Below the pieces are notes generated by a model that saw only the letters and a program-made list of their open reading frames with translations, was not told the origin of the DNA and ran no database searches. A program made the position numbers and the translations under genes. This document shows, piece by piece, positions 1 to 39,892 of a stretch of DNA of 39,892 nucleotides. This stretch comes from Chloroflexota bacterium. Its GTDB lineage: Bacteria; Chloroflexota; Dehalococcoidia; Lucifugimonadales; Lucifugimonadaceae. Positions within the stretch are counted from its first letter, which is position 1. Each line of letters starts with the position of its first letter. The stretch covers positions 1 to 39,892 of the forward strand of contig JABIHL010000131.1 in assembly GCA_018649665.1 (NCBI GenBank), read 5' to 3'.

Positions 1-152
1 AAGGTTACAAATCCGAAACCACGTGACCGTCCGGTCTCGCGATCGCTGATGACTGTAGCTTCTTCGATTTCGCCGAAACGGCTAAATGCTGCCTGAAGAC
101 CAGACGAGTCAGTCGCCCATGCCAGGCTACCAATAAATAACTTCTTACCCAT
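1..152 (-). CDS. RNA-binding protein, RRM domain (3' end cut by window edge)
   Basis: Fifty codons of an RNA recognition motif protein are visible, starting at the ATG at 152-150 and running off the left edge. RNP2 is seen as KLFIGSL at residues 4-10 and RNP1 as SRGFGFVT at residues 43-50, the two beta-strand motifs that contact single-stranded RNA. Small single-RRM proteins of this kind in bacteria are usually cold-inducible and about 80-110 residues long, so roughly half is present. The start is supported by a GAGG ribosome binding site about 8 nt upstream. The gene is read away from proS, which lies upstream on the same strand. Family assignment is secure; the RNA target is unknown. Confidence 0.88.
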
Positions 153-186
153 AAATCAAGCCTCGTTAGTGGGAATCCCATCGAAT

Positions 187-222
187 GTTCAAAGTTGAAC
201 ATATCCATTGCCGTACGTACGG
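187..222. promoter_or_regulatory. Two palindromes in the leader of the RRM gene
   Basis: Upstream of the RRM start are an inverted repeat GTTCAA-N2-TTGAAC (187-200) and a perfect 12-bp palindrome CCGTACGTACGG (211-222). They could be operator sites or small leader hairpins controlling the RRM gene. No -35/-10 pair is clear enough to name. Role is inferred from position only. Confidence 0.35.
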
Positions 223-404
223 TTATCGTCCCACATTCTCGTTTTCGTGCTCAACCAATCCACTAACCATTCACCGAAATTACGGCGCGTAGTAGGCGGA
301 ATCACCCAAACACGTACTGGATTATACCTGCTAATGGCAAGTTGGGGCTATACCGATTAGTACTCATTCAGACACAGATGGCTAACAACTACTTAATTAT
401 TCGA

Positions 405-2099
405 CTATTCGAACAGAGCTTTAACGCGTTCGAGTACATCAGATTCAGCGACGATTTCCGAATCTTTGCTGGTTCTAGACTTCACTTCAACGCCACCGTT
501 TTCGAGGCTGCGCGAGCTAATTACAACCCGAGCAGGAATTCCCAGTAAGTCGGCATCCTTAAATTTCACTCCCGGAGGAGCGTCTCGATCATCGAAGAGC
601 ACTTCGTAACCAGCGTCTTGCAACGTTTCGTAGATCATCTCGGCCTTACCGGCGATGTCTGAGTCGTTGAGATTTAGCCCAGCGAGGTAGATTTCGTACG
701 GTGCGATAGCTCTTGGCAGAAGCATGCCGAAATCATCGTGGTTAGCCTCGACAGCTGCAGCCAGTAGTCGCCCAACTCCTATGCCGTAGCAGCCCATGAG
801 AATTTCTTCCTGTGCGCCATCTTCATTGGTGTAGTTGGCGCCCATTTTCGATGAATAGACGTTGCCGAGCTTGAACACATGTCCAATTTCGATTCCGCGT
901 TTGGCAACGAGCTTTCCTTTGCCGTCGGGCGATAAGTAGCCCTTCTTCGCTTCGGCAATGTCGGCAACAATATCGGCTTTGAAATCTCGCTCGAAGTTGA
1001 CGTTGCGCAGGTGAAAGCCGTCTTTGTTGGCTCCGGCGAGATAGTTCGATCCCATAGTGATCGAATCGTCGACAACGCTCTTCATTCCGGTGAGTCCGAC
1101 AGCTGATGCCGATCCTGAAACCAACCCCGCTGCTTTCACTTCTTCAGGTGTTGCTAGCTTAGGCTCGGCGCCTCCAAGCAAGTTTCGCAGCTTGGTTTCG
1201 TTTACTTCGTAGTCGCCACGAATGGTCACAACGACTATCTCGCCATCGACACTGTAGAACACAGCCTTGGCGGTTTTCGATTTCGAAACACCTTCGGCCT
1301 TCGCCAGTTCTTCTATCGTCTTGATTCCCGGAGTTGCAAATTCTTCAACTTCACCAAGTTCACCGATAGGAAACGCCTTCTTAATGAACGAAGCTTTTTC
1401 GACGTTGGCGGCATAGTCGCTTTCAGTCGACATGAGAATCGTGTCTTCTCCGCTGTCGGTTAGCAGCACAAATTCGTTCGAGTCCTTGCCACCAATTCCA
1501 CCGGAATCGGCATCGACCATAATTACATCGAGACCACAGCGTTTGAATATTCGCTTGTACGCAGCAACCATTGCTTGGAAGCTACGGTCCATGCCCTCGT
1601 CATCGGCGTCAAACGAATATGCGTCCTTCATTTCAAATTCACGCACACGTAACAGTCCGCCTCGTGGACGAGTTTCGTCACGGAACTTCGTCTGAATCTG
1701 ATAAATCGTGAACGGCAGATCTCGATAGCTGGTTACCCCTGCACGAGCCATCGCTGTGGCAGTTTCTTCGTGGGTGGGCGCAATAATCATGTCGCGCTCT
1801 CGACGATCTTCGAATCTGGCGAGAGGTGGCACGAACGTGTCTGCCCTTCCCGACTCTAACCAGAGATCACGAGGCTGTACTACCGGCATGTTGATCTCTT
1901 GACCACCGACGCGATCCATCTCGTCGCGGATGATGTTTCTGATCTTCGTGATCGACCGGTTGCCCAGCGGCTGCAGGCTAAATATTCCTGCTGCGATCTG
2001 CTGGATGAACCCGGCGCGTGTAAGCAGCTTATGGCTGATGGTTTCTGCATCGCCAGGAGCCTGTCGAAGGGTTTTGCCGAATAGTTGGGAGCTTCTCAT
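405..2099 (-). CDS. proS: Prolyl-tRNA synthetase
   Basis: Class II aminoacyl-tRNA synthetase that charges tRNA-Pro in the cytoplasm. At 564 residues it has the normal bacterial-type length. The N-terminal catalytic core carries motif 2 at about residues 139-164 (FRDETRPRGGLLR and the following EFEMKDAYSF). The region between about 220 and 390 corresponds to the editing (INS, YbaK-like) domain that hydrolyses mischarged Ala-tRNA-Pro. Motif 3 is at about 436-451 (GCYGIGVGRLLAAAVE), and the C-terminal anticodon-binding domain follows. The start is the ATG at 2099-2097; no good Shine-Dalgarno sequence precedes it, but the N-terminus (MRSSQLFGKTLR) matches the family. It appears to be monocistronic. 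Confidence 0.97.
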   Translation of the reverse strand: MRSSQLFGKTLRQAPGDAETISHKLLTRAGFIQQIAAGIFSLQPLGNRSITKIRNIIRDEMDRVGGQEINMPVVQPRDLWLESGRADTFVPPLARFEDRRERDMIIAPTHEETATAMARAGVTSYRDLPFTIYQIQTKFRDETRPRGGLLRVREFEMKDAYSFDADDEGMDRSFQAMVAAYKRIFKRCGLDVIMVDADSGGIGGKDSNEFVLLTDSGEDTILMSTESDYAANVEKASFIKKAFPIGELGEVEEFATPGIKTIEELAKAEGVSKSKTAKAVFYSVDGEIVVVTIRGDYEVNETKLRNLLGGAEPKLATPEEVKAAGLVSGSASAVGLTGMKSVVDDSITMGSNYLAGANKDGFHLRNVNFERDFKADIVADIAEAKKGYLSPDGKGKLVAKRGIEIGHVFKLGNVYSSKMGANYTNEDGAQEEILMGCYGIGVGRLLAAAVEANHDDFGMLLPRAIAPYEIYLAGLNLNDSDIAGKAEMIYETLQDAGYEVLFDDRDAPPGVKFKDADLLGIPARVVISSRSLENGGVEVKSRTSKDSEIVAESDVLERVKALFE

Positions 2100-2420
2100 T
2101 TGGTAGTTCGTTCTTCACTTTGTTTTCGCCGAACCCATTGGTCGTTGGGAGACTGCGTCTTATCGACAGTGAATGCTGCCGGAATGACGAGGATTCAGAC
2201 TACATCTGAAATCCGTATGTGTAATGCCGTCGTTGTGCCACTTAATGGTTATCGGTGTTTTCAACATAATCCGTTTTTTAGGCGCGTCGAGCGTGCTATT
2301 CACAGCAAACTCTCAGCGAACTGTAACCGTTCTGTAATTCTGTGCATCTAATAATTAATCAGCGCAGACAGACAGCACGTCCTACACCGATTTGAGGGCG
2401 GAAATTTGGAGGACAGTTAC
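2100..2420. other. Non-coding gap between divergent proS and the 29-aa peptide gene
   Basis: About 320 nt with no convincing gene. It should hold the proS promoter on the minus strand and the peptide-gene promoter on the plus strand. An imperfect inverted repeat is visible at 2191-2214 (GGATTCAGA, 5-nt loop, TCTGAAATCC), similar in style to repeat debris near 9130. An AT-rich TAATAAT at 2349-2355 could be a -10 element for the peptide gene, but I see no matching -35. Confidence 0.5.
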
Positions 2421-2510
2421 ATGGCATTGAAAAAAGTTTTGGCAGGAGCGGTAGCAGCCTCTGCTGTCGCTGCAATTTTGATCCGGTCTAAAAAGACCAC
2501 TGATCGCTAG
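2421..2510 (+). CDS. 29-residue single-span membrane peptide
   Basis: A very short gene encoding 29 residues: MALKK, a hydrophobic Ala/Val/Leu/Ile stretch (about residues 6-21), then a basic RSKK tail and TTDR. The layout is that of a single transmembrane helix with positively charged ends. The case for a real gene is contextual: GGAGG at 2408-2412 is a near-ideal ribosome binding site 8 nt before the ATG, and a rho-independent terminator follows 50 nt after the stop. No family is recognised and no function is proposed. It could be a structural micro-membrane protein, a toxin-like peptide or an unexpressed chance ORF; the RBS and terminator make the last unlikely. Confidence 0.6.
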   Translation: MALKKVLAGAVAASAVAAILIRSKKTTDR

Positions 2511-2561
2511 CCCTTGACTACCTGACCAGTAGCCATCGGCAAAATATGACCTCCGAAGCAT

Positions 2562-2593
2562 GACCCGGGCCAAAAGCTCGGGTCTTTGCTTTT
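2562..2593 (+). terminator. Rho-independent terminator after the 29-aa peptide gene
   Basis: A 9-bp stem (GACCCGGGC / GCTCGGGTC, one G-U pair) with a 5-nt loop CAAAA at 2562-2584 is followed by TTTGCTTTT. It is oriented for plus-strand transcription and sits at the convergent junction with the alpha/beta hydrolase gene, whose stop codon it overlaps on the other strand. Confidence 0.75.
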
Positions 2594-3359
2594 AAGGACG
2601 AACCGAATCCAGAAACGACTTGATCTGCGGCAGGATTCCGGAAATTTCTTGCATGGCGCCTCCGTGATCGAGTCCATCCATAGAAATAAACTCAGCGTTC
2701 GACATCGTCTGCACAGTGCTTTCAATGTCGCCATGTCGCTCATCTTCTGTTCCGACAAACATCAACGTTGGTTGATGAAACTCTGCAAGCGCCTTTCGAT
2801 AGACATTTTCCTGATCGAGGATTGAATGATCCAGCGAAGCTCTGATGGCATCGATGTCGTTAGCCAAATATTCGGCCCTCCATTCATCAGGCATTCTTCC
2901 ATCAATCGATTCCCTCTGAAGTAGAACGTCTTCAATCGACTTAGCATCGCTGAACAGCGAACCCGTCACCATTAGTGCCTTTGGTGAAGGACCTGCGCCA
3001 CCTGCGACCAGCGAGCGCAATCGGTGCGGAGCGTGCAATACGAAGTCAAACCCAAATCGACCGCCCATCGAGTAGCCGAGGTAGTGGGTAGTTTCGATTC
3101 CGAGGCTATCGAGAATTGCTTCAATATCCTTCGATTTCGGCTCAGGCAAATAAGCTGTTGGCTCATGCGGCTTATCGCTCTGCCCATGCCCACGAGCGTC
3201 GACCAGAATCAACTTGCAGTCCGATTTCAAAGCGTCGACGACACCTAATTTTCGCCAGATATTCAGATTCCCGGTTGTTCCGTGAATCAACATTAGGGGC
3301 GGACCTTCCCCCTCGACTTCAAACCAGATTTTCACTCCATTGTTATCTACATAGGGCAA
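2592..3359 (-). CDS. Alpha/beta hydrolase
   Basis: A 255-residue soluble serine hydrolase. The oxyanion-hole HG motif is at about residue 26 (LIHGTTG). The nucleophile elbow GYSMGG places the catalytic Ser at 97. The acid is probably Asp206 (GTEDERHGD) and the base His232 (GLDHGG), so the triad is complete. Length and order fit the AB hydrolase-1 fold of esterases, C-C hydrolases and 3-oxoadipate enol-lactonase relatives; substrate cannot be read from sequence. There is no signal peptide. The gene stands alone between the convergent peptide gene and the divergent mutagenesis cassette. Confidence 0.9.
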   Translation of the reverse strand: MPYVDNNGVKIWFEVEGEGPPLMLIHGTTGNLNIWRKLGVVDALKSDCKLILVDARGHGQSDKPHEPTAYLPEPKSKDIEAILDSLGIETTHYLGYSMGGRFGFDFVLHAPHRLRSLVAGGAGPSPKALMVTGSLFSDAKSIEDVLLQRESIDGRMPDEWRAEYLANDIDAIRASLDHSILDQENVYRKALAEFHQPTLMFVGTEDERHGDIESTVQTMSNAEFISMDGLDHGGAMQEISGILPQIKSFLDSVRP

Positions 3360-3521
3360 TTCGACATCCTTCTACGGCTACACGGTTATGCCGACATCTT
3401 TACACGAATTAGCCGCTGATGCCCAGATGTGTAATCCATTCAGAACTTTCATCTGAACTAGGGCTACTGACCGATATTTCGTGACGGCGCGCCATGTTTT
3501 CAAATTGAGTGACAGTCCTTA

Positions 3522-3549
3522 TTGCTTTTTAGAACAAATGTTCTATTAT
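3522..3549 (+). promoter_or_regulatory. SOS-type promoter with LexA box ahead of imuB
   Basis: TAGAAC-AAAT-GTTCTA (3530-3545) is an inverted repeat with 6-bp arms and a 4-nt spacer. It contains GAAC-N4-GTTC, the core of the LexA box of Bacillus and Actinobacteria. It lies between a candidate -35 TTGCTT (3522-3527) and -10 TATTAT (3544-3549), spaced 16 nt, so a bound repressor would occlude RNA polymerase. The next genes are imuB, a DUF6504-like gene and dnaE2, a classic LexA-regulated cassette. The predicted start of transcription is near 3556, about 170 nt before the first usable ATG. The rest of the 367-nt gap holds no gene that I can see. Confidence 0.72.
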
Positions 3550-3727
3550 TGGTTTCCCTGTCGATATTTCGTTCTTGAAAATCACTTAGGAACGCACCGA
3601 CAGGATTAATAGGCGAACTCGGTTCGTCTCGCACGCAGCGACATATTCCGTGGCGCTGATTGATTCCTTCTACGACCTAATTTCAGGTCGCATCCGCCAT
3701 CACGCAACGCGCCATATAGCTATCTAA

Positions 3728-5221
3728 ATGAGACGACATCCTCCACAAGTTAATTCCCTCACCTCGCAGCCAATCACGCAGCGAGCGATAGGCCAGCGCG
3801 CCACTGCGCAGAAGAGCCATTCATCACCCCAGACAACAAATAACGACCTCTCAGAAAACGCATCCAAGATGCTTGCTTGTTTGCGGATTCCAAATTTCCC
3901 TTGGCAGGTTGAAGTTGCGAGAAAGCCGGAACTGCACGATCAATCAGCGATCATCGCCGGCAAAGCGCTCGACCTTGGCGAAGAACTTATGAACATACCC
4001 AATAGTTCAAGCAAGCCCGGCACAAAAGCAGGGTCAAGATCTTCATCGAAAGCCAGCAACTCGCTTTCAGCACGTGTCGTTCTCGCAGCATCGCCTAATC
4101 TCACCGATGTCATGCCCGGAATGCCGCTTACCGAGGCAACATCACGCCACCGCGGCGTGCTCATCATCGAAGCAGATACTCCGCTTTATGCCCTGGTATT
4201 CGACGAGATCATCGAAAATCTCGAACAACTGGTGCCCGATATCGAAGCTGCTGCTCCGGGTCTCGCATACGTCGGAATCTGGGGACTCGAAAGTCTTTAC
4301 GGAGACGATGCGCATGTCGTCAGACTGCTTGCGGGGGCAGTCGAGGGCTTCGATCTGCGCATCGGAGTTGGCGATAACAAATGGCTTGCTTACGCTGCCT
4401 CGCTTCTGAGTCGCTCGAACAGCGGCAGGAAAGTAACTGGCGAGCCAGGCAGATTCCTCGATCAATTCCCGGTCGACTCGCTTCCGCTCTCCTATCAGCT
4501 CATCAAAAGACTTCACGCTTTCGGACTAACGACGATGGGCCACATCGCCGATATTCCGCGGGGTCCGATGGAGGCGCAGTTCGGGCAGGCTGGCGGCACG
4601 GCGTGGGATTTAGCGAACGGAATTGATCACCGACCACTCATGCCAAAACGAAGCGTACTGGGCGTATCGGAGCATCTGGATTTTCCCGCCCCGACAGCAA
4701 GCATGGCAACTATCGTTCCGGCTATCGAAAGTCTGTTGAATCGTGCATATGGTCGGTCGCAACTTTCACGACGTTTTGCCCGACAGGCGAGCATTCAGTC
4801 GCAGGTTTTCCAGCATGCTCCATGGACGATGAGGGTGGCGTTCAAAGATCCCGCAGGGAACAAAAACCAAGCACTATTCGCAATCAAGTCGAAGCTCGAT
4901 ATGGCTGTAATTCCAGGGCCGCTCGAAGACATGCGCATAACGCTGTCGGGCATTACCGGCGAGGCAGGCAGGCAGGAGTCGATGTGGAAGGAAGTGAAGC
5001 GAGATACTGACCTGCAAGAGACGATTAGCCAGCTTCGATCCCGGCTCAGAGTTGCACCACCTATCTACCAGGTGAGAGAACTCGAGCCATGGTCGAGAAT
5101 CCCAGAGCGCCGATACGCATTGGTCCAGATGAGCAGCTCTGGCGGCGAAGATGCAGATGTGAAGCGCGATCAAGTCGTTCGACGACACCCGGAGCTAACG
5201 GAGGCAAAGAAAGTTGGCTAA
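3728..5221 (+). CDS. imuB: ImuB-like non-catalytic Y-family DNA polymerase
   Basis: Y-family polymerase homologue that acts as an adaptor for DnaE2 in damage-induced mutagenesis. The palm begins at residue 48 (MLACLRIPNFPWQVE). The usual metal-binding Asp of DinB/UmuC is absent there, and the second acidic pair is replaced (GIWGLESLYGDD), so the protein should not polymerise, as is known for ImuB. GDNKWLAYAASL and a helix-hairpin-helix-like segment (LIKRLHAFGLTTMGHIADIP) match the family fold. The first 47 residues are Ser/Thr/Gln-rich and not conserved in style; an alternative start is the ATG at 3869. Neither start has a good RBS. I see no clear clamp-binding motif. It overlaps the next gene by 8 nt. 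Confidence 0.85.
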   Translation: MRRHPPQVNSLTSQPITQRAIGQRATAQKSHSSPQTTNNDLSENASKMLACLRIPNFPWQVEVARKPELHDQSAIIAGKALDLGEELMNIPNSSSKPGTKAGSRSSSKASNSLSARVVLAASPNLTDVMPGMPLTEATSRHRGVLIIEADTPLYALVFDEIIENLEQLVPDIEAAAPGLAYVGIWGLESLYGDDAHVVRLLAGAVEGFDLRIGVGDNKWLAYAASLLSRSNSGRKVTGEPGRFLDQFPVDSLPLSYQLIKRLHAFGLTTMGHIADIPRGPMEAQFGQAGGTAWDLANGIDHRPLMPKRSVLGVSEHLDFPAPTASMATIVPAIESLLNRAYGRSQLSRRFARQASIQSQVFQHAPWTMRVAFKDPAGNKNQALFAIKSKLDMAVIPGPLEDMRITLSGITGEAGRQESMWKEVKRDTDLQETISQLRSRLRVAPPIYQVRELEPWSRIPERRYALVQMSSSGGEDADVKRDQVVRRHPELTEAKKVG

Positions 5222-5624
5222 CACACGCGTCACCAACCCTATTAACTCTGGCGGAATCAAACCGTTAAACGCCCCGCGCACCGTTCACGTTCGTACCGAT
5301 TCAGCGGGCAACCCAACTTCGATCCAAGTTCCACCTGCCATCGGATCACCTCACTCTCGCCGAAAGCGCAGCGGCAACCCACACCCTAGCCCTCTCCCTA
5401 CGAGGGAGAGGGGACATGACCGCCCGCAGGCAACGCTACTTTCCGATGGCAAGTGGATGCTAGTCGCCGAGATAGACGATATATGGAAGGTGAACGACGA
5501 GTGGTGGCGCGGGCCAGATGAGGAGATTGCCAGGCTCTACTACGTACTCCGACTCGAAAGTGGGCAAAAACTAACCATCTACCTCAATCTAGCGACCAAC
5601 ATCTGGTACCGACAGGCAGGCTAG
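5214..5624 (+). CDS. DUF6504-like accessory protein of the ImuB-DnaE2 cassette
   Basis: A 136-residue protein. Its C-terminal part (residues 80-136; DGKWMLVAEIDDIWKVNDEWW, then RLYYVLRLESGQKLTIYLN) resembles DUF6504, a small uncharacterised family found beside imuB/dnaE2 genes. The strand VRTDSAGNPTSIQV (27-39) looks like the N-terminal half of the same domain. Between them lies an about 35-residue insert that includes PHPSPLPTRERG (57-67), encoded by a repetitive extragenic palindrome. Translation starts at TTG 5214, supported by GGAGG at 5200-5204 and an 8-nt overlap with imuB. It probably works with ImuB and DnaE2; its biochemical role is unknown. Confidence 0.72.
   Translation: MANTRVTNPINSGGIKPLNAPRTVHVRTDSAGNPTSIQVPPAIGSPHSRRKRSGNPHPSPLPTRERGHDRPQATLLSDGKWMLVAEIDDIWKVNDEWWRGPDEEIARLYYVLRLESGQKLTIYLNLATNIWYRQAG
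5385..5414 (-). repeat. REP-like palindrome inside the DUF6504-like gene
   Basis: A perfect 10-bp inverted repeat (CCCTCTCCCT at 5390-5399, loop ACG, AGGGAGAGGG at 5403-5412) is flanked by a CTAGGGTG tail when read on the minus strand. The same layout, a GC-rich palindrome plus GCTAGGG-type tail, recurs near 8993, 30724 and 30818. Here it lies in frame within a coding sequence. Confidence 0.75.
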
Positions 5625-5667
5625 TACCAACTAAACGGTCACAACAGGAAACGAATGAGAAACGACT

Positions 5668-8600
5668 GTGAATAGGTCCTTAAAAACGAAGAACGCAACG
5701 AGTAATCATTCGTCCGGAAATCACGAGTCGATTGCCCCCAACAATTCCGCAGAGAACAGCACTACCGCCTACGCCGAACTCCACGCACACAGCAACTACT
5801 CGTTCCAAGAAGGCGCATCAGAAGCGTGGGATTTACTGCTTACCGCCAAGCAGCTAGGACTACACGCCCTCGCTATTACCGATCACGACAACGTAAGCGG
5901 GGTCATGGAATTTGCGCAGGCGGCAAAAGAACTCGGCATCAAGCCAATCATCGGTATCGAACTCACTCTCGCACGTGGACTCGGTGAGCCGGAAGGCATC
6001 GAGTACGAGCCAGCCGATCGACCGCACATAACCCTGCTTGCCGAAACCGCTGTCGGCTATAAAAACATCTCTCTGCTAACCACCCGGGCCCACATCGACG
6101 CCGAAGACCGAAACGACCCGCATCTCGATCCCGCACTCCTTGCCGATCATGCTGAAGGAGTTATCTGTCTTTCCGGGTGCCGAAGGGGTGAGATATCCAA
6201 GCTCGTCTCCAACGGCGATATCGCATCTGCCCAACATACCGCTCAAAAATATACCGAGATTTACGGCAAAGAAAATTTCTTCCTTGAGCTACAGCAAAAC
6301 CTCGTGATGGGCGACGTACAGCGAAACCGAAGCATGGCAGCTATTGCGCGGGAATTAAGAATTGGGATCGTCGCCACAAACAACGCCCACTACCACGTTC
6401 GTGATCGACATCGCCTCAACGACGCACTGGTTGCGATCAAGCACAACAAATCACTCGAAGCGAGCCACCGAGAACGCCGACCCAACGATCAGTTTTTCCT
6501 AAAGTCACCATCCGAAATGGGAATCCTATTCAGTGAGCATCCTGAAGCGATAACGAACACGGTGAAGATCGCCGACCGGTGTGAGTTCGATATCACTTCC
6601 GACGCCATATATGACTTTCCTTCCTATGATTTCCTCCCACCCGGGCATACAGAATCGAGCTACCTAAGGAAGATTTGCGAAGAGGCGGCTGTGCGTCGAT
6701 ACGGCAGCGTGACGCCAGAGGTCACGGCTCGACTCGATAGGGAATTCGATCTTCTCGAAAGGCACGGACTCGTTGGCTTCCTGCTGCAGTACTACGACAT
6801 CATCCGAATTGCCCGCGAAGTGCAGGAAGATCTCGGGCTTGTCGAATCGGGACTCCCAATTGAAGAAAACCCACCGGGTCGAGGTCGAGGCTCGTCGGTC
6901 GCACTCCTAATCGGCTACCTCACTGGGCTATCGCACATCGACCCACTTAAATTCGGACTCAGGCTCGATCGATTTCTTCCAGAAACTGTCGAGGGCGAAA
7001 AGCTGTCTCCGCCCGACATTGATCTCGACTTCCCACGCGAAATCCGTGCCGAGTTAATCCTGCGCATTCACGAACGCTGGGGCTACGAACGCGCCGTGCT
7101 CACTGGGATGATTTCGACATACAAAATCCGTGGAGCCGTGCGTGATTTGGGCAAAGCTTTAGGCATTGCTGAAGACGATCTGGGTCGACTCAACAAGCGA
7201 CTCGACGGTCACAGTTCAATTCCAGCTTTAGCCAAAGAAATGACAGAACTTCCGGAATTCAGAGATAGAGTCGACGCACCCGTTTGGCAGATGCTTATCG
7301 AACTCGCCCAACAGCTAAATCACTTCCCAAAATACCTCGCACAACACCCAGGAGGCATGATCCTCTCGGCACGTCCGCTCTCCGAAACAGTGCCGCTTCA
7401 GCGCAGCGCTATCGATGGTCGGTACATCTGCCAATGGGACAAAAACGCCTCCGAAGACGCCGGATTCGTGAAGATCGACTTCCTAGCGCTCGGGGCGTTA
7501 TCGCAACTTTCAGAGGCACTGGAACTCATTCGAAAACAGACCGAAGAAAGAGTCGATATATCTCGGATCGACTTTGAAGATCACGCCGTCTACACCGACA
7601 TTCACAACGCCGACACCATTGGCGTTTTCCAGATCGAATCGGCAGCACAAATGCAGACGGTCACTCGGCTACGCCCGCGCAATCTAACCGAAATGGCGTG
7701 GGAGGTCGGCGCAGTTCGTCCCGGTGTTGGGGTGAACGACGGTGTGACGCTTTTGATACGTCGTCACATGGGCAAAGATCCCAACTGGAAGTTCGATCAT
7801 CCTCTCGAAGAGCCGGCATTGGGTCGAACCTATGGCGTGCCGCTTTATCAGGATCAACTCGGCGAATTGGCCATGCACGTCGGCGGCATGAGTGCAGTCG
7901 AGGGCGATCAAATGCGCAGGGCGTTCACTCGCAGAAACAACGAACGCCACATCGCCCACTGGAAAGACAAGTTCATCACGGGGGCGCTCGCAAAAGGCGT
8001 TCCACCCGATGCCGCCGAAAAGGTGTTCGGGAAATTTCATGGCATGTACCAATTTCCAGAAGCACACGCCTTCGCATTTGGCGTAACGGCGTACCAAATG
8101 TCGTGGCTCAAGCACTACTGGCCGCTCGAATTTTTCGTTGGCCTATTCAACAACCAGCCAATGGGCTTCTACAATCTCGAAACACTGAAAGAAGACGCTG
8201 TTAGGCACGGGGTCAAAGTACTTGGACCTGACGTTAATCTCAGCGGCAAAAAAGCCGTTATCGAAGATGGCGCGCTGCGGATGGGTTTAACCCATGTGGC
8301 GAAGTTAAACACGGCAACGGCCGTTCCTGTTGTTGAAGAACGAATGGCAAGCGGCGACTTCGTTTCGTTGGCAAATTTCATGTCGAGAACCCGGGTACAA
8401 CAGGAAGTTCTCGATCTTCTCTCGGCAGCAGGCGCGCTCGATCGATTCGACAATATTGCCGACCCCGACCGAATCCCTCCTACTATCGCTGATCGACGTC
8501 ATCTTCGCTGGGAGTCGGGCTTGCGCTATCGACCTCGTGGCGAGAAGAAAGATGGATCACGACAATTGGCGTTCGAAATGCCGGTCGAGCAGGACATGAT

Positions 8601-9018
8601 TGCGCTACCAGGCGAGTCGGGCTGGGATCGGATGATTGGCGAGTACTCCGCCACGGGCGTGTATCCGCAGGGTCACATGATGGAGAAGATCAGGCCGCAT
8701 TTACCTTCAACGGTGATCCGCAGCGAAGAAGTTCGGAACTACGCCAATGGTGATCGAATTTCGGTGGCGGGTCTGGTTATCAGACGTCAGAAGCCGAACG
8801 GCAAGACGGTTTTCATCACGCTTGAAGACGAGTTCGGGCACTCGCCTTTGATCATCTGGCCAACGATGTATCAACGCTTCAAGCAGCAGATCAAAGAGTC
8901 GCTACTACTAGCGACCGGAACGGTCTCCCGACGCGAAGGAACAATGAACATCGTCGTCGAAAACATCACCCCTATTGAGGAGTCGATCCCACAGTTCCCC
9001 TCAAGGGACTGGGGGTAG
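5668..9018 (+). CDS. dnaE2: Error-prone DNA polymerase III alpha subunit DnaE2
   Basis: C-family polymerase that performs translesion synthesis as part of the mutasome. An N-terminal PHP domain begins at residue 34 (YAELHAHSNYSF, His39/His41; TDHD at 71-74). The palm carries the catalytic PDIDLDF at 449-455 (Asp450, Asp452), then fingers and helix-hairpin-helix regions, and a C-terminal OB domain (GDRISVAGLVIRRQKP and following). At 1,116 residues it has DnaE2/DnaE3-like length and lacks the long C-terminus of replicative DnaE1. The start is GTG 5668 with only a weak RBS. The first 33 residues are Asn/Ser-rich and unconserved in style. It lies 43 nt after the accessory gene, almost certainly in the same transcript. 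Confidence 0.92.
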   Translation: MNRSLKTKNATSNHSSGNHESIAPNNSAENSTTAYAELHAHSNYSFQEGASEAWDLLLTAKQLGLHALAITDHDNVSGVMEFAQAAKELGIKPIIGIELTLARGLGEPEGIEYEPADRPHITLLAETAVGYKNISLLTTRAHIDAEDRNDPHLDPALLADHAEGVICLSGCRRGEISKLVSNGDIASAQHTAQKYTEIYGKENFFLELQQNLVMGDVQRNRSMAAIARELRIGIVATNNAHYHVRDRHRLNDALVAIKHNKSLEASHRERRPNDQFFLKSPSEMGILFSEHPEAITNTVKIADRCEFDITSDAIYDFPSYDFLPPGHTESSYLRKICEEAAVRRYGSVTPEVTARLDREFDLLERHGLVGFLLQYYDIIRIAREVQEDLGLVESGLPIEENPPGRGRGSSVALLIGYLTGLSHIDPLKFGLRLDRFLPETVEGEKLSPPDIDLDFPREIRAELILRIHERWGYERAVLTGMISTYKIRGAVRDLGKALGIAEDDLGRLNKRLDGHSSIPALAKEMTELPEFRDRVDAPVWQMLIELAQQLNHFPKYLAQHPGGMILSARPLSETVPLQRSAIDGRYICQWDKNASEDAGFVKIDFLALGALSQLSEALELIRKQTEERVDISRIDFEDHAVYTDIHNADTIGVFQIESAAQMQTVTRLRPRNLTEMAWEVGAVRPGVGVNDGVTLLIRRHMGKDPNWKFDHPLEEPALGRTYGVPLYQDQLGELAMHVGGMSAVEGDQMRRAFTRRNNERHIAHWKDKFITGALAKGVPPDAAEKVFGKFHGMYQFPEAHAFAFGVTAYQMSWLKHYWPLEFFVGLFNNQPMGFYNLETLKEDAVRHGVKVLGPDVNLSGKKAVIEDGALRMGLTHVAKLNTATAVPVVEERMASGDFVSLANFMSRTRVQQEVLDLLSAAGALDRFDNIADPDRIPPTIADRRHLRWESGLRYRPRGEKKDGSRQLAFEMPVEQDMIALPGESGWDRMIGEYSATGVYPQGHMMEKIRPHLPSTVIRSEEVRNYANGDRISVAGLVIRRQKPNGKTVFITLEDEFGHSPLIIWPTMYQRFKQQIKESLLLATGTVSRREGTMNIVVENITPIEESIPQFPSRDWG

Positions 9019-9150
9019 GGGTGAATCCACTGTCATTACGAGGAGTCCGAAAGGGCAACGTGGCAATCAGCGGACTAAGCAACGCAGTGCTCGAATATAG
9101 CTACGATTCGACACGCCCGAGACCGAGATCTGAATCTAGTTCAGGATGAC
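8991..9150. repeat. Composite of palindromic intergenic repeats
   Basis: Three repeat-like segments follow one another. At 8993-9022 an imperfect palindrome plus GGGGGTAGGGGTG tail supplies the last dnaE2 codons and its TAG stop. At 9032-9068 is TCATTACGAGGAGTCCGAAA followed by GGGCAACGTGGCAATC, a pattern I know as common intergenic repeat debris. At 9130-9145 is a TCTGAA-N4-TTCAGG hairpin followed by ATGACG. No gene is likely between 9019 and 9193. Copy number in the genome cannot be judged from this window. Confidence 0.6.
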
Positions 9151-9226
9151 GTTCAGTGCGCACACCTCTAAAATCGAGGACAGCGGATCTCGTATGCAAG
9201 AACGACCAGGGCAAATCCCCCAATCC

Positions 9227-9883
9227 ATGCCAAAAGTAACAATCACTGAAACGAAAGATGGGCCGCTCGTTATCGAGGGGCAAATCAACCTCACCGACGC
9301 ACGCCGGGTTGAGATCGATACTCACGGCAATGCACGACTGTGTCGATGCGGAATGTCGGGCGCAAAGCCGTTTTGCGACAACTCGCACACCGCAGAAGAT
9401 TTCGGCGCCGAAAGCGGTCAGTCGGAAGAAGAATTCCTCGACCCAAAACCCGTTTCACGCCGACGTGAATACAACGGAAGTGGCGTAACGGTCAGCTTCG
9501 ACGCATCACGCTGCATCCACGTCGCTGAATGCTTGAAACTAATGCCTGAAACATTCAATCTCAAAGCACGGCCTTGGATTAATCTCGTAGACGCTGATCT
9601 ACAAAAAGTCGTCGACACCGTGAGAAACTGCCCAAGCGGCGCACTGCGCTACGAGCTAGACGAACCCGGTTCAGTGGAGCCCGAATCCACCGACGAAGCC
9701 CCAACAGTAAGAGCATGGCGAAACGGCCCCATCCGCATCAAAGGCGAGGTCGAAATCGTCAACAAAGACGGAGAGACGGTTCTCGAAGGCGACCGTGCGG
9801 TGCTGTGTCGCTGCGGAGCCTCACGAAACAAGCCGTTCTGCGACAACAGCCACAAGCTCATCAAATTCACTGCAATCACTTAG
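9227..9883 (+). CDS. CDGSH - ferredoxin-like - CDGSH iron-sulfur protein
   Basis: A 218-residue protein with three iron-sulfur modules. A CDGSH-type [2Fe-2S] site is at residues 39-54 (Cys39, Cys41, Cys50, His54; CDNSH variant). A divergent mono-cluster ferredoxin domain of the Fer4_19 type covers about 86-143 (RCIHVAEC, Cys96/Cys102; NCPSGAL, Cys135). A second CDGSH site is at 194-209 (Cys194, Cys196, Cys205, His209). Such proteins are thought to store or transfer electrons or clusters in the cytosol. I chose the ATG at 9227 because MPKVTITETKDGP matches the usual start of the domain. ATGs at 9194 and 9146 are in frame but lie at or in repeat DNA. It converges with the DUF1643 gene, 2 nt away. 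Confidence 0.87.
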   Translation: MPKVTITETKDGPLVIEGQINLTDARRVEIDTHGNARLCRCGMSGAKPFCDNSHTAEDFGAESGQSEEEFLDPKPVSRRREYNGSGVTVSFDASRCIHVAECLKLMPETFNLKARPWINLVDADLQKVVDTVRNCPSGALRYELDEPGSVEPESTDEAPTVRAWRNGPIRIKGEVEIVNKDGETVLEGDRAVLCRCGASRNKPFCDNSHKLIKFTAIT

Positions 9884-9885
9884 AT

Positions 9886-10443
9886 TCAGCTAAGCGGCGC
9901 GGAATAGTCGACCAACTCGGCTTCCGACCGTAGATAGAGCGGGTGCTTGGGCTGCCCCTCGCCAGTGAGACCGAAACACTTCGCACGCATACCAGTATCC
10001 GAAATCATGTCATTCAAAGCAGAAATTCGGCGAACGTCGAACGAGCCATGATTACCCCATGCAACGACTACAAGATCGGCCCGACCAAGCGCTTCAGCTA
10101 TAGCGAGATCGTTTCCATCGCCAACAGGGTCACCACAGGCAAAAAGATCAGCAGGCTTGGTCGCCATATACCCGTAGAGATTCACCACTTCGAGTCGACC
10201 AAACCCCTCGCGCTTGGCGAACCCAATGCAGCGACGAATAGTTGGATCATTATGAGAAGCATCAGCGGTCGATGGATTCAGCATCACAAAAAGGCAAGTC
10301 GAATCGCCAGCGAATTCACGTGTGAGCAAATATCGATAGCGGCCGCATGACGAAAAATGAGCGACATCCAATAACGACCCGGTCGTTGATTTCTGAAGTG
10401 TCACCTTCAGAGCATACCGCTTTCGCCAAATCTGCCAAGCCAT
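9886..10443 (-). CDS. DUF1643 family protein
   Basis: About 185 residues with hallmarks of DUF1643: FVMLNPSTADASHNDPTIRRC, then GFGRLEVVNLYGYMATKPADL and VVVAWGNHG. The family is uncharacterised and widespread in bacteria and phages; the conserved NPSTAD and WGN motifs suggest a nucleotide- or sugar-binding fold, but no reaction is established to my knowledge. I place the start at ATG 10443; a GTG two codons upstream is possible and neither has a clear RBS. The gene follows the UspA gene on the same strand by about 28 nt and may be cotranscribed with it. Confidence 0.82.
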   Translation of the reverse strand: MAWQIWRKRYALKVTLQKSTTGSLLDVAHFSSCGRYRYLLTREFAGDSTCLFVMLNPSTADASHNDPTIRRCIGFAKREGFGRLEVVNLYGYMATKPADLFACGDPVGDGNDLAIAEALGRADLVVVAWGNHGSFDVRRISALNDMISDTGMRAKCFGLTGEGQPKHPLYLRSEAELVDYSAPLS

Positions 10444-10471
10444 ACACACAGAAAAAACGCGCTAGCCGTAA

Positions 10472-11317
10472 TTAGTGAATCACCGAACCGAGCAACTCAG
10501 TCTGATGTGGCGAAACCACCACCGGCCCAGGGGCCCGCTGAATCAACCAGTCGGACACGCTCCCTCGAACCCAGCGAATCAATCCGCCAGATCCGCGCGT
10601 CGACATCACGACGATGCTTCCTGGATGGTTAGACATTGATCGAATAATCGATTCGCCAGGATCACCGACAAGCAATTCCGGTATTGCGAATACTTTTCGC
10701 TTAGCAAGCTGAGCAGAGATACGGTCAAGATAGGTTTTTGCTGAAACATTTTCCGCAAAAGACGAATCCTCGTCGATGACTCTCAGCAGGTAAAGCGGAG
10801 CAACCAATGATTTCGCCAAATGAATAGCATCATCCAGCGCAGTCACGGCGAGTTCAGATCCGTCGAGAGGCACAATCACGCCCGAGTCATACTCTTCAAC
10901 GCCAACTTCAGCAGCAACGTTGTCGGCTCGTGTTACATATACAGGCACTGCTGATTCTGAAATCAGCTCGTCGGTAACGCTACCCAATATTCCTCGAGCA
11001 ATTCCTGAGCGACCTCGTGTGGTCATGACGATCAGATCGGCGTGTTCGTCTCCAGCGATCCGCGCGATGCTCGCGGCGGCGTCTCCTGTTGTGACATGGA
11101 AGCAGCACGAGACTCCGCTCTCAACAATTGAGCGAGATATTGCATCGAGGTACGATTCGGAATCATTTCCTGCAAGATCACCAGCCTTACCGGTCGCAAC
11201 GGTCACCAAGCACAGCTGAGCGTCGATACGCCGGGCGATCGACAATGCCGACGGCAAGGCTTTGCTAGCCAGTTCCGAACCGTCTAACGGCACGAGAATT
11301 TTGTTTATCGACATCAA
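10472..11317 (-). CDS. Tandem-domain universal stress protein (UspA family)
   Basis: A 281-residue protein with two Usp domains in tandem, as in stress proteins that dimerise within one chain. Each half starts with the family strand (KILVPLDGSELA near residue 6; VIVPLDGSELAV near 147) and ends with the ATP-binding loop (TTRGRSGIARGILGSV in the first, STRGSGGLIRWVRGSV in the second). ATP-binding Usp proteins accumulate in starvation or stress; the target here is unknown. The start ATG at 11317-11315 has a strong GGAGGT ribosome binding site about 6 nt upstream. Confidence 0.93.
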   Translation of the reverse strand: MMSINKILVPLDGSELASKALPSALSIARRIDAQLCLVTVATGKAGDLAGNDSESYLDAISRSIVESGVSCCFHVTTGDAAASIARIAGDEHADLIVMTTRGRSGIARGILGSVTDELISESAVPVYVTRADNVAAEVGVEEYDSGVIVPLDGSELAVTALDDAIHLAKSLVAPLYLLRVIDEDSSFAENVSAKTYLDRISAQLAKRKVFAIPELLVGDPGESIIRSMSNHPGSIVVMSTRGSGGLIRWVRGSVSDWLIQRAPGPVVVSPHQTELLGSVIH

Positions 11318-11350
11318 TTACCTCCGTCAGCCATGATTCCTGTCACAGTT

Positions 11351-11716
11351 TCACGCGCTCTTCACGTTGCGGGTAGCTACAACATCACAGCCAGTACCCA
11401 AAACGTCTGCGATCAATACATCCCCAACTTTGATCGGAGCCTGCACACGCACGCCGGTAATTTCGTCCATCGTCTCGATCATCATCGCTTTGGGAATCGG
11501 CGGATTTGTGCGAACGCTAACCAGAGGCCAATCTCCACCATCGACAGGCATCGACGTTGTTACTGTCCGGCGTGGGTCGAACAGCTCGGAAGCAACGTAG
11601 TCATTAGCCAATTTGCAAAGGTGATTCCTCACCCCGGTGACTCCGTCTTCCTGATTCCATTCAACGTCTACCGGGCAGCTAACGGGGCAGACAATACAAA
11701 CTATTGTGGAATTCAA
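11351..11716 (-). CDS. DUF1667 (COG3862) cysteine-motif protein
   Basis: A 121-residue protein with an N-terminal Cys cluster C-x2-C-x3-C (CIVCPVSC, Cys7/10/14) and a fourth Cys at 34 (HLCKLAN), enough to hold a metal or iron-sulfur centre. The C-terminal half (PVDGGDWPLVSVRTNPPIPK, then IKVGDVLIADVLGTGCDVVAT) is the conserved DUF1667 core. The family is typically encoded with GlpA-like and GlpB-like flavoproteins and is probably the third, electron-carrying subunit. Its start overlaps the stop of the upstream flavoprotein by 4 nt, so translation is likely coupled. Confidence 0.85.
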   Translation of the reverse strand: MNSTIVCIVCPVSCPVDVEWNQEDGVTGVRNHLCKLANDYVASELFDPRRTVTTSMPVDGGDWPLVSVRTNPPIPKAMMIETMDEITGVRVQAPIKVGDVLIADVLGTGCDVVATRNVKSA

Positions 11717-12963
11717 TCTTCAATCTCCGCGGTAATTTCGTTATCGATTACGTTCTTGAATCGGCCTTTGCCAACTCTGACTCGGATCATTCCTGCCGGT
11801 TCCATGTGCGGCATCTTCAAACGCCTTAGCACCTCACCACCGCTCTTGAACACCACCGATTTGTCGTGCTCTTCCTTCCAAGGTCGCATCGTGAAATCGA
11901 CTGCATCCGACCCGCTGATAGTCGCCGGAAGTACGTATCGAAGTCCTTTGCCGGCTTTCATATCGATCACAGGTTCGGGAAGTTCACCTGTCATAGCCCA
12001 ATTCGCAGCAGCCACGCCAGCCTTCTCAGATTCGAGAGTCGCAAAATCGACCACGTCGTGAACCTGAAGTACGTTTCCGCACGAGAATATTCCCGGAATC
12101 GAGGTTCGGAACGAATCGTCAACAACTGCACCGTTCGTAGCCGGGTGCATTTCTACTCCGACATTTACAGCCAGTTCTGTTTCGGGAATTAGGCCAACCG
12201 AAAGCAGCAACGTGTCGCACTCGACGAAACGCCGTGTTCCTTTGATCTCGCCCATCTTCGGCCCGACTTCAGCAAGCGTCACACCAGTCACTCGTTCTTT
12301 GCCATGAATCTCGGCAACAGTAGTGCTGAGATACAGAGGAATATCGAAATCTTCCAAACACCTAACGAGGTTTCCGGCGATACCGCTCGGCTGAGGGAGA
12401 ATTTCAGCCACGCAGACCACTTCCGCTCCTTCGAGCGTTAGCCGTCGAGCCATGATTAGCCCAATATCGCCAGAACCTAAAATCACGACCTTCCTACCAA
12501 CGGCAAGGTTGCGAACGTTCATATAGTTCTGCACCGATCCTGCCGTGTACACGCCCGCAGGTCGAGTTCCGGCGGTGCCAATTGCTCCACGCGTACGCTC
12601 TCGACATCCAGTGGCGATAACAACCGCACCAGCCTGAATCGTTTGAACACCCTTTTCGTTGCGAACGGTAATCAGGCGATCATCAGTGAGATCAGTAACA
12701 GTAGTCTTAAGCCACGTTTCGACGTCACGCTCATTTACTCGATCTTCGTAGATGGCGGCGTACTCCGGGCCAGTAAGCGCTTCTTTGAACACTTTTGTGC
12801 CGAAACCGTCGTGTACTTGCTGATTCAATATTCCGCCGACACGATCGTCGCGTTCCAGCAAAATCACACGGTTCGCACCTGCGCCCTTGGCTTCAGCTGC
12901 GGCGGCCAATCCAGCCGGACCACCACCAATAACGGCTACATCAGCAATCTCTGGAGTCGTCAT
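11713..12963 (-). CDS. FAD/NAD-dependent oxidoreductase, GlpB-like subunit
   Basis: A 416-residue pyridine-nucleotide-disulfide-type flavoprotein. The FAD Rossmann motif GGGPAGLAAAAEA is at about residue 13, a second nucleotide-binding fold is at KVVILGSGDIGLIMARRL, and the second FAD motif is at GIFSCGNVLQVHDVV. No redox-active CxxC of thioredoxin-reductase type is seen. It corresponds to the middle subunit of COG0579/COG0446/DUF1667 gene sets. It probably passes electrons between the substrate-oxidising flavoprotein upstream and an acceptor. The start shares one base with the preceding stop (TAATG). Confidence 0.87.
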   Translation of the reverse strand: MTTPEIADVAVIGGGPAGLAAAAEAKGAGANRVILLERDDRVGGILNQQVHDGFGTKVFKEALTGPEYAAIYEDRVNERDVETWLKTTVTDLTDDRLITVRNEKGVQTIQAGAVVIATGCRERTRGAIGTAGTRPAGVYTAGSVQNYMNVRNLAVGRKVVILGSGDIGLIMARRLTLEGAEVVCVAEILPQPSGIAGNLVRCLEDFDIPLYLSTTVAEIHGKERVTGVTLAEVGPKMGEIKGTRRFVECDTLLLSVGLIPETELAVNVGVEMHPATNGAVVDDSFRTSIPGIFSCGNVLQVHDVVDFATLESEKAGVAAANWAMTGELPEPVIDMKAGKGLRYVLPATISGSDAVDFTMRPWKEEHDKSVVFKSGGEVLRRLKMPHMEPAGMIRVRVGKGRFKNVIDNEITAEIED

Positions 12964-14483
12964 TAGTTAGCCTCCACTTTCTCGGCTTCCGCTTTTTGTT
13001 TGGCTCGTTTCGCCTTGCTTTCAGCACGGAGGTCTTCTGTCGTTCCCAAGAAGAGCCATGAATCGCCGCCATTAAGCGTTATCGACTCTGGAGACTTACC
13101 GTTTTCTATCATCAGATCCACGATTCTCGGGCCGCAGAATCCTCCCTGACATCGCCCCATGGTCGCCCGTGATCGGTACTTGATTGCGTTGAGCGATTCG
13201 GCGCCAAGTTTGTTGTTGATCGAATCGACTATTTCCGACTTGGTAACCATTTCGCAACGGCAAATAACTTCCCCGTAGCCGGGGTCTTCAGCAATCATCC
13301 GGTCGACCACAGAAAGCGTTTCTTCACGGGATCGATGGACAGATGACCATTTCGGCTTGAAGTTCAAATTCGTCTTAGTAGAAACTCGCTCTCGAACCCA
13401 CGTCGACACATGCTCAGCGATTGCCGGAGCAGCGGTCAATCCCGGTGATTCGATTCCGACTAGCTGCATCACACCCGGAGCTTCCGGCACTTCTTCGATT
13501 ACGAAATCGCCAAACCCACCGACCTTCGAAGGAACCAGCTTGGGTCGCATGCCGGAATAAGCAGTTATGACATCACGAGGAGTCAGACCCGGTAGGAACT
13601 CGGTTGCCTCGCTAATCAGCTGTCGTCGAATCTTTGCCGTAGTCCGAACGTCGTCTGAATCGTTCGTGTAGTCCGCTGATGGTCCTAGCAGAATATTTCC
13701 GTCGGTCGTTGGAGTTATATGAATGCCGAGTCCAGCTCCGCCCTTTGGTGGAACCGGATACACCATGCTGTTGATTAGTCCTCCGACCCGCTTATCGAGA
13801 ATCACATATTCGCCTCGACACGGCCACACGCGCCATCGAGTAACACCAACCATACGAGCGATCTTGTCGGAGTTCAGACCCGCAGAATTGACGATCAAGC
13901 CTGCACTTACAGTTTCGTTTGGTGTTTCGATTTCGAAAGCGCCTTCAGACCCCTTGATAGCGGTCACTGGCGAGTTGAGTTTTATCTCCACGCCTGCTTC
14001 AACGGCTGATTCAGCCAGAGCAATTGTTAGCGAATACGGACAAGCAATCGCAGCGGTCGGAACATTAAGAGCCCCCGCCCCTTCGATGTTCGGTTCCATC
14101 TTCTTAAGCGTTGCTCGATCGATAATTTCGAGATCAGGCACGCCGTTGGCGTCACCTTTTGCCTTCAGGGCGTCAAGATCAGGAACTTCCGACTCGCCCA
14201 GCGCAACAATCACCTTGCCGACTCGCTTGAACGGTACGTCAAGATCAGCGCAATACTGCTCGAACATCTTCGCGCCAGCGACGTTGAATTTCGCCTTCAC
14301 CGATCCGTGCGGTACGTTGATCCCGGTATGGACAACTCCGCTGTTCTTACCGCTTGTCCCGCGAGCAACGTCGGCGGCGCGTTCTAGAACAATGATCTTG
14401 AGGTCATAGCGGCTCAACTCACGGGCGATCGCGCTGCCTACAACTCCGCCACCGATAATCGCTACATCGTATTTCTCAGCCAT
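12963..14483 (-). CDS. GlpA/LhgO-like FAD-dependent dehydrogenase with BFD-type [2Fe-2S] domain
   Basis: About 506 residues. The N-terminal DAO-type FAD fold (VAIIGGGVVGSAIAREL) is followed by a substrate domain resembling glycerol-3-phosphate dehydrogenase GlpA and L-2-hydroxyglutarate oxidase LhgO. The C-terminus has a BFD-like iron-sulfur domain (VICRCEMVTKSEI, then GRCQGGFC, four cysteines). It probably oxidises a 2-hydroxy acid or glycerol 3-phosphate and hands electrons to its two operon partners. I chose the ATG at 14483 (MAEKYDVAIIGGG) because it has GGAG about 5 nt upstream and fits the family. An upstream in-frame start at 14570 would add 29 unconserved residues. It is first in a three-gene coupled operon. 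Confidence 0.88.
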   Translation of the reverse strand: MAEKYDVAIIGGGVVGSAIARELSRYDLKIIVLERAADVARGTSGKNSGVVHTGINVPHGSVKAKFNVAGAKMFEQYCADLDVPFKRVGKVIVALGESEVPDLDALKAKGDANGVPDLEIIDRATLKKMEPNIEGAGALNVPTAAIACPYSLTIALAESAVEAGVEIKLNSPVTAIKGSEGAFEIETPNETVSAGLIVNSAGLNSDKIARMVGVTRWRVWPCRGEYVILDKRVGGLINSMVYPVPPKGGAGLGIHITPTTDGNILLGPSADYTNDSDDVRTTAKIRRQLISEATEFLPGLTPRDVITAYSGMRPKLVPSKVGGFGDFVIEEVPEAPGVMQLVGIESPGLTAAPAIAEHVSTWVRERVSTKTNLNFKPKWSSVHRSREETLSVVDRMIAEDPGYGEVICRCEMVTKSEIVDSINNKLGAESLNAIKYRSRATMGRCQGGFCGPRIVDLMIENGKSPESITLNGGDSWLFLGTTEDLRAESKAKRAKQKAEAEKVEAN

Positions 14484-14670
14484 CGAGTCTCCACGATTCC
14501 GCCTTTGCTCGTCGAAGAAGGATTTCATCGAATCCGATCGACTACACGGCGTGGTATCGCTGCGGGCCAACCCAACTCACCGCTATGAACCCCCTTGGCG
14601 AAACTAAAGATATTAAGGGGTTCAAGAAAACCTTAGCGCGCTAAAAATGGGAGTATCACCCAAATAGCCT

Positions 14671-14687
14671 GAGCATCCCGTGAGGAT
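14671..14687 (-). terminator. Small hairpin downstream of the ankyrin gene
   Basis: GCATCC-N5-GGATGC forms a 6-bp stem about 45 nt beyond the ankyrin stop codon on the minus strand. No U-tract follows, so it may be a processing hairpin or a weak terminator rather than a true intrinsic terminator. Confidence 0.3.
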
Positions 14688-14731
14688 GCGAAGCGAGTTT
14701 TCCCGATTGGCTAAATTGGTGCGGTGATCGT

Positions 14732-15121
14732 TTACTTTGCCAACAGCTTGATTAGTTCGGGATATTTGCCTGACGTGCCTACCATCAGCGGCGTCTTGCC
14801 ATCGATGTCGGCCAGATCGGCATTCGCTCCTGCATTCAGCAGCAACGTCACGGCATCGCCCTGACCGCTTCGCATGGCGATGTTGAGCGGTATTCGACCG
14901 CTTCCGGTTGCACGATTGGGATCGGCTCCGGATTCGAGCAACAGCGCTATCACTTCGGTAACTTCCCGCACCAAAGCCCAGTGAAGACCCGTCCAACCCT
15001 TGAAATCGATTTCGTCGATGTCGTTGGCGCTAGCAATTCTCAGGCGAATTTCTTCGACAGCCGCGCCATTGCAAACCAAGTTAGGAAGCGTCGGCTCGGA
15101 TCGATCAGTCGGCTCAGTCAT
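14732..15121 (-). CDS. Ankyrin-repeat protein
   Basis: A 129-residue protein made largely of ankyrin repeats. GWTGLHWALVREVTEVIALLLESGADPN is one clear unit (about residues 42-69). GRIPLNIAMRSGQGDAVTLLLNAGANAD is a second (about 75-102), and DGKTPLMVGTSGKYPELIKLL is a partial third. Ankyrin repeats mediate protein binding. There is no signal peptide or catalytic motif. It starts 13 nt after the stop of the NHL-repeat gene, so the two are probably one operon. The partner is unknown. Confidence 0.87.
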   Translation of the reverse strand: MTEPTDRSEPTLPNLVCNGAAVEEIRLRIASANDIDEIDFKGWTGLHWALVREVTEVIALLLESGADPNRATGSGRIPLNIAMRSGQGDAVTLLLNAGANADLADIDGKTPLMVGTSGKYPELIKLLAK

Positions 15122-15134
15122 TGTGCGAACACGA

Positions 15135-16139
15135 TCACTTGATCAATCGAAGCTTCGTGTATCGTCCACCGATGAGCCATTCACTGACGTAGATGTTCCC
15201 ATCATTGTCGGAAGTTATTCCGTGCGGACTGTTGAACAACCCTTTCACCAATCGAGAAGTTCGGCGTGGAATATCGTTCTCGTCGGGCTCGTTCGGCCAA
15301 GCTGGCTCTTCGGATACAGGAGTATTGTCGCCAATGTAACCAACCAACTCGTCGTTGGGTCCAACCACCGTCAAGCGGGCGTTCAATTCGCCTACCAGCA
15401 GATTATCACCGTAGTTCGAAAATACCGTTGGACGATCAAAATAATCTGAACCTATCGTGCGAACGTACTCGCCTTCCATGTCGAAGACCTGCACACGCCC
15501 GTTCGCCCTATCGGCAACAAGTAGCTCAGGCGTGCTCGAACGAGTATTGATCCACAGCGAGTGCGGACAGTCGAACCGCTCCGAGCCTTTGCTTCCGTCG
15601 ATAGTCAGAAGATATTCGCCGTTAGAGTTGTATCGATGAACGAGGCTTTTTCCATAACCGTCGGCGACCCATACATCGCCGTTTCCGCCAAGATTCTCGT
15701 CAAAAGCAATGACACTCGTTGGTGAGAACGGTTCGCCCGTCAGACCGGCGTCAGTCGGCTCGAAAAGTTCCATTTCGACCAGACCTGACATGGAAACACG
15801 CACTACCTTCCCTTGCAGAGGGTCGGGCATGTAGTCGTAGTCGTGTTCGGGATCACGCTTGCGGCCGTTGTCGGCGATCCATATCGATTGGTTGAGACCG
15901 ATAGTGCTCAACGTCAGTCCGTGAGCCTCGATTACCGGAATCTCGAACGACCTAACGAGCTCTCCCTCAGTCGTAAGAATCACGACGAGCGATTCGGCAG
16001 GATGAAACGTTACGATCTGGCCTTCATCGGAAAACGCCATGCCGTGGTGCGACCAGCCGCGAGCCACTGATCCGTTTGACGGAAGTTCAGCCCAATCACC
16101 AAGCCACTCGAACTCGAAATCACCAACCGATACGTTCAT
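15135..16139 (-). CDS. NHL-repeat beta-propeller protein
   Basis: About 334 residues with repeated NHL/SMP-30-like blades: SVIAFDENLGGNGDVWVADGYGKSLVHRYNS, ELLVADRANGRVQVFDMEGEYVRTIG and SPHGITSDNDGNIYVSEWLIGG are typical blade sequences. NHL propellers serve as binding scaffolds or, in some families, as lactonase or peptidyl-alpha-hydroxyglycine lyase. The His- and Asp-rich turns (WSHHGM, DCPHSLW, NSPHGI) suggest a metal site in the propeller centre. No secretion signal is seen. The start is the ATG at 16139, with GAGGG about 8 nt upstream; an in-frame TTG two codons earlier is less likely. Confidence 0.82.
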   Translation of the reverse strand: MNVSVGDFEFEWLGDWAELPSNGSVARGWSHHGMAFSDEGQIVTFHPAESLVVILTTEGELVRSFEIPVIEAHGLTLSTIGLNQSIWIADNGRKRDPEHDYDYMPDPLQGKVVRVSMSGLVEMELFEPTDAGLTGEPFSPTSVIAFDENLGGNGDVWVADGYGKSLVHRYNSNGEYLLTIDGSKGSERFDCPHSLWINTRSSTPELLVADRANGRVQVFDMEGEYVRTIGSDYFDRPTVFSNYGDNLLVGELNARLTVVGPNDELVGYIGDNTPVSEEPAWPNEPDENDIPRRTSRLVKGLFNSPHGITSDNDGNIYVSEWLIGGRYTKLRLIK

Positions 16140-16209
16140 GCCCAAACCCTCGCTACTTCATCCGAATTTGTCGTGACCCAATCTCATCACCGCTGCTATC
16201 AGCGGCCGA

Positions 16210-17091
16210 TCAGGTAGGTTTTACTTCCTCGAAGTGAGTCTTGCTCAGTTCTTCCTGAATCTCAAAGATCGATCCTTTATCGGCAGGTTTTGGCTCAGCG
16301 ACACGAACAGGAGCACCGTTGAATCGAGGTACGTTCGGACCCACTCCCCGAAGCATGTCCGACTGCCACTTCTCCCAGTCGCCGTAGCCACCAATTGGGA
16401 ATGCGTCGGCTGCGGAGTAACCCATCAGCAGCAAACGACGTGCGTTCGCCGACATGTTTGGTTCCGAACCATGTAGCGCTCGTACATGGTGAAGTGAAAT
16501 GTCGCCTTCGTTCATTAAAATTTGTCCGGCAGATTCCATATCGACGTCCGACATTTGAACGGCTCCGACGAATACACCATCTTCGTGGTGATCGTAGGCA
16601 GGTCCTTTGTGTGAGCCAGGTATGACCATCAGGCAGCCGTTTTCGACCGTCATCGCATCGATAGCAACTCCAACTTCGAGAATGTCGTCGTTTGTTGCAG
16701 GGTAGAAGCCCCAGTCGGTGTGCCATTCGACCTGCGCTCCGCCACGCGGCGCCTTGTTGTTCAGCTTGGTGTGGTGATGACGAATATCGGAACCGATTAG
16801 CTGCTCTAGGATGTCGAGAAGCTTCGGATTCCGCATCGCCCGGTTGTAGGCATCGTGGTGCAGGTGAGGATTCTTGATTCGTCGCAGCTTCGGATTGTTA
16901 GCCGAGTGACCTGCTTTGATATCAATGTCGAATATCTCAGTGTGCTGCGAAACCTCGGCCGATTTCTGCACGAACTCCTCAGTCACTTCCTGAAGTTCAC
17001 GAACCTCTGCGGGCGTGTAAACCTCACGAACGGCGATATAGCCCTCACGGTTGTACTGATCGATTTGATCCTGAGTCAGAATCTTCGCCAT
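16210..17091 (-). CDS. Phytanoyl-CoA dioxygenase (PhyH) family protein
   Basis: A 293-residue Fe(II)/2-oxoglutarate-dependent oxygenase. The metal triad is visible as H124-x-D126 (VEWHTDWGF) and a distal His207 (RALHGSEPN), followed by the 2-oxoglutarate-binding Arg at about 218 (SANARRL). The fold is a double-stranded beta helix in the cytosol. The family hydroxylates lipids, natural products and small acids; the substrate here is unknown. The start has GAGGA upstream. It lies about 240 nt after the enolase-superfamily gene on the same strand, with a terminator and a large palindrome between them, so it may be transcribed separately. Confidence 0.9.
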   Translation of the reverse strand: MAKILTQDQIDQYNREGYIAVREVYTPAEVRELQEVTEEFVQKSAEVSQHTEIFDIDIKAGHSANNPKLRRIKNPHLHHDAYNRAMRNPKLLDILEQLIGSDIRHHHTKLNNKAPRGGAQVEWHTDWGFYPATNDDILEVGVAIDAMTVENGCLMVIPGSHKGPAYDHHEDGVFVGAVQMSDVDMESAGQILMNEGDISLHHVRALHGSEPNMSANARRLLLMGYSAADAFPIGGYGDWEKWQSDMLRGVGPNVPRFNGAPVRVAEPKPADKGSIFEIQEELSKTHFEEVKPT

Positions 17092-17243
17092 GTTTTTCCT
17101 CTTCGAAAGCTACAAAAGAACAAGATGGCGAAAGTTTAGGCGCGCAAAGAGGTACGGGCAAGGTCAATCCGATTATGCGCGACCACATCTCACTCTGTCA
17201 TGACGGCGAATCCAACAGGTTGGCAAACAACGTCCAGCTATTC

Positions 17244-17281
17244 GCGAATGATCCGGCACTTTGAAGTGCCGGATCATTCGC
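17244..17281. repeat. Near-perfect 38-bp palindrome
   Basis: Arms of 18 bp (GCGAATGATCCGGCACTT and its complement) flank a 2-nt centre. It lies upstream of the PhyH gene and beyond the enolase terminator. No U-tract follows on either strand, so it is not a standard intrinsic terminator. It may be a mobile palindromic unit, a protein-binding site or an RNA-stabilising hairpin. Confidence 0.75.
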
Positions 17282-17311
17282 ACAAATTAGATCAGTTCGA
17301 GCCTACGGGAG

Positions 17312-17329
17312 AAAAAGTGCCACTGGCAC
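17312..17329 (-). terminator. Intrinsic terminator directly after the enolase gene
   Basis: On the minus strand GTGCC-AGT-GGCAC (17329-17317) is followed by TTTTTC. The hairpin begins two bases past the TAG stop at 17333-17331. The same GTGCCAGTGGCACTTT sequence is found at the ftsZ stop. Confidence 0.65.
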
Positions 17330-17330
17330 C

Positions 17331-18506
17331 CTAGTCGTCCTGCCCACGCTTAGCCCAGTTGGCGTTCTCGAACATGTTCAGGCCGGGGTCGGCAATAACT
17401 CCGGCTGATGTGTAGTTCGGTGGGTTCGCCTTGATGAAGTCCTCATCAAGCTCGATGCCCCAACCCGGCTTATCTGGCACAGGGAAGTAGCCATCGACCA
17501 CTTCTGGATAGCCAGTTCCAGCCTTCTTCACATGCGGATCAGCAAAGTCGTTGAAGTGCTCCAAAATCTTGGCGTTCCGAAGCGTGAGACACAGGTGCAA
17601 CGCAGCCATCGTCGAAACGATTCCGCCAACGTTGTGCGGTGCAACCATGATCGAGTAAGTCTCGGCGGTCGAGGCGATCTTCTTCGTCTCGAAAATTCCA
17701 CCCGACTGCGTAATATCGGTCTGCAGAACATCGACGTTCTGCGATCCCCAAATTTCCCTAAATTCAGGTGCACCGTAAAGGCGTTCACCAGTAGCGATAG
17801 GCAATGACGTGTGCTGCCGCACCGACTGTAGTGCTGGAGTATCACCAGGTCGCACCGGTTCTTCGATCCAACCGATGTTGTACTTTTCGATGTGGCGAGC
17901 GATTTCACGAGCCTGAACCGGCGCGAATCGACCGTGCATTTCGATCATGATCTGTGCACGCGTGCCGGCTACATTTGCCACAGCTTCGATCAAATCAAGC
18001 GAGCGGAAGAATTCCGAACGTTCAAGTTCCATATCACCGTTGCCGAACGGATCGAATTTCATCCCGCGGTACCCGCGATCAACCACTTTACGAGCAGCTT
18101 CAGCGAATGCTTCAGGCGTACGTTCTACTGTGTACCAGCCGTTTGCGTAGGCAGGAATTTTCTCTTTGACTTGACCGCCAAGCAGCTTGAATACTGGCTG
18201 ACCAGTCTTCTTGCCGATGATGTCCCAGAACGCCAACTCGACGAGAGCCAAGCCCGTGTAAACAACCTCGCCCGGCTTACCGAAGTCCAACAGAGTCATT
18301 CGACGGTAAAGCGCTTCGATATCGAACGGGTCGTGACCGATGAAGTGACGCTGAGCGTCTTTTAGGTACTCGATGACCGTATGGGTTTTACCCAGAACAC
18401 GAGCTTCACCAACACCGATCATTCCTTCGTCGGTTTCGATGATGCAGTAGGTAAGGTTTCGCCAGGGAGTACCCAGCACCAGTGTTCGGAATCCAGTGGT
18501 CTTCAT
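17331..18506 (-). CDS. Mandelate racemase / muconate lactonizing enzyme family protein
   Basis: A 391-residue enolase-superfamily enzyme. After the N-terminal capping domain, the barrel shows Lys150 (RGMKFDPFG), metal-ligand candidates Glu189 (IMIEMHGRF), Glu215 (WIEEP) and Glu241 (TGERL), and the base His291 (VAPHNVGG). The EMHGRF segment, with a His two residues after the first ligand, resembles sugar-acid dehydratases such as galactonate, mannonate and arabinonate dehydratases. These remove water from an acid sugar via an enolate. The exact substrate cannot be read. Enolase paralogues are known to be strongly expanded in SAR202 Chloroflexota, which fits the overall gene mix. Confidence 0.92.
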   Translation of the reverse strand: MKTTGFRTLVLGTPWRNLTYCIIETDEGMIGVGEARVLGKTHTVIEYLKDAQRHFIGHDPFDIEALYRRMTLLDFGKPGEVVYTGLALVELAFWDIIGKKTGQPVFKLLGGQVKEKIPAYANGWYTVERTPEAFAEAARKVVDRGYRGMKFDPFGNGDMELERSEFFRSLDLIEAVANVAGTRAQIMIEMHGRFAPVQAREIARHIEKYNIGWIEEPVRPGDTPALQSVRQHTSLPIATGERLYGAPEFREIWGSQNVDVLQTDITQSGGIFETKKIASTAETYSIMVAPHNVGGIVSTMAALHLCLTLRNAKILEHFNDFADPHVKKAGTGYPEVVDGYFPVPDKPGWGIELDEDFIKANPPNYTSAGVIADPGLNMFENANWAKRGQDD

Positions 18507-18624
18507 GCTTCTCTCGTTCGTATTTTTCCAGTGTTGGGGAGCGAGCGACGATACGCTTGCGAATTTCGATCAGCTCATTCTAAGGGCAATCGACACCGCT
18601 AGATAATTACAATTCGCCAGATCG

Positions 18625-19227
18625 CTACGCTGGCGGCGTAAAACCGGAAGACTCGCCGCCGGAGCCATCAAACAAAAACGATGCCGATTCCCAAGGTTGC
18701 TCGCGGATGAAGTACTGATCTTCGCCGGGCATCCATTCTTCGACCCATTTCGCACGTATTGCTTCACCGTCACGTGCAACACCCCGTTCGAGTCGAAGCT
18801 CACGTGGGCAATCGACCCATATCGATATCTTCCAGAAGTCTCTCAAATCGTTGCGCAAGGCGGTTACACCTTCAATTATTGCCACTCCGGTGGGTGGGAT
18901 TTCGAACCACTCGCCTAAGGTGTCTGTCGGCCAGTCGTAACGCTGGTGCTTCGACGTAATGCCAGCGAGCAGCGGTTTCAGAGCGCGCTCGGCGAACGTG
19001 CTCAACTGCCAGTTCGAATCGTCGGTCCAGTCGGCAAAATCATCGAGGTGAATCAAAGAAGCGTCACCGAGCGCAGCCGCAAGATTCTTCGCTAGCGTCG
19101 ATTTACCCGAACCACCGCCACCGTCAATTCCAATCAAAACTGGCGAATCAGCACTGCTCGAAATCTCTCGACGCACTACACTGAGAATCATTTCGAACGA
19201 AGAATATGTTTGAGCGTTCGTCGACAT
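18625..19227 (-). CDS. P-loop kinase, uridine-kinase-like
   Basis: About 200 residues with Walker A GIDGGGGSGKSTLAKNL near residue 30 and the uridine-kinase-like strand SLIHLDDFADW shortly after. VAIIEGVTAL and the basic RLERGVARDGEAIR lid region also fit the uridine/phosphoribulokinase P-loop group. It may phosphorylate a nucleoside or another small molecule; substrate specificity is unassigned. I place the start at ATG 19227. An in-frame ATG at 19281 would add 18 residues of unconserved sequence; neither has a good RBS. It is divergent from the esterase pair. Confidence 0.78.
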   Translation of the reverse strand: MSTNAQTYSSFEMILSVVRREISSSADSPVLIGIDGGGGSGKSTLAKNLAAALGDASLIHLDDFADWTDDSNWQLSTFAERALKPLLAGITSKHQRYDWPTDTLGEWFEIPPTGVAIIEGVTALRNDLRDFWKISIWVDCPRELRLERGVARDGEAIRAKWVEEWMPGEDQYFIREQPWESASFLFDGSGGESSGFTPPA

Positions 19228-19341
19228 GCCGGTAACTCTATGTGCCAATGAACGACCTCGCCAATCATTCCCGGCACTCATTCGTATCAGGACTCTGGTA
19301 AATTTCTGCCATCAAAAACGAATCGATCACCGGAGAACACC

Positions 19342-20277
19342 ATGCCTCTTCACCCACAAGTACAAGCACTGATGGATCGCCGCGCCGCTCTTGGCTTCCC
19401 CGACAACCGTGATATCACGCCGACGGAAGCCCGGGCGAATGCCACAGCAGGACGCATTGCAATCCCATCGGTTCAGGAACCCGTTGGTGAAATTACCGAG
19501 CGAACAATTCCGGGTCCTGCTGGCGAAATTCCGATTCGTATTTATCGACCAACCACCGAAGGTCCGCACCCGCTAATCATGCTTTTCCACGGCGGTGGAT
19601 GGGTGATCGGCGATCTCGACAGCGAAGATTCGACTTCACGAGGTCTGGTAAATCGAGTCAATGCCGTACTGATTTCGGTCGACTACAGGATGGCGCCTGA
19701 AGACCGATTCCCTGCTGCTCCCGAGGATTGCTACGCAGCGACCGTTTGGGCAGTCGAGCATGCCGAGGAACTTGGCGTTGACGCTTCGAATCTTGCGGTT
19801 GCCGGTACGTCTGCCGGTGGAAATCTTTCGGCAGCGGTCGCTCTCATGGCTCGCGACAGGGGCGGACCAACGATCAAGCATCAAGTGCTGTACTGCCCAG
19901 TGATCGACCGCAGCTTTGAACGTCCTTCGTGTGTCGCGAATGCAGAAGGTTACGGACTAACTACAGAGGGAATGAGTTGGTTCTGGGATCAATACATTGG
20001 TTCCGACGGAGACGGTCATCACCCCTACGCTTCAGTGATCCGCGCTGAAGATCTTTCCGGTCTTGCCGATGCGACAGTGATTGCCGCTGAATACGACCCG
20101 CTGCTCGACGAAGCCGCCGACTATGCAGCTGCCCTAAAAGCTGCTGGCAACGACGTGACTTACACCGAATACGCTGGCATGACACACGGCTTCAACGGAT
20201 CGTTCGGGCTGATCGACGATGCGGTAAAAGCCTGCGACGAAGCTTCGGCTGGCATCCTGCGATCGTTCGCTAAATAA
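19342..20277 (+). CDS. HSL-family alpha/beta hydrolase (esterase), first of a tandem pair
   Basis: A 311-residue esterase of the hormone-sensitive-lipase group (alpha/beta hydrolase fold-3). The oxyanion HGGGW is at 83-87, GTSAGG places the catalytic Ser at 157, with Asp252 (EYDPLLDEA) and His282 (GMTHGF). There is no signal peptide, so it hydrolyses short-chain or aromatic esters inside the cell. GGAG lies about 8 nt before the ATG. A close paralogue follows 33 nt downstream. Confidence 0.93.
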   Translation: MPLHPQVQALMDRRAALGFPDNRDITPTEARANATAGRIAIPSVQEPVGEITERTIPGPAGEIPIRIYRPTTEGPHPLIMLFHGGGWVIGDLDSEDSTSRGLVNRVNAVLISVDYRMAPEDRFPAAPEDCYAATVWAVEHAEELGVDASNLAVAGTSAGGNLSAAVALMARDRGGPTIKHQVLYCPVIDRSFERPSCVANAEGYGLTTEGMSWFWDQYIGSDGDGHHPYASVIRAEDLSGLADATVIAAEYDPLLDEAADYAAALKAAGNDVTYTEYAGMTHGFNGSFGLIDDAVKACDEASAGILRSFAK

Positions 20278-20310
20278 TCACAACCTTGCAGACTGAACCT
20301 GGAATCGATC

Positions 20311-21252
20311 TTGCCACTGCACACACAAGTAATAGAGTTTCGGGATAAGCGCCTGGCACTAAACCTCGCCCCCAATAGCGAAGTTTCACCCGATCAGGCA
20401 CGAGAAAATTCACGCATCTGGCGAGCGGTGATTCCTGCCGATCTCGAACCGGTGTCAGATATTACCGACCGAACTATTCCTGGACCGGCTGGTGATTTAC
20501 CGATTCGCATCTATCGTCCTGATTCAACCGGACCGCATCCCCTATTGATGTTGTTCCACGGCGGCGGGTGGCTCATCGGCGATCTTGACCATGAAGATCC
20601 CTCGGCTCGGCGCATGTGCAATCAGCTAAACGCTGTTGTCGTATCTGTTGACTATCGATTGGCTCCAGAAACTCGTTTCCCCGGAGCGCCTGATGATTGC
20701 TACGCAGCTTTGGTTTGGTCTTTTGAGAATTCAGAGGACTTAGGAATCGACGCAGCCAACATCGCAGTAACAGGAACTTCTGCTGGCGGAAACTTAGCGG
20801 CGGTTGTGGCACAGATGGCGCGCTATACGCGTGGGCCTAAGATCAAACACCAAGTGCTGTTCTGTCCTGTGATCGACTACGACTTCGAGCGCAGTTCGTA
20901 CACCACTCACGGCGATTCGTTCGCACTGACTCAGGACAGCATGCGGTTTTTCTGGAAGCAGTATCTCGGGCCGGATGGCGAGTCGAACGGGCACACACCA
21001 TACGCTTCGCCAATCAGGGCCGAGTCGCTTGCCGGTTTACCGGATGCGACGATCATCACAGCACAGTACGATCCGCTGGTCGATGAGGCTGTCGACTACG
21101 CAAAGGCATTGCGCGCCGCAGGTGTAGATACTTCCTACACGCAGTATCCCGGTATGGCTCACGCATTCAACGAGTTAATAGGGATTTTTGATTCGGCACG
21201 GGTGGCGGTCGATGAAGCGTGCGAGCGCATCCTCAAATCATTCGATAAGTAG
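20311..21252 (+). CDS. HSL-family alpha/beta hydrolase (esterase), second of a tandem pair
   Basis: A 313-residue paralogue of the preceding esterase with all motifs kept: HGGGW, GTSAGGNLAA, QYDPLVDEA and GMAHAF. It starts at TTG 20311, chosen because the encoded PLHTQVIEFRDKRLAL aligns with PLHPQVQALMDRRAAL at the ATG start of its neighbour. No strong RBS is visible, so it may be translated by coupling. The pair is a tandem duplication. Differences after the HGGGW loop may reflect different substrates. Confidence 0.91.
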   Translation: MPLHTQVIEFRDKRLALNLAPNSEVSPDQARENSRIWRAVIPADLEPVSDITDRTIPGPAGDLPIRIYRPDSTGPHPLLMLFHGGGWLIGDLDHEDPSARRMCNQLNAVVVSVDYRLAPETRFPGAPDDCYAALVWSFENSEDLGIDAANIAVTGTSAGGNLAAVVAQMARYTRGPKIKHQVLFCPVIDYDFERSSYTTHGDSFALTQDSMRFFWKQYLGPDGESNGHTPYASPIRAESLAGLPDATIITAQYDPLVDEAVDYAKALRAAGVDTSYTQYPGMAHAFNELIGIFDSARVAVDEACERILKSFDK

Positions 21253-21272
21253 TACCGCCGAAGCCAGTTAAT

Positions 21273-21319
21273 AACTGCGAGCAGCCATTTTGTTTGAAGA
21301 TCGACTGCCCGCAGTTTTT
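21273..21319 (+). terminator. Terminator of the esterase operon
   Basis: ACTGCG-A-GCAG pairs with CTGC-C-CGCAGT (one internal mismatch) around a loop of about 20 nt, followed by TTTTTAT. It is correctly placed about 20 nt after the second esterase stop. Confidence 0.65.
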
Positions 21320-21355
21320 ATATTTACTACCCGGTTTTACCTGAACGATTCAGGG

Positions 21356-21943
21356 TTAGTTGGACGAATCACCGACAACAGCATTAATCAATTCGTAGCA
21401 CGTGTTGATCGATTGATCGGGCTCGTCGCCCTGGCACAGCAGAATCATGTTCCCGTAAACCACAAAATCGGCGTAGTTCGGTCCGCGTTGACCGCTCCAA
21501 GCAGCGAGGTCGGAAGATCCACCACTTCGCATTCGCTGGCGATCTTTATATCCCTCAGGCCACGGGGTTGTGTCTTCCTCAATATCGGCATCATCACCGG
21601 AAACGGCTTCAGCCAGTGCAGTTCCCAACTCGACTGCATCGACGTGACTGGCGTAGAAACGAGCCTCAACATCGAGTGGGCCTGCTTCAGTACGAATAAA
21701 TCCGTACCAAGCGTCGATTCCGCCGGGAAGTTCTTCCACGTGGTACTGCTTAGATGCTTTCATTCCGGCGGCTGTGAGATCAGACACTGTAAACACCCGT
21801 GAATCGTCGACAACTCGTTCAAGTGGGGTAGCTGGTTCGCTGCTGCCGCAAGCAATAATCATCAACAACAATGCCGCTGCTAGTCCGAGAACGACCAATG
21901 AGCGAGATGACAAACGATATCTCAAGGCTTTGTTAGTTCCCAT
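21356..21943 (-). CDS. Hypothetical lipoprotein
   Basis: A 195-residue protein with a lipoprotein signal: basic N-region, hydrophobic stretch at about 16-30, and lipobox IIAC with Cys32 as the lipidation site. The mature part is hydrophilic and acidic and has no recognised domain. WYGFIRTEAGPLDVEARFY and NYADFVVYGNMILLC are the most structured-looking segments. It should be anchored to the outer face of the cytoplasmic membrane. It follows the DUF4870 membrane protein gene by 52 nt on the same strand and may share its transcript. Function is unknown. Confidence 0.8.
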   Translation of the reverse strand: MGTNKALRYRLSSRSLVVLGLAAALLLMIIACGSSEPATPLERVVDDSRVFTVSDLTAAGMKASKQYHVEELPGGIDAWYGFIRTEAGPLDVEARFYASHVDAVELGTALAEAVSGDDADIEEDTTPWPEGYKDRQRMRSGGSSDLAAWSGQRGPNYADFVVYGNMILLCQGDEPDQSINTCYELINAVVGDSSN

Positions 21944-21995
21944 ATACGGTTCGGCACGCCAGCAAGCGTCTATCGCGAGCCCGACGGTTCGAGTG

Positions 21996-22406
21996 CTACT
22001 TCTTATCCATGTTTTTCAGCTGGGTTTCTGCAAATTCGCCGGCGTACGGAAGCTTGTAGCGATTGCCCTGAAACGCCTGATACATCATGAAGAGCCAGAT
22101 AATAACCGTGGAAATCTGCAAGATCACAGTGACTAACCCACCAATGACCGGAAGAAATCCTACGATCAATGAAGCGATTGTTAATGGGACGAATACAACG
22201 ATCGACTGCATTGCGTGAAATCGAACAAAATCATTGTCTTTTTCCGTCATCAGGAAAATGATTCCGGTCAGCCACATGAGAATGTAGGCAAGTAACCCAG
22301 CGACATTCTCGGTGGTCCCAAGAGTGGTCGTGGCTTCGCCCACTGCCCCATTATCGGCATCGGTCGCATCTTGATTATCTTCAGATGGTGTTGGGTTCTC
22401 TGCCAT
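21996..22406 (-). CDS. DUF4870 membrane protein
   Basis: A 136-residue integral membrane protein. After an acidic, Asp/Thr-rich cytoplasmic N-terminus (1-30), three to four hydrophobic segments follow: LLAYILMWLTGIIFLM, SIVVFVPLTIASLIVGFLPV, and LVTVILQISTVIIWLFMMY. The signature DFVRFHAMQS between the first two is typical of DUF4870 (Tic20-like) proteins. Function in bacteria is not established. The ATG has GAGGG about 8 nt upstream. It probably heads a two-gene unit with the lipoprotein. Confidence 0.86.
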   Translation of the reverse strand: MAENPTPSEDNQDATDADNGAVGEATTTLGTTENVAGLLAYILMWLTGIIFLMTEKDNDFVRFHAMQSIVVFVPLTIASLIVGFLPVIGGLVTVILQISTVIIWLFMMYQAFQGNRYKLPYAGEFAETQLKNMDKK

Positions 22407-22510
22407 GCTTTATCCCTCACTTCGTAAATGTCGGTCATTTCCAGATCGATTTCGATGTACCTAAATACGATCACTGCCACTTTATATACATCGCCAGTAA
22501 TAACGTCAAC

Positions 22511-22544
22511 GAAAAAGGGCGATCATGCAAAATGCAGATCGCCC
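22511..22544 (-). terminator. Intrinsic terminator of the TPP enzyme gene
   Basis: On the minus strand GGGCGATC pairs with GATCGCCC, with an inner TGCA/TGCA extension and a short loop, followed directly by TTTTTC. It lies about 30 nt past the TPP-enzyme stop codon. Confidence 0.8.
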
Positions 22545-22573
22545 CGTTCTCACGTACTAATTAGAAGTCGGAA

Positions 22574-24220
22574 CTAGTCCTTGTATTCCGAGAACTCAAG
22601 CCACTGCTGGGTTTTTACGTCGAGCAGCACGCTCTTGCCTTCATCGTCGTTGATCTGGCGAGCCTTCGTTAGCGCACCACCGATTTCAGAAGGATCGGTA
22701 ATCTTGATACCGACTCCGCCAAGGTCTTCAGCGATTCCAGCGTAGTTTCCGCCCATATTTCCAGCGTTGTACTCGCCCATCGCAGTTGGCAACGCTCGGT
22801 TGTAGCCACCCATGGTTCCGTTGTTCAAAAGAACAGTGGTAATAGGCGCACCGATTCGGTTAGCGGTTTCAAGATCGAGACCCGACATTCCGAACGCAGC
22901 ATCGCCCATGAAGTTGATGCACATCTTTTCAGGGTGAGCGATTTTTGCCCCGATCATCAACGGAATTCCGTAGCCGAGGTGAGTGCTCTTGCCCCAGCCA
23001 ATGTAGCTATGAGGAACAGTCGCTGTGTAGAACGGCATTAACTGATCACGCGGGTGACCAGCATCGTGAGTCACGATAGTGTTTTCGTGGTCAACAGCCT
23101 TGTTGATCTCGTTCACCAATCGGTAAGGGTTGATCGGATCCATGTCCGAATTGAGCAGTGCTGCCCAATCGTTCATCCACTCTTTCTTAACCTCTGCGAC
23201 AGCTTCTTGGCTCGATGAATCGGACTTACGTCCCTCTTCACCGATCTCCGCCTTGATCTCATCTATAAGCATGCAGATCGTCTTGTTAGCATCGCCAATC
23301 AGGCCGATATCGGTGGTGTATTCCTTATCGATATCGTCGTAGTTGGCAGTCGAGTGAATCAGAGTTTTACCAGATGGAATATTGATTCCAAAGTTGGTCT
23401 TAGTGAGGCTCGCACCAATGGCGAACAATACGTCGCTCGACTTCAACCACTCCCAAACACCCTTAGGTGCCGACTTGTTAGCCGCACCCAAAGACAGCGG
23501 GTGACGTTCGTCGAACGCAGATTTACCAGGCATCGTTGTGATAACTGGAATTTGTGTTAGTTCAGCAAGCTCGGTCAACTTGGCAGCCGCACCAGCGTAG
23601 AGCACTCCCTGTCCTGCCCAAATTACAGGTTTCTTAGCAGCCAAAAGCTTCTTTACTGCTGCACGCAAGTCAGATTTATCAGGAGCCGCAACGTATCGCT
23701 GAGGCGAACGGAAGTCATCAAGGCTCGAAACCTCGTTACTCATTACGTCACGCTGCATTTCGAGCATCACAGGACCGGGTCGACCGTTCTTCATGATCGA
23801 AAGTGCCTGTCGCATCTGCCCAGGGATGCGTTCTGCATGGGTAACCGACTGCGCCCACTTGGTGATGAATCGGAAGTTGTCAGGGCCTGAGAAGTTAGGT
23901 GAGGTTGGAGTCACGCCAACGCCGGGTCCGTCGGGAAGGAAAATAATCGGCACGCCCTCGGACGAAGCCTGTGCAATTCCACCGAATGCGTTCTCGATTC
24001 CGGGTCCACCCTGACAAGCGAAAACTCCGAACTTACCTTCCGTAGCCATCATTCGAGAGAAGCCGTCGGCAGCCATTATTCCGCCACGTTCCTGTCGAAA
24101 AACGAACGGCTTGATTCCTTCTTTAGCGATGGCCTCGATCAACGGATTGGCAGGGAAGCATGCCATCCACTCGACACCCTCTTGCTTCAAGATTTTTGCT
24201 ATCGCCTCATAACCGTTCAT
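22574..24220 (-). CDS. Thiamine-pyrophosphate enzyme, acetolactate-synthase-like
   Basis: About 548 residues of the COG0028 TPP enzyme family. The PYR domain contains the cofactor-activating Glu in VFRQERGGIMAADGFSR. A central FAD/nucleotide-type domain follows, and the PP domain carries the metal/TPP-binding stretch GDAAFGMSGLDLETANR to VLLNNGTMGGY. Relatives include acetolactate synthase, benzoylformate decarboxylase and oxalyl-CoA decarboxylase. No regulatory small subunit gene lies nearby, so a catabolic decarboxylase or carboligase is as likely as branched-chain amino-acid synthesis. I chose ATG 24220, preceded by AGGAG; an in-frame start at 24391 would add 57 residues lacking family features. 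Confidence 0.87.
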   Translation of the reverse strand: MNGYEAIAKILKQEGVEWMACFPANPLIEAIAKEGIKPFVFRQERGGIMAADGFSRMMATEGKFGVFACQGGPGIENAFGGIAQASSEGVPIIFLPDGPGVGVTPTSPNFSGPDNFRFITKWAQSVTHAERIPGQMRQALSIMKNGRPGPVMLEMQRDVMSNEVSSLDDFRSPQRYVAAPDKSDLRAAVKKLLAAKKPVIWAGQGVLYAGAAAKLTELAELTQIPVITTMPGKSAFDERHPLSLGAANKSAPKGVWEWLKSSDVLFAIGASLTKTNFGINIPSGKTLIHSTANYDDIDKEYTTDIGLIGDANKTICMLIDEIKAEIGEEGRKSDSSSQEAVAEVKKEWMNDWAALLNSDMDPINPYRLVNEINKAVDHENTIVTHDAGHPRDQLMPFYTATVPHSYIGWGKSTHLGYGIPLMIGAKIAHPEKMCINFMGDAAFGMSGLDLETANRIGAPITTVLLNNGTMGGYNRALPTAMGEYNAGNMGGNYAGIAEDLGGVGIKITDPSEIGGALTKARQINDDEGKSVLLDVKTQQWLEFSEYKD

Positions 24221-24540
24221 ACGTTCGTTCTCCTGAAATGGTGAAAGTTGCGTCGTTTGCGGATCAACCTTTACAGGGGCTTCTTTTAACGGAGCCTCTG
24301 GGAAAGACCCTGAGTGTAGCTCTACCGCATATTTGGCGCAATTTGAATTTTTCGACCATGACAATCCGGGGAAACACGCCGAATCGCGCACAAAATCTTC
24401 TAGGAATCGCCTAAGGGACAGTGGGTAGAGTCAGGGTATCTGCTTCATTAGCGAAGGCAGTGACGAACCGAACTAGCGAAAACTAATCGGTCGTACAAGC
24501 CCTCATAGCCCGCCTTAATCGCCGGGGAGATCGAACGAAA
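24221..24540. promoter_or_regulatory. Divergent promoter region between the TPP enzyme gene and ftsZ
   Basis: This 320-nt gap contains no gene that I can support. On the minus strand TTGCGC (24341-24336) and TACACT (24318-24313), spaced 17 nt, form a plausible but imperfect promoter for the TPP enzyme. The plus strand must carry the ftsZ promoter, but no clear -35/-10 pair stands out. GGGGAGA near 24525 is the ftsZ ribosome binding site. Confidence 0.4.
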
Positions 24541-25680
24541 ATGCCTGACCACAACACACCGATTCCAGAAGGTTCTGTCGGTACCGCAAACATCAAAGTA
24601 GTTGGTGTTGGTGGTGGCGGCCAGAACGCTGTCAACCGAATGTACCGAGAACGAGTACCTGAGGTTGAATACATTTCAGTAAACACCGATTCACAGGCGC
24701 TCGACGCCGCATCGGTTCCCGTCCGACTACGTGTCGGCGACTCAACCGCTCGCGGCCTCGGCGTTGGTGGTGACCCATCAAAGGGTCGACAGTGTCACGA
24801 AGAAGATCGTGATGAAATCAAGGAAGTGCTCAAGGGTGCCGATCTTGTATTCGTAGCTGCCGGTATGGGTGGCGGAACCGGAACCGGAGGCGCACCAGTT
24901 GTTGCCGAAGTTGCCCAAAGCCTCGGCGCACTTACAGTCGGTGTCGTAACCAAGCCATTCGCATTTGAAGGTGCGGTTCGCAAGAAAAAGGCACTCGAAG
25001 GCATCGAGATGCTCCGTGAAGTGGTCGACACTCTAATCGTTATTCCTAACGACCGACTTCTCGCTATCTCCGATGAACAACTCACGATGGACCGTGCGTT
25101 CAAACTGGCAGATGATGTTCTTCGCCAGGGCATACAGTCGATCGCAGAACTGATTCTCGTCCCAGGCGAGATCAACCTTGACTTCGCTGATGTCCGAGCC
25201 GTTATGGATAACGCCGGTCCTGCATGGATGGCTATCGGTAAAGGCACGGGCGAAAACCGAGCAATCGAAGCTGCAGAAGAGGCGATCAACTCGCCGCTAT
25301 TGGAAGTCGAAATTGCCGGAGCCAAAGGTGTGATCTTCAACATCACCGGCGGCACAGATCTTACGTTGGACGAAGTACAACGTGCTTCAGAGGTGATCGC
25401 TTCGACAGTTCACCCCGATGCCAACATCATCTTCGGTACGGTTACCGACCCGAAGATGGAAAACGAAGTAAAACTCACAATCATCGCCACTGGATTCCCG
25501 GTTGCTGGTGAAATTGAGGAAGAAGCCGAAACGATTGCTCGAAAGGCACTCGAAGATCCTGCATCAATGGCGATTCCGCCGTTCCTGCGACACCACCCGG
25601 CAGCGCGGACACGCTACCGTAACGGTGGGATGTACCGAGAACCACAGCGAGAAGAAACAGCCGTAATGGCCGACGACTAA
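24541..25680 (+). CDS. ftsZ: Cell division protein FtsZ
   Basis: Tubulin-like GTPase that polymerises into the division ring. The GTP-binding signature GGGTGTG is at 110-116. The N-terminal [13 protein letters not shown] is at 22-34, and the T7 catalytic loop [11 protein letters not shown] is at 212-222. The globular part ends at about 319 (IATGF). The conserved C-terminal peptide appears as IPPFLRH at 345-351, after only about 25 linker residues, and is followed by a further 28 residues rich in Arg and Glu. The gene is not in a division/cell-wall cluster: no ftsA, ftsQ or mur genes adjoin it. A GGGGAGA ribosome binding site precedes the ATG. Confidence 0.97.
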
Positions 25681-25697
25681 AGTGCCAGTGGCACTTT
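25679..25697 (+). terminator. Terminator overlapping the ftsZ stop codon
   Basis: AAAGTGCC-AGT-GGCACTTT is an 8-bp perfect hairpin whose left arm begins inside the TAA stop. The trailing TTT is short, so termination may be partial. The core is identical to the hairpin after the enolase gene at 17312-17329. Confidence 0.5.
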
Positions 25698-25807
25698 GAC
25701 TATGGCAAGTTGAACCGACGTCAGTCGCTGAGACTAATCCGTAGACAGATCGAAATAACGACCAAGAGCCAGTTCGCATCTGACGCAAACAAAACTCTTC
25801 ACAGGTT

Positions 25808-25848
25808 AAACAAGTAGGGGCAGGATAAATTCCTGCCCCTACTTGTTT
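25808..25848. repeat. Long palindrome between ftsZ and the LuxR-type regulator
   Basis: Perfect 18-bp arms (AAACAAGTAGGGGCAGGA and complement) flank a 5-nt TAAAT loop. The GTAGGGGCAGG core is of a style seen in small mobile palindromes. Because the arms end in AAA/TTT it could also act as a bidirectional terminator. A degenerate single arm, ATAGGGGCGCGATAATTTC, lies at 37500-37518. Confidence 0.75.
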
Positions 25849-25934
25849 AAGCCATCCGATTCACTGCTCGTCTTCAATCAATCCCCACCAACGTCACTCA
25901 AAAACCTTCCGGGCGGCTTCTCGGATCGCATATC

Positions 25935-28901
25935 ATGCGTGACCTAACGATCATCTACTTTCGGAGCCGATACTTGCCACTTTCGTCTGGTGCTGACCAG
26001 TACATAGGACGTTCACAGGAACTTGCTGAACTTACGTCGACTTTAGACACAGTCGATTCTGGCAGTGGCAGTATCGTGATAGTCAGCGGCGAACCCGGCA
26101 TAGGCAAAACGCGGCTGCTCGAAGAATTCGCCGGAATCGCCTCTTCGCGAGGCATCGTGGTCGTCAATGGTTCCTGCTTCGAAGGCGACAGCACGCCACC
26201 ATACTGGCCCTGGGTTCAGGTGCTTCGGCTTATCCTCGCAAACTCGACCAGCAATATCACAGCAGCACTTGAGACCCATTCACAAGCCCTTGCAGAACTC
26301 ATACCAGAGGTTCTTCCTGAAGGTTCCCGAGGCGCATCTACAGTTCAGCACGAATCGTCACAAGCCCGATTTAACCTTTTCGATTCAGTCCATAAATTTC
26401 TTGGGCAAATAGCGCGTACACAACCGATAGTTCTAATTCTCGACGACCTACATTGGGCCGATCAGGCGACTCTTGACCTTCTGGAATTCTTATCAAGATC
26501 GATCGACACGATCCCGATAATGATCGTCGGGAGCTACCGAGATGACGAGCTTTCTCGGCGCCATCCACTCTCGGCAAGTCTCGCCACGCTCGCCCGCAAT
26601 CGACGATTCCGAAGGTTGCTTATTAGCGGTCTCGATGAGCAAGAGGTTAACGAATTAGTTGAATCTGTTGGCCAAGTGACCCCGTCATCTCAACTGTTGA
26701 CCGAAATTCACCAACGGACACATGGCAATCCATTTTTCATAAGTGAAATAGCGCGTGATCTTTCACACTTGGAAACGAACGTCGATGGTCATGTTGATAT
26801 CGACGATTTCAGGATTCCCGAGGGAGTTCGAGAGGCCGTGGGCATTCGATTAAATCGTCTGCCGGAAGAGTGTAACCAGATCCTTCGCACCGCTTCAGTG
26901 ATCGGTCGCGAATTCGGTTTCGATTTGTTGGTCAGACTGAATCCGAACATCTCCACAGAGAACATGGTTAATGCACTAGAGATAGCTGAAAACGCTTCAG
27001 TAATCACAGGCAACCGCGGAGCCACAGGTCGCTACCAGTTCGCCCACACTCTCATTCAGCAGACTCTGAACGAAGAGCTAGCAACAGTGAGACGACTTCA
27101 GATTCATGCTCAGATAGTCGAAGCAATCGAAGCTCTATATGGCGATCACATCCGCGAACACTATTCGGAGCTACTTCACCATTCGACAGAATCACAAACT
27201 GTAGTCGGATCGAACAAAGTGGTTTCATATGCCTTGCTCGTTGGCGAGCAGGCACTCGGCTCGTACGCTTGGTCAGAAGCCAAATCTAGCTTCCAGAAGG
27301 CTCTCGACTCCCAAGGAGCGAGCACCGACGAACGTACTCGCTCACGTATTCTGTTCGGTCTCGGTAAGTCAGAACTACAGACCCTAACGTACCCGGAAAT
27401 CCAGAAAGGATGGAACAAGGTCTCTGAAGCCTTCTTCATTCTTGATGAACTCGGCGATGCAGAATCTGCAGTCTCGGTAGCGGTGCAATCACGTGGATTC
27501 ACCCCGTTCTGGCTGCACAGCACTAAAGCTGTATTTGAACGAGCACTGGAACTATCGCCCGAGAATTCAGTCGAATCGGGGCAGCTGCTGAGACTGTTCA
27601 GTGCAGCAGTCCGCTACGAAGATGAAGATTCGACAACCTCCTCTAACGCGCTTCAAAAGGCGTTAGATATTGCGAAATCGTCGGGCGATACTCAACTCGA
27701 AACCGGGATGCTAACCGAGCTGAGTATGACCGCAATGGTCGATGGCGATTTCGAGCGCGCTACCGAACTCGCCGGCCGAGCAATTGCACTAGCGAGTGAC
27801 AATGATTATCCGTTCGACGAAATTTACGCTCATTTCATTTCATCGACATCGTTTGAAGCTCTCGGCCGCTCAGATGAAGCACGCCGCCACGCCGAGGCTG
27901 AACAACAAATCGAACTGCGGGTTGGATCAGTTCTTGGTGGTGCGTGGAACGAATTTCATGTCGCCTATCCCGAAGGCGCTAGCCGAGATATTGCTCGACT
28001 GGGAGAAATAATCGATTCACAGTACGCTACCGACCACGTGGTTCGATTGTTCACCGGAATCGGTGCCTGGAATATTGGAAAAGATGTCGGGATTGACCAG
28101 AGAATTTCTCTAGCTCAGCAGGCGGGACGATCGTCCGTGCTGCAAATGCAAAAGGCTTCACACGCGGCGTTTCTCGCGCTAGCCGCTCGCCTTACCAATA
28201 ACATCGAACAGGCTGCCGTTGCCGCTGAACTTGCACATTCCGTCACCCAGACTCCGAACTTAACGCCGCAGGTAAAAGCGAACTCCCGAGTAGCCGCGGG
28301 ACTCGCTGCCTCAGTGCTAAAAGATGCCTCGATTGCAAAGGAAATGTACGATCAACTTGCGAGCTCTCGTAGGGCTTTCGCTACGGTTGGATTTCCGTTT
28401 GGTGCTGAACATTTACTCGGGCTTCTAGCTGATACAACGGGCAAAAAAGAAAAAGCGACGGAGCACTTCGACGACGCCATTAGTTTCGCCCAAGGCAAGT
28501 ACGATCTCGAACTATCTTGGACTTATCACGACTACGCAAAATCTCTTATTGGCTTTGGCGATCCAACTGACGCGGCGAAGATAGCAACACTCATCGAGCA
28601 GGGCCTAGAAGTAGCACGACGCAACGGACTTACGGCTGTAGAAAAGCAGTTGAACCAGTTAGCCGAGACCGTCTCACGCCGATCACTCAAACAGCAAAAC
28701 CCGGCAAATCTCACCAATCGAGAAATCGAAGTTCTCCGGCTGGTAGCAAGCGGTCGCACCAACCAGCAGATCGCTGATGATCTTGTAATAGCCGTCACAA
28801 CGGCGGCCAAGCATGTAGCAAACATCCTCGCCAAGACAGAAAGCGCCAACCGAACCGAAGCCGCTACCTTCGCCAACCAGAATGGGATCTCCTCGGCCTA
28901 G
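25935..28901 (+). CDS. Large ATP-binding LuxR-family transcriptional regulator (LAL/MalT type)
   Basis: A 988-residue regulator. An N-terminal AAA-type ATPase has Walker A GEPGIGKT at 52-59 and Walker B VLILDDLHWAD at about 166-176. A long central helical region (about 400-880) has TPR-like segments such as YALLVGEQALGSYAWSEAKSSFQKAL and DFERATELAGRAIALA. The C-terminal LuxR helix-turn-helix runs from about 925 (LTNREIEVLRLVASGRTNQQIADDL, then TAAKHVANILAKTES). LAL regulators bind an inducer and ATP and then activate promoters. The inducer is unknown. It is well placed to control neighbouring genes, for example the DsbA-like gene downstream. Confidence 0.92.
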   Translation: MRDLTIIYFRSRYLPLSSGADQYIGRSQELAELTSTLDTVDSGSGSIVIVSGEPGIGKTRLLEEFAGIASSRGIVVVNGSCFEGDSTPPYWPWVQVLRLILANSTSNITAALETHSQALAELIPEVLPEGSRGASTVQHESSQARFNLFDSVHKFLGQIARTQPIVLILDDLHWADQATLDLLEFLSRSIDTIPIMIVGSYRDDELSRRHPLSASLATLARNRRFRRLLISGLDEQEVNELVESVGQVTPSSQLLTEIHQRTHGNPFFISEIARDLSHLETNVDGHVDIDDFRIPEGVREAVGIRLNRLPEECNQILRTASVIGREFGFDLLVRLNPNISTENMVNALEIAENASVITGNRGATGRYQFAHTLIQQTLNEELATVRRLQIHAQIVEAIEALYGDHIREHYSELLHHSTESQTVVGSNKVVSYALLVGEQALGSYAWSEAKSSFQKALDSQGASTDERTRSRILFGLGKSELQTLTYPEIQKGWNKVSEAFFILDELGDAESAVSVAVQSRGFTPFWLHSTKAVFERALELSPENSVESGQLLRLFSAAVRYEDEDSTTSSNALQKALDIAKSSGDTQLETGMLTELSMTAMVDGDFERATELAGRAIALASDNDYPFDEIYAHFISSTSFEALGRSDEARRHAEAEQQIELRVGSVLGGAWNEFHVAYPEGASRDIARLGEIIDSQYATDHVVRLFTGIGAWNIGKDVGIDQRISLAQQAGRSSVLQMQKASHAAFLALAARLTNNIEQAAVAAELAHSVTQTPNLTPQVKANSRVAAGLAASVLKDASIAKEMYDQLASSRRAFATVGFPFGAEHLLGLLADTTGKKEKATEHFDDAISFAQGKYDLELSWTYHDYAKSLIGFGDPTDAAKIATLIEQGLEVARRNGLTAVEKQLNQLAETVSRRSLKQQNPANLTNREIEVLRLVASGRTNQQIADDLVIAVTTAAKHVANILAKTESANRTEAATFANQNGISSA

Positions 28902-29030
28902 TAGCTGGGTCCCATTTCAGCCGTACCTAAAAATAAGTACGTGCCGCCAGCTGCCTCCAAAATACCGCCTGGGAAAGATTCTTAGTTCTGGCGATGTGAT
29001 CCGCCACCCACTCCAAGAAAGTTGATTGCG

Positions 29031-29051
29031 TACCGGTCGAATTTACCGGTC
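29031..29051. promoter_or_regulatory. Short direct repeat upstream of the DsbA-like gene
   Basis: TACCGGTC occurs twice (29031-29038 and 29044-29051), 13 bp apart start to start; each contains the palindrome ACCGGT. The spacing is close to one helical turn and the site sits 30-50 nt before the start codon, so it may be an operator. No promoter boxes were clear. Confidence 0.35.
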
Positions 29052-29080
29052 AAACAAATCAGGTGAACAGGATCAATCAA

Positions 29081-30013
29081 ATGGTTATTTCGATAGACAC
29101 AAAGCGGGTAGAGCAGCCGGAACCGATCGCAACGTCGTTGGCAGCAATCGATCAAAATGGCACGCAGCCTTCAGTCGTGACCATGATTCACTATGCAGAT
29201 CCGTTTAGTCCGTGGTCACGAGGATTTCAACCCGTGCTCGCTCGACTGAGTTCTGTTTACGGTGAACAACTGAAAATCGAATACAAAATGGGCGGAATGG
29301 CAAGAAACGTAAGCCAATGGTTCGAAGCGATGGAACTAGACGAAGAATCAATTGCCGAATGGACCAAAGGCGTCATAGCCCGTACAAAAAACCCGATCAG
29401 CAACCAATTCCTTGTCGCACCAGGAGTAAAGACCACTTGGTTGGCTTCACTTGCCTTCGTTGCGGCATCGAAGCACCATTCAAAATTGGCTATCGCCCTG
29501 CTTCGTCGGATGACTGAAGCATTCCAGATCGAATTGCTGCCTAATAATCGTGAGACGATCGCTCGACTCGCCGACGAAGTTGGATTAAATGGCGATCAGA
29601 TAGTTCGAGAAAGCTTTTACGAGTCGACTATCAGTGAATTCGCTTGGCAGCGAAACGCTATGGAACGTAAGAATCTACGCTTCGACAATCTTCTCATCGA
29701 AGTGGGTGAGGAAAATCGACTCATCGAAAACACGTTCTCGGCAAGTGAATACGAACAGGCAATCGACGAGCTTGCTCCGGGCTTGATCAAATCCGAGCCA
29801 TCCAACGTGCTCGGGTACATCAACAGTTTGTCGGGTTACTTCGTTTCGGCAAAGGAAATTTCGGAAGTGTTCGATATTTCTTTTGTGGAATCGGAACAAC
29901 GACTTGAACGATTGGCTGAATCAGGAGTCGTCACCAGCGTCCGTGTCTCAGGGCAAACGGTGTGGAAGAGCGTTTCAGGTGAGTCAGACGCAGACCTACT
30001 TAACGTGAGCTAA
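29081..30013 (+). CDS. Cysteine-free DsbA-like protein with C-terminal winged-helix-like segment
   Basis: A 310-residue protein. Its N-terminal part reads like a FrnE/DsbA-family thioredoxin fold (HYADPFSPWSRGFQPVLARL, then YGEQLKIEYKMGGM), but the usual CxxC is SPWS, and the entire protein has no cysteine. The helical insertion (LASLAFVAASKHHSKLAIALLRRM and following) matches the family. The expected cis-Pro region (NLRFDNLLIEVGE) also lacks the proline. Residues about 250-300 (SAKEISEVFDISFVESEQRL, then SGVVTSVRVSGQTVWKSV) look like a winged helix. It cannot be an oxidoreductase and may be an adaptor, like the DsbA-like SpxH/YjbH, or a regulator. ATG 29081 has AGG upstream; GTG 29063 is an alternative. 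Confidence 0.72.
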   Translation: MVISIDTKRVEQPEPIATSLAAIDQNGTQPSVVTMIHYADPFSPWSRGFQPVLARLSSVYGEQLKIEYKMGGMARNVSQWFEAMELDEESIAEWTKGVIARTKNPISNQFLVAPGVKTTWLASLAFVAASKHHSKLAIALLRRMTEAFQIELLPNNRETIARLADEVGLNGDQIVRESFYESTISEFAWQRNAMERKNLRFDNLLIEVGEENRLIENTFSASEYEQAIDELAPGLIKSEPSNVLGYINSLSGYFVSAKEISEVFDISFVESEQRLERLAESGVVTSVRVSGQTVWKSVSGESDADLLNVS

Positions 30014-30052
30014 AGCGAACGACTTGAACAGCATCCAGCCTGTGAGATCACC

Positions 30053-30090
30053 GCCCGTCCCCGATTCGTCTCGGGTGGCGGGCATTTGCG
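30053..30090 (+). terminator. Hairpin after the DsbA-like gene
   Basis: GCCCG-TC-CCCGA pairs with TCGGG-TGG-CGGGC around a 6-nt loop, followed by ATTTGCGTT. It lies about 40 nt past the stop. The stem is strong but the U-tract poor, so this is a probable rather than certain terminator. Confidence 0.5.
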
Positions 30091-30129
30091 TTAAGCAGCA
30101 CCCTGACAGGATTCTCGATTCAAGCCTGC

Positions 30130-30594
30130 CTACCCAGGCAACGCATCCAATGCCCTGTTCGACAGCGCACTGGGCCCTGCGTAGCGGGTGTCGGCAACAA
30201 CATTGAAGGCGTCGGCGAGCTGCTGCATGGTTTTCGCGGGAGCAGGTGCGACTCGGTACCTGAACTTCTCGACTCGCTTGGAAATACGAAGTGCCAATGG
30301 TCCCGACTTGGCGCGCTGAGCAGCGTTCTTCAACGAAGCGCCCATTTCGACAACACCGACCATAGTCCGGAAGTCGCATTCTGATCCGCCCTTGATATAG
30401 CACTGGAGCGTCTTGGATATATTCGCAGCCGCCTCGATGTATAGCGGTTCGTCGTCCTCAAACACGCACACAAGCCCGGGCTTATCGCCCAGCATCCAAG
30501 TGCCTTCCTCGGTCAGCGCAGAGCCTTCCCCGTCCACCAGATCGGTGAACAGCGATTCCCATTTTCCAAGATGTGTAGGTGTGAAGTTTGACAT
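30130..30594 (-). CDS. Hypothetical protein, possible degenerate GIY-YIG fold
   Basis: A 154-residue protein with no secure family. Residues 39-64 (PGLVCVFEDDEPLYIEAAANISKTL) resemble the start of a GIY-YIG nuclease, where GLV would replace GIY and YIE replace YIG. The later FRYRVAP (111-117) and ADTRYAGPSALSN (134-146) resemble the end of that fold. The catalytic Arg after YIG is not in place (Lys61 instead) and no obvious metal-binding Glu follows, so nuclease activity is doubtful. I use ATG 30594; the preceding TTG adds one residue. The gene converges with the DsbA-like gene. Function is unknown. Confidence 0.62.
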   Translation of the reverse strand: MSNFTPTHLGKWESLFTDLVDGEGSALTEEGTWMLGDKPGLVCVFEDDEPLYIEAAANISKTLQCYIKGGSECDFRTMVGVVEMGASLKNAAQRAKSGPLALRISKRVEKFRYRVAPAPAKTMQQLADAFNVVADTRYAGPSALSNRALDALPG

Positions 30595-30720
30595 CAAATT
30601 CTCTAGTGCTCGAGCTACTGGACTTACTGCATTCTAGTTGCGAATCGCCCGCTACGGAAATCCCATGTCTGATATTCCAATGAAACAAACCAAATCAACC
30701 AACAACGAGCGCGACTAACG

Positions 30721-30885
30721 GTCCCCTTCCAGACGGAAGGGCTAGGGAAGGAGAAATGCGCAGCGCGACCCGAGCCGAGTCGTCGGACGCCCGCGACGAC
30801 GCCCAGAAATACGAGTCCTCCCCCAGAGTGGGGGAGCTAGAGGGTGGGAGACTGCGACGCGTGACTGAGTCGTCCGACGACGATA
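30721..30885 (+). repeat. Tandem pair of REP-like units
   Basis: Two direct copies about 94 nt apart lie in the 305-nt gap between two minus-strand genes. Copy 1 has CCCTTCC-AGAC-GGAAGGG (30724-30741) then CTAGGGAAGG; copy 2 has CTCCCCC-AGAGT-GGGGGAG (30818-30836) then CTAGAGGGTGGG. Each is followed by a related GC-rich tail ending near GAGTCGTCnGACG. The palindrome-plus-tail design matches the units at 5385 and 8993. I see no gene in this gap. Confidence 0.7.
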
Positions 30886-30899
30886 GAGCCAAACGCCAC

Positions 30900-32129
30900 T
30901 TAGAACATCAGCGGGCACCACGGCGCCCGAACAGTCGAGAACATGGCATCGGCCAACGCTATCGATCCGTCAGTATTCTCTTCAACCCTGCCCGCTCGTT
31001 CCAAGTCAGCAAGCTTTGCACCACCGAGATAGATAGTCGAAAGCGAAGCAGTAGGAATCGTGATGTCAGCTGGCTTCGTTGTGGCGACACAAGTAGCGCC
31101 GTCAGGTCCACCAACAAGCTCGAACCGACCTCCCCATTCTGGGATGAACGAATCTTCGACTTCCAACACCAAACTGCCCTCAGCAAGATACGTTCTGGTC
31201 GACAACGCCTCGGCAATGTCGAGTATCCGATACCAAACACCGTCATATGGCTTGCGTTCTAGCTGGCGTTGGTCGGCAAGCATCCAAGGCAAGCTATCGT
31301 CCGAAGGCGACCGCCAAGTGCTCAGCGTGTCGTACAAATCGATATTCAGAAGGTGATTCCAAAGCGCTACGTGCGAAGCGGCGTTACTGTGAATCACCAT
31401 GTCGGCATTGACCAAACCGTGCATCTGTTCGCCAAACACATGCAATTCTTTGAGCTTGTAGAGCGCGAAACCAAGCGCCTTGTCGCCCTCTTCGTACACC
31501 ACAATGAACGGCTTACCCCAGCCATCGCCAGCACTCAGATCACCGAACATTCTATCCCAACTGAGCGAGCCACGACGAGGAATACCGACGTTAGCGTTCA
31601 CCGCTGCTTCCCATGCGACAGGAACTTGTTTGCGTGCCTCGCTAGGATCGACGAATCGAATCTTGCCCGGCACTTCTGGCATGTGCTTGATCGCAGCTTT
31701 GCGAGTGTCGATCAGGAAATTCTCGTGCTGAATCGACATGCCATAACCGAAACGACCATAAATGATGCTTTCCGACGCCCAGAGCGATGCGACAGGTTGG
31801 CCTTTGGCGCGCTCCTGCTTCAACAATCGCTTCATCATGTTCGTCAACACGCCCTGCCGACGATGCGTAGTAGCAACCGTCACGGCGGTCACGCCTGCGT
31901 TCTTGATAATCGCCCCACCCGGTACGGCAGATTCGAACGCTATTGCACCAGATGTACCAACAACTTCATCGCCGTCGAATGCCCCCATCGACATCTCAGG
32001 CTTGAACGACTTGCGATCAAGCTCGTACTGGTCGCGCCCCGGCTCATAATGACCACCGAAACCTCGATCAATAGCCGTAGCAAAACGTCGGTACTCAGCT
32101 GGAGTAAATTGTCGGTATTCGATAGTCAT
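30900..32129 (-). CDS. Eis-like GNAT acetyltransferase with SCP2-like C-terminus, copy 2
   Basis: A 409-residue protein of the Eis family: a first GNAT domain, a second catalytically silent GNAT-like domain, and a C-terminal sterol-carrier-protein-2-like domain. The acetyl-CoA loop is HRRQGVLTNM at 89-98. Tyr124 in IIYGRFGYG corresponds to the general-acid Tyr of mycobacterial Eis. The chain ends in Phe (WCPLMF), as in Eis, where the terminal carboxylate acts as the base. Eis enzymes acetylate amines of several substrates, including aminoglycosides; the natural substrate here is not known. It lies 24 nt after its paralogue. Confidence 0.87.
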   Translation of the reverse strand: MTIEYRQFTPAEYRRFATAIDRGFGGHYEPGRDQYELDRKSFKPEMSMGAFDGDEVVGTSGAIAFESAVPGGAIIKNAGVTAVTVATTHRRQGVLTNMMKRLLKQERAKGQPVASLWASESIIYGRFGYGMSIQHENFLIDTRKAAIKHMPEVPGKIRFVDPSEARKQVPVAWEAAVNANVGIPRRGSLSWDRMFGDLSAGDGWGKPFIVVYEEGDKALGFALYKLKELHVFGEQMHGLVNADMVIHSNAASHVALWNHLLNIDLYDTLSTWRSPSDDSLPWMLADQRQLERKPYDGVWYRILDIAEALSTRTYLAEGSLVLEVEDSFIPEWGGRFELVGGPDGATCVATTKPADITIPTASLSTIYLGGAKLADLERAGRVEENTDGSIALADAMFSTVRAPWCPLMF

Positions 32130-32153
32130 GGTGTGTTCGCTGAATCCTGAAGC

Positions 32154-33395
32154 CTAGAAGTAGTGCGCACACCACGGTGCTGAATCGGTCGAAAACATGC
32201 CATGAAGCTTGGCGAGCGATCCGGTAGTAACTGTGTCGATCCGACCCGCTTCAACCAACGGACCCGGCGTTGCTCCCCCCATATAAATCGCCGAAAGATC
32301 AGCAGGAGTCATGATGACATCCGGCTTATCGGTGGTTTTCTTGACTGAAGCCTGTGAATCATCGATATCGAGCACATAAGTACCAGCAACGGATGGTTGA
32401 GATTCCGATACCAATCCGATCTTCAGTTGACCATCGGCGTTGTACGTGCGAGCTTCGAGCGCCTTTGGAATATCCAACAGGCGAACCCACAGCGCATCGT
32501 GCGACGTTCGATTCAAACGACGAGGATCGGAAAGCATCCACCACAAAGGATCGTCGGCAGGTCGATTGGAGGCGGTGATTTTTCCAACAAGATCGAAGTT
32601 CATCAGGAATCGCCACATCGTCGCATGGGCGGTATCCGTCACCGAAACCTGCTCGACAACTTCCAGAACTCCCATATCGGTATCGCCCTTGCGGCGCATC
32701 CGATAAGCAACGTAGCCCGTCTGCTCGCCGTCTTCTTCGCAGATAGCAAAGAACAACGCACTCGCTCCGTCACGAACTCGTTCTTCATCGAAGAGCTGGT
32801 ATCGCCAACGACCAGGGTTTCGATCGACCGATCCAGCCGTTTGCTGGCGCATTTGCTCGTAAATGCCAGGCAGCATCGCAGCAGCTTCTTCCGCGTCGAC
32901 AAAGTAGACGTGTGCCTCAGACTCGTCTTCGTCTGACATTGGGGAGTATGAGAACCCCCCGAAAGTGGGATCGATTTCCCAATCGTAAGAGTTCACCGCA
33001 AGACCGTAATCGAACCGACTATAGAGATGAGATTGCGATGCCCAGAGTCCCGATACGATGTCGCCTTGCTCGCGGGCTTCGTCGTGGATCTGGTTCATCA
33101 TTCGCGAGAACGCACCCTGCCTTCGATGAGTCACTGAAGTGGTCATGTAAGCCACGCCAGCCATCGGAATCACCGCTCCCCCAGGAACGGTCAGCGAGTA
33201 CGAATCTGCTCCACCCGTGGCAACGATTCGATCAGACCCAGTATCGACAGCCGCAACCAATCGATCAAGCTCGGCACGATCGTTTCGCAGACGCGCAATA
33301 TCGTCAGGGTGGACATGGATGCCAAACCCTTGTCGAACAGCTTTGCGCCACTCGACGAAATTTTTGTCTGTTACTGAACGTAATTCGATAGTCAT
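32154..33395 (-). CDS. Eis-like GNAT acetyltransferase with SCP2-like C-terminus, copy 1
   Basis: A 413-residue paralogue of the downstream gene, with HRRQGAFSRM at 90-99, Tyr125 in HLYSRFDYG, and a terminal Phe (WCAHYF). The YxRFxYG signature and C-terminal Phe are kept although much of the rest has diverged. This argues that both copies are active and have different substrates. No good RBS precedes the ATG at 33395. The sequence AGCCATCGGAATCACC on the plus strand here encodes the conserved GGAVIPMAGV strand on the minus strand. Confidence 0.86.
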   Translation of the reverse strand: MTIELRSVTDKNFVEWRKAVRQGFGIHVHPDDIARLRNDRAELDRLVAAVDTGSDRIVATGGADSYSLTVPGGAVIPMAGVAYMTTSVTHRRQGAFSRMMNQIHDEAREQGDIVSGLWASQSHLYSRFDYGLAVNSYDWEIDPTFGGFSYSPMSDEDESEAHVYFVDAEEAAAMLPGIYEQMRQQTAGSVDRNPGRWRYQLFDEERVRDGASALFFAICEEDGEQTGYVAYRMRRKGDTDMGVLEVVEQVSVTDTAHATMWRFLMNFDLVGKITASNRPADDPLWWMLSDPRRLNRTSHDALWVRLLDIPKALEARTYNADGQLKIGLVSESQPSVAGTYVLDIDDSQASVKKTTDKPDVIMTPADLSAIYMGGATPGPLVEAGRIDTVTTGSLAKLHGMFSTDSAPWCAHYF

Positions 33396-33512
33396 AAGAA
33401 ATATAGAACGGGCGGTAAATTAGCCCGACAACGTATGCTACGTGCTACATCTCAACCGAGCCACCTAACTCAATAACAAAAAGCTGCTAGCTAACCAAAA
33501 GGTATTCACTGA

Positions 33513-34277
33513 ATGTCCGCTCTTCTCGAAGGCAAGATCGCCCTCATCACTGGCGCCAGTTCTGGCATCGGTCGTGAAACAGCGCTAGTCATGGCAGGTC
33601 ATGGTGCGAAGATCGTTGCCGCAGCGCGGCGAGAAAACGAGCTCGCCGAAACGGTGAAGCTGATCGAATCGGCGGGCGGCACAGCGACCTATGTAGTCAC
33701 CGACATTTCGGTTGGCTCACAAGTCGAACGAGCAGTGCAGCACGCGGTCTCGACCTACGGCGGGCTAAACGCTGCGTTCAATAACGCTGGTATTCTCGAA
33801 TCCGCAGGACATCTTCATGAAGTCGACGATGACGATTTCGATCGGATCATCAACGTAAATCTCAAAGGTGCGTTCTTGAGCATGAAGTACGAGATTGGCT
33901 ACATGATCGAGAACGGTGGTGGTTCAATCGTCAACGATTCTTCGTACATGGGCCTTAATGGCGGAACGGGTCGACAACCCGCATACACAGCGAGCAAGCA
34001 TGGCGTTATCGGACTCACCAAAGCGGCGGCTCGCGACTACGCACGCAAGGGCATTCGAGTGAACGCTGTTTGTCCTGGAGTAATCGACACGACGATGATG
34101 CACGGACTCGACCGAGACGGCGATCCAGCTACCCGCGCCAAAATGGAATCATGGGTTCCAATGAATCGATACGGCAAACCTTCCGAAGTTGGTCAAGTCG
34201 TATCGTTCCTATGCTCCGACGCCGCAAGTTACGTCACCGGCCAAGCAATCCCCATTGACGGCGGCGTAACGAGCTAG
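33513..34277 (+). CDS. Short-chain dehydrogenase/reductase
   Basis: A 254-residue classical SDR. NAD(P)-binding TGASSGIG is at 13-20, NNAG at 90-93, catalytic Ser at about 143-144, and Tyr158-x3-Lys162 in YTASK. The C-terminal DGGVTS ends match glucose-1-dehydrogenase/3-oxoacyl-ACP-reductase-like SDRs. It oxidises or reduces a hydroxyl/keto group on an unknown substrate. An AAAAGG ribosome binding site lies about 10 nt before the ATG. It is monocistronic, with a terminator after it. Confidence 0.93.
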   Translation: MSALLEGKIALITGASSGIGRETALVMAGHGAKIVAAARRENELAETVKLIESAGGTATYVVTDISVGSQVERAVQHAVSTYGGLNAAFNNAGILESAGHLHEVDDDDFDRIINVNLKGAFLSMKYEIGYMIENGGGSIVNDSSYMGLNGGTGRQPAYTASKHGVIGLTKAAARDYARKGIRVNAVCPGVIDTTMMHGLDRDGDPATRAKMESWVPMNRYGKPSEVGQVVSFLCSDAASYVTGQAIPIDGGVTS

Positions 34278-34290
34278 GGTCACAACGTAA

Positions 34291-34336
34291 AACGACTCAG
34301 GCAGGGCGAAACCTACTTGAGTCGTTATTCATTTCT
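34291..34336 (+). terminator. Terminator after the first SDR gene
   Basis: AACGACTCA (34291-34299) pairs with TGAGTCGTT (34318-34326) around an 18-nt loop, followed by ATTCATTTCT. It is moderately U-rich and lies 14 nt beyond the stop. Confidence 0.55.
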
Positions 34337-34417
34337 ATTTCGCCAGCTGACCTGAAGCCTCGATGTTCCGATTCAGCCAACAACAATCGAACTCTCAGAA
34401 AACGTGGCCACTGCCAC

Positions 34418-35347
34418 CTACCGAGTCCACTGCGCCTTGTAAGGCGCTGGTTGAGCATCGGTAGCTTCAGGATCACGAACCGTGCCTTCGCGCCACGATT
34501 CAACCGGAACCCAGCCGAGAAGCTTCTCAGCCTTGGTAACCGATAGAGGACTTCGGAATCCCTCAATAGGCTCACGCAGCGTTACATCAGGATGAACCTC
34601 GTTGATCGCATCCATAGTAGGAATATCCAGTACCGTGTCGGTCGCATTGATAAAGAACGCCTCGGCTCCACCGAATTCCTTCTCGATGGTCAAACGGCAA
34701 GCCCGAGCAGCGTCATGTCGACCCACCCAGCTCCAGAACCCACCAGCGGCTCGTCCGCTGACAGAAGTCTTGTCGCCTGATTCCAAGTGAGACTCAGCGT
34801 GTGCAGGATCCCACAATGCGTGGAAACGCATGTTGGCGATTTGAACTTTGCCCTCGCGACGTCGAACAAACGCTTCGGCCATTTCTTCGCCGAGCCATTT
34901 CGACTGCGAATAGGCATCTTCGACACGAGTTGGGTGGTTTTCATCGACCGGGTAGTACTCCGGTGTGTAGACCTTTTGGCCCCAACCAGCACCAACTGCA
35001 TTGATAGATGAAGCCATGCAAATACGTTCGATACCGTGAATCTCGGCTGCTTCAAGAACATTCCAGTTCGACAGCATGTTGATGCGGAACAGCTTGTGCT
35101 CTACGTCCTTGTTAGGAGCCGGAATAGCCGCCATGTGCACTACAGCGTCGGCACCTGTGAGGGCGCTGACCACTTCGCCGAAATCAGTTACATCGACATC
35201 CCACCACTGGGCAGCATTCGAAGGAGAATTAGGTCGTGGTGGCACTGAGTCGACGTTGTAAACATCGTAACCCTTAGATGCGAACTCGGCGATGATGTAC
35301 TCGCCCGCTCGCCCCGATCCGCCTGTAACAACTACCTTCTCTGCCAT
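34418..35347 (-). CDS. NAD-dependent epimerase/dehydratase family protein
   Basis: A 309-residue extended SDR. The glycine motif TGGSGRAGEY is at 8-17, DVDVTDF at about 50-56 contacts the adenine, and Tyr146-x3-Lys150 (YSQSK) is the catalytic pair, with Ser113/114 upstream. Relatives act on nucleotide sugars or uronic acids (UDP-glucose 4-epimerase, uronate dehydrogenase); the substrate is not certain. The HAAI-type loop reads HMAAIPAPNKD, as in several uronate-dehydrogenase-like proteins. The gene is divergent from the second SDR, with about 130 nt between starts. Confidence 0.9.
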   Translation of the reverse strand: MAEKVVVTGGSGRAGEYIIAEFASKGYDVYNVDSVPPRPNSPSNAAQWWDVDVTDFGEVVSALTGADAVVHMAAIPAPNKDVEHKLFRINMLSNWNVLEAAEIHGIERICMASSINAVGAGWGQKVYTPEYYPVDENHPTRVEDAYSQSKWLGEEMAEAFVRRREGKVQIANMRFHALWDPAHAESHLESGDKTSVSGRAAGGFWSWVGRHDAARACRLTIEKEFGGAEAFFINATDTVLDIPTMDAINEVHPDVTLREPIEGFRSPLSVTKAEKLLGWVPVESWREGTVRDPEATDAQPAPYKAQWTR

Positions 35348-35436
35348 TCAATTCTCCATGCTAGCTGCGGCACGGTCAGTGCCATCAATAAAAATTCTGA
35401 GAACCAGTATGAACCGAGGTCTGGCGATTCGGTGAA

Positions 35437-35467
35437 TTGACATTGCAAGATCGAGAACCGGTAATAT
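35437..35467 (+). promoter_or_regulatory. Possible leaderless promoter of the second SDR gene
   Basis: A consensus -35 TTGACA (35437-35442) and a -10 TAATAT (35462-35467) are separated by 19 nt. The ATG begins 8 nt after the -10, where transcription would start. No Shine-Dalgarno sequence precedes the ATG. The arrangement predicts a leaderless mRNA; the long spacer is a weakness. Confidence 0.5.
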
Positions 35468-35474
35468 CTCTCGT

Positions 35475-36215
35475 ATGACATCACTTGAAGGAAAAACAGC
35501 ACTCGTAACCGGCGCATCCAAAGGCATCGGCAAAGCAATAGCGCTTGCATTCGGCGAAGCAGGGGCGAACGTCGTTGCGACAGCTCGCACGCAAAGCGAA
35601 ATCGATGGAGTAACCAAAGCCATAACTTCGCAGGGAAGTCAGGCGCTAGGCGTTATCGCCGATCTCGGAGTTGAATCCGATATCTACGAACTTGCCGACA
35701 CAGCGACTCAGGCGTTTGGGACAATCGACATTCTGGTGAACAACGCTGCGATCATTCATCCCCGGATCGCAGTTGCCGATTTTGATCCTGATTTATGGCG
35801 TGATGTGCTCAACGTCAACCTCACCGGAGCGTTCCTCATCACCCAAAGATTGCTGCCAGCGATGATCGATCGTGGCTACGGCAAGATCATCAACATCTCG
35901 TCGATTGGCGGGCGAAAAGGCGGAGCGGGTCGAGGCGCTTATCGAGTGACCAAAGCCGGACTCATCAGTCTCACCGAAACTCTGGCTGCCGAGCTTTACG
36001 AATTCGGAATCAACGTGAACGCCATCTGCCCCGGCGGAACCGACACCGAGGGCTTTCGGGATGCGTTCAACACCAAGGGGCGATCTGAAAATCCGAAGTT
36101 GATGGACCCTGCCGAAATCGCAGAAGTGGCTCTGTTCCTAGCATCCGATGCCAGCTCATCAATCACCGGAACTGCAATCGATTCCTTCGGCGGTTCGAAT
36201 CCGCTGTTTGCCTAA
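35475..36215 (+). CDS. Short-chain dehydrogenase/reductase
   Basis: A 246-residue classical SDR: TGASKGIG at 12-19, NNAA at 89-92, Ser142/143, and Tyr156-x3-Lys160 (YRVTK). NVNAICPGGTDTEGFRD and the C-terminal ITGTAIDSFGG fit the 3-oxoacyl-ACP reductase-like group. Its TAA stop overlaps the TAG stop of the convergent DAO-type gene by 3-4 nt. The substrate is unknown; with the adjacent FAD oxidoreductase and Ldh2-type enzyme it probably belongs to organic-acid or alcohol oxidation. Confidence 0.92.
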   Translation: MTSLEGKTALVTGASKGIGKAIALAFGEAGANVVATARTQSEIDGVTKAITSQGSQALGVIADLGVESDIYELADTATQAFGTIDILVNNAAIIHPRIAVADFDPDLWRDVLNVNLTGAFLITQRLLPAMIDRGYGKIINISSIGGRKGGAGRGAYRVTKAGLISLTETLAAELYEFGINVNAICPGGTDTEGFRDAFNTKGRSENPKLMDPAEIAEVALFLASDASSSITGTAIDSFGGSNPLFA

Positions 36216-37396
36216 CCCATTGAACGATTCACTTCACCATCGCCGCCCAGCAGCAGATCGTTCTCAGCGAAACGTTCGATCCTGAACGGGTGAACATCGA
36301 TCATGTCGGTAGCGCCATCGACCACCAGATCGCTCATGATCTTGCCGATACCCGGACTCAGTTTGAAGCCGTGACCACTGAATCCTGCGCCAACAAATAA
36401 GCCGTCGAGCGCTTGCACCTTACCGAACGCCGGATGGAAGTCAGGCGAGCAGTCGTAAACGCCGGTGTAGCCCTGCATTTTCGACGCCAGCTCCTGACCC
36501 GGAAAACGACGAGCAAATCGTTCCATCAGACTAACTTCTTCATCCAACATAGGCGCCTTGGCAGCTTCGACCTCGTCATCAACCGGTCCCTTCATAGGAT
36601 CGTGCTCGCCTAATAAAGCCAACGTTCCACGCTCAGGTCGGTAGTACGCACGTGCAACACGATCTGAAACCACCGGATGAATATCGCCAAAATCAGGTGT
36701 TCTCTCAACCACGGAAATAGCGTGACGCACCGGCGTGATCGGCAAATCAACACCAAGCGGAGCCAGCAAAGCACTAGTCCTGAACCCCGCCTCAACGACA
36801 ACCGTGCCAGCTGAAATAACGCCCTCGGAAGTTTCAACTCCGGTAACGCGTCCACCTTCAGAAGTCACGCCGAGCACTTCGGGTCCCACCCGAACGTCTA
36901 CGCCAAGGTCTCTCGCCGCAGCTATAAACGAATTCGCCACTGTCGATCCATCGGCGTGACCTGAATTTGGCTCCCACGCTCCCGCGGCAACGTCGTCACG
37001 AACAAGCCGTGGCTCAATCTCACCGACTTCATCGACAGAGATATATCGAGCATCGATACCGAGCCGTTGTTGCATTTCGACAACGTCTCGCCCATGTGCC
37101 ACTTCCTCTTCAGGGAACAACACTAAGAAGCCAACTTGGCGGAATCCGCTCTCGCCCACGCCAACGATGTTCTTCCAATCGCCGTACATCTCACGACCGT
37201 ACATCGTGACCTTCACCAGAGATTCCAGCGAGTAGTGCATGCGAACGATCGCACTCGACCATCCGCTAGCTCCCGAGGCGATACCGTCTTTCTCGATGAG
37301 AACGATCTTGCCAGCGCTCCGCTTTGCGAGATGCCAAGCCGTCGAAGCGCCATGCACGCCCCCGCCAACAACAATGATGTCTGCCGTATCTGCCAT
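36212..37396 (-). CDS. DAO-type FAD-dependent oxidoreductase (sarcosine oxidase beta-like)
   Basis: About 394 residues. The FAD-binding motif VVGGGVHGASTAWHLA is at 9-24, followed by IEKDGIASGASGWSSAIVRMHY typical of sarcosine/dimethylglycine/glycine oxidases. The C-terminal FVGAGFSGHGFKLSPGIGK is the conserved second FAD-contact region of this group. The enzyme should oxidise a secondary or primary amine or amino acid. I chose the ATG at 37396 because the preceding TTG (37414) lies within the ribosome binding site GAGGAGA. No partner subunit is adjacent, so it is probably of monomeric type. Confidence 0.9.
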   Translation of the reverse strand: MADTADIIVVGGGVHGASTAWHLAKRSAGKIVLIEKDGIASGASGWSSAIVRMHYSLESLVKVTMYGREMYGDWKNIVGVGESGFRQVGFLVLFPEEEVAHGRDVVEMQQRLGIDARYISVDEVGEIEPRLVRDDVAAGAWEPNSGHADGSTVANSFIAAARDLGVDVRVGPEVLGVTSEGGRVTGVETSEGVISAGTVVVEAGFRTSALLAPLGVDLPITPVRHAISVVERTPDFGDIHPVVSDRVARAYYRPERGTLALLGEHDPMKGPVDDEVEAAKAPMLDEEVSLMERFARRFPGQELASKMQGYTGVYDCSPDFHPAFGKVQALDGLFVGAGFSGHGFKLSPGIGKIMSDLVVDGATDMIDVHPFRIERFAENDLLLGGDGEVNRSMG

Positions 37397-37628
37397 CCGA
37401 TCAGTTCTCCTCAACTAGGTGGTGAATGCTCCAAATGCGTACGAAATCCGGAGCAATTTTCCAGTCGCGCCCTACTGTGACACAAGATTGCCCGCAACAA
37501 TAGGGGCGCGATAATTTCTTCAGAGCCGTCTCGCAGGTAACATTCGCTGCGATATCAACAAATCACAGACGACAGCACATGCAGATCAGTAGCTGGCAGC
37601 AAGAACAAGAAAGTTCAGATTCCCCAAA

Positions 37629-38726
37629 ATGGTTCTCGAGAAACTAAAGCACGTCCCCGACCCAACCTTCGTTCAGCAGGAGCCACTTACTGAGTTCATT
37701 ACGAGCTTGTTCACCGCCGCTGGAATGCCTAAAGACGAAGCTCGCCTTTGTGCCGATGTTTTGGTCGATGCCGACATGAACGGTATCGACACCCACGGCG
37801 TTTGCTACAACCTCGATCTGCACTATCTCACTGGCCTGATGAACGGCTACATCAATCCGACGCCGAACGTGAAAGTCACCTACGAAACGCCGGGCACAGC
37901 GGTTATCGATGCCGACAGAGGCATGGCGATGATCGCCAGCGTGAAGGCAATGGAACTGGCTATCGAAAAAGCCAAGACCACCGGAATGGCTTCCGTAGCT
38001 GTGAAGAATTCTTCGCACTACGGTGCTGCCGGGTACTACGCTCGACTCGCCCTTAAGCACGACATGATCGGCTACACGATGTCGTCGGGTGGCGGTCGCG
38101 TAATCATTCCAATGAACGCTCGATACCCGTGGATGGGCACGAATCCGATGGCGTTTGCCGCTCCGGCTGGCGAAGAGCCTCCGTTCGTTATAGATATGGC
38201 CTCTTCGATGACCTCGTACGGCAAGGTTTCGATCGCTCAGGCGTTTGGGGTCGATATTCCTGAAGGATGGGCGCAGGACGCCAATGGCAAGCCTGTAACC
38301 GATATTTCAAAGCGAAGCGAAGCCATTGGTCAGCCGCCGCTGGGTGGCAAGTACGACACCGGCGCTCACAAAGGCACGGGAATCGGCGTTATGGCTGATG
38401 TGCTCGGTGGAGTTCTGCCGGGTGAACGACTTTCGGGTCTGATGATGGACAACCCGAAGGGCGGACGTTTCTGCCACTACTTCCAAGCAACTCGAATCGA
38501 TGGCTTTAGACCCGCCAACGAGTTCAAGTCCGACATGGACGAAATGCTCAAAGCCTTCCGAGCACAAGAGCCATCTCCAGAAGCCGATGGAGACGTTATG
38601 TACCCCGGCTACCCCGACTCGAAGTACGTGACCAAGCGAAAGGAACAGGGAGTCCCGCTCCCCCGCCATACCGTCGACTACTTCAAGAAAATGGCCGACA
38701 CCTTGAACGTGGATTACTCGATATAG
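37629..38726 (+). CDS. Ldh2-family (malate/L-lactate/sulfolactate-type) dehydrogenase
   Basis: A 365-residue NAD(P)-dependent oxidoreductase of the LDH2/MDH2 family, unrelated to classical lactate dehydrogenase. His56 in GIDTHGVCY and the motif NSSHYGAAGYY (His130) are family hallmarks. GTNPMAFAAPAGEEPPFVIDMASS is the conserved cofactor/substrate core. Relatives oxidise malate, ureidoglycolate, sulfolactate or 2,3-diketo-gulonate, so a 2-hydroxy acid is the likely substrate. The ATG has only a weak purine stretch upstream. It is convergent with the DUF3800 gene, about 9 nt apart. Confidence 0.9.
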   Translation: MVLEKLKHVPDPTFVQQEPLTEFITSLFTAAGMPKDEARLCADVLVDADMNGIDTHGVCYNLDLHYLTGLMNGYINPTPNVKVTYETPGTAVIDADRGMAMIASVKAMELAIEKAKTTGMASVAVKNSSHYGAAGYYARLALKHDMIGYTMSSGGGRVIIPMNARYPWMGTNPMAFAAPAGEEPPFVIDMASSMTSYGKVSIAQAFGVDIPEGWAQDANGKPVTDISKRSEAIGQPPLGGKYDTGAHKGTGIGVMADVLGGVLPGERLSGLMMDNPKGGRFCHYFQATRIDGFRPANEFKSDMDEMLKAFRAQEPSPEADGDVMYPGYPDSKYVTKRKEQGVPLPRHTVDYFKKMADTLNVDYSI

Positions 38727-38735
38727 GAGTAGTCA

Positions 38736-39491
38736 TTACTCGCCCCGCAACCGGAGGTTTGCCGGCCAATCATCGGCTTCCCGGAGCCCAGAGTCGTCGA
38801 GGTAATGCCACTGCCGATATGATCTCTGCAATTGCCGAAGGGGATACCTATCAGGTCGTTTCTCTGAACCGAACTGCCTAAGACCATGCTTGTATAGCTC
38901 ATACGCCAAGATATCGGCAGCTTGAAGTGGAGGAAATTCGCGCTTGTCCTCGAATGACAGGGATTTAATCCTGTTGTTCTCGAACCATTCGGTATCGCCT
39001 GATGCGGCTCGAACTACGTCGATTAATGCACCCTTACCTTTCGCACCATCTTCCATAACAATCTCAAATGCAGCGTTGATTTTCGGATGTCTGGCAGTAG
39101 ATGCGAGGTTCGCCCAACATTGAATTGCAGCGAGGCCATACGCATCTCCGCAAATCGATTTTGCGCGGTCCGACATGATTTGATCAAACGATCGCAACGG
39201 AATAATGATTCCGACACTTTGAATTACATACCGGTGAATAATGTCCAACAATTGGTTGATGCAGTCGCGACCTTGTTTATCTGTCCACGAGAGATATGGA
39301 CCTTGAATATTTTCATAATCGGTCATATGAAAATAATCAAGACCGTTGTAATCAAGAGCAGTCTGCCACTCATCACAGAAGGTCTTCCAGCTTTCAGCAT
39401 CTGCAAGAAATCCTCCAACGGCGATTACTTCAGCACCAACGTGGGTACCACTTTCATCAAAAAAGGCTTTGTAATGTGCTGCTTCAGTCAT
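38736..39491 (-). CDS. DUF3800 protein
   Basis: A 251-residue protein with the two hallmarks of DUF3800: an N-terminal FFDESG (10-15) and a C-terminal Q-x2-D (LQAADILAYE). IAVGGFLADAESW and DYFHMTDYE between them also match. Spacing of the acidic residues recalls RNase-H-fold nucleases, but no activity is established to my knowledge. Such genes are often in accessory or phage-derived regions. I place the start at ATG 39491; a TTG at 39509 is in frame. Neither has an RBS. The gene begins 15-25 nt after the rnpB terminator on the same strand, so it needs its own promoter or readthrough. Confidence 0.83.
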   Translation of the reverse strand: MTEAAHYKAFFDESGTHVGAEVIAVGGFLADAESWKTFCDEWQTALDYNGLDYFHMTDYENIQGPYLSWTDKQGRDCINQLLDIIHRYVIQSVGIIIPLRSFDQIMSDRAKSICGDAYGLAAIQCWANLASTARHPKINAAFEIVMEDGAKGKGALIDVVRAASGDTEWFENNRIKSLSFEDKREFPPLQAADILAYELYKHGLRQFGSEKRPDRYPLRQLQRSYRQWHYLDDSGLREADDWPANLRLRGE

Positions 39492-39505
39492 CAGTTTCAA
39501 CGTAC

Positions 39506-39545
39506 CCAAAAAAACAATAGCCCCCGGTTTTGCCGGGGGCTATTC
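39506..39545 (-). terminator. Rho-independent terminator of rnpB
   Basis: On the minus strand AATAGCCCCCGG-CAAAA-CCGGGGGCTATT is a perfect 12-bp stem followed by GTTTTTTTGGG. It lies about 15 nt past the RNase P RNA 3' end and is the clearest intrinsic terminator in the window. Confidence 0.92.
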
Positions 39546-39557
39546 ACGTAAGTGGCG

Positions 39558-39892
39558 TCTCGCCGCGAGGCGGACTATAAGCCGAGTCCTGTACTAACTC
39601 CGCAATAAAGCGAAATCAGCGACGGCCATCCATCTAGGCCTGCAGTTGCCCACAGGCTCAAGCAACCAACCCGGAAGCTCCCCGAATCCGGTCATAGCTT
39701 CCCTATTTGGTCTTGCACCGAGTGAGTTTTACCTTGCCCCGAATGTCACCATCCGAGCGGTGCGCTCTTGCCGCACCGTTTCATCCTTACCGATCCCCGA
39801 AACGAAAGGCGGTTTATTTTCTGTTGCACTTTCTGTCGGGTCGCCCCGCCCTGCCGTTAGCAGGCACTCTGATTCATGAGGTGCTCGGACTT
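39558..39892 (-). ncRNA. rnpB: RNase P RNA, bacterial class A (5' tip cut by window edge)
   Basis: Read on the minus strand, the RNA has the universal elements in order: AAGTCCGAGC near the 5' end; GGGGCGACCC followed by AGAAAGTGCAACAGAAAATA and AACCGCC; GGTAAGG and AAACGGTGCGGCAAGAGCGC; GGTAAAACTC; GCAAGACCAAATAGGG; TTGAGCC and CCTAGATGGATGG; and finally ACAGGACTCGGCTTATAG near the 3' end. This is the class A catalytic RNA that removes 5' leaders from pre-tRNAs. Only the 5' strand of helix P1 and a few bases seem to be missing. The 3' boundary, about 39558, is set by the predicted P1 strand and the terminator that follows. Confidence 0.95.

What the first reader, a model, noticed from the sequence alone, without database searches (positions are those of the whole stretch)
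3522..9018. SOS-operator-controlled ImuB / DUF6504-like / DnaE2 mutasome without ImuA
The operator TAGAAC-N4-GTTCTA sits exactly between plausible -35 and -10 boxes and precedes a tightly packed imuB, DUF6504-like, dnaE2 set. In most known cassettes a RecA-like ImuA (or ImuA') comes before imuB. Here there is none in the 367 nt upstream, and the middle position is taken by a small DUF6504-like protein. If ImuA is absent from the whole genome, the DUF6504-like protein may be the replacement adaptor.
Basis: partly seen in the sequence, partly recalled or inferred. Interest (0 to 1): 0.62.

Follow-up and report, generated by a model that had tools for sequence, protein, structure and literature searches.

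The report
SAR202 error-prone polymerase with split ImuB
This is a DNA-damage-controlled error-prone polymerase operon of marine SAR202 bacteria in which the usual scaffold protein ImuB is split into two genes and the usual partner ImuA is missing, probably replaced by RecA; the arrangement is already known in outline from other bacteria, but here its operator and gene order are shown to be conserved across an abundant ocean lineage.

Summary
TAGAACAAATGTTCTA (3530-3545) lies between -35- and -10-like hexamers and precedes a packed set: a catalytically dead Y-family protein, a small ORF and DnaE2, with no ImuA. The 16-mer occurs once in the 2.65-Mb genome and is conserved (at most one changed base) at this gene in 14 of 14 same-genus genomes that carry it; related boxes lie before recA and lexA. 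The genus is that of Candidatus Lucifugimonas marina (SAR202, Chloroflexota). The small ORF is not a new ImuA replacement. It is the C-terminal domain of ImuB (ImuB-C, Pfam name DUF6504) as a separate gene; the Y-family protein ends where ImuB-C begins in ordinary ImuB. In one relative ImuB-C and DnaE2 share one open frame, pointing to DnaE2 as its partner. The Y-family protein keeps a RecA-NT-like and a clamp-like motif, and no ImuA model rises above RecA level in the genome or 60-100 relatives, so RecA most likely takes ImuA's place. This matches the published DnaE2X type (PMC6511836, PMC12926913). New here: the SAR202 operator set, wide conservation, a DUF72 gene heading the operon in sister genera, and the fusion. 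Binding is not shown.

The parts
3522..3549 (+). sigma-70-like promoter: TTGCTT (3522-3527), 16 bp, TATTAT (3544-3549), operator inside
   Evidence: sequence; promoter pattern around the box conserved, better -35 (TTGAC) in sister genera
3530..3545 (.). LexA/SOS operator TAGAACAAATGTTCTA
   Evidence: unique in genome; conserved in all same-genus loci with the gene; related boxes at recA and lexA
3869..5221 (+). iPolY (ImuB lacking its C-terminal domain), catalytically dead Y-family protein, 450 aa
   Evidence: PF00817 1e-9; catalytic D8, D103, E104 replaced by R, G, L; start conserved
4973..4987 (+). probable beta-clamp-binding motif QESMW (QxxLF/QxxLL in relatives, same place as QLSLL of DinB)
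   Evidence: alignment; inference
5003..5077 (+). RecA-NT-like motif DTDLQETISQLRSRLRVAPPIYQVR
   Evidence: best of 361 alignment positions against RecA N-termini of relatives, z 4.5
5214..5624 (+). standalone ImuB-C (DUF6504) gene, 136 aa; conserved parts about 5256-5330 and 5442-5621
   Evidence: hhalign to true ImuB C-termini prob 96, E 4e-9; all-beta core in AF2 model
5390..5412 (.). palindrome CCCTCTCCCTACGAGGGAGAGGG, in frame in the variable linker of ImuB-C
5668..9018 (+). dnaE2, error-prone C-family polymerase, catalytic PDIDLDF at 7012-7032 and VKIDFLALG at 7468-7494
   Evidence: PRK05672 best NCBIfam model, E 3e-237, below its curated cut-off; Pfam PHP/pol3_alpha/finger/OB; tree

Best explanation
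A LexA-repressed translesion-synthesis operon of the DnaE2X (split-ImuB) type. After DNA damage LexA is cleaved and the promoter at 3522-3549 fires. The dead Y-family protein would bind the sliding clamp through QESMW and a RecA protomer through its RecA-NT motif; ImuB-C, made as a separate small protein, would bridge that scaffold to the PHP domain of DnaE2, which does the synthesis past the lesion. RecA would fill the place of ImuA. Shown by sequence: gene content, split point, active-site loss, RecA-NT-like motif, operator, no ImuA model above RecA level. Inferred: all binding, LexA binding, mutagenic activity.
For: Operator conserved at this gene, with related boxes at recA (TAGAACACTTGTGCTA, all same-genus loci scanned) and lexA (AGAACATTAGTGC). 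LexA and RecA present. Middle ORF = ImuB-C: hhalign E 4e-9 to C-termini of true ImuB; an HMM of true ImuB hits many standalone copies. iPolY ends shortly after SRIPERRYAL, where ImuB-C starts in fused ImuB. Active site lost. RecA-NT motif best of 361 positions. No ImuA above RecA level in 100 relatives (NF033429) or 60 (NF058630), including the single-contig L. marina genome; positive controls score 53-222 and 122 bits. iPolY + ImuB-C upstream of dnaE2 in nearly all SAR202/Dehalococcoidia loci with flank and in Thermoleophilia. DnaE2 lies outside the ImuA-associated DnaE2 clade (SH-aLRT 99). One relative has ImuB-C and DnaE2 in one 1277-aa open frame.
Against: The window's own RecA-NT copy is weaker than those of relatives (not among its top two 25-mers). 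The genome is 86% complete and an unusually divergent ImuA could score no better than RecA. No Kyrpidia (type DnaE2X) sequence was in the tree, and the tree is a quick one with long branches. In L. marina and at least three others antisense genes separate ImuB-C from dnaE2 and dnaE2 has no own box, so joint SOS control is not universal in the genus. The module is missing from 5 of 19 same-genus genomes.
Confidence: 0.85

Rival explanations
1. One reading: the DUF6504-like protein is a new adaptor that replaces ImuA.
For: No ImuA found; the small protein sits in the cassette in every relative with flank.
Against: It is the C-terminal domain of ImuB, present also in cassettes that do have ImuA; its core is all-beta, not RecA-like; a natural fusion joins it to DnaE2, not to a RecA-like partner; the RecA-NT motif for a RecA/ImuA partner is still in iPolY.
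Confidence: 0.05
2. iPolY, ImuB-C and DnaE2 work without any RecA-family subunit.
For: The RecA-NT match in the window protein itself is modest.
Against: The motif is conserved family-wide at the right place; in Mycobacterium the ImuB RecA-NT motif is needed for induced mutagenesis (PMC11791113, title and abstract only).
Confidence: 0.06
3. A divergent ImuA was missed (assembly gap or low similarity).
For: MAG 86% complete; alphaproteobacterial ImuA scores only 53-57 bits, close to RecA's 45.
Against: One RecA per genome and otherwise only weaker hits in 100 relatives including a single-contig genome; PF00154 found only RecA and two other ATPase-type ORFs in the own genome.
Confidence: 0.04

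Closest known systems
DnaE2X / iPolY-ImuB-C-DnaE2(-RecA), Kyrpidia tusciae type (Timinskas & Venclovas 2019 PMC6511836; 2026 PMC12926913)
   Same: Inactive PolY with RecA-NT motif, standalone ImuB-C, DnaE2, no ImuA.
   Different: SAR202 Chloroflexota (no word beginning with Chloroflex in the main text of either paper); operator mapped here; DUF72 first gene in sister genera; one ImuB-C-DnaE2 fusion.
ImuA-ImuB-DnaE2 (ImuABC) mutasome
   Same: Dead Y-family scaffold, ImuB-C domain, DnaE2, LexA control.
   Different: No ImuA; ImuB-C is a separate gene; DnaE2 in another clade.
Standalone ImuB-C operons (Aravind 2013 PMC3765255; Geobacter lexA-imuB-C-polY in PMC6511836)
   Same: ImuB-C as a small SOS-linked protein.
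   Different: The Geobacter PolY is apparently active and there is no DnaE2 in that operon.

Membership tests
ImuA-ImuB-DnaE2 mutasome | ImuA (RecA paralogue) present | tested here: not met
   only RecA-level hits; positive controls
ImuA-ImuB-DnaE2 mutasome | ImuB with fused C-terminal ImuB-C domain | tested here: not met
   iPolY ends after SRIPERRYAL plus a short tail; ImuB-C is a separate ORF
DnaE2X (iPolY + ImuB-C + DnaE2 + RecA) | Y-family protein catalytically inactive | tested here: met
   D8, D103, E104 replaced in all iPolY examined; own DinB intact
DnaE2X (iPolY + ImuB-C + DnaE2 + RecA) | standalone ImuB-C next to it | tested here: met
DnaE2X (iPolY + ImuB-C + DnaE2 + RecA) | RecA-NT motif in iPolY | tested here: met
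   (family level); own copy weak
DnaE2X (iPolY + ImuB-C + DnaE2 + RecA) | no ImuA in the genome | tested here: met
   limited by completeness and by the small margin between RecA and divergent ImuA
DnaE2X (iPolY + ImuB-C + DnaE2 + RecA) | DnaE2 falls in the published DnaE2X clade | tested here: inconclusive
   outside the ImuA-associated clade, but no published DnaE2X reference was in the tree
DnaE2X (iPolY + ImuB-C + DnaE2 + RecA) | physical complex with RecA | not testable with these tools
   no complex prediction or experiment available
ImuB-C superfamily (DUF6504) | about 80-residue beta domain with conserved C-terminal Trp and conserved positive residues | tested here: met
   invariant W131 and R107 over 42 proteins; conserved core all strands, one helix only in the variable linker; hhalign
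LexA regulon | lexA present and the same kind of box at lexA/recA | tested here: met
LexA regulon | LexA binds the box and damage induces the operon | not testable with these tools
   needs EMSA and transcript data

The most novel reading that the evidence does not exclude
In SAR202 a four-part mutasome (iPolY, ImuB-C, DnaE2, RecA) preserves the presumed ancestral state of ImuABC, and in sister genera a UV-endonuclease-like DUF72 protein is co-induced as an extra subunit or lesion-handling factor of the same complex.
Probability: 0.2. Interest if true: 0.6.

Novelty: new member of a known kind. Interest (0 to 1): 0.36.

Why it matters
It identifies the small DUF6504-like protein as a split-off ImuB domain, extends the ImuA-less split-ImuB type across SAR202 and other Dehalococcoidia, gives a concrete LexA operator for a lineage with a cultivated, light-inhibited member (Ca. 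Lucifugimonas, PMC10444878), and offers a natural ImuB-C-DnaE2 fusion that makes the ImuB-C/DnaE2 contact testable.

Tried and rejected
PF20114 on the window protein: no hit, resolved by profile-profile comparison. Fold search of the ImuB-C model against PDB: nothing at E<=0.001, in line with PMC12926913. C12 and C160 RecA-profile hits rejected as ImuA: a KaiC-like ATPase ORF and a PriA-like helicase ORF (read by eye). A mixed alignment for folding the ImuB-C-DnaE2 fusion came out misaligned and was dropped; the second structure job was not used. DUF72 remnant in the leaders of the genus: no convincing tblastn hit (best E 0.003 in one genome). Literature search for a Chloroflexi LexA box gave nothing useful. 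Other one-mismatch boxes in the genome (L054-L059) showed no recognisable repair gene by eye; they were not searched against families.

Full report
Observation. The window lies in a 2.65-Mb, 86%-complete genome. At 3522-3549 a TTGCTT-16-TATTAT promoter encloses TAGAACAAATGTTCTA. The 8-base core is expected about once per window by chance, but the full palindrome occurs once in the genome. It is present, with at most one changed base, before the same gene in 14 of 14 same-genus genomes that carry the gene, and in sister genera. In several sister genera the -35 is TTGAC and the -10 TATTAT or similar, with the box in the spacer.

Genes. ORFs follow at 3869-5221, 5214-5624 and 5668-9018. Relatives align from residue 1 or 2 of the 3869 start, so the leader after the box is about 320 nt. 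The first ORF is a Y-family protein (PF00817) in which the catalytic D8, D103 and E104 are R, G and L, whereas the genome's own DinB keeps them. DnaE2 has PHP, palm, finger and OB domains, keeps PDIDLDF, and its best NCBIfam model is error-prone polymerase, below that model's curated cut-off.

Middle ORF. PF20114 (DUF6504) does not score the window protein, but it scores a sister protein (E 6.6e-4) and the C-terminus of true ImuB proteins next to ImuA (E 4e-7 and 4e-3). Profile-profile comparison of 15 middle proteins with 7 true ImuB C-termini gives probability 96, E 4e-9. The first ORF ends shortly after SRIPERRYAL, the point at which ImuB-C begins in fused ImuB. The AF2 model is all-beta in the conserved core with no PDB match. 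In UBA1332 (L145) ImuB-C and DnaE2 are one 1277-aa open frame with a linker of about 40 aa; this is one MAG and could be an assembly error, but it fits the predicted contact between the ImuB beta-barrel and the DnaE2 PHP domain (PMC12926913).

ImuA. In the own genome PF00154 finds RecA, a KaiC-like and a PriA-like ORF. Real ImuA proteins score 53-222 bits, ImuA' 122 bits. The gap to RecA (about 45 bits) is small for alphaproteobacterial ImuA, so a very divergent ImuA is not excluded.

RecA as stand-in. Scoring RecA N-termini against the iPolY alignment puts residues 379-403 first among 361 positions (z 4.5), shortly before PERR. The window copy itself is a weaker match. A QxxLF/QxxMW motif just upstream matches the DinB clamp motif by position (inference).

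Regulon. recA carries TAGAACACTTGTGCTA or a near copy at a nearly fixed distance in all same-genus loci scanned, lexA AGAACATTAGTGC just after a TTGACA-type promoter.

Distribution. Local HMMs on 76 named loci find iPolY and ImuB-C upstream of dnaE2 in nearly all SAR202/Dehalococcoidia loci with enough flank, two other Chloroflexota and many Thermoleophilia, and no ImuA. Gemmatimonadota, Tepidiforma and most Verrucomicrobiota loci have dnaE2 without these neighbours. In a quick tree the ImuA-associated DnaE2s form one branch and ours lies in another.

Variation. Five of 19 same-genus genomes lack the module. In L. marina and others antisense thymidylate-kinase-like and dehydrogenase-like genes (read by eye) separate ImuB-C from dnaE2, and dnaE2 has no own box; in L146 a separated dnaE2 does have one (CAGAACATCCGTTCTA at -118). 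The compact trio of the window is therefore not the rule in the genus. In sister genera a DUF72 gene lies between box and iPolY; DUF72 is absent from all 19 same-genus genomes. PMC11791011 reports DUF72 near polB2 mutasome genes and likens it to UV-damage endonuclease.

Verdict. It works like, and by nearly every feature tested is a member of, the DnaE2X split-ImuB type; placement with published DnaE2X references and the physical complex remain open.

Noticed in passing
L036-L039, L042, L044 (between box and iPolY): DUF72 (UV-endonuclease-like TIM barrel) gene heads the SOS operon in sister genera; no DUF72 anywhere in 19 same-genus genomes.
   Followed up: partly
L145:3391-7221: ImuB-C and DnaE2 in one continuous 1277-aa open frame (UBA1332 MAG).
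   Followed up: partly
L151:3356-5390; L152:3202-5232; L138:4683-5432; L143:4740-5450: Antisense thymidylate-kinase-like and, in some, dehydrogenase-like genes separate ImuB-C from dnaE2; dnaE2 then lacks a box, except in L146 where it has its own.
   Followed up: partly
L138:3489-4466 (G007): The ImuB-C linker holds an in-frame DUF559-like nuclease-like insert flanked by repeat-encoded PNPLPSRERG-type peptides; a similar ORF lies between ImuB-C and dnaE2 in L147. Family read by eye, not searched.
   Followed up: no
window 5390-5412: Palindrome CCCTCTCCCTACGAGGGAGAGGG in frame in the ImuB-C linker; one more such site in the genome (C28).
   Followed up: partly
L151, L152, L138, L141 dnaE2 5' end: DnaE2 has a conserved N-terminal tail (EIEK.LPA.EV.GSPG...DPRYETKSRR) missing from the window copy.
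   Followed up: no
L229 (G000:C101): Own active DinB ends in SEALDAIRERFGSESISRGS, which also resembles a RecA-NT motif.
   Followed up: no
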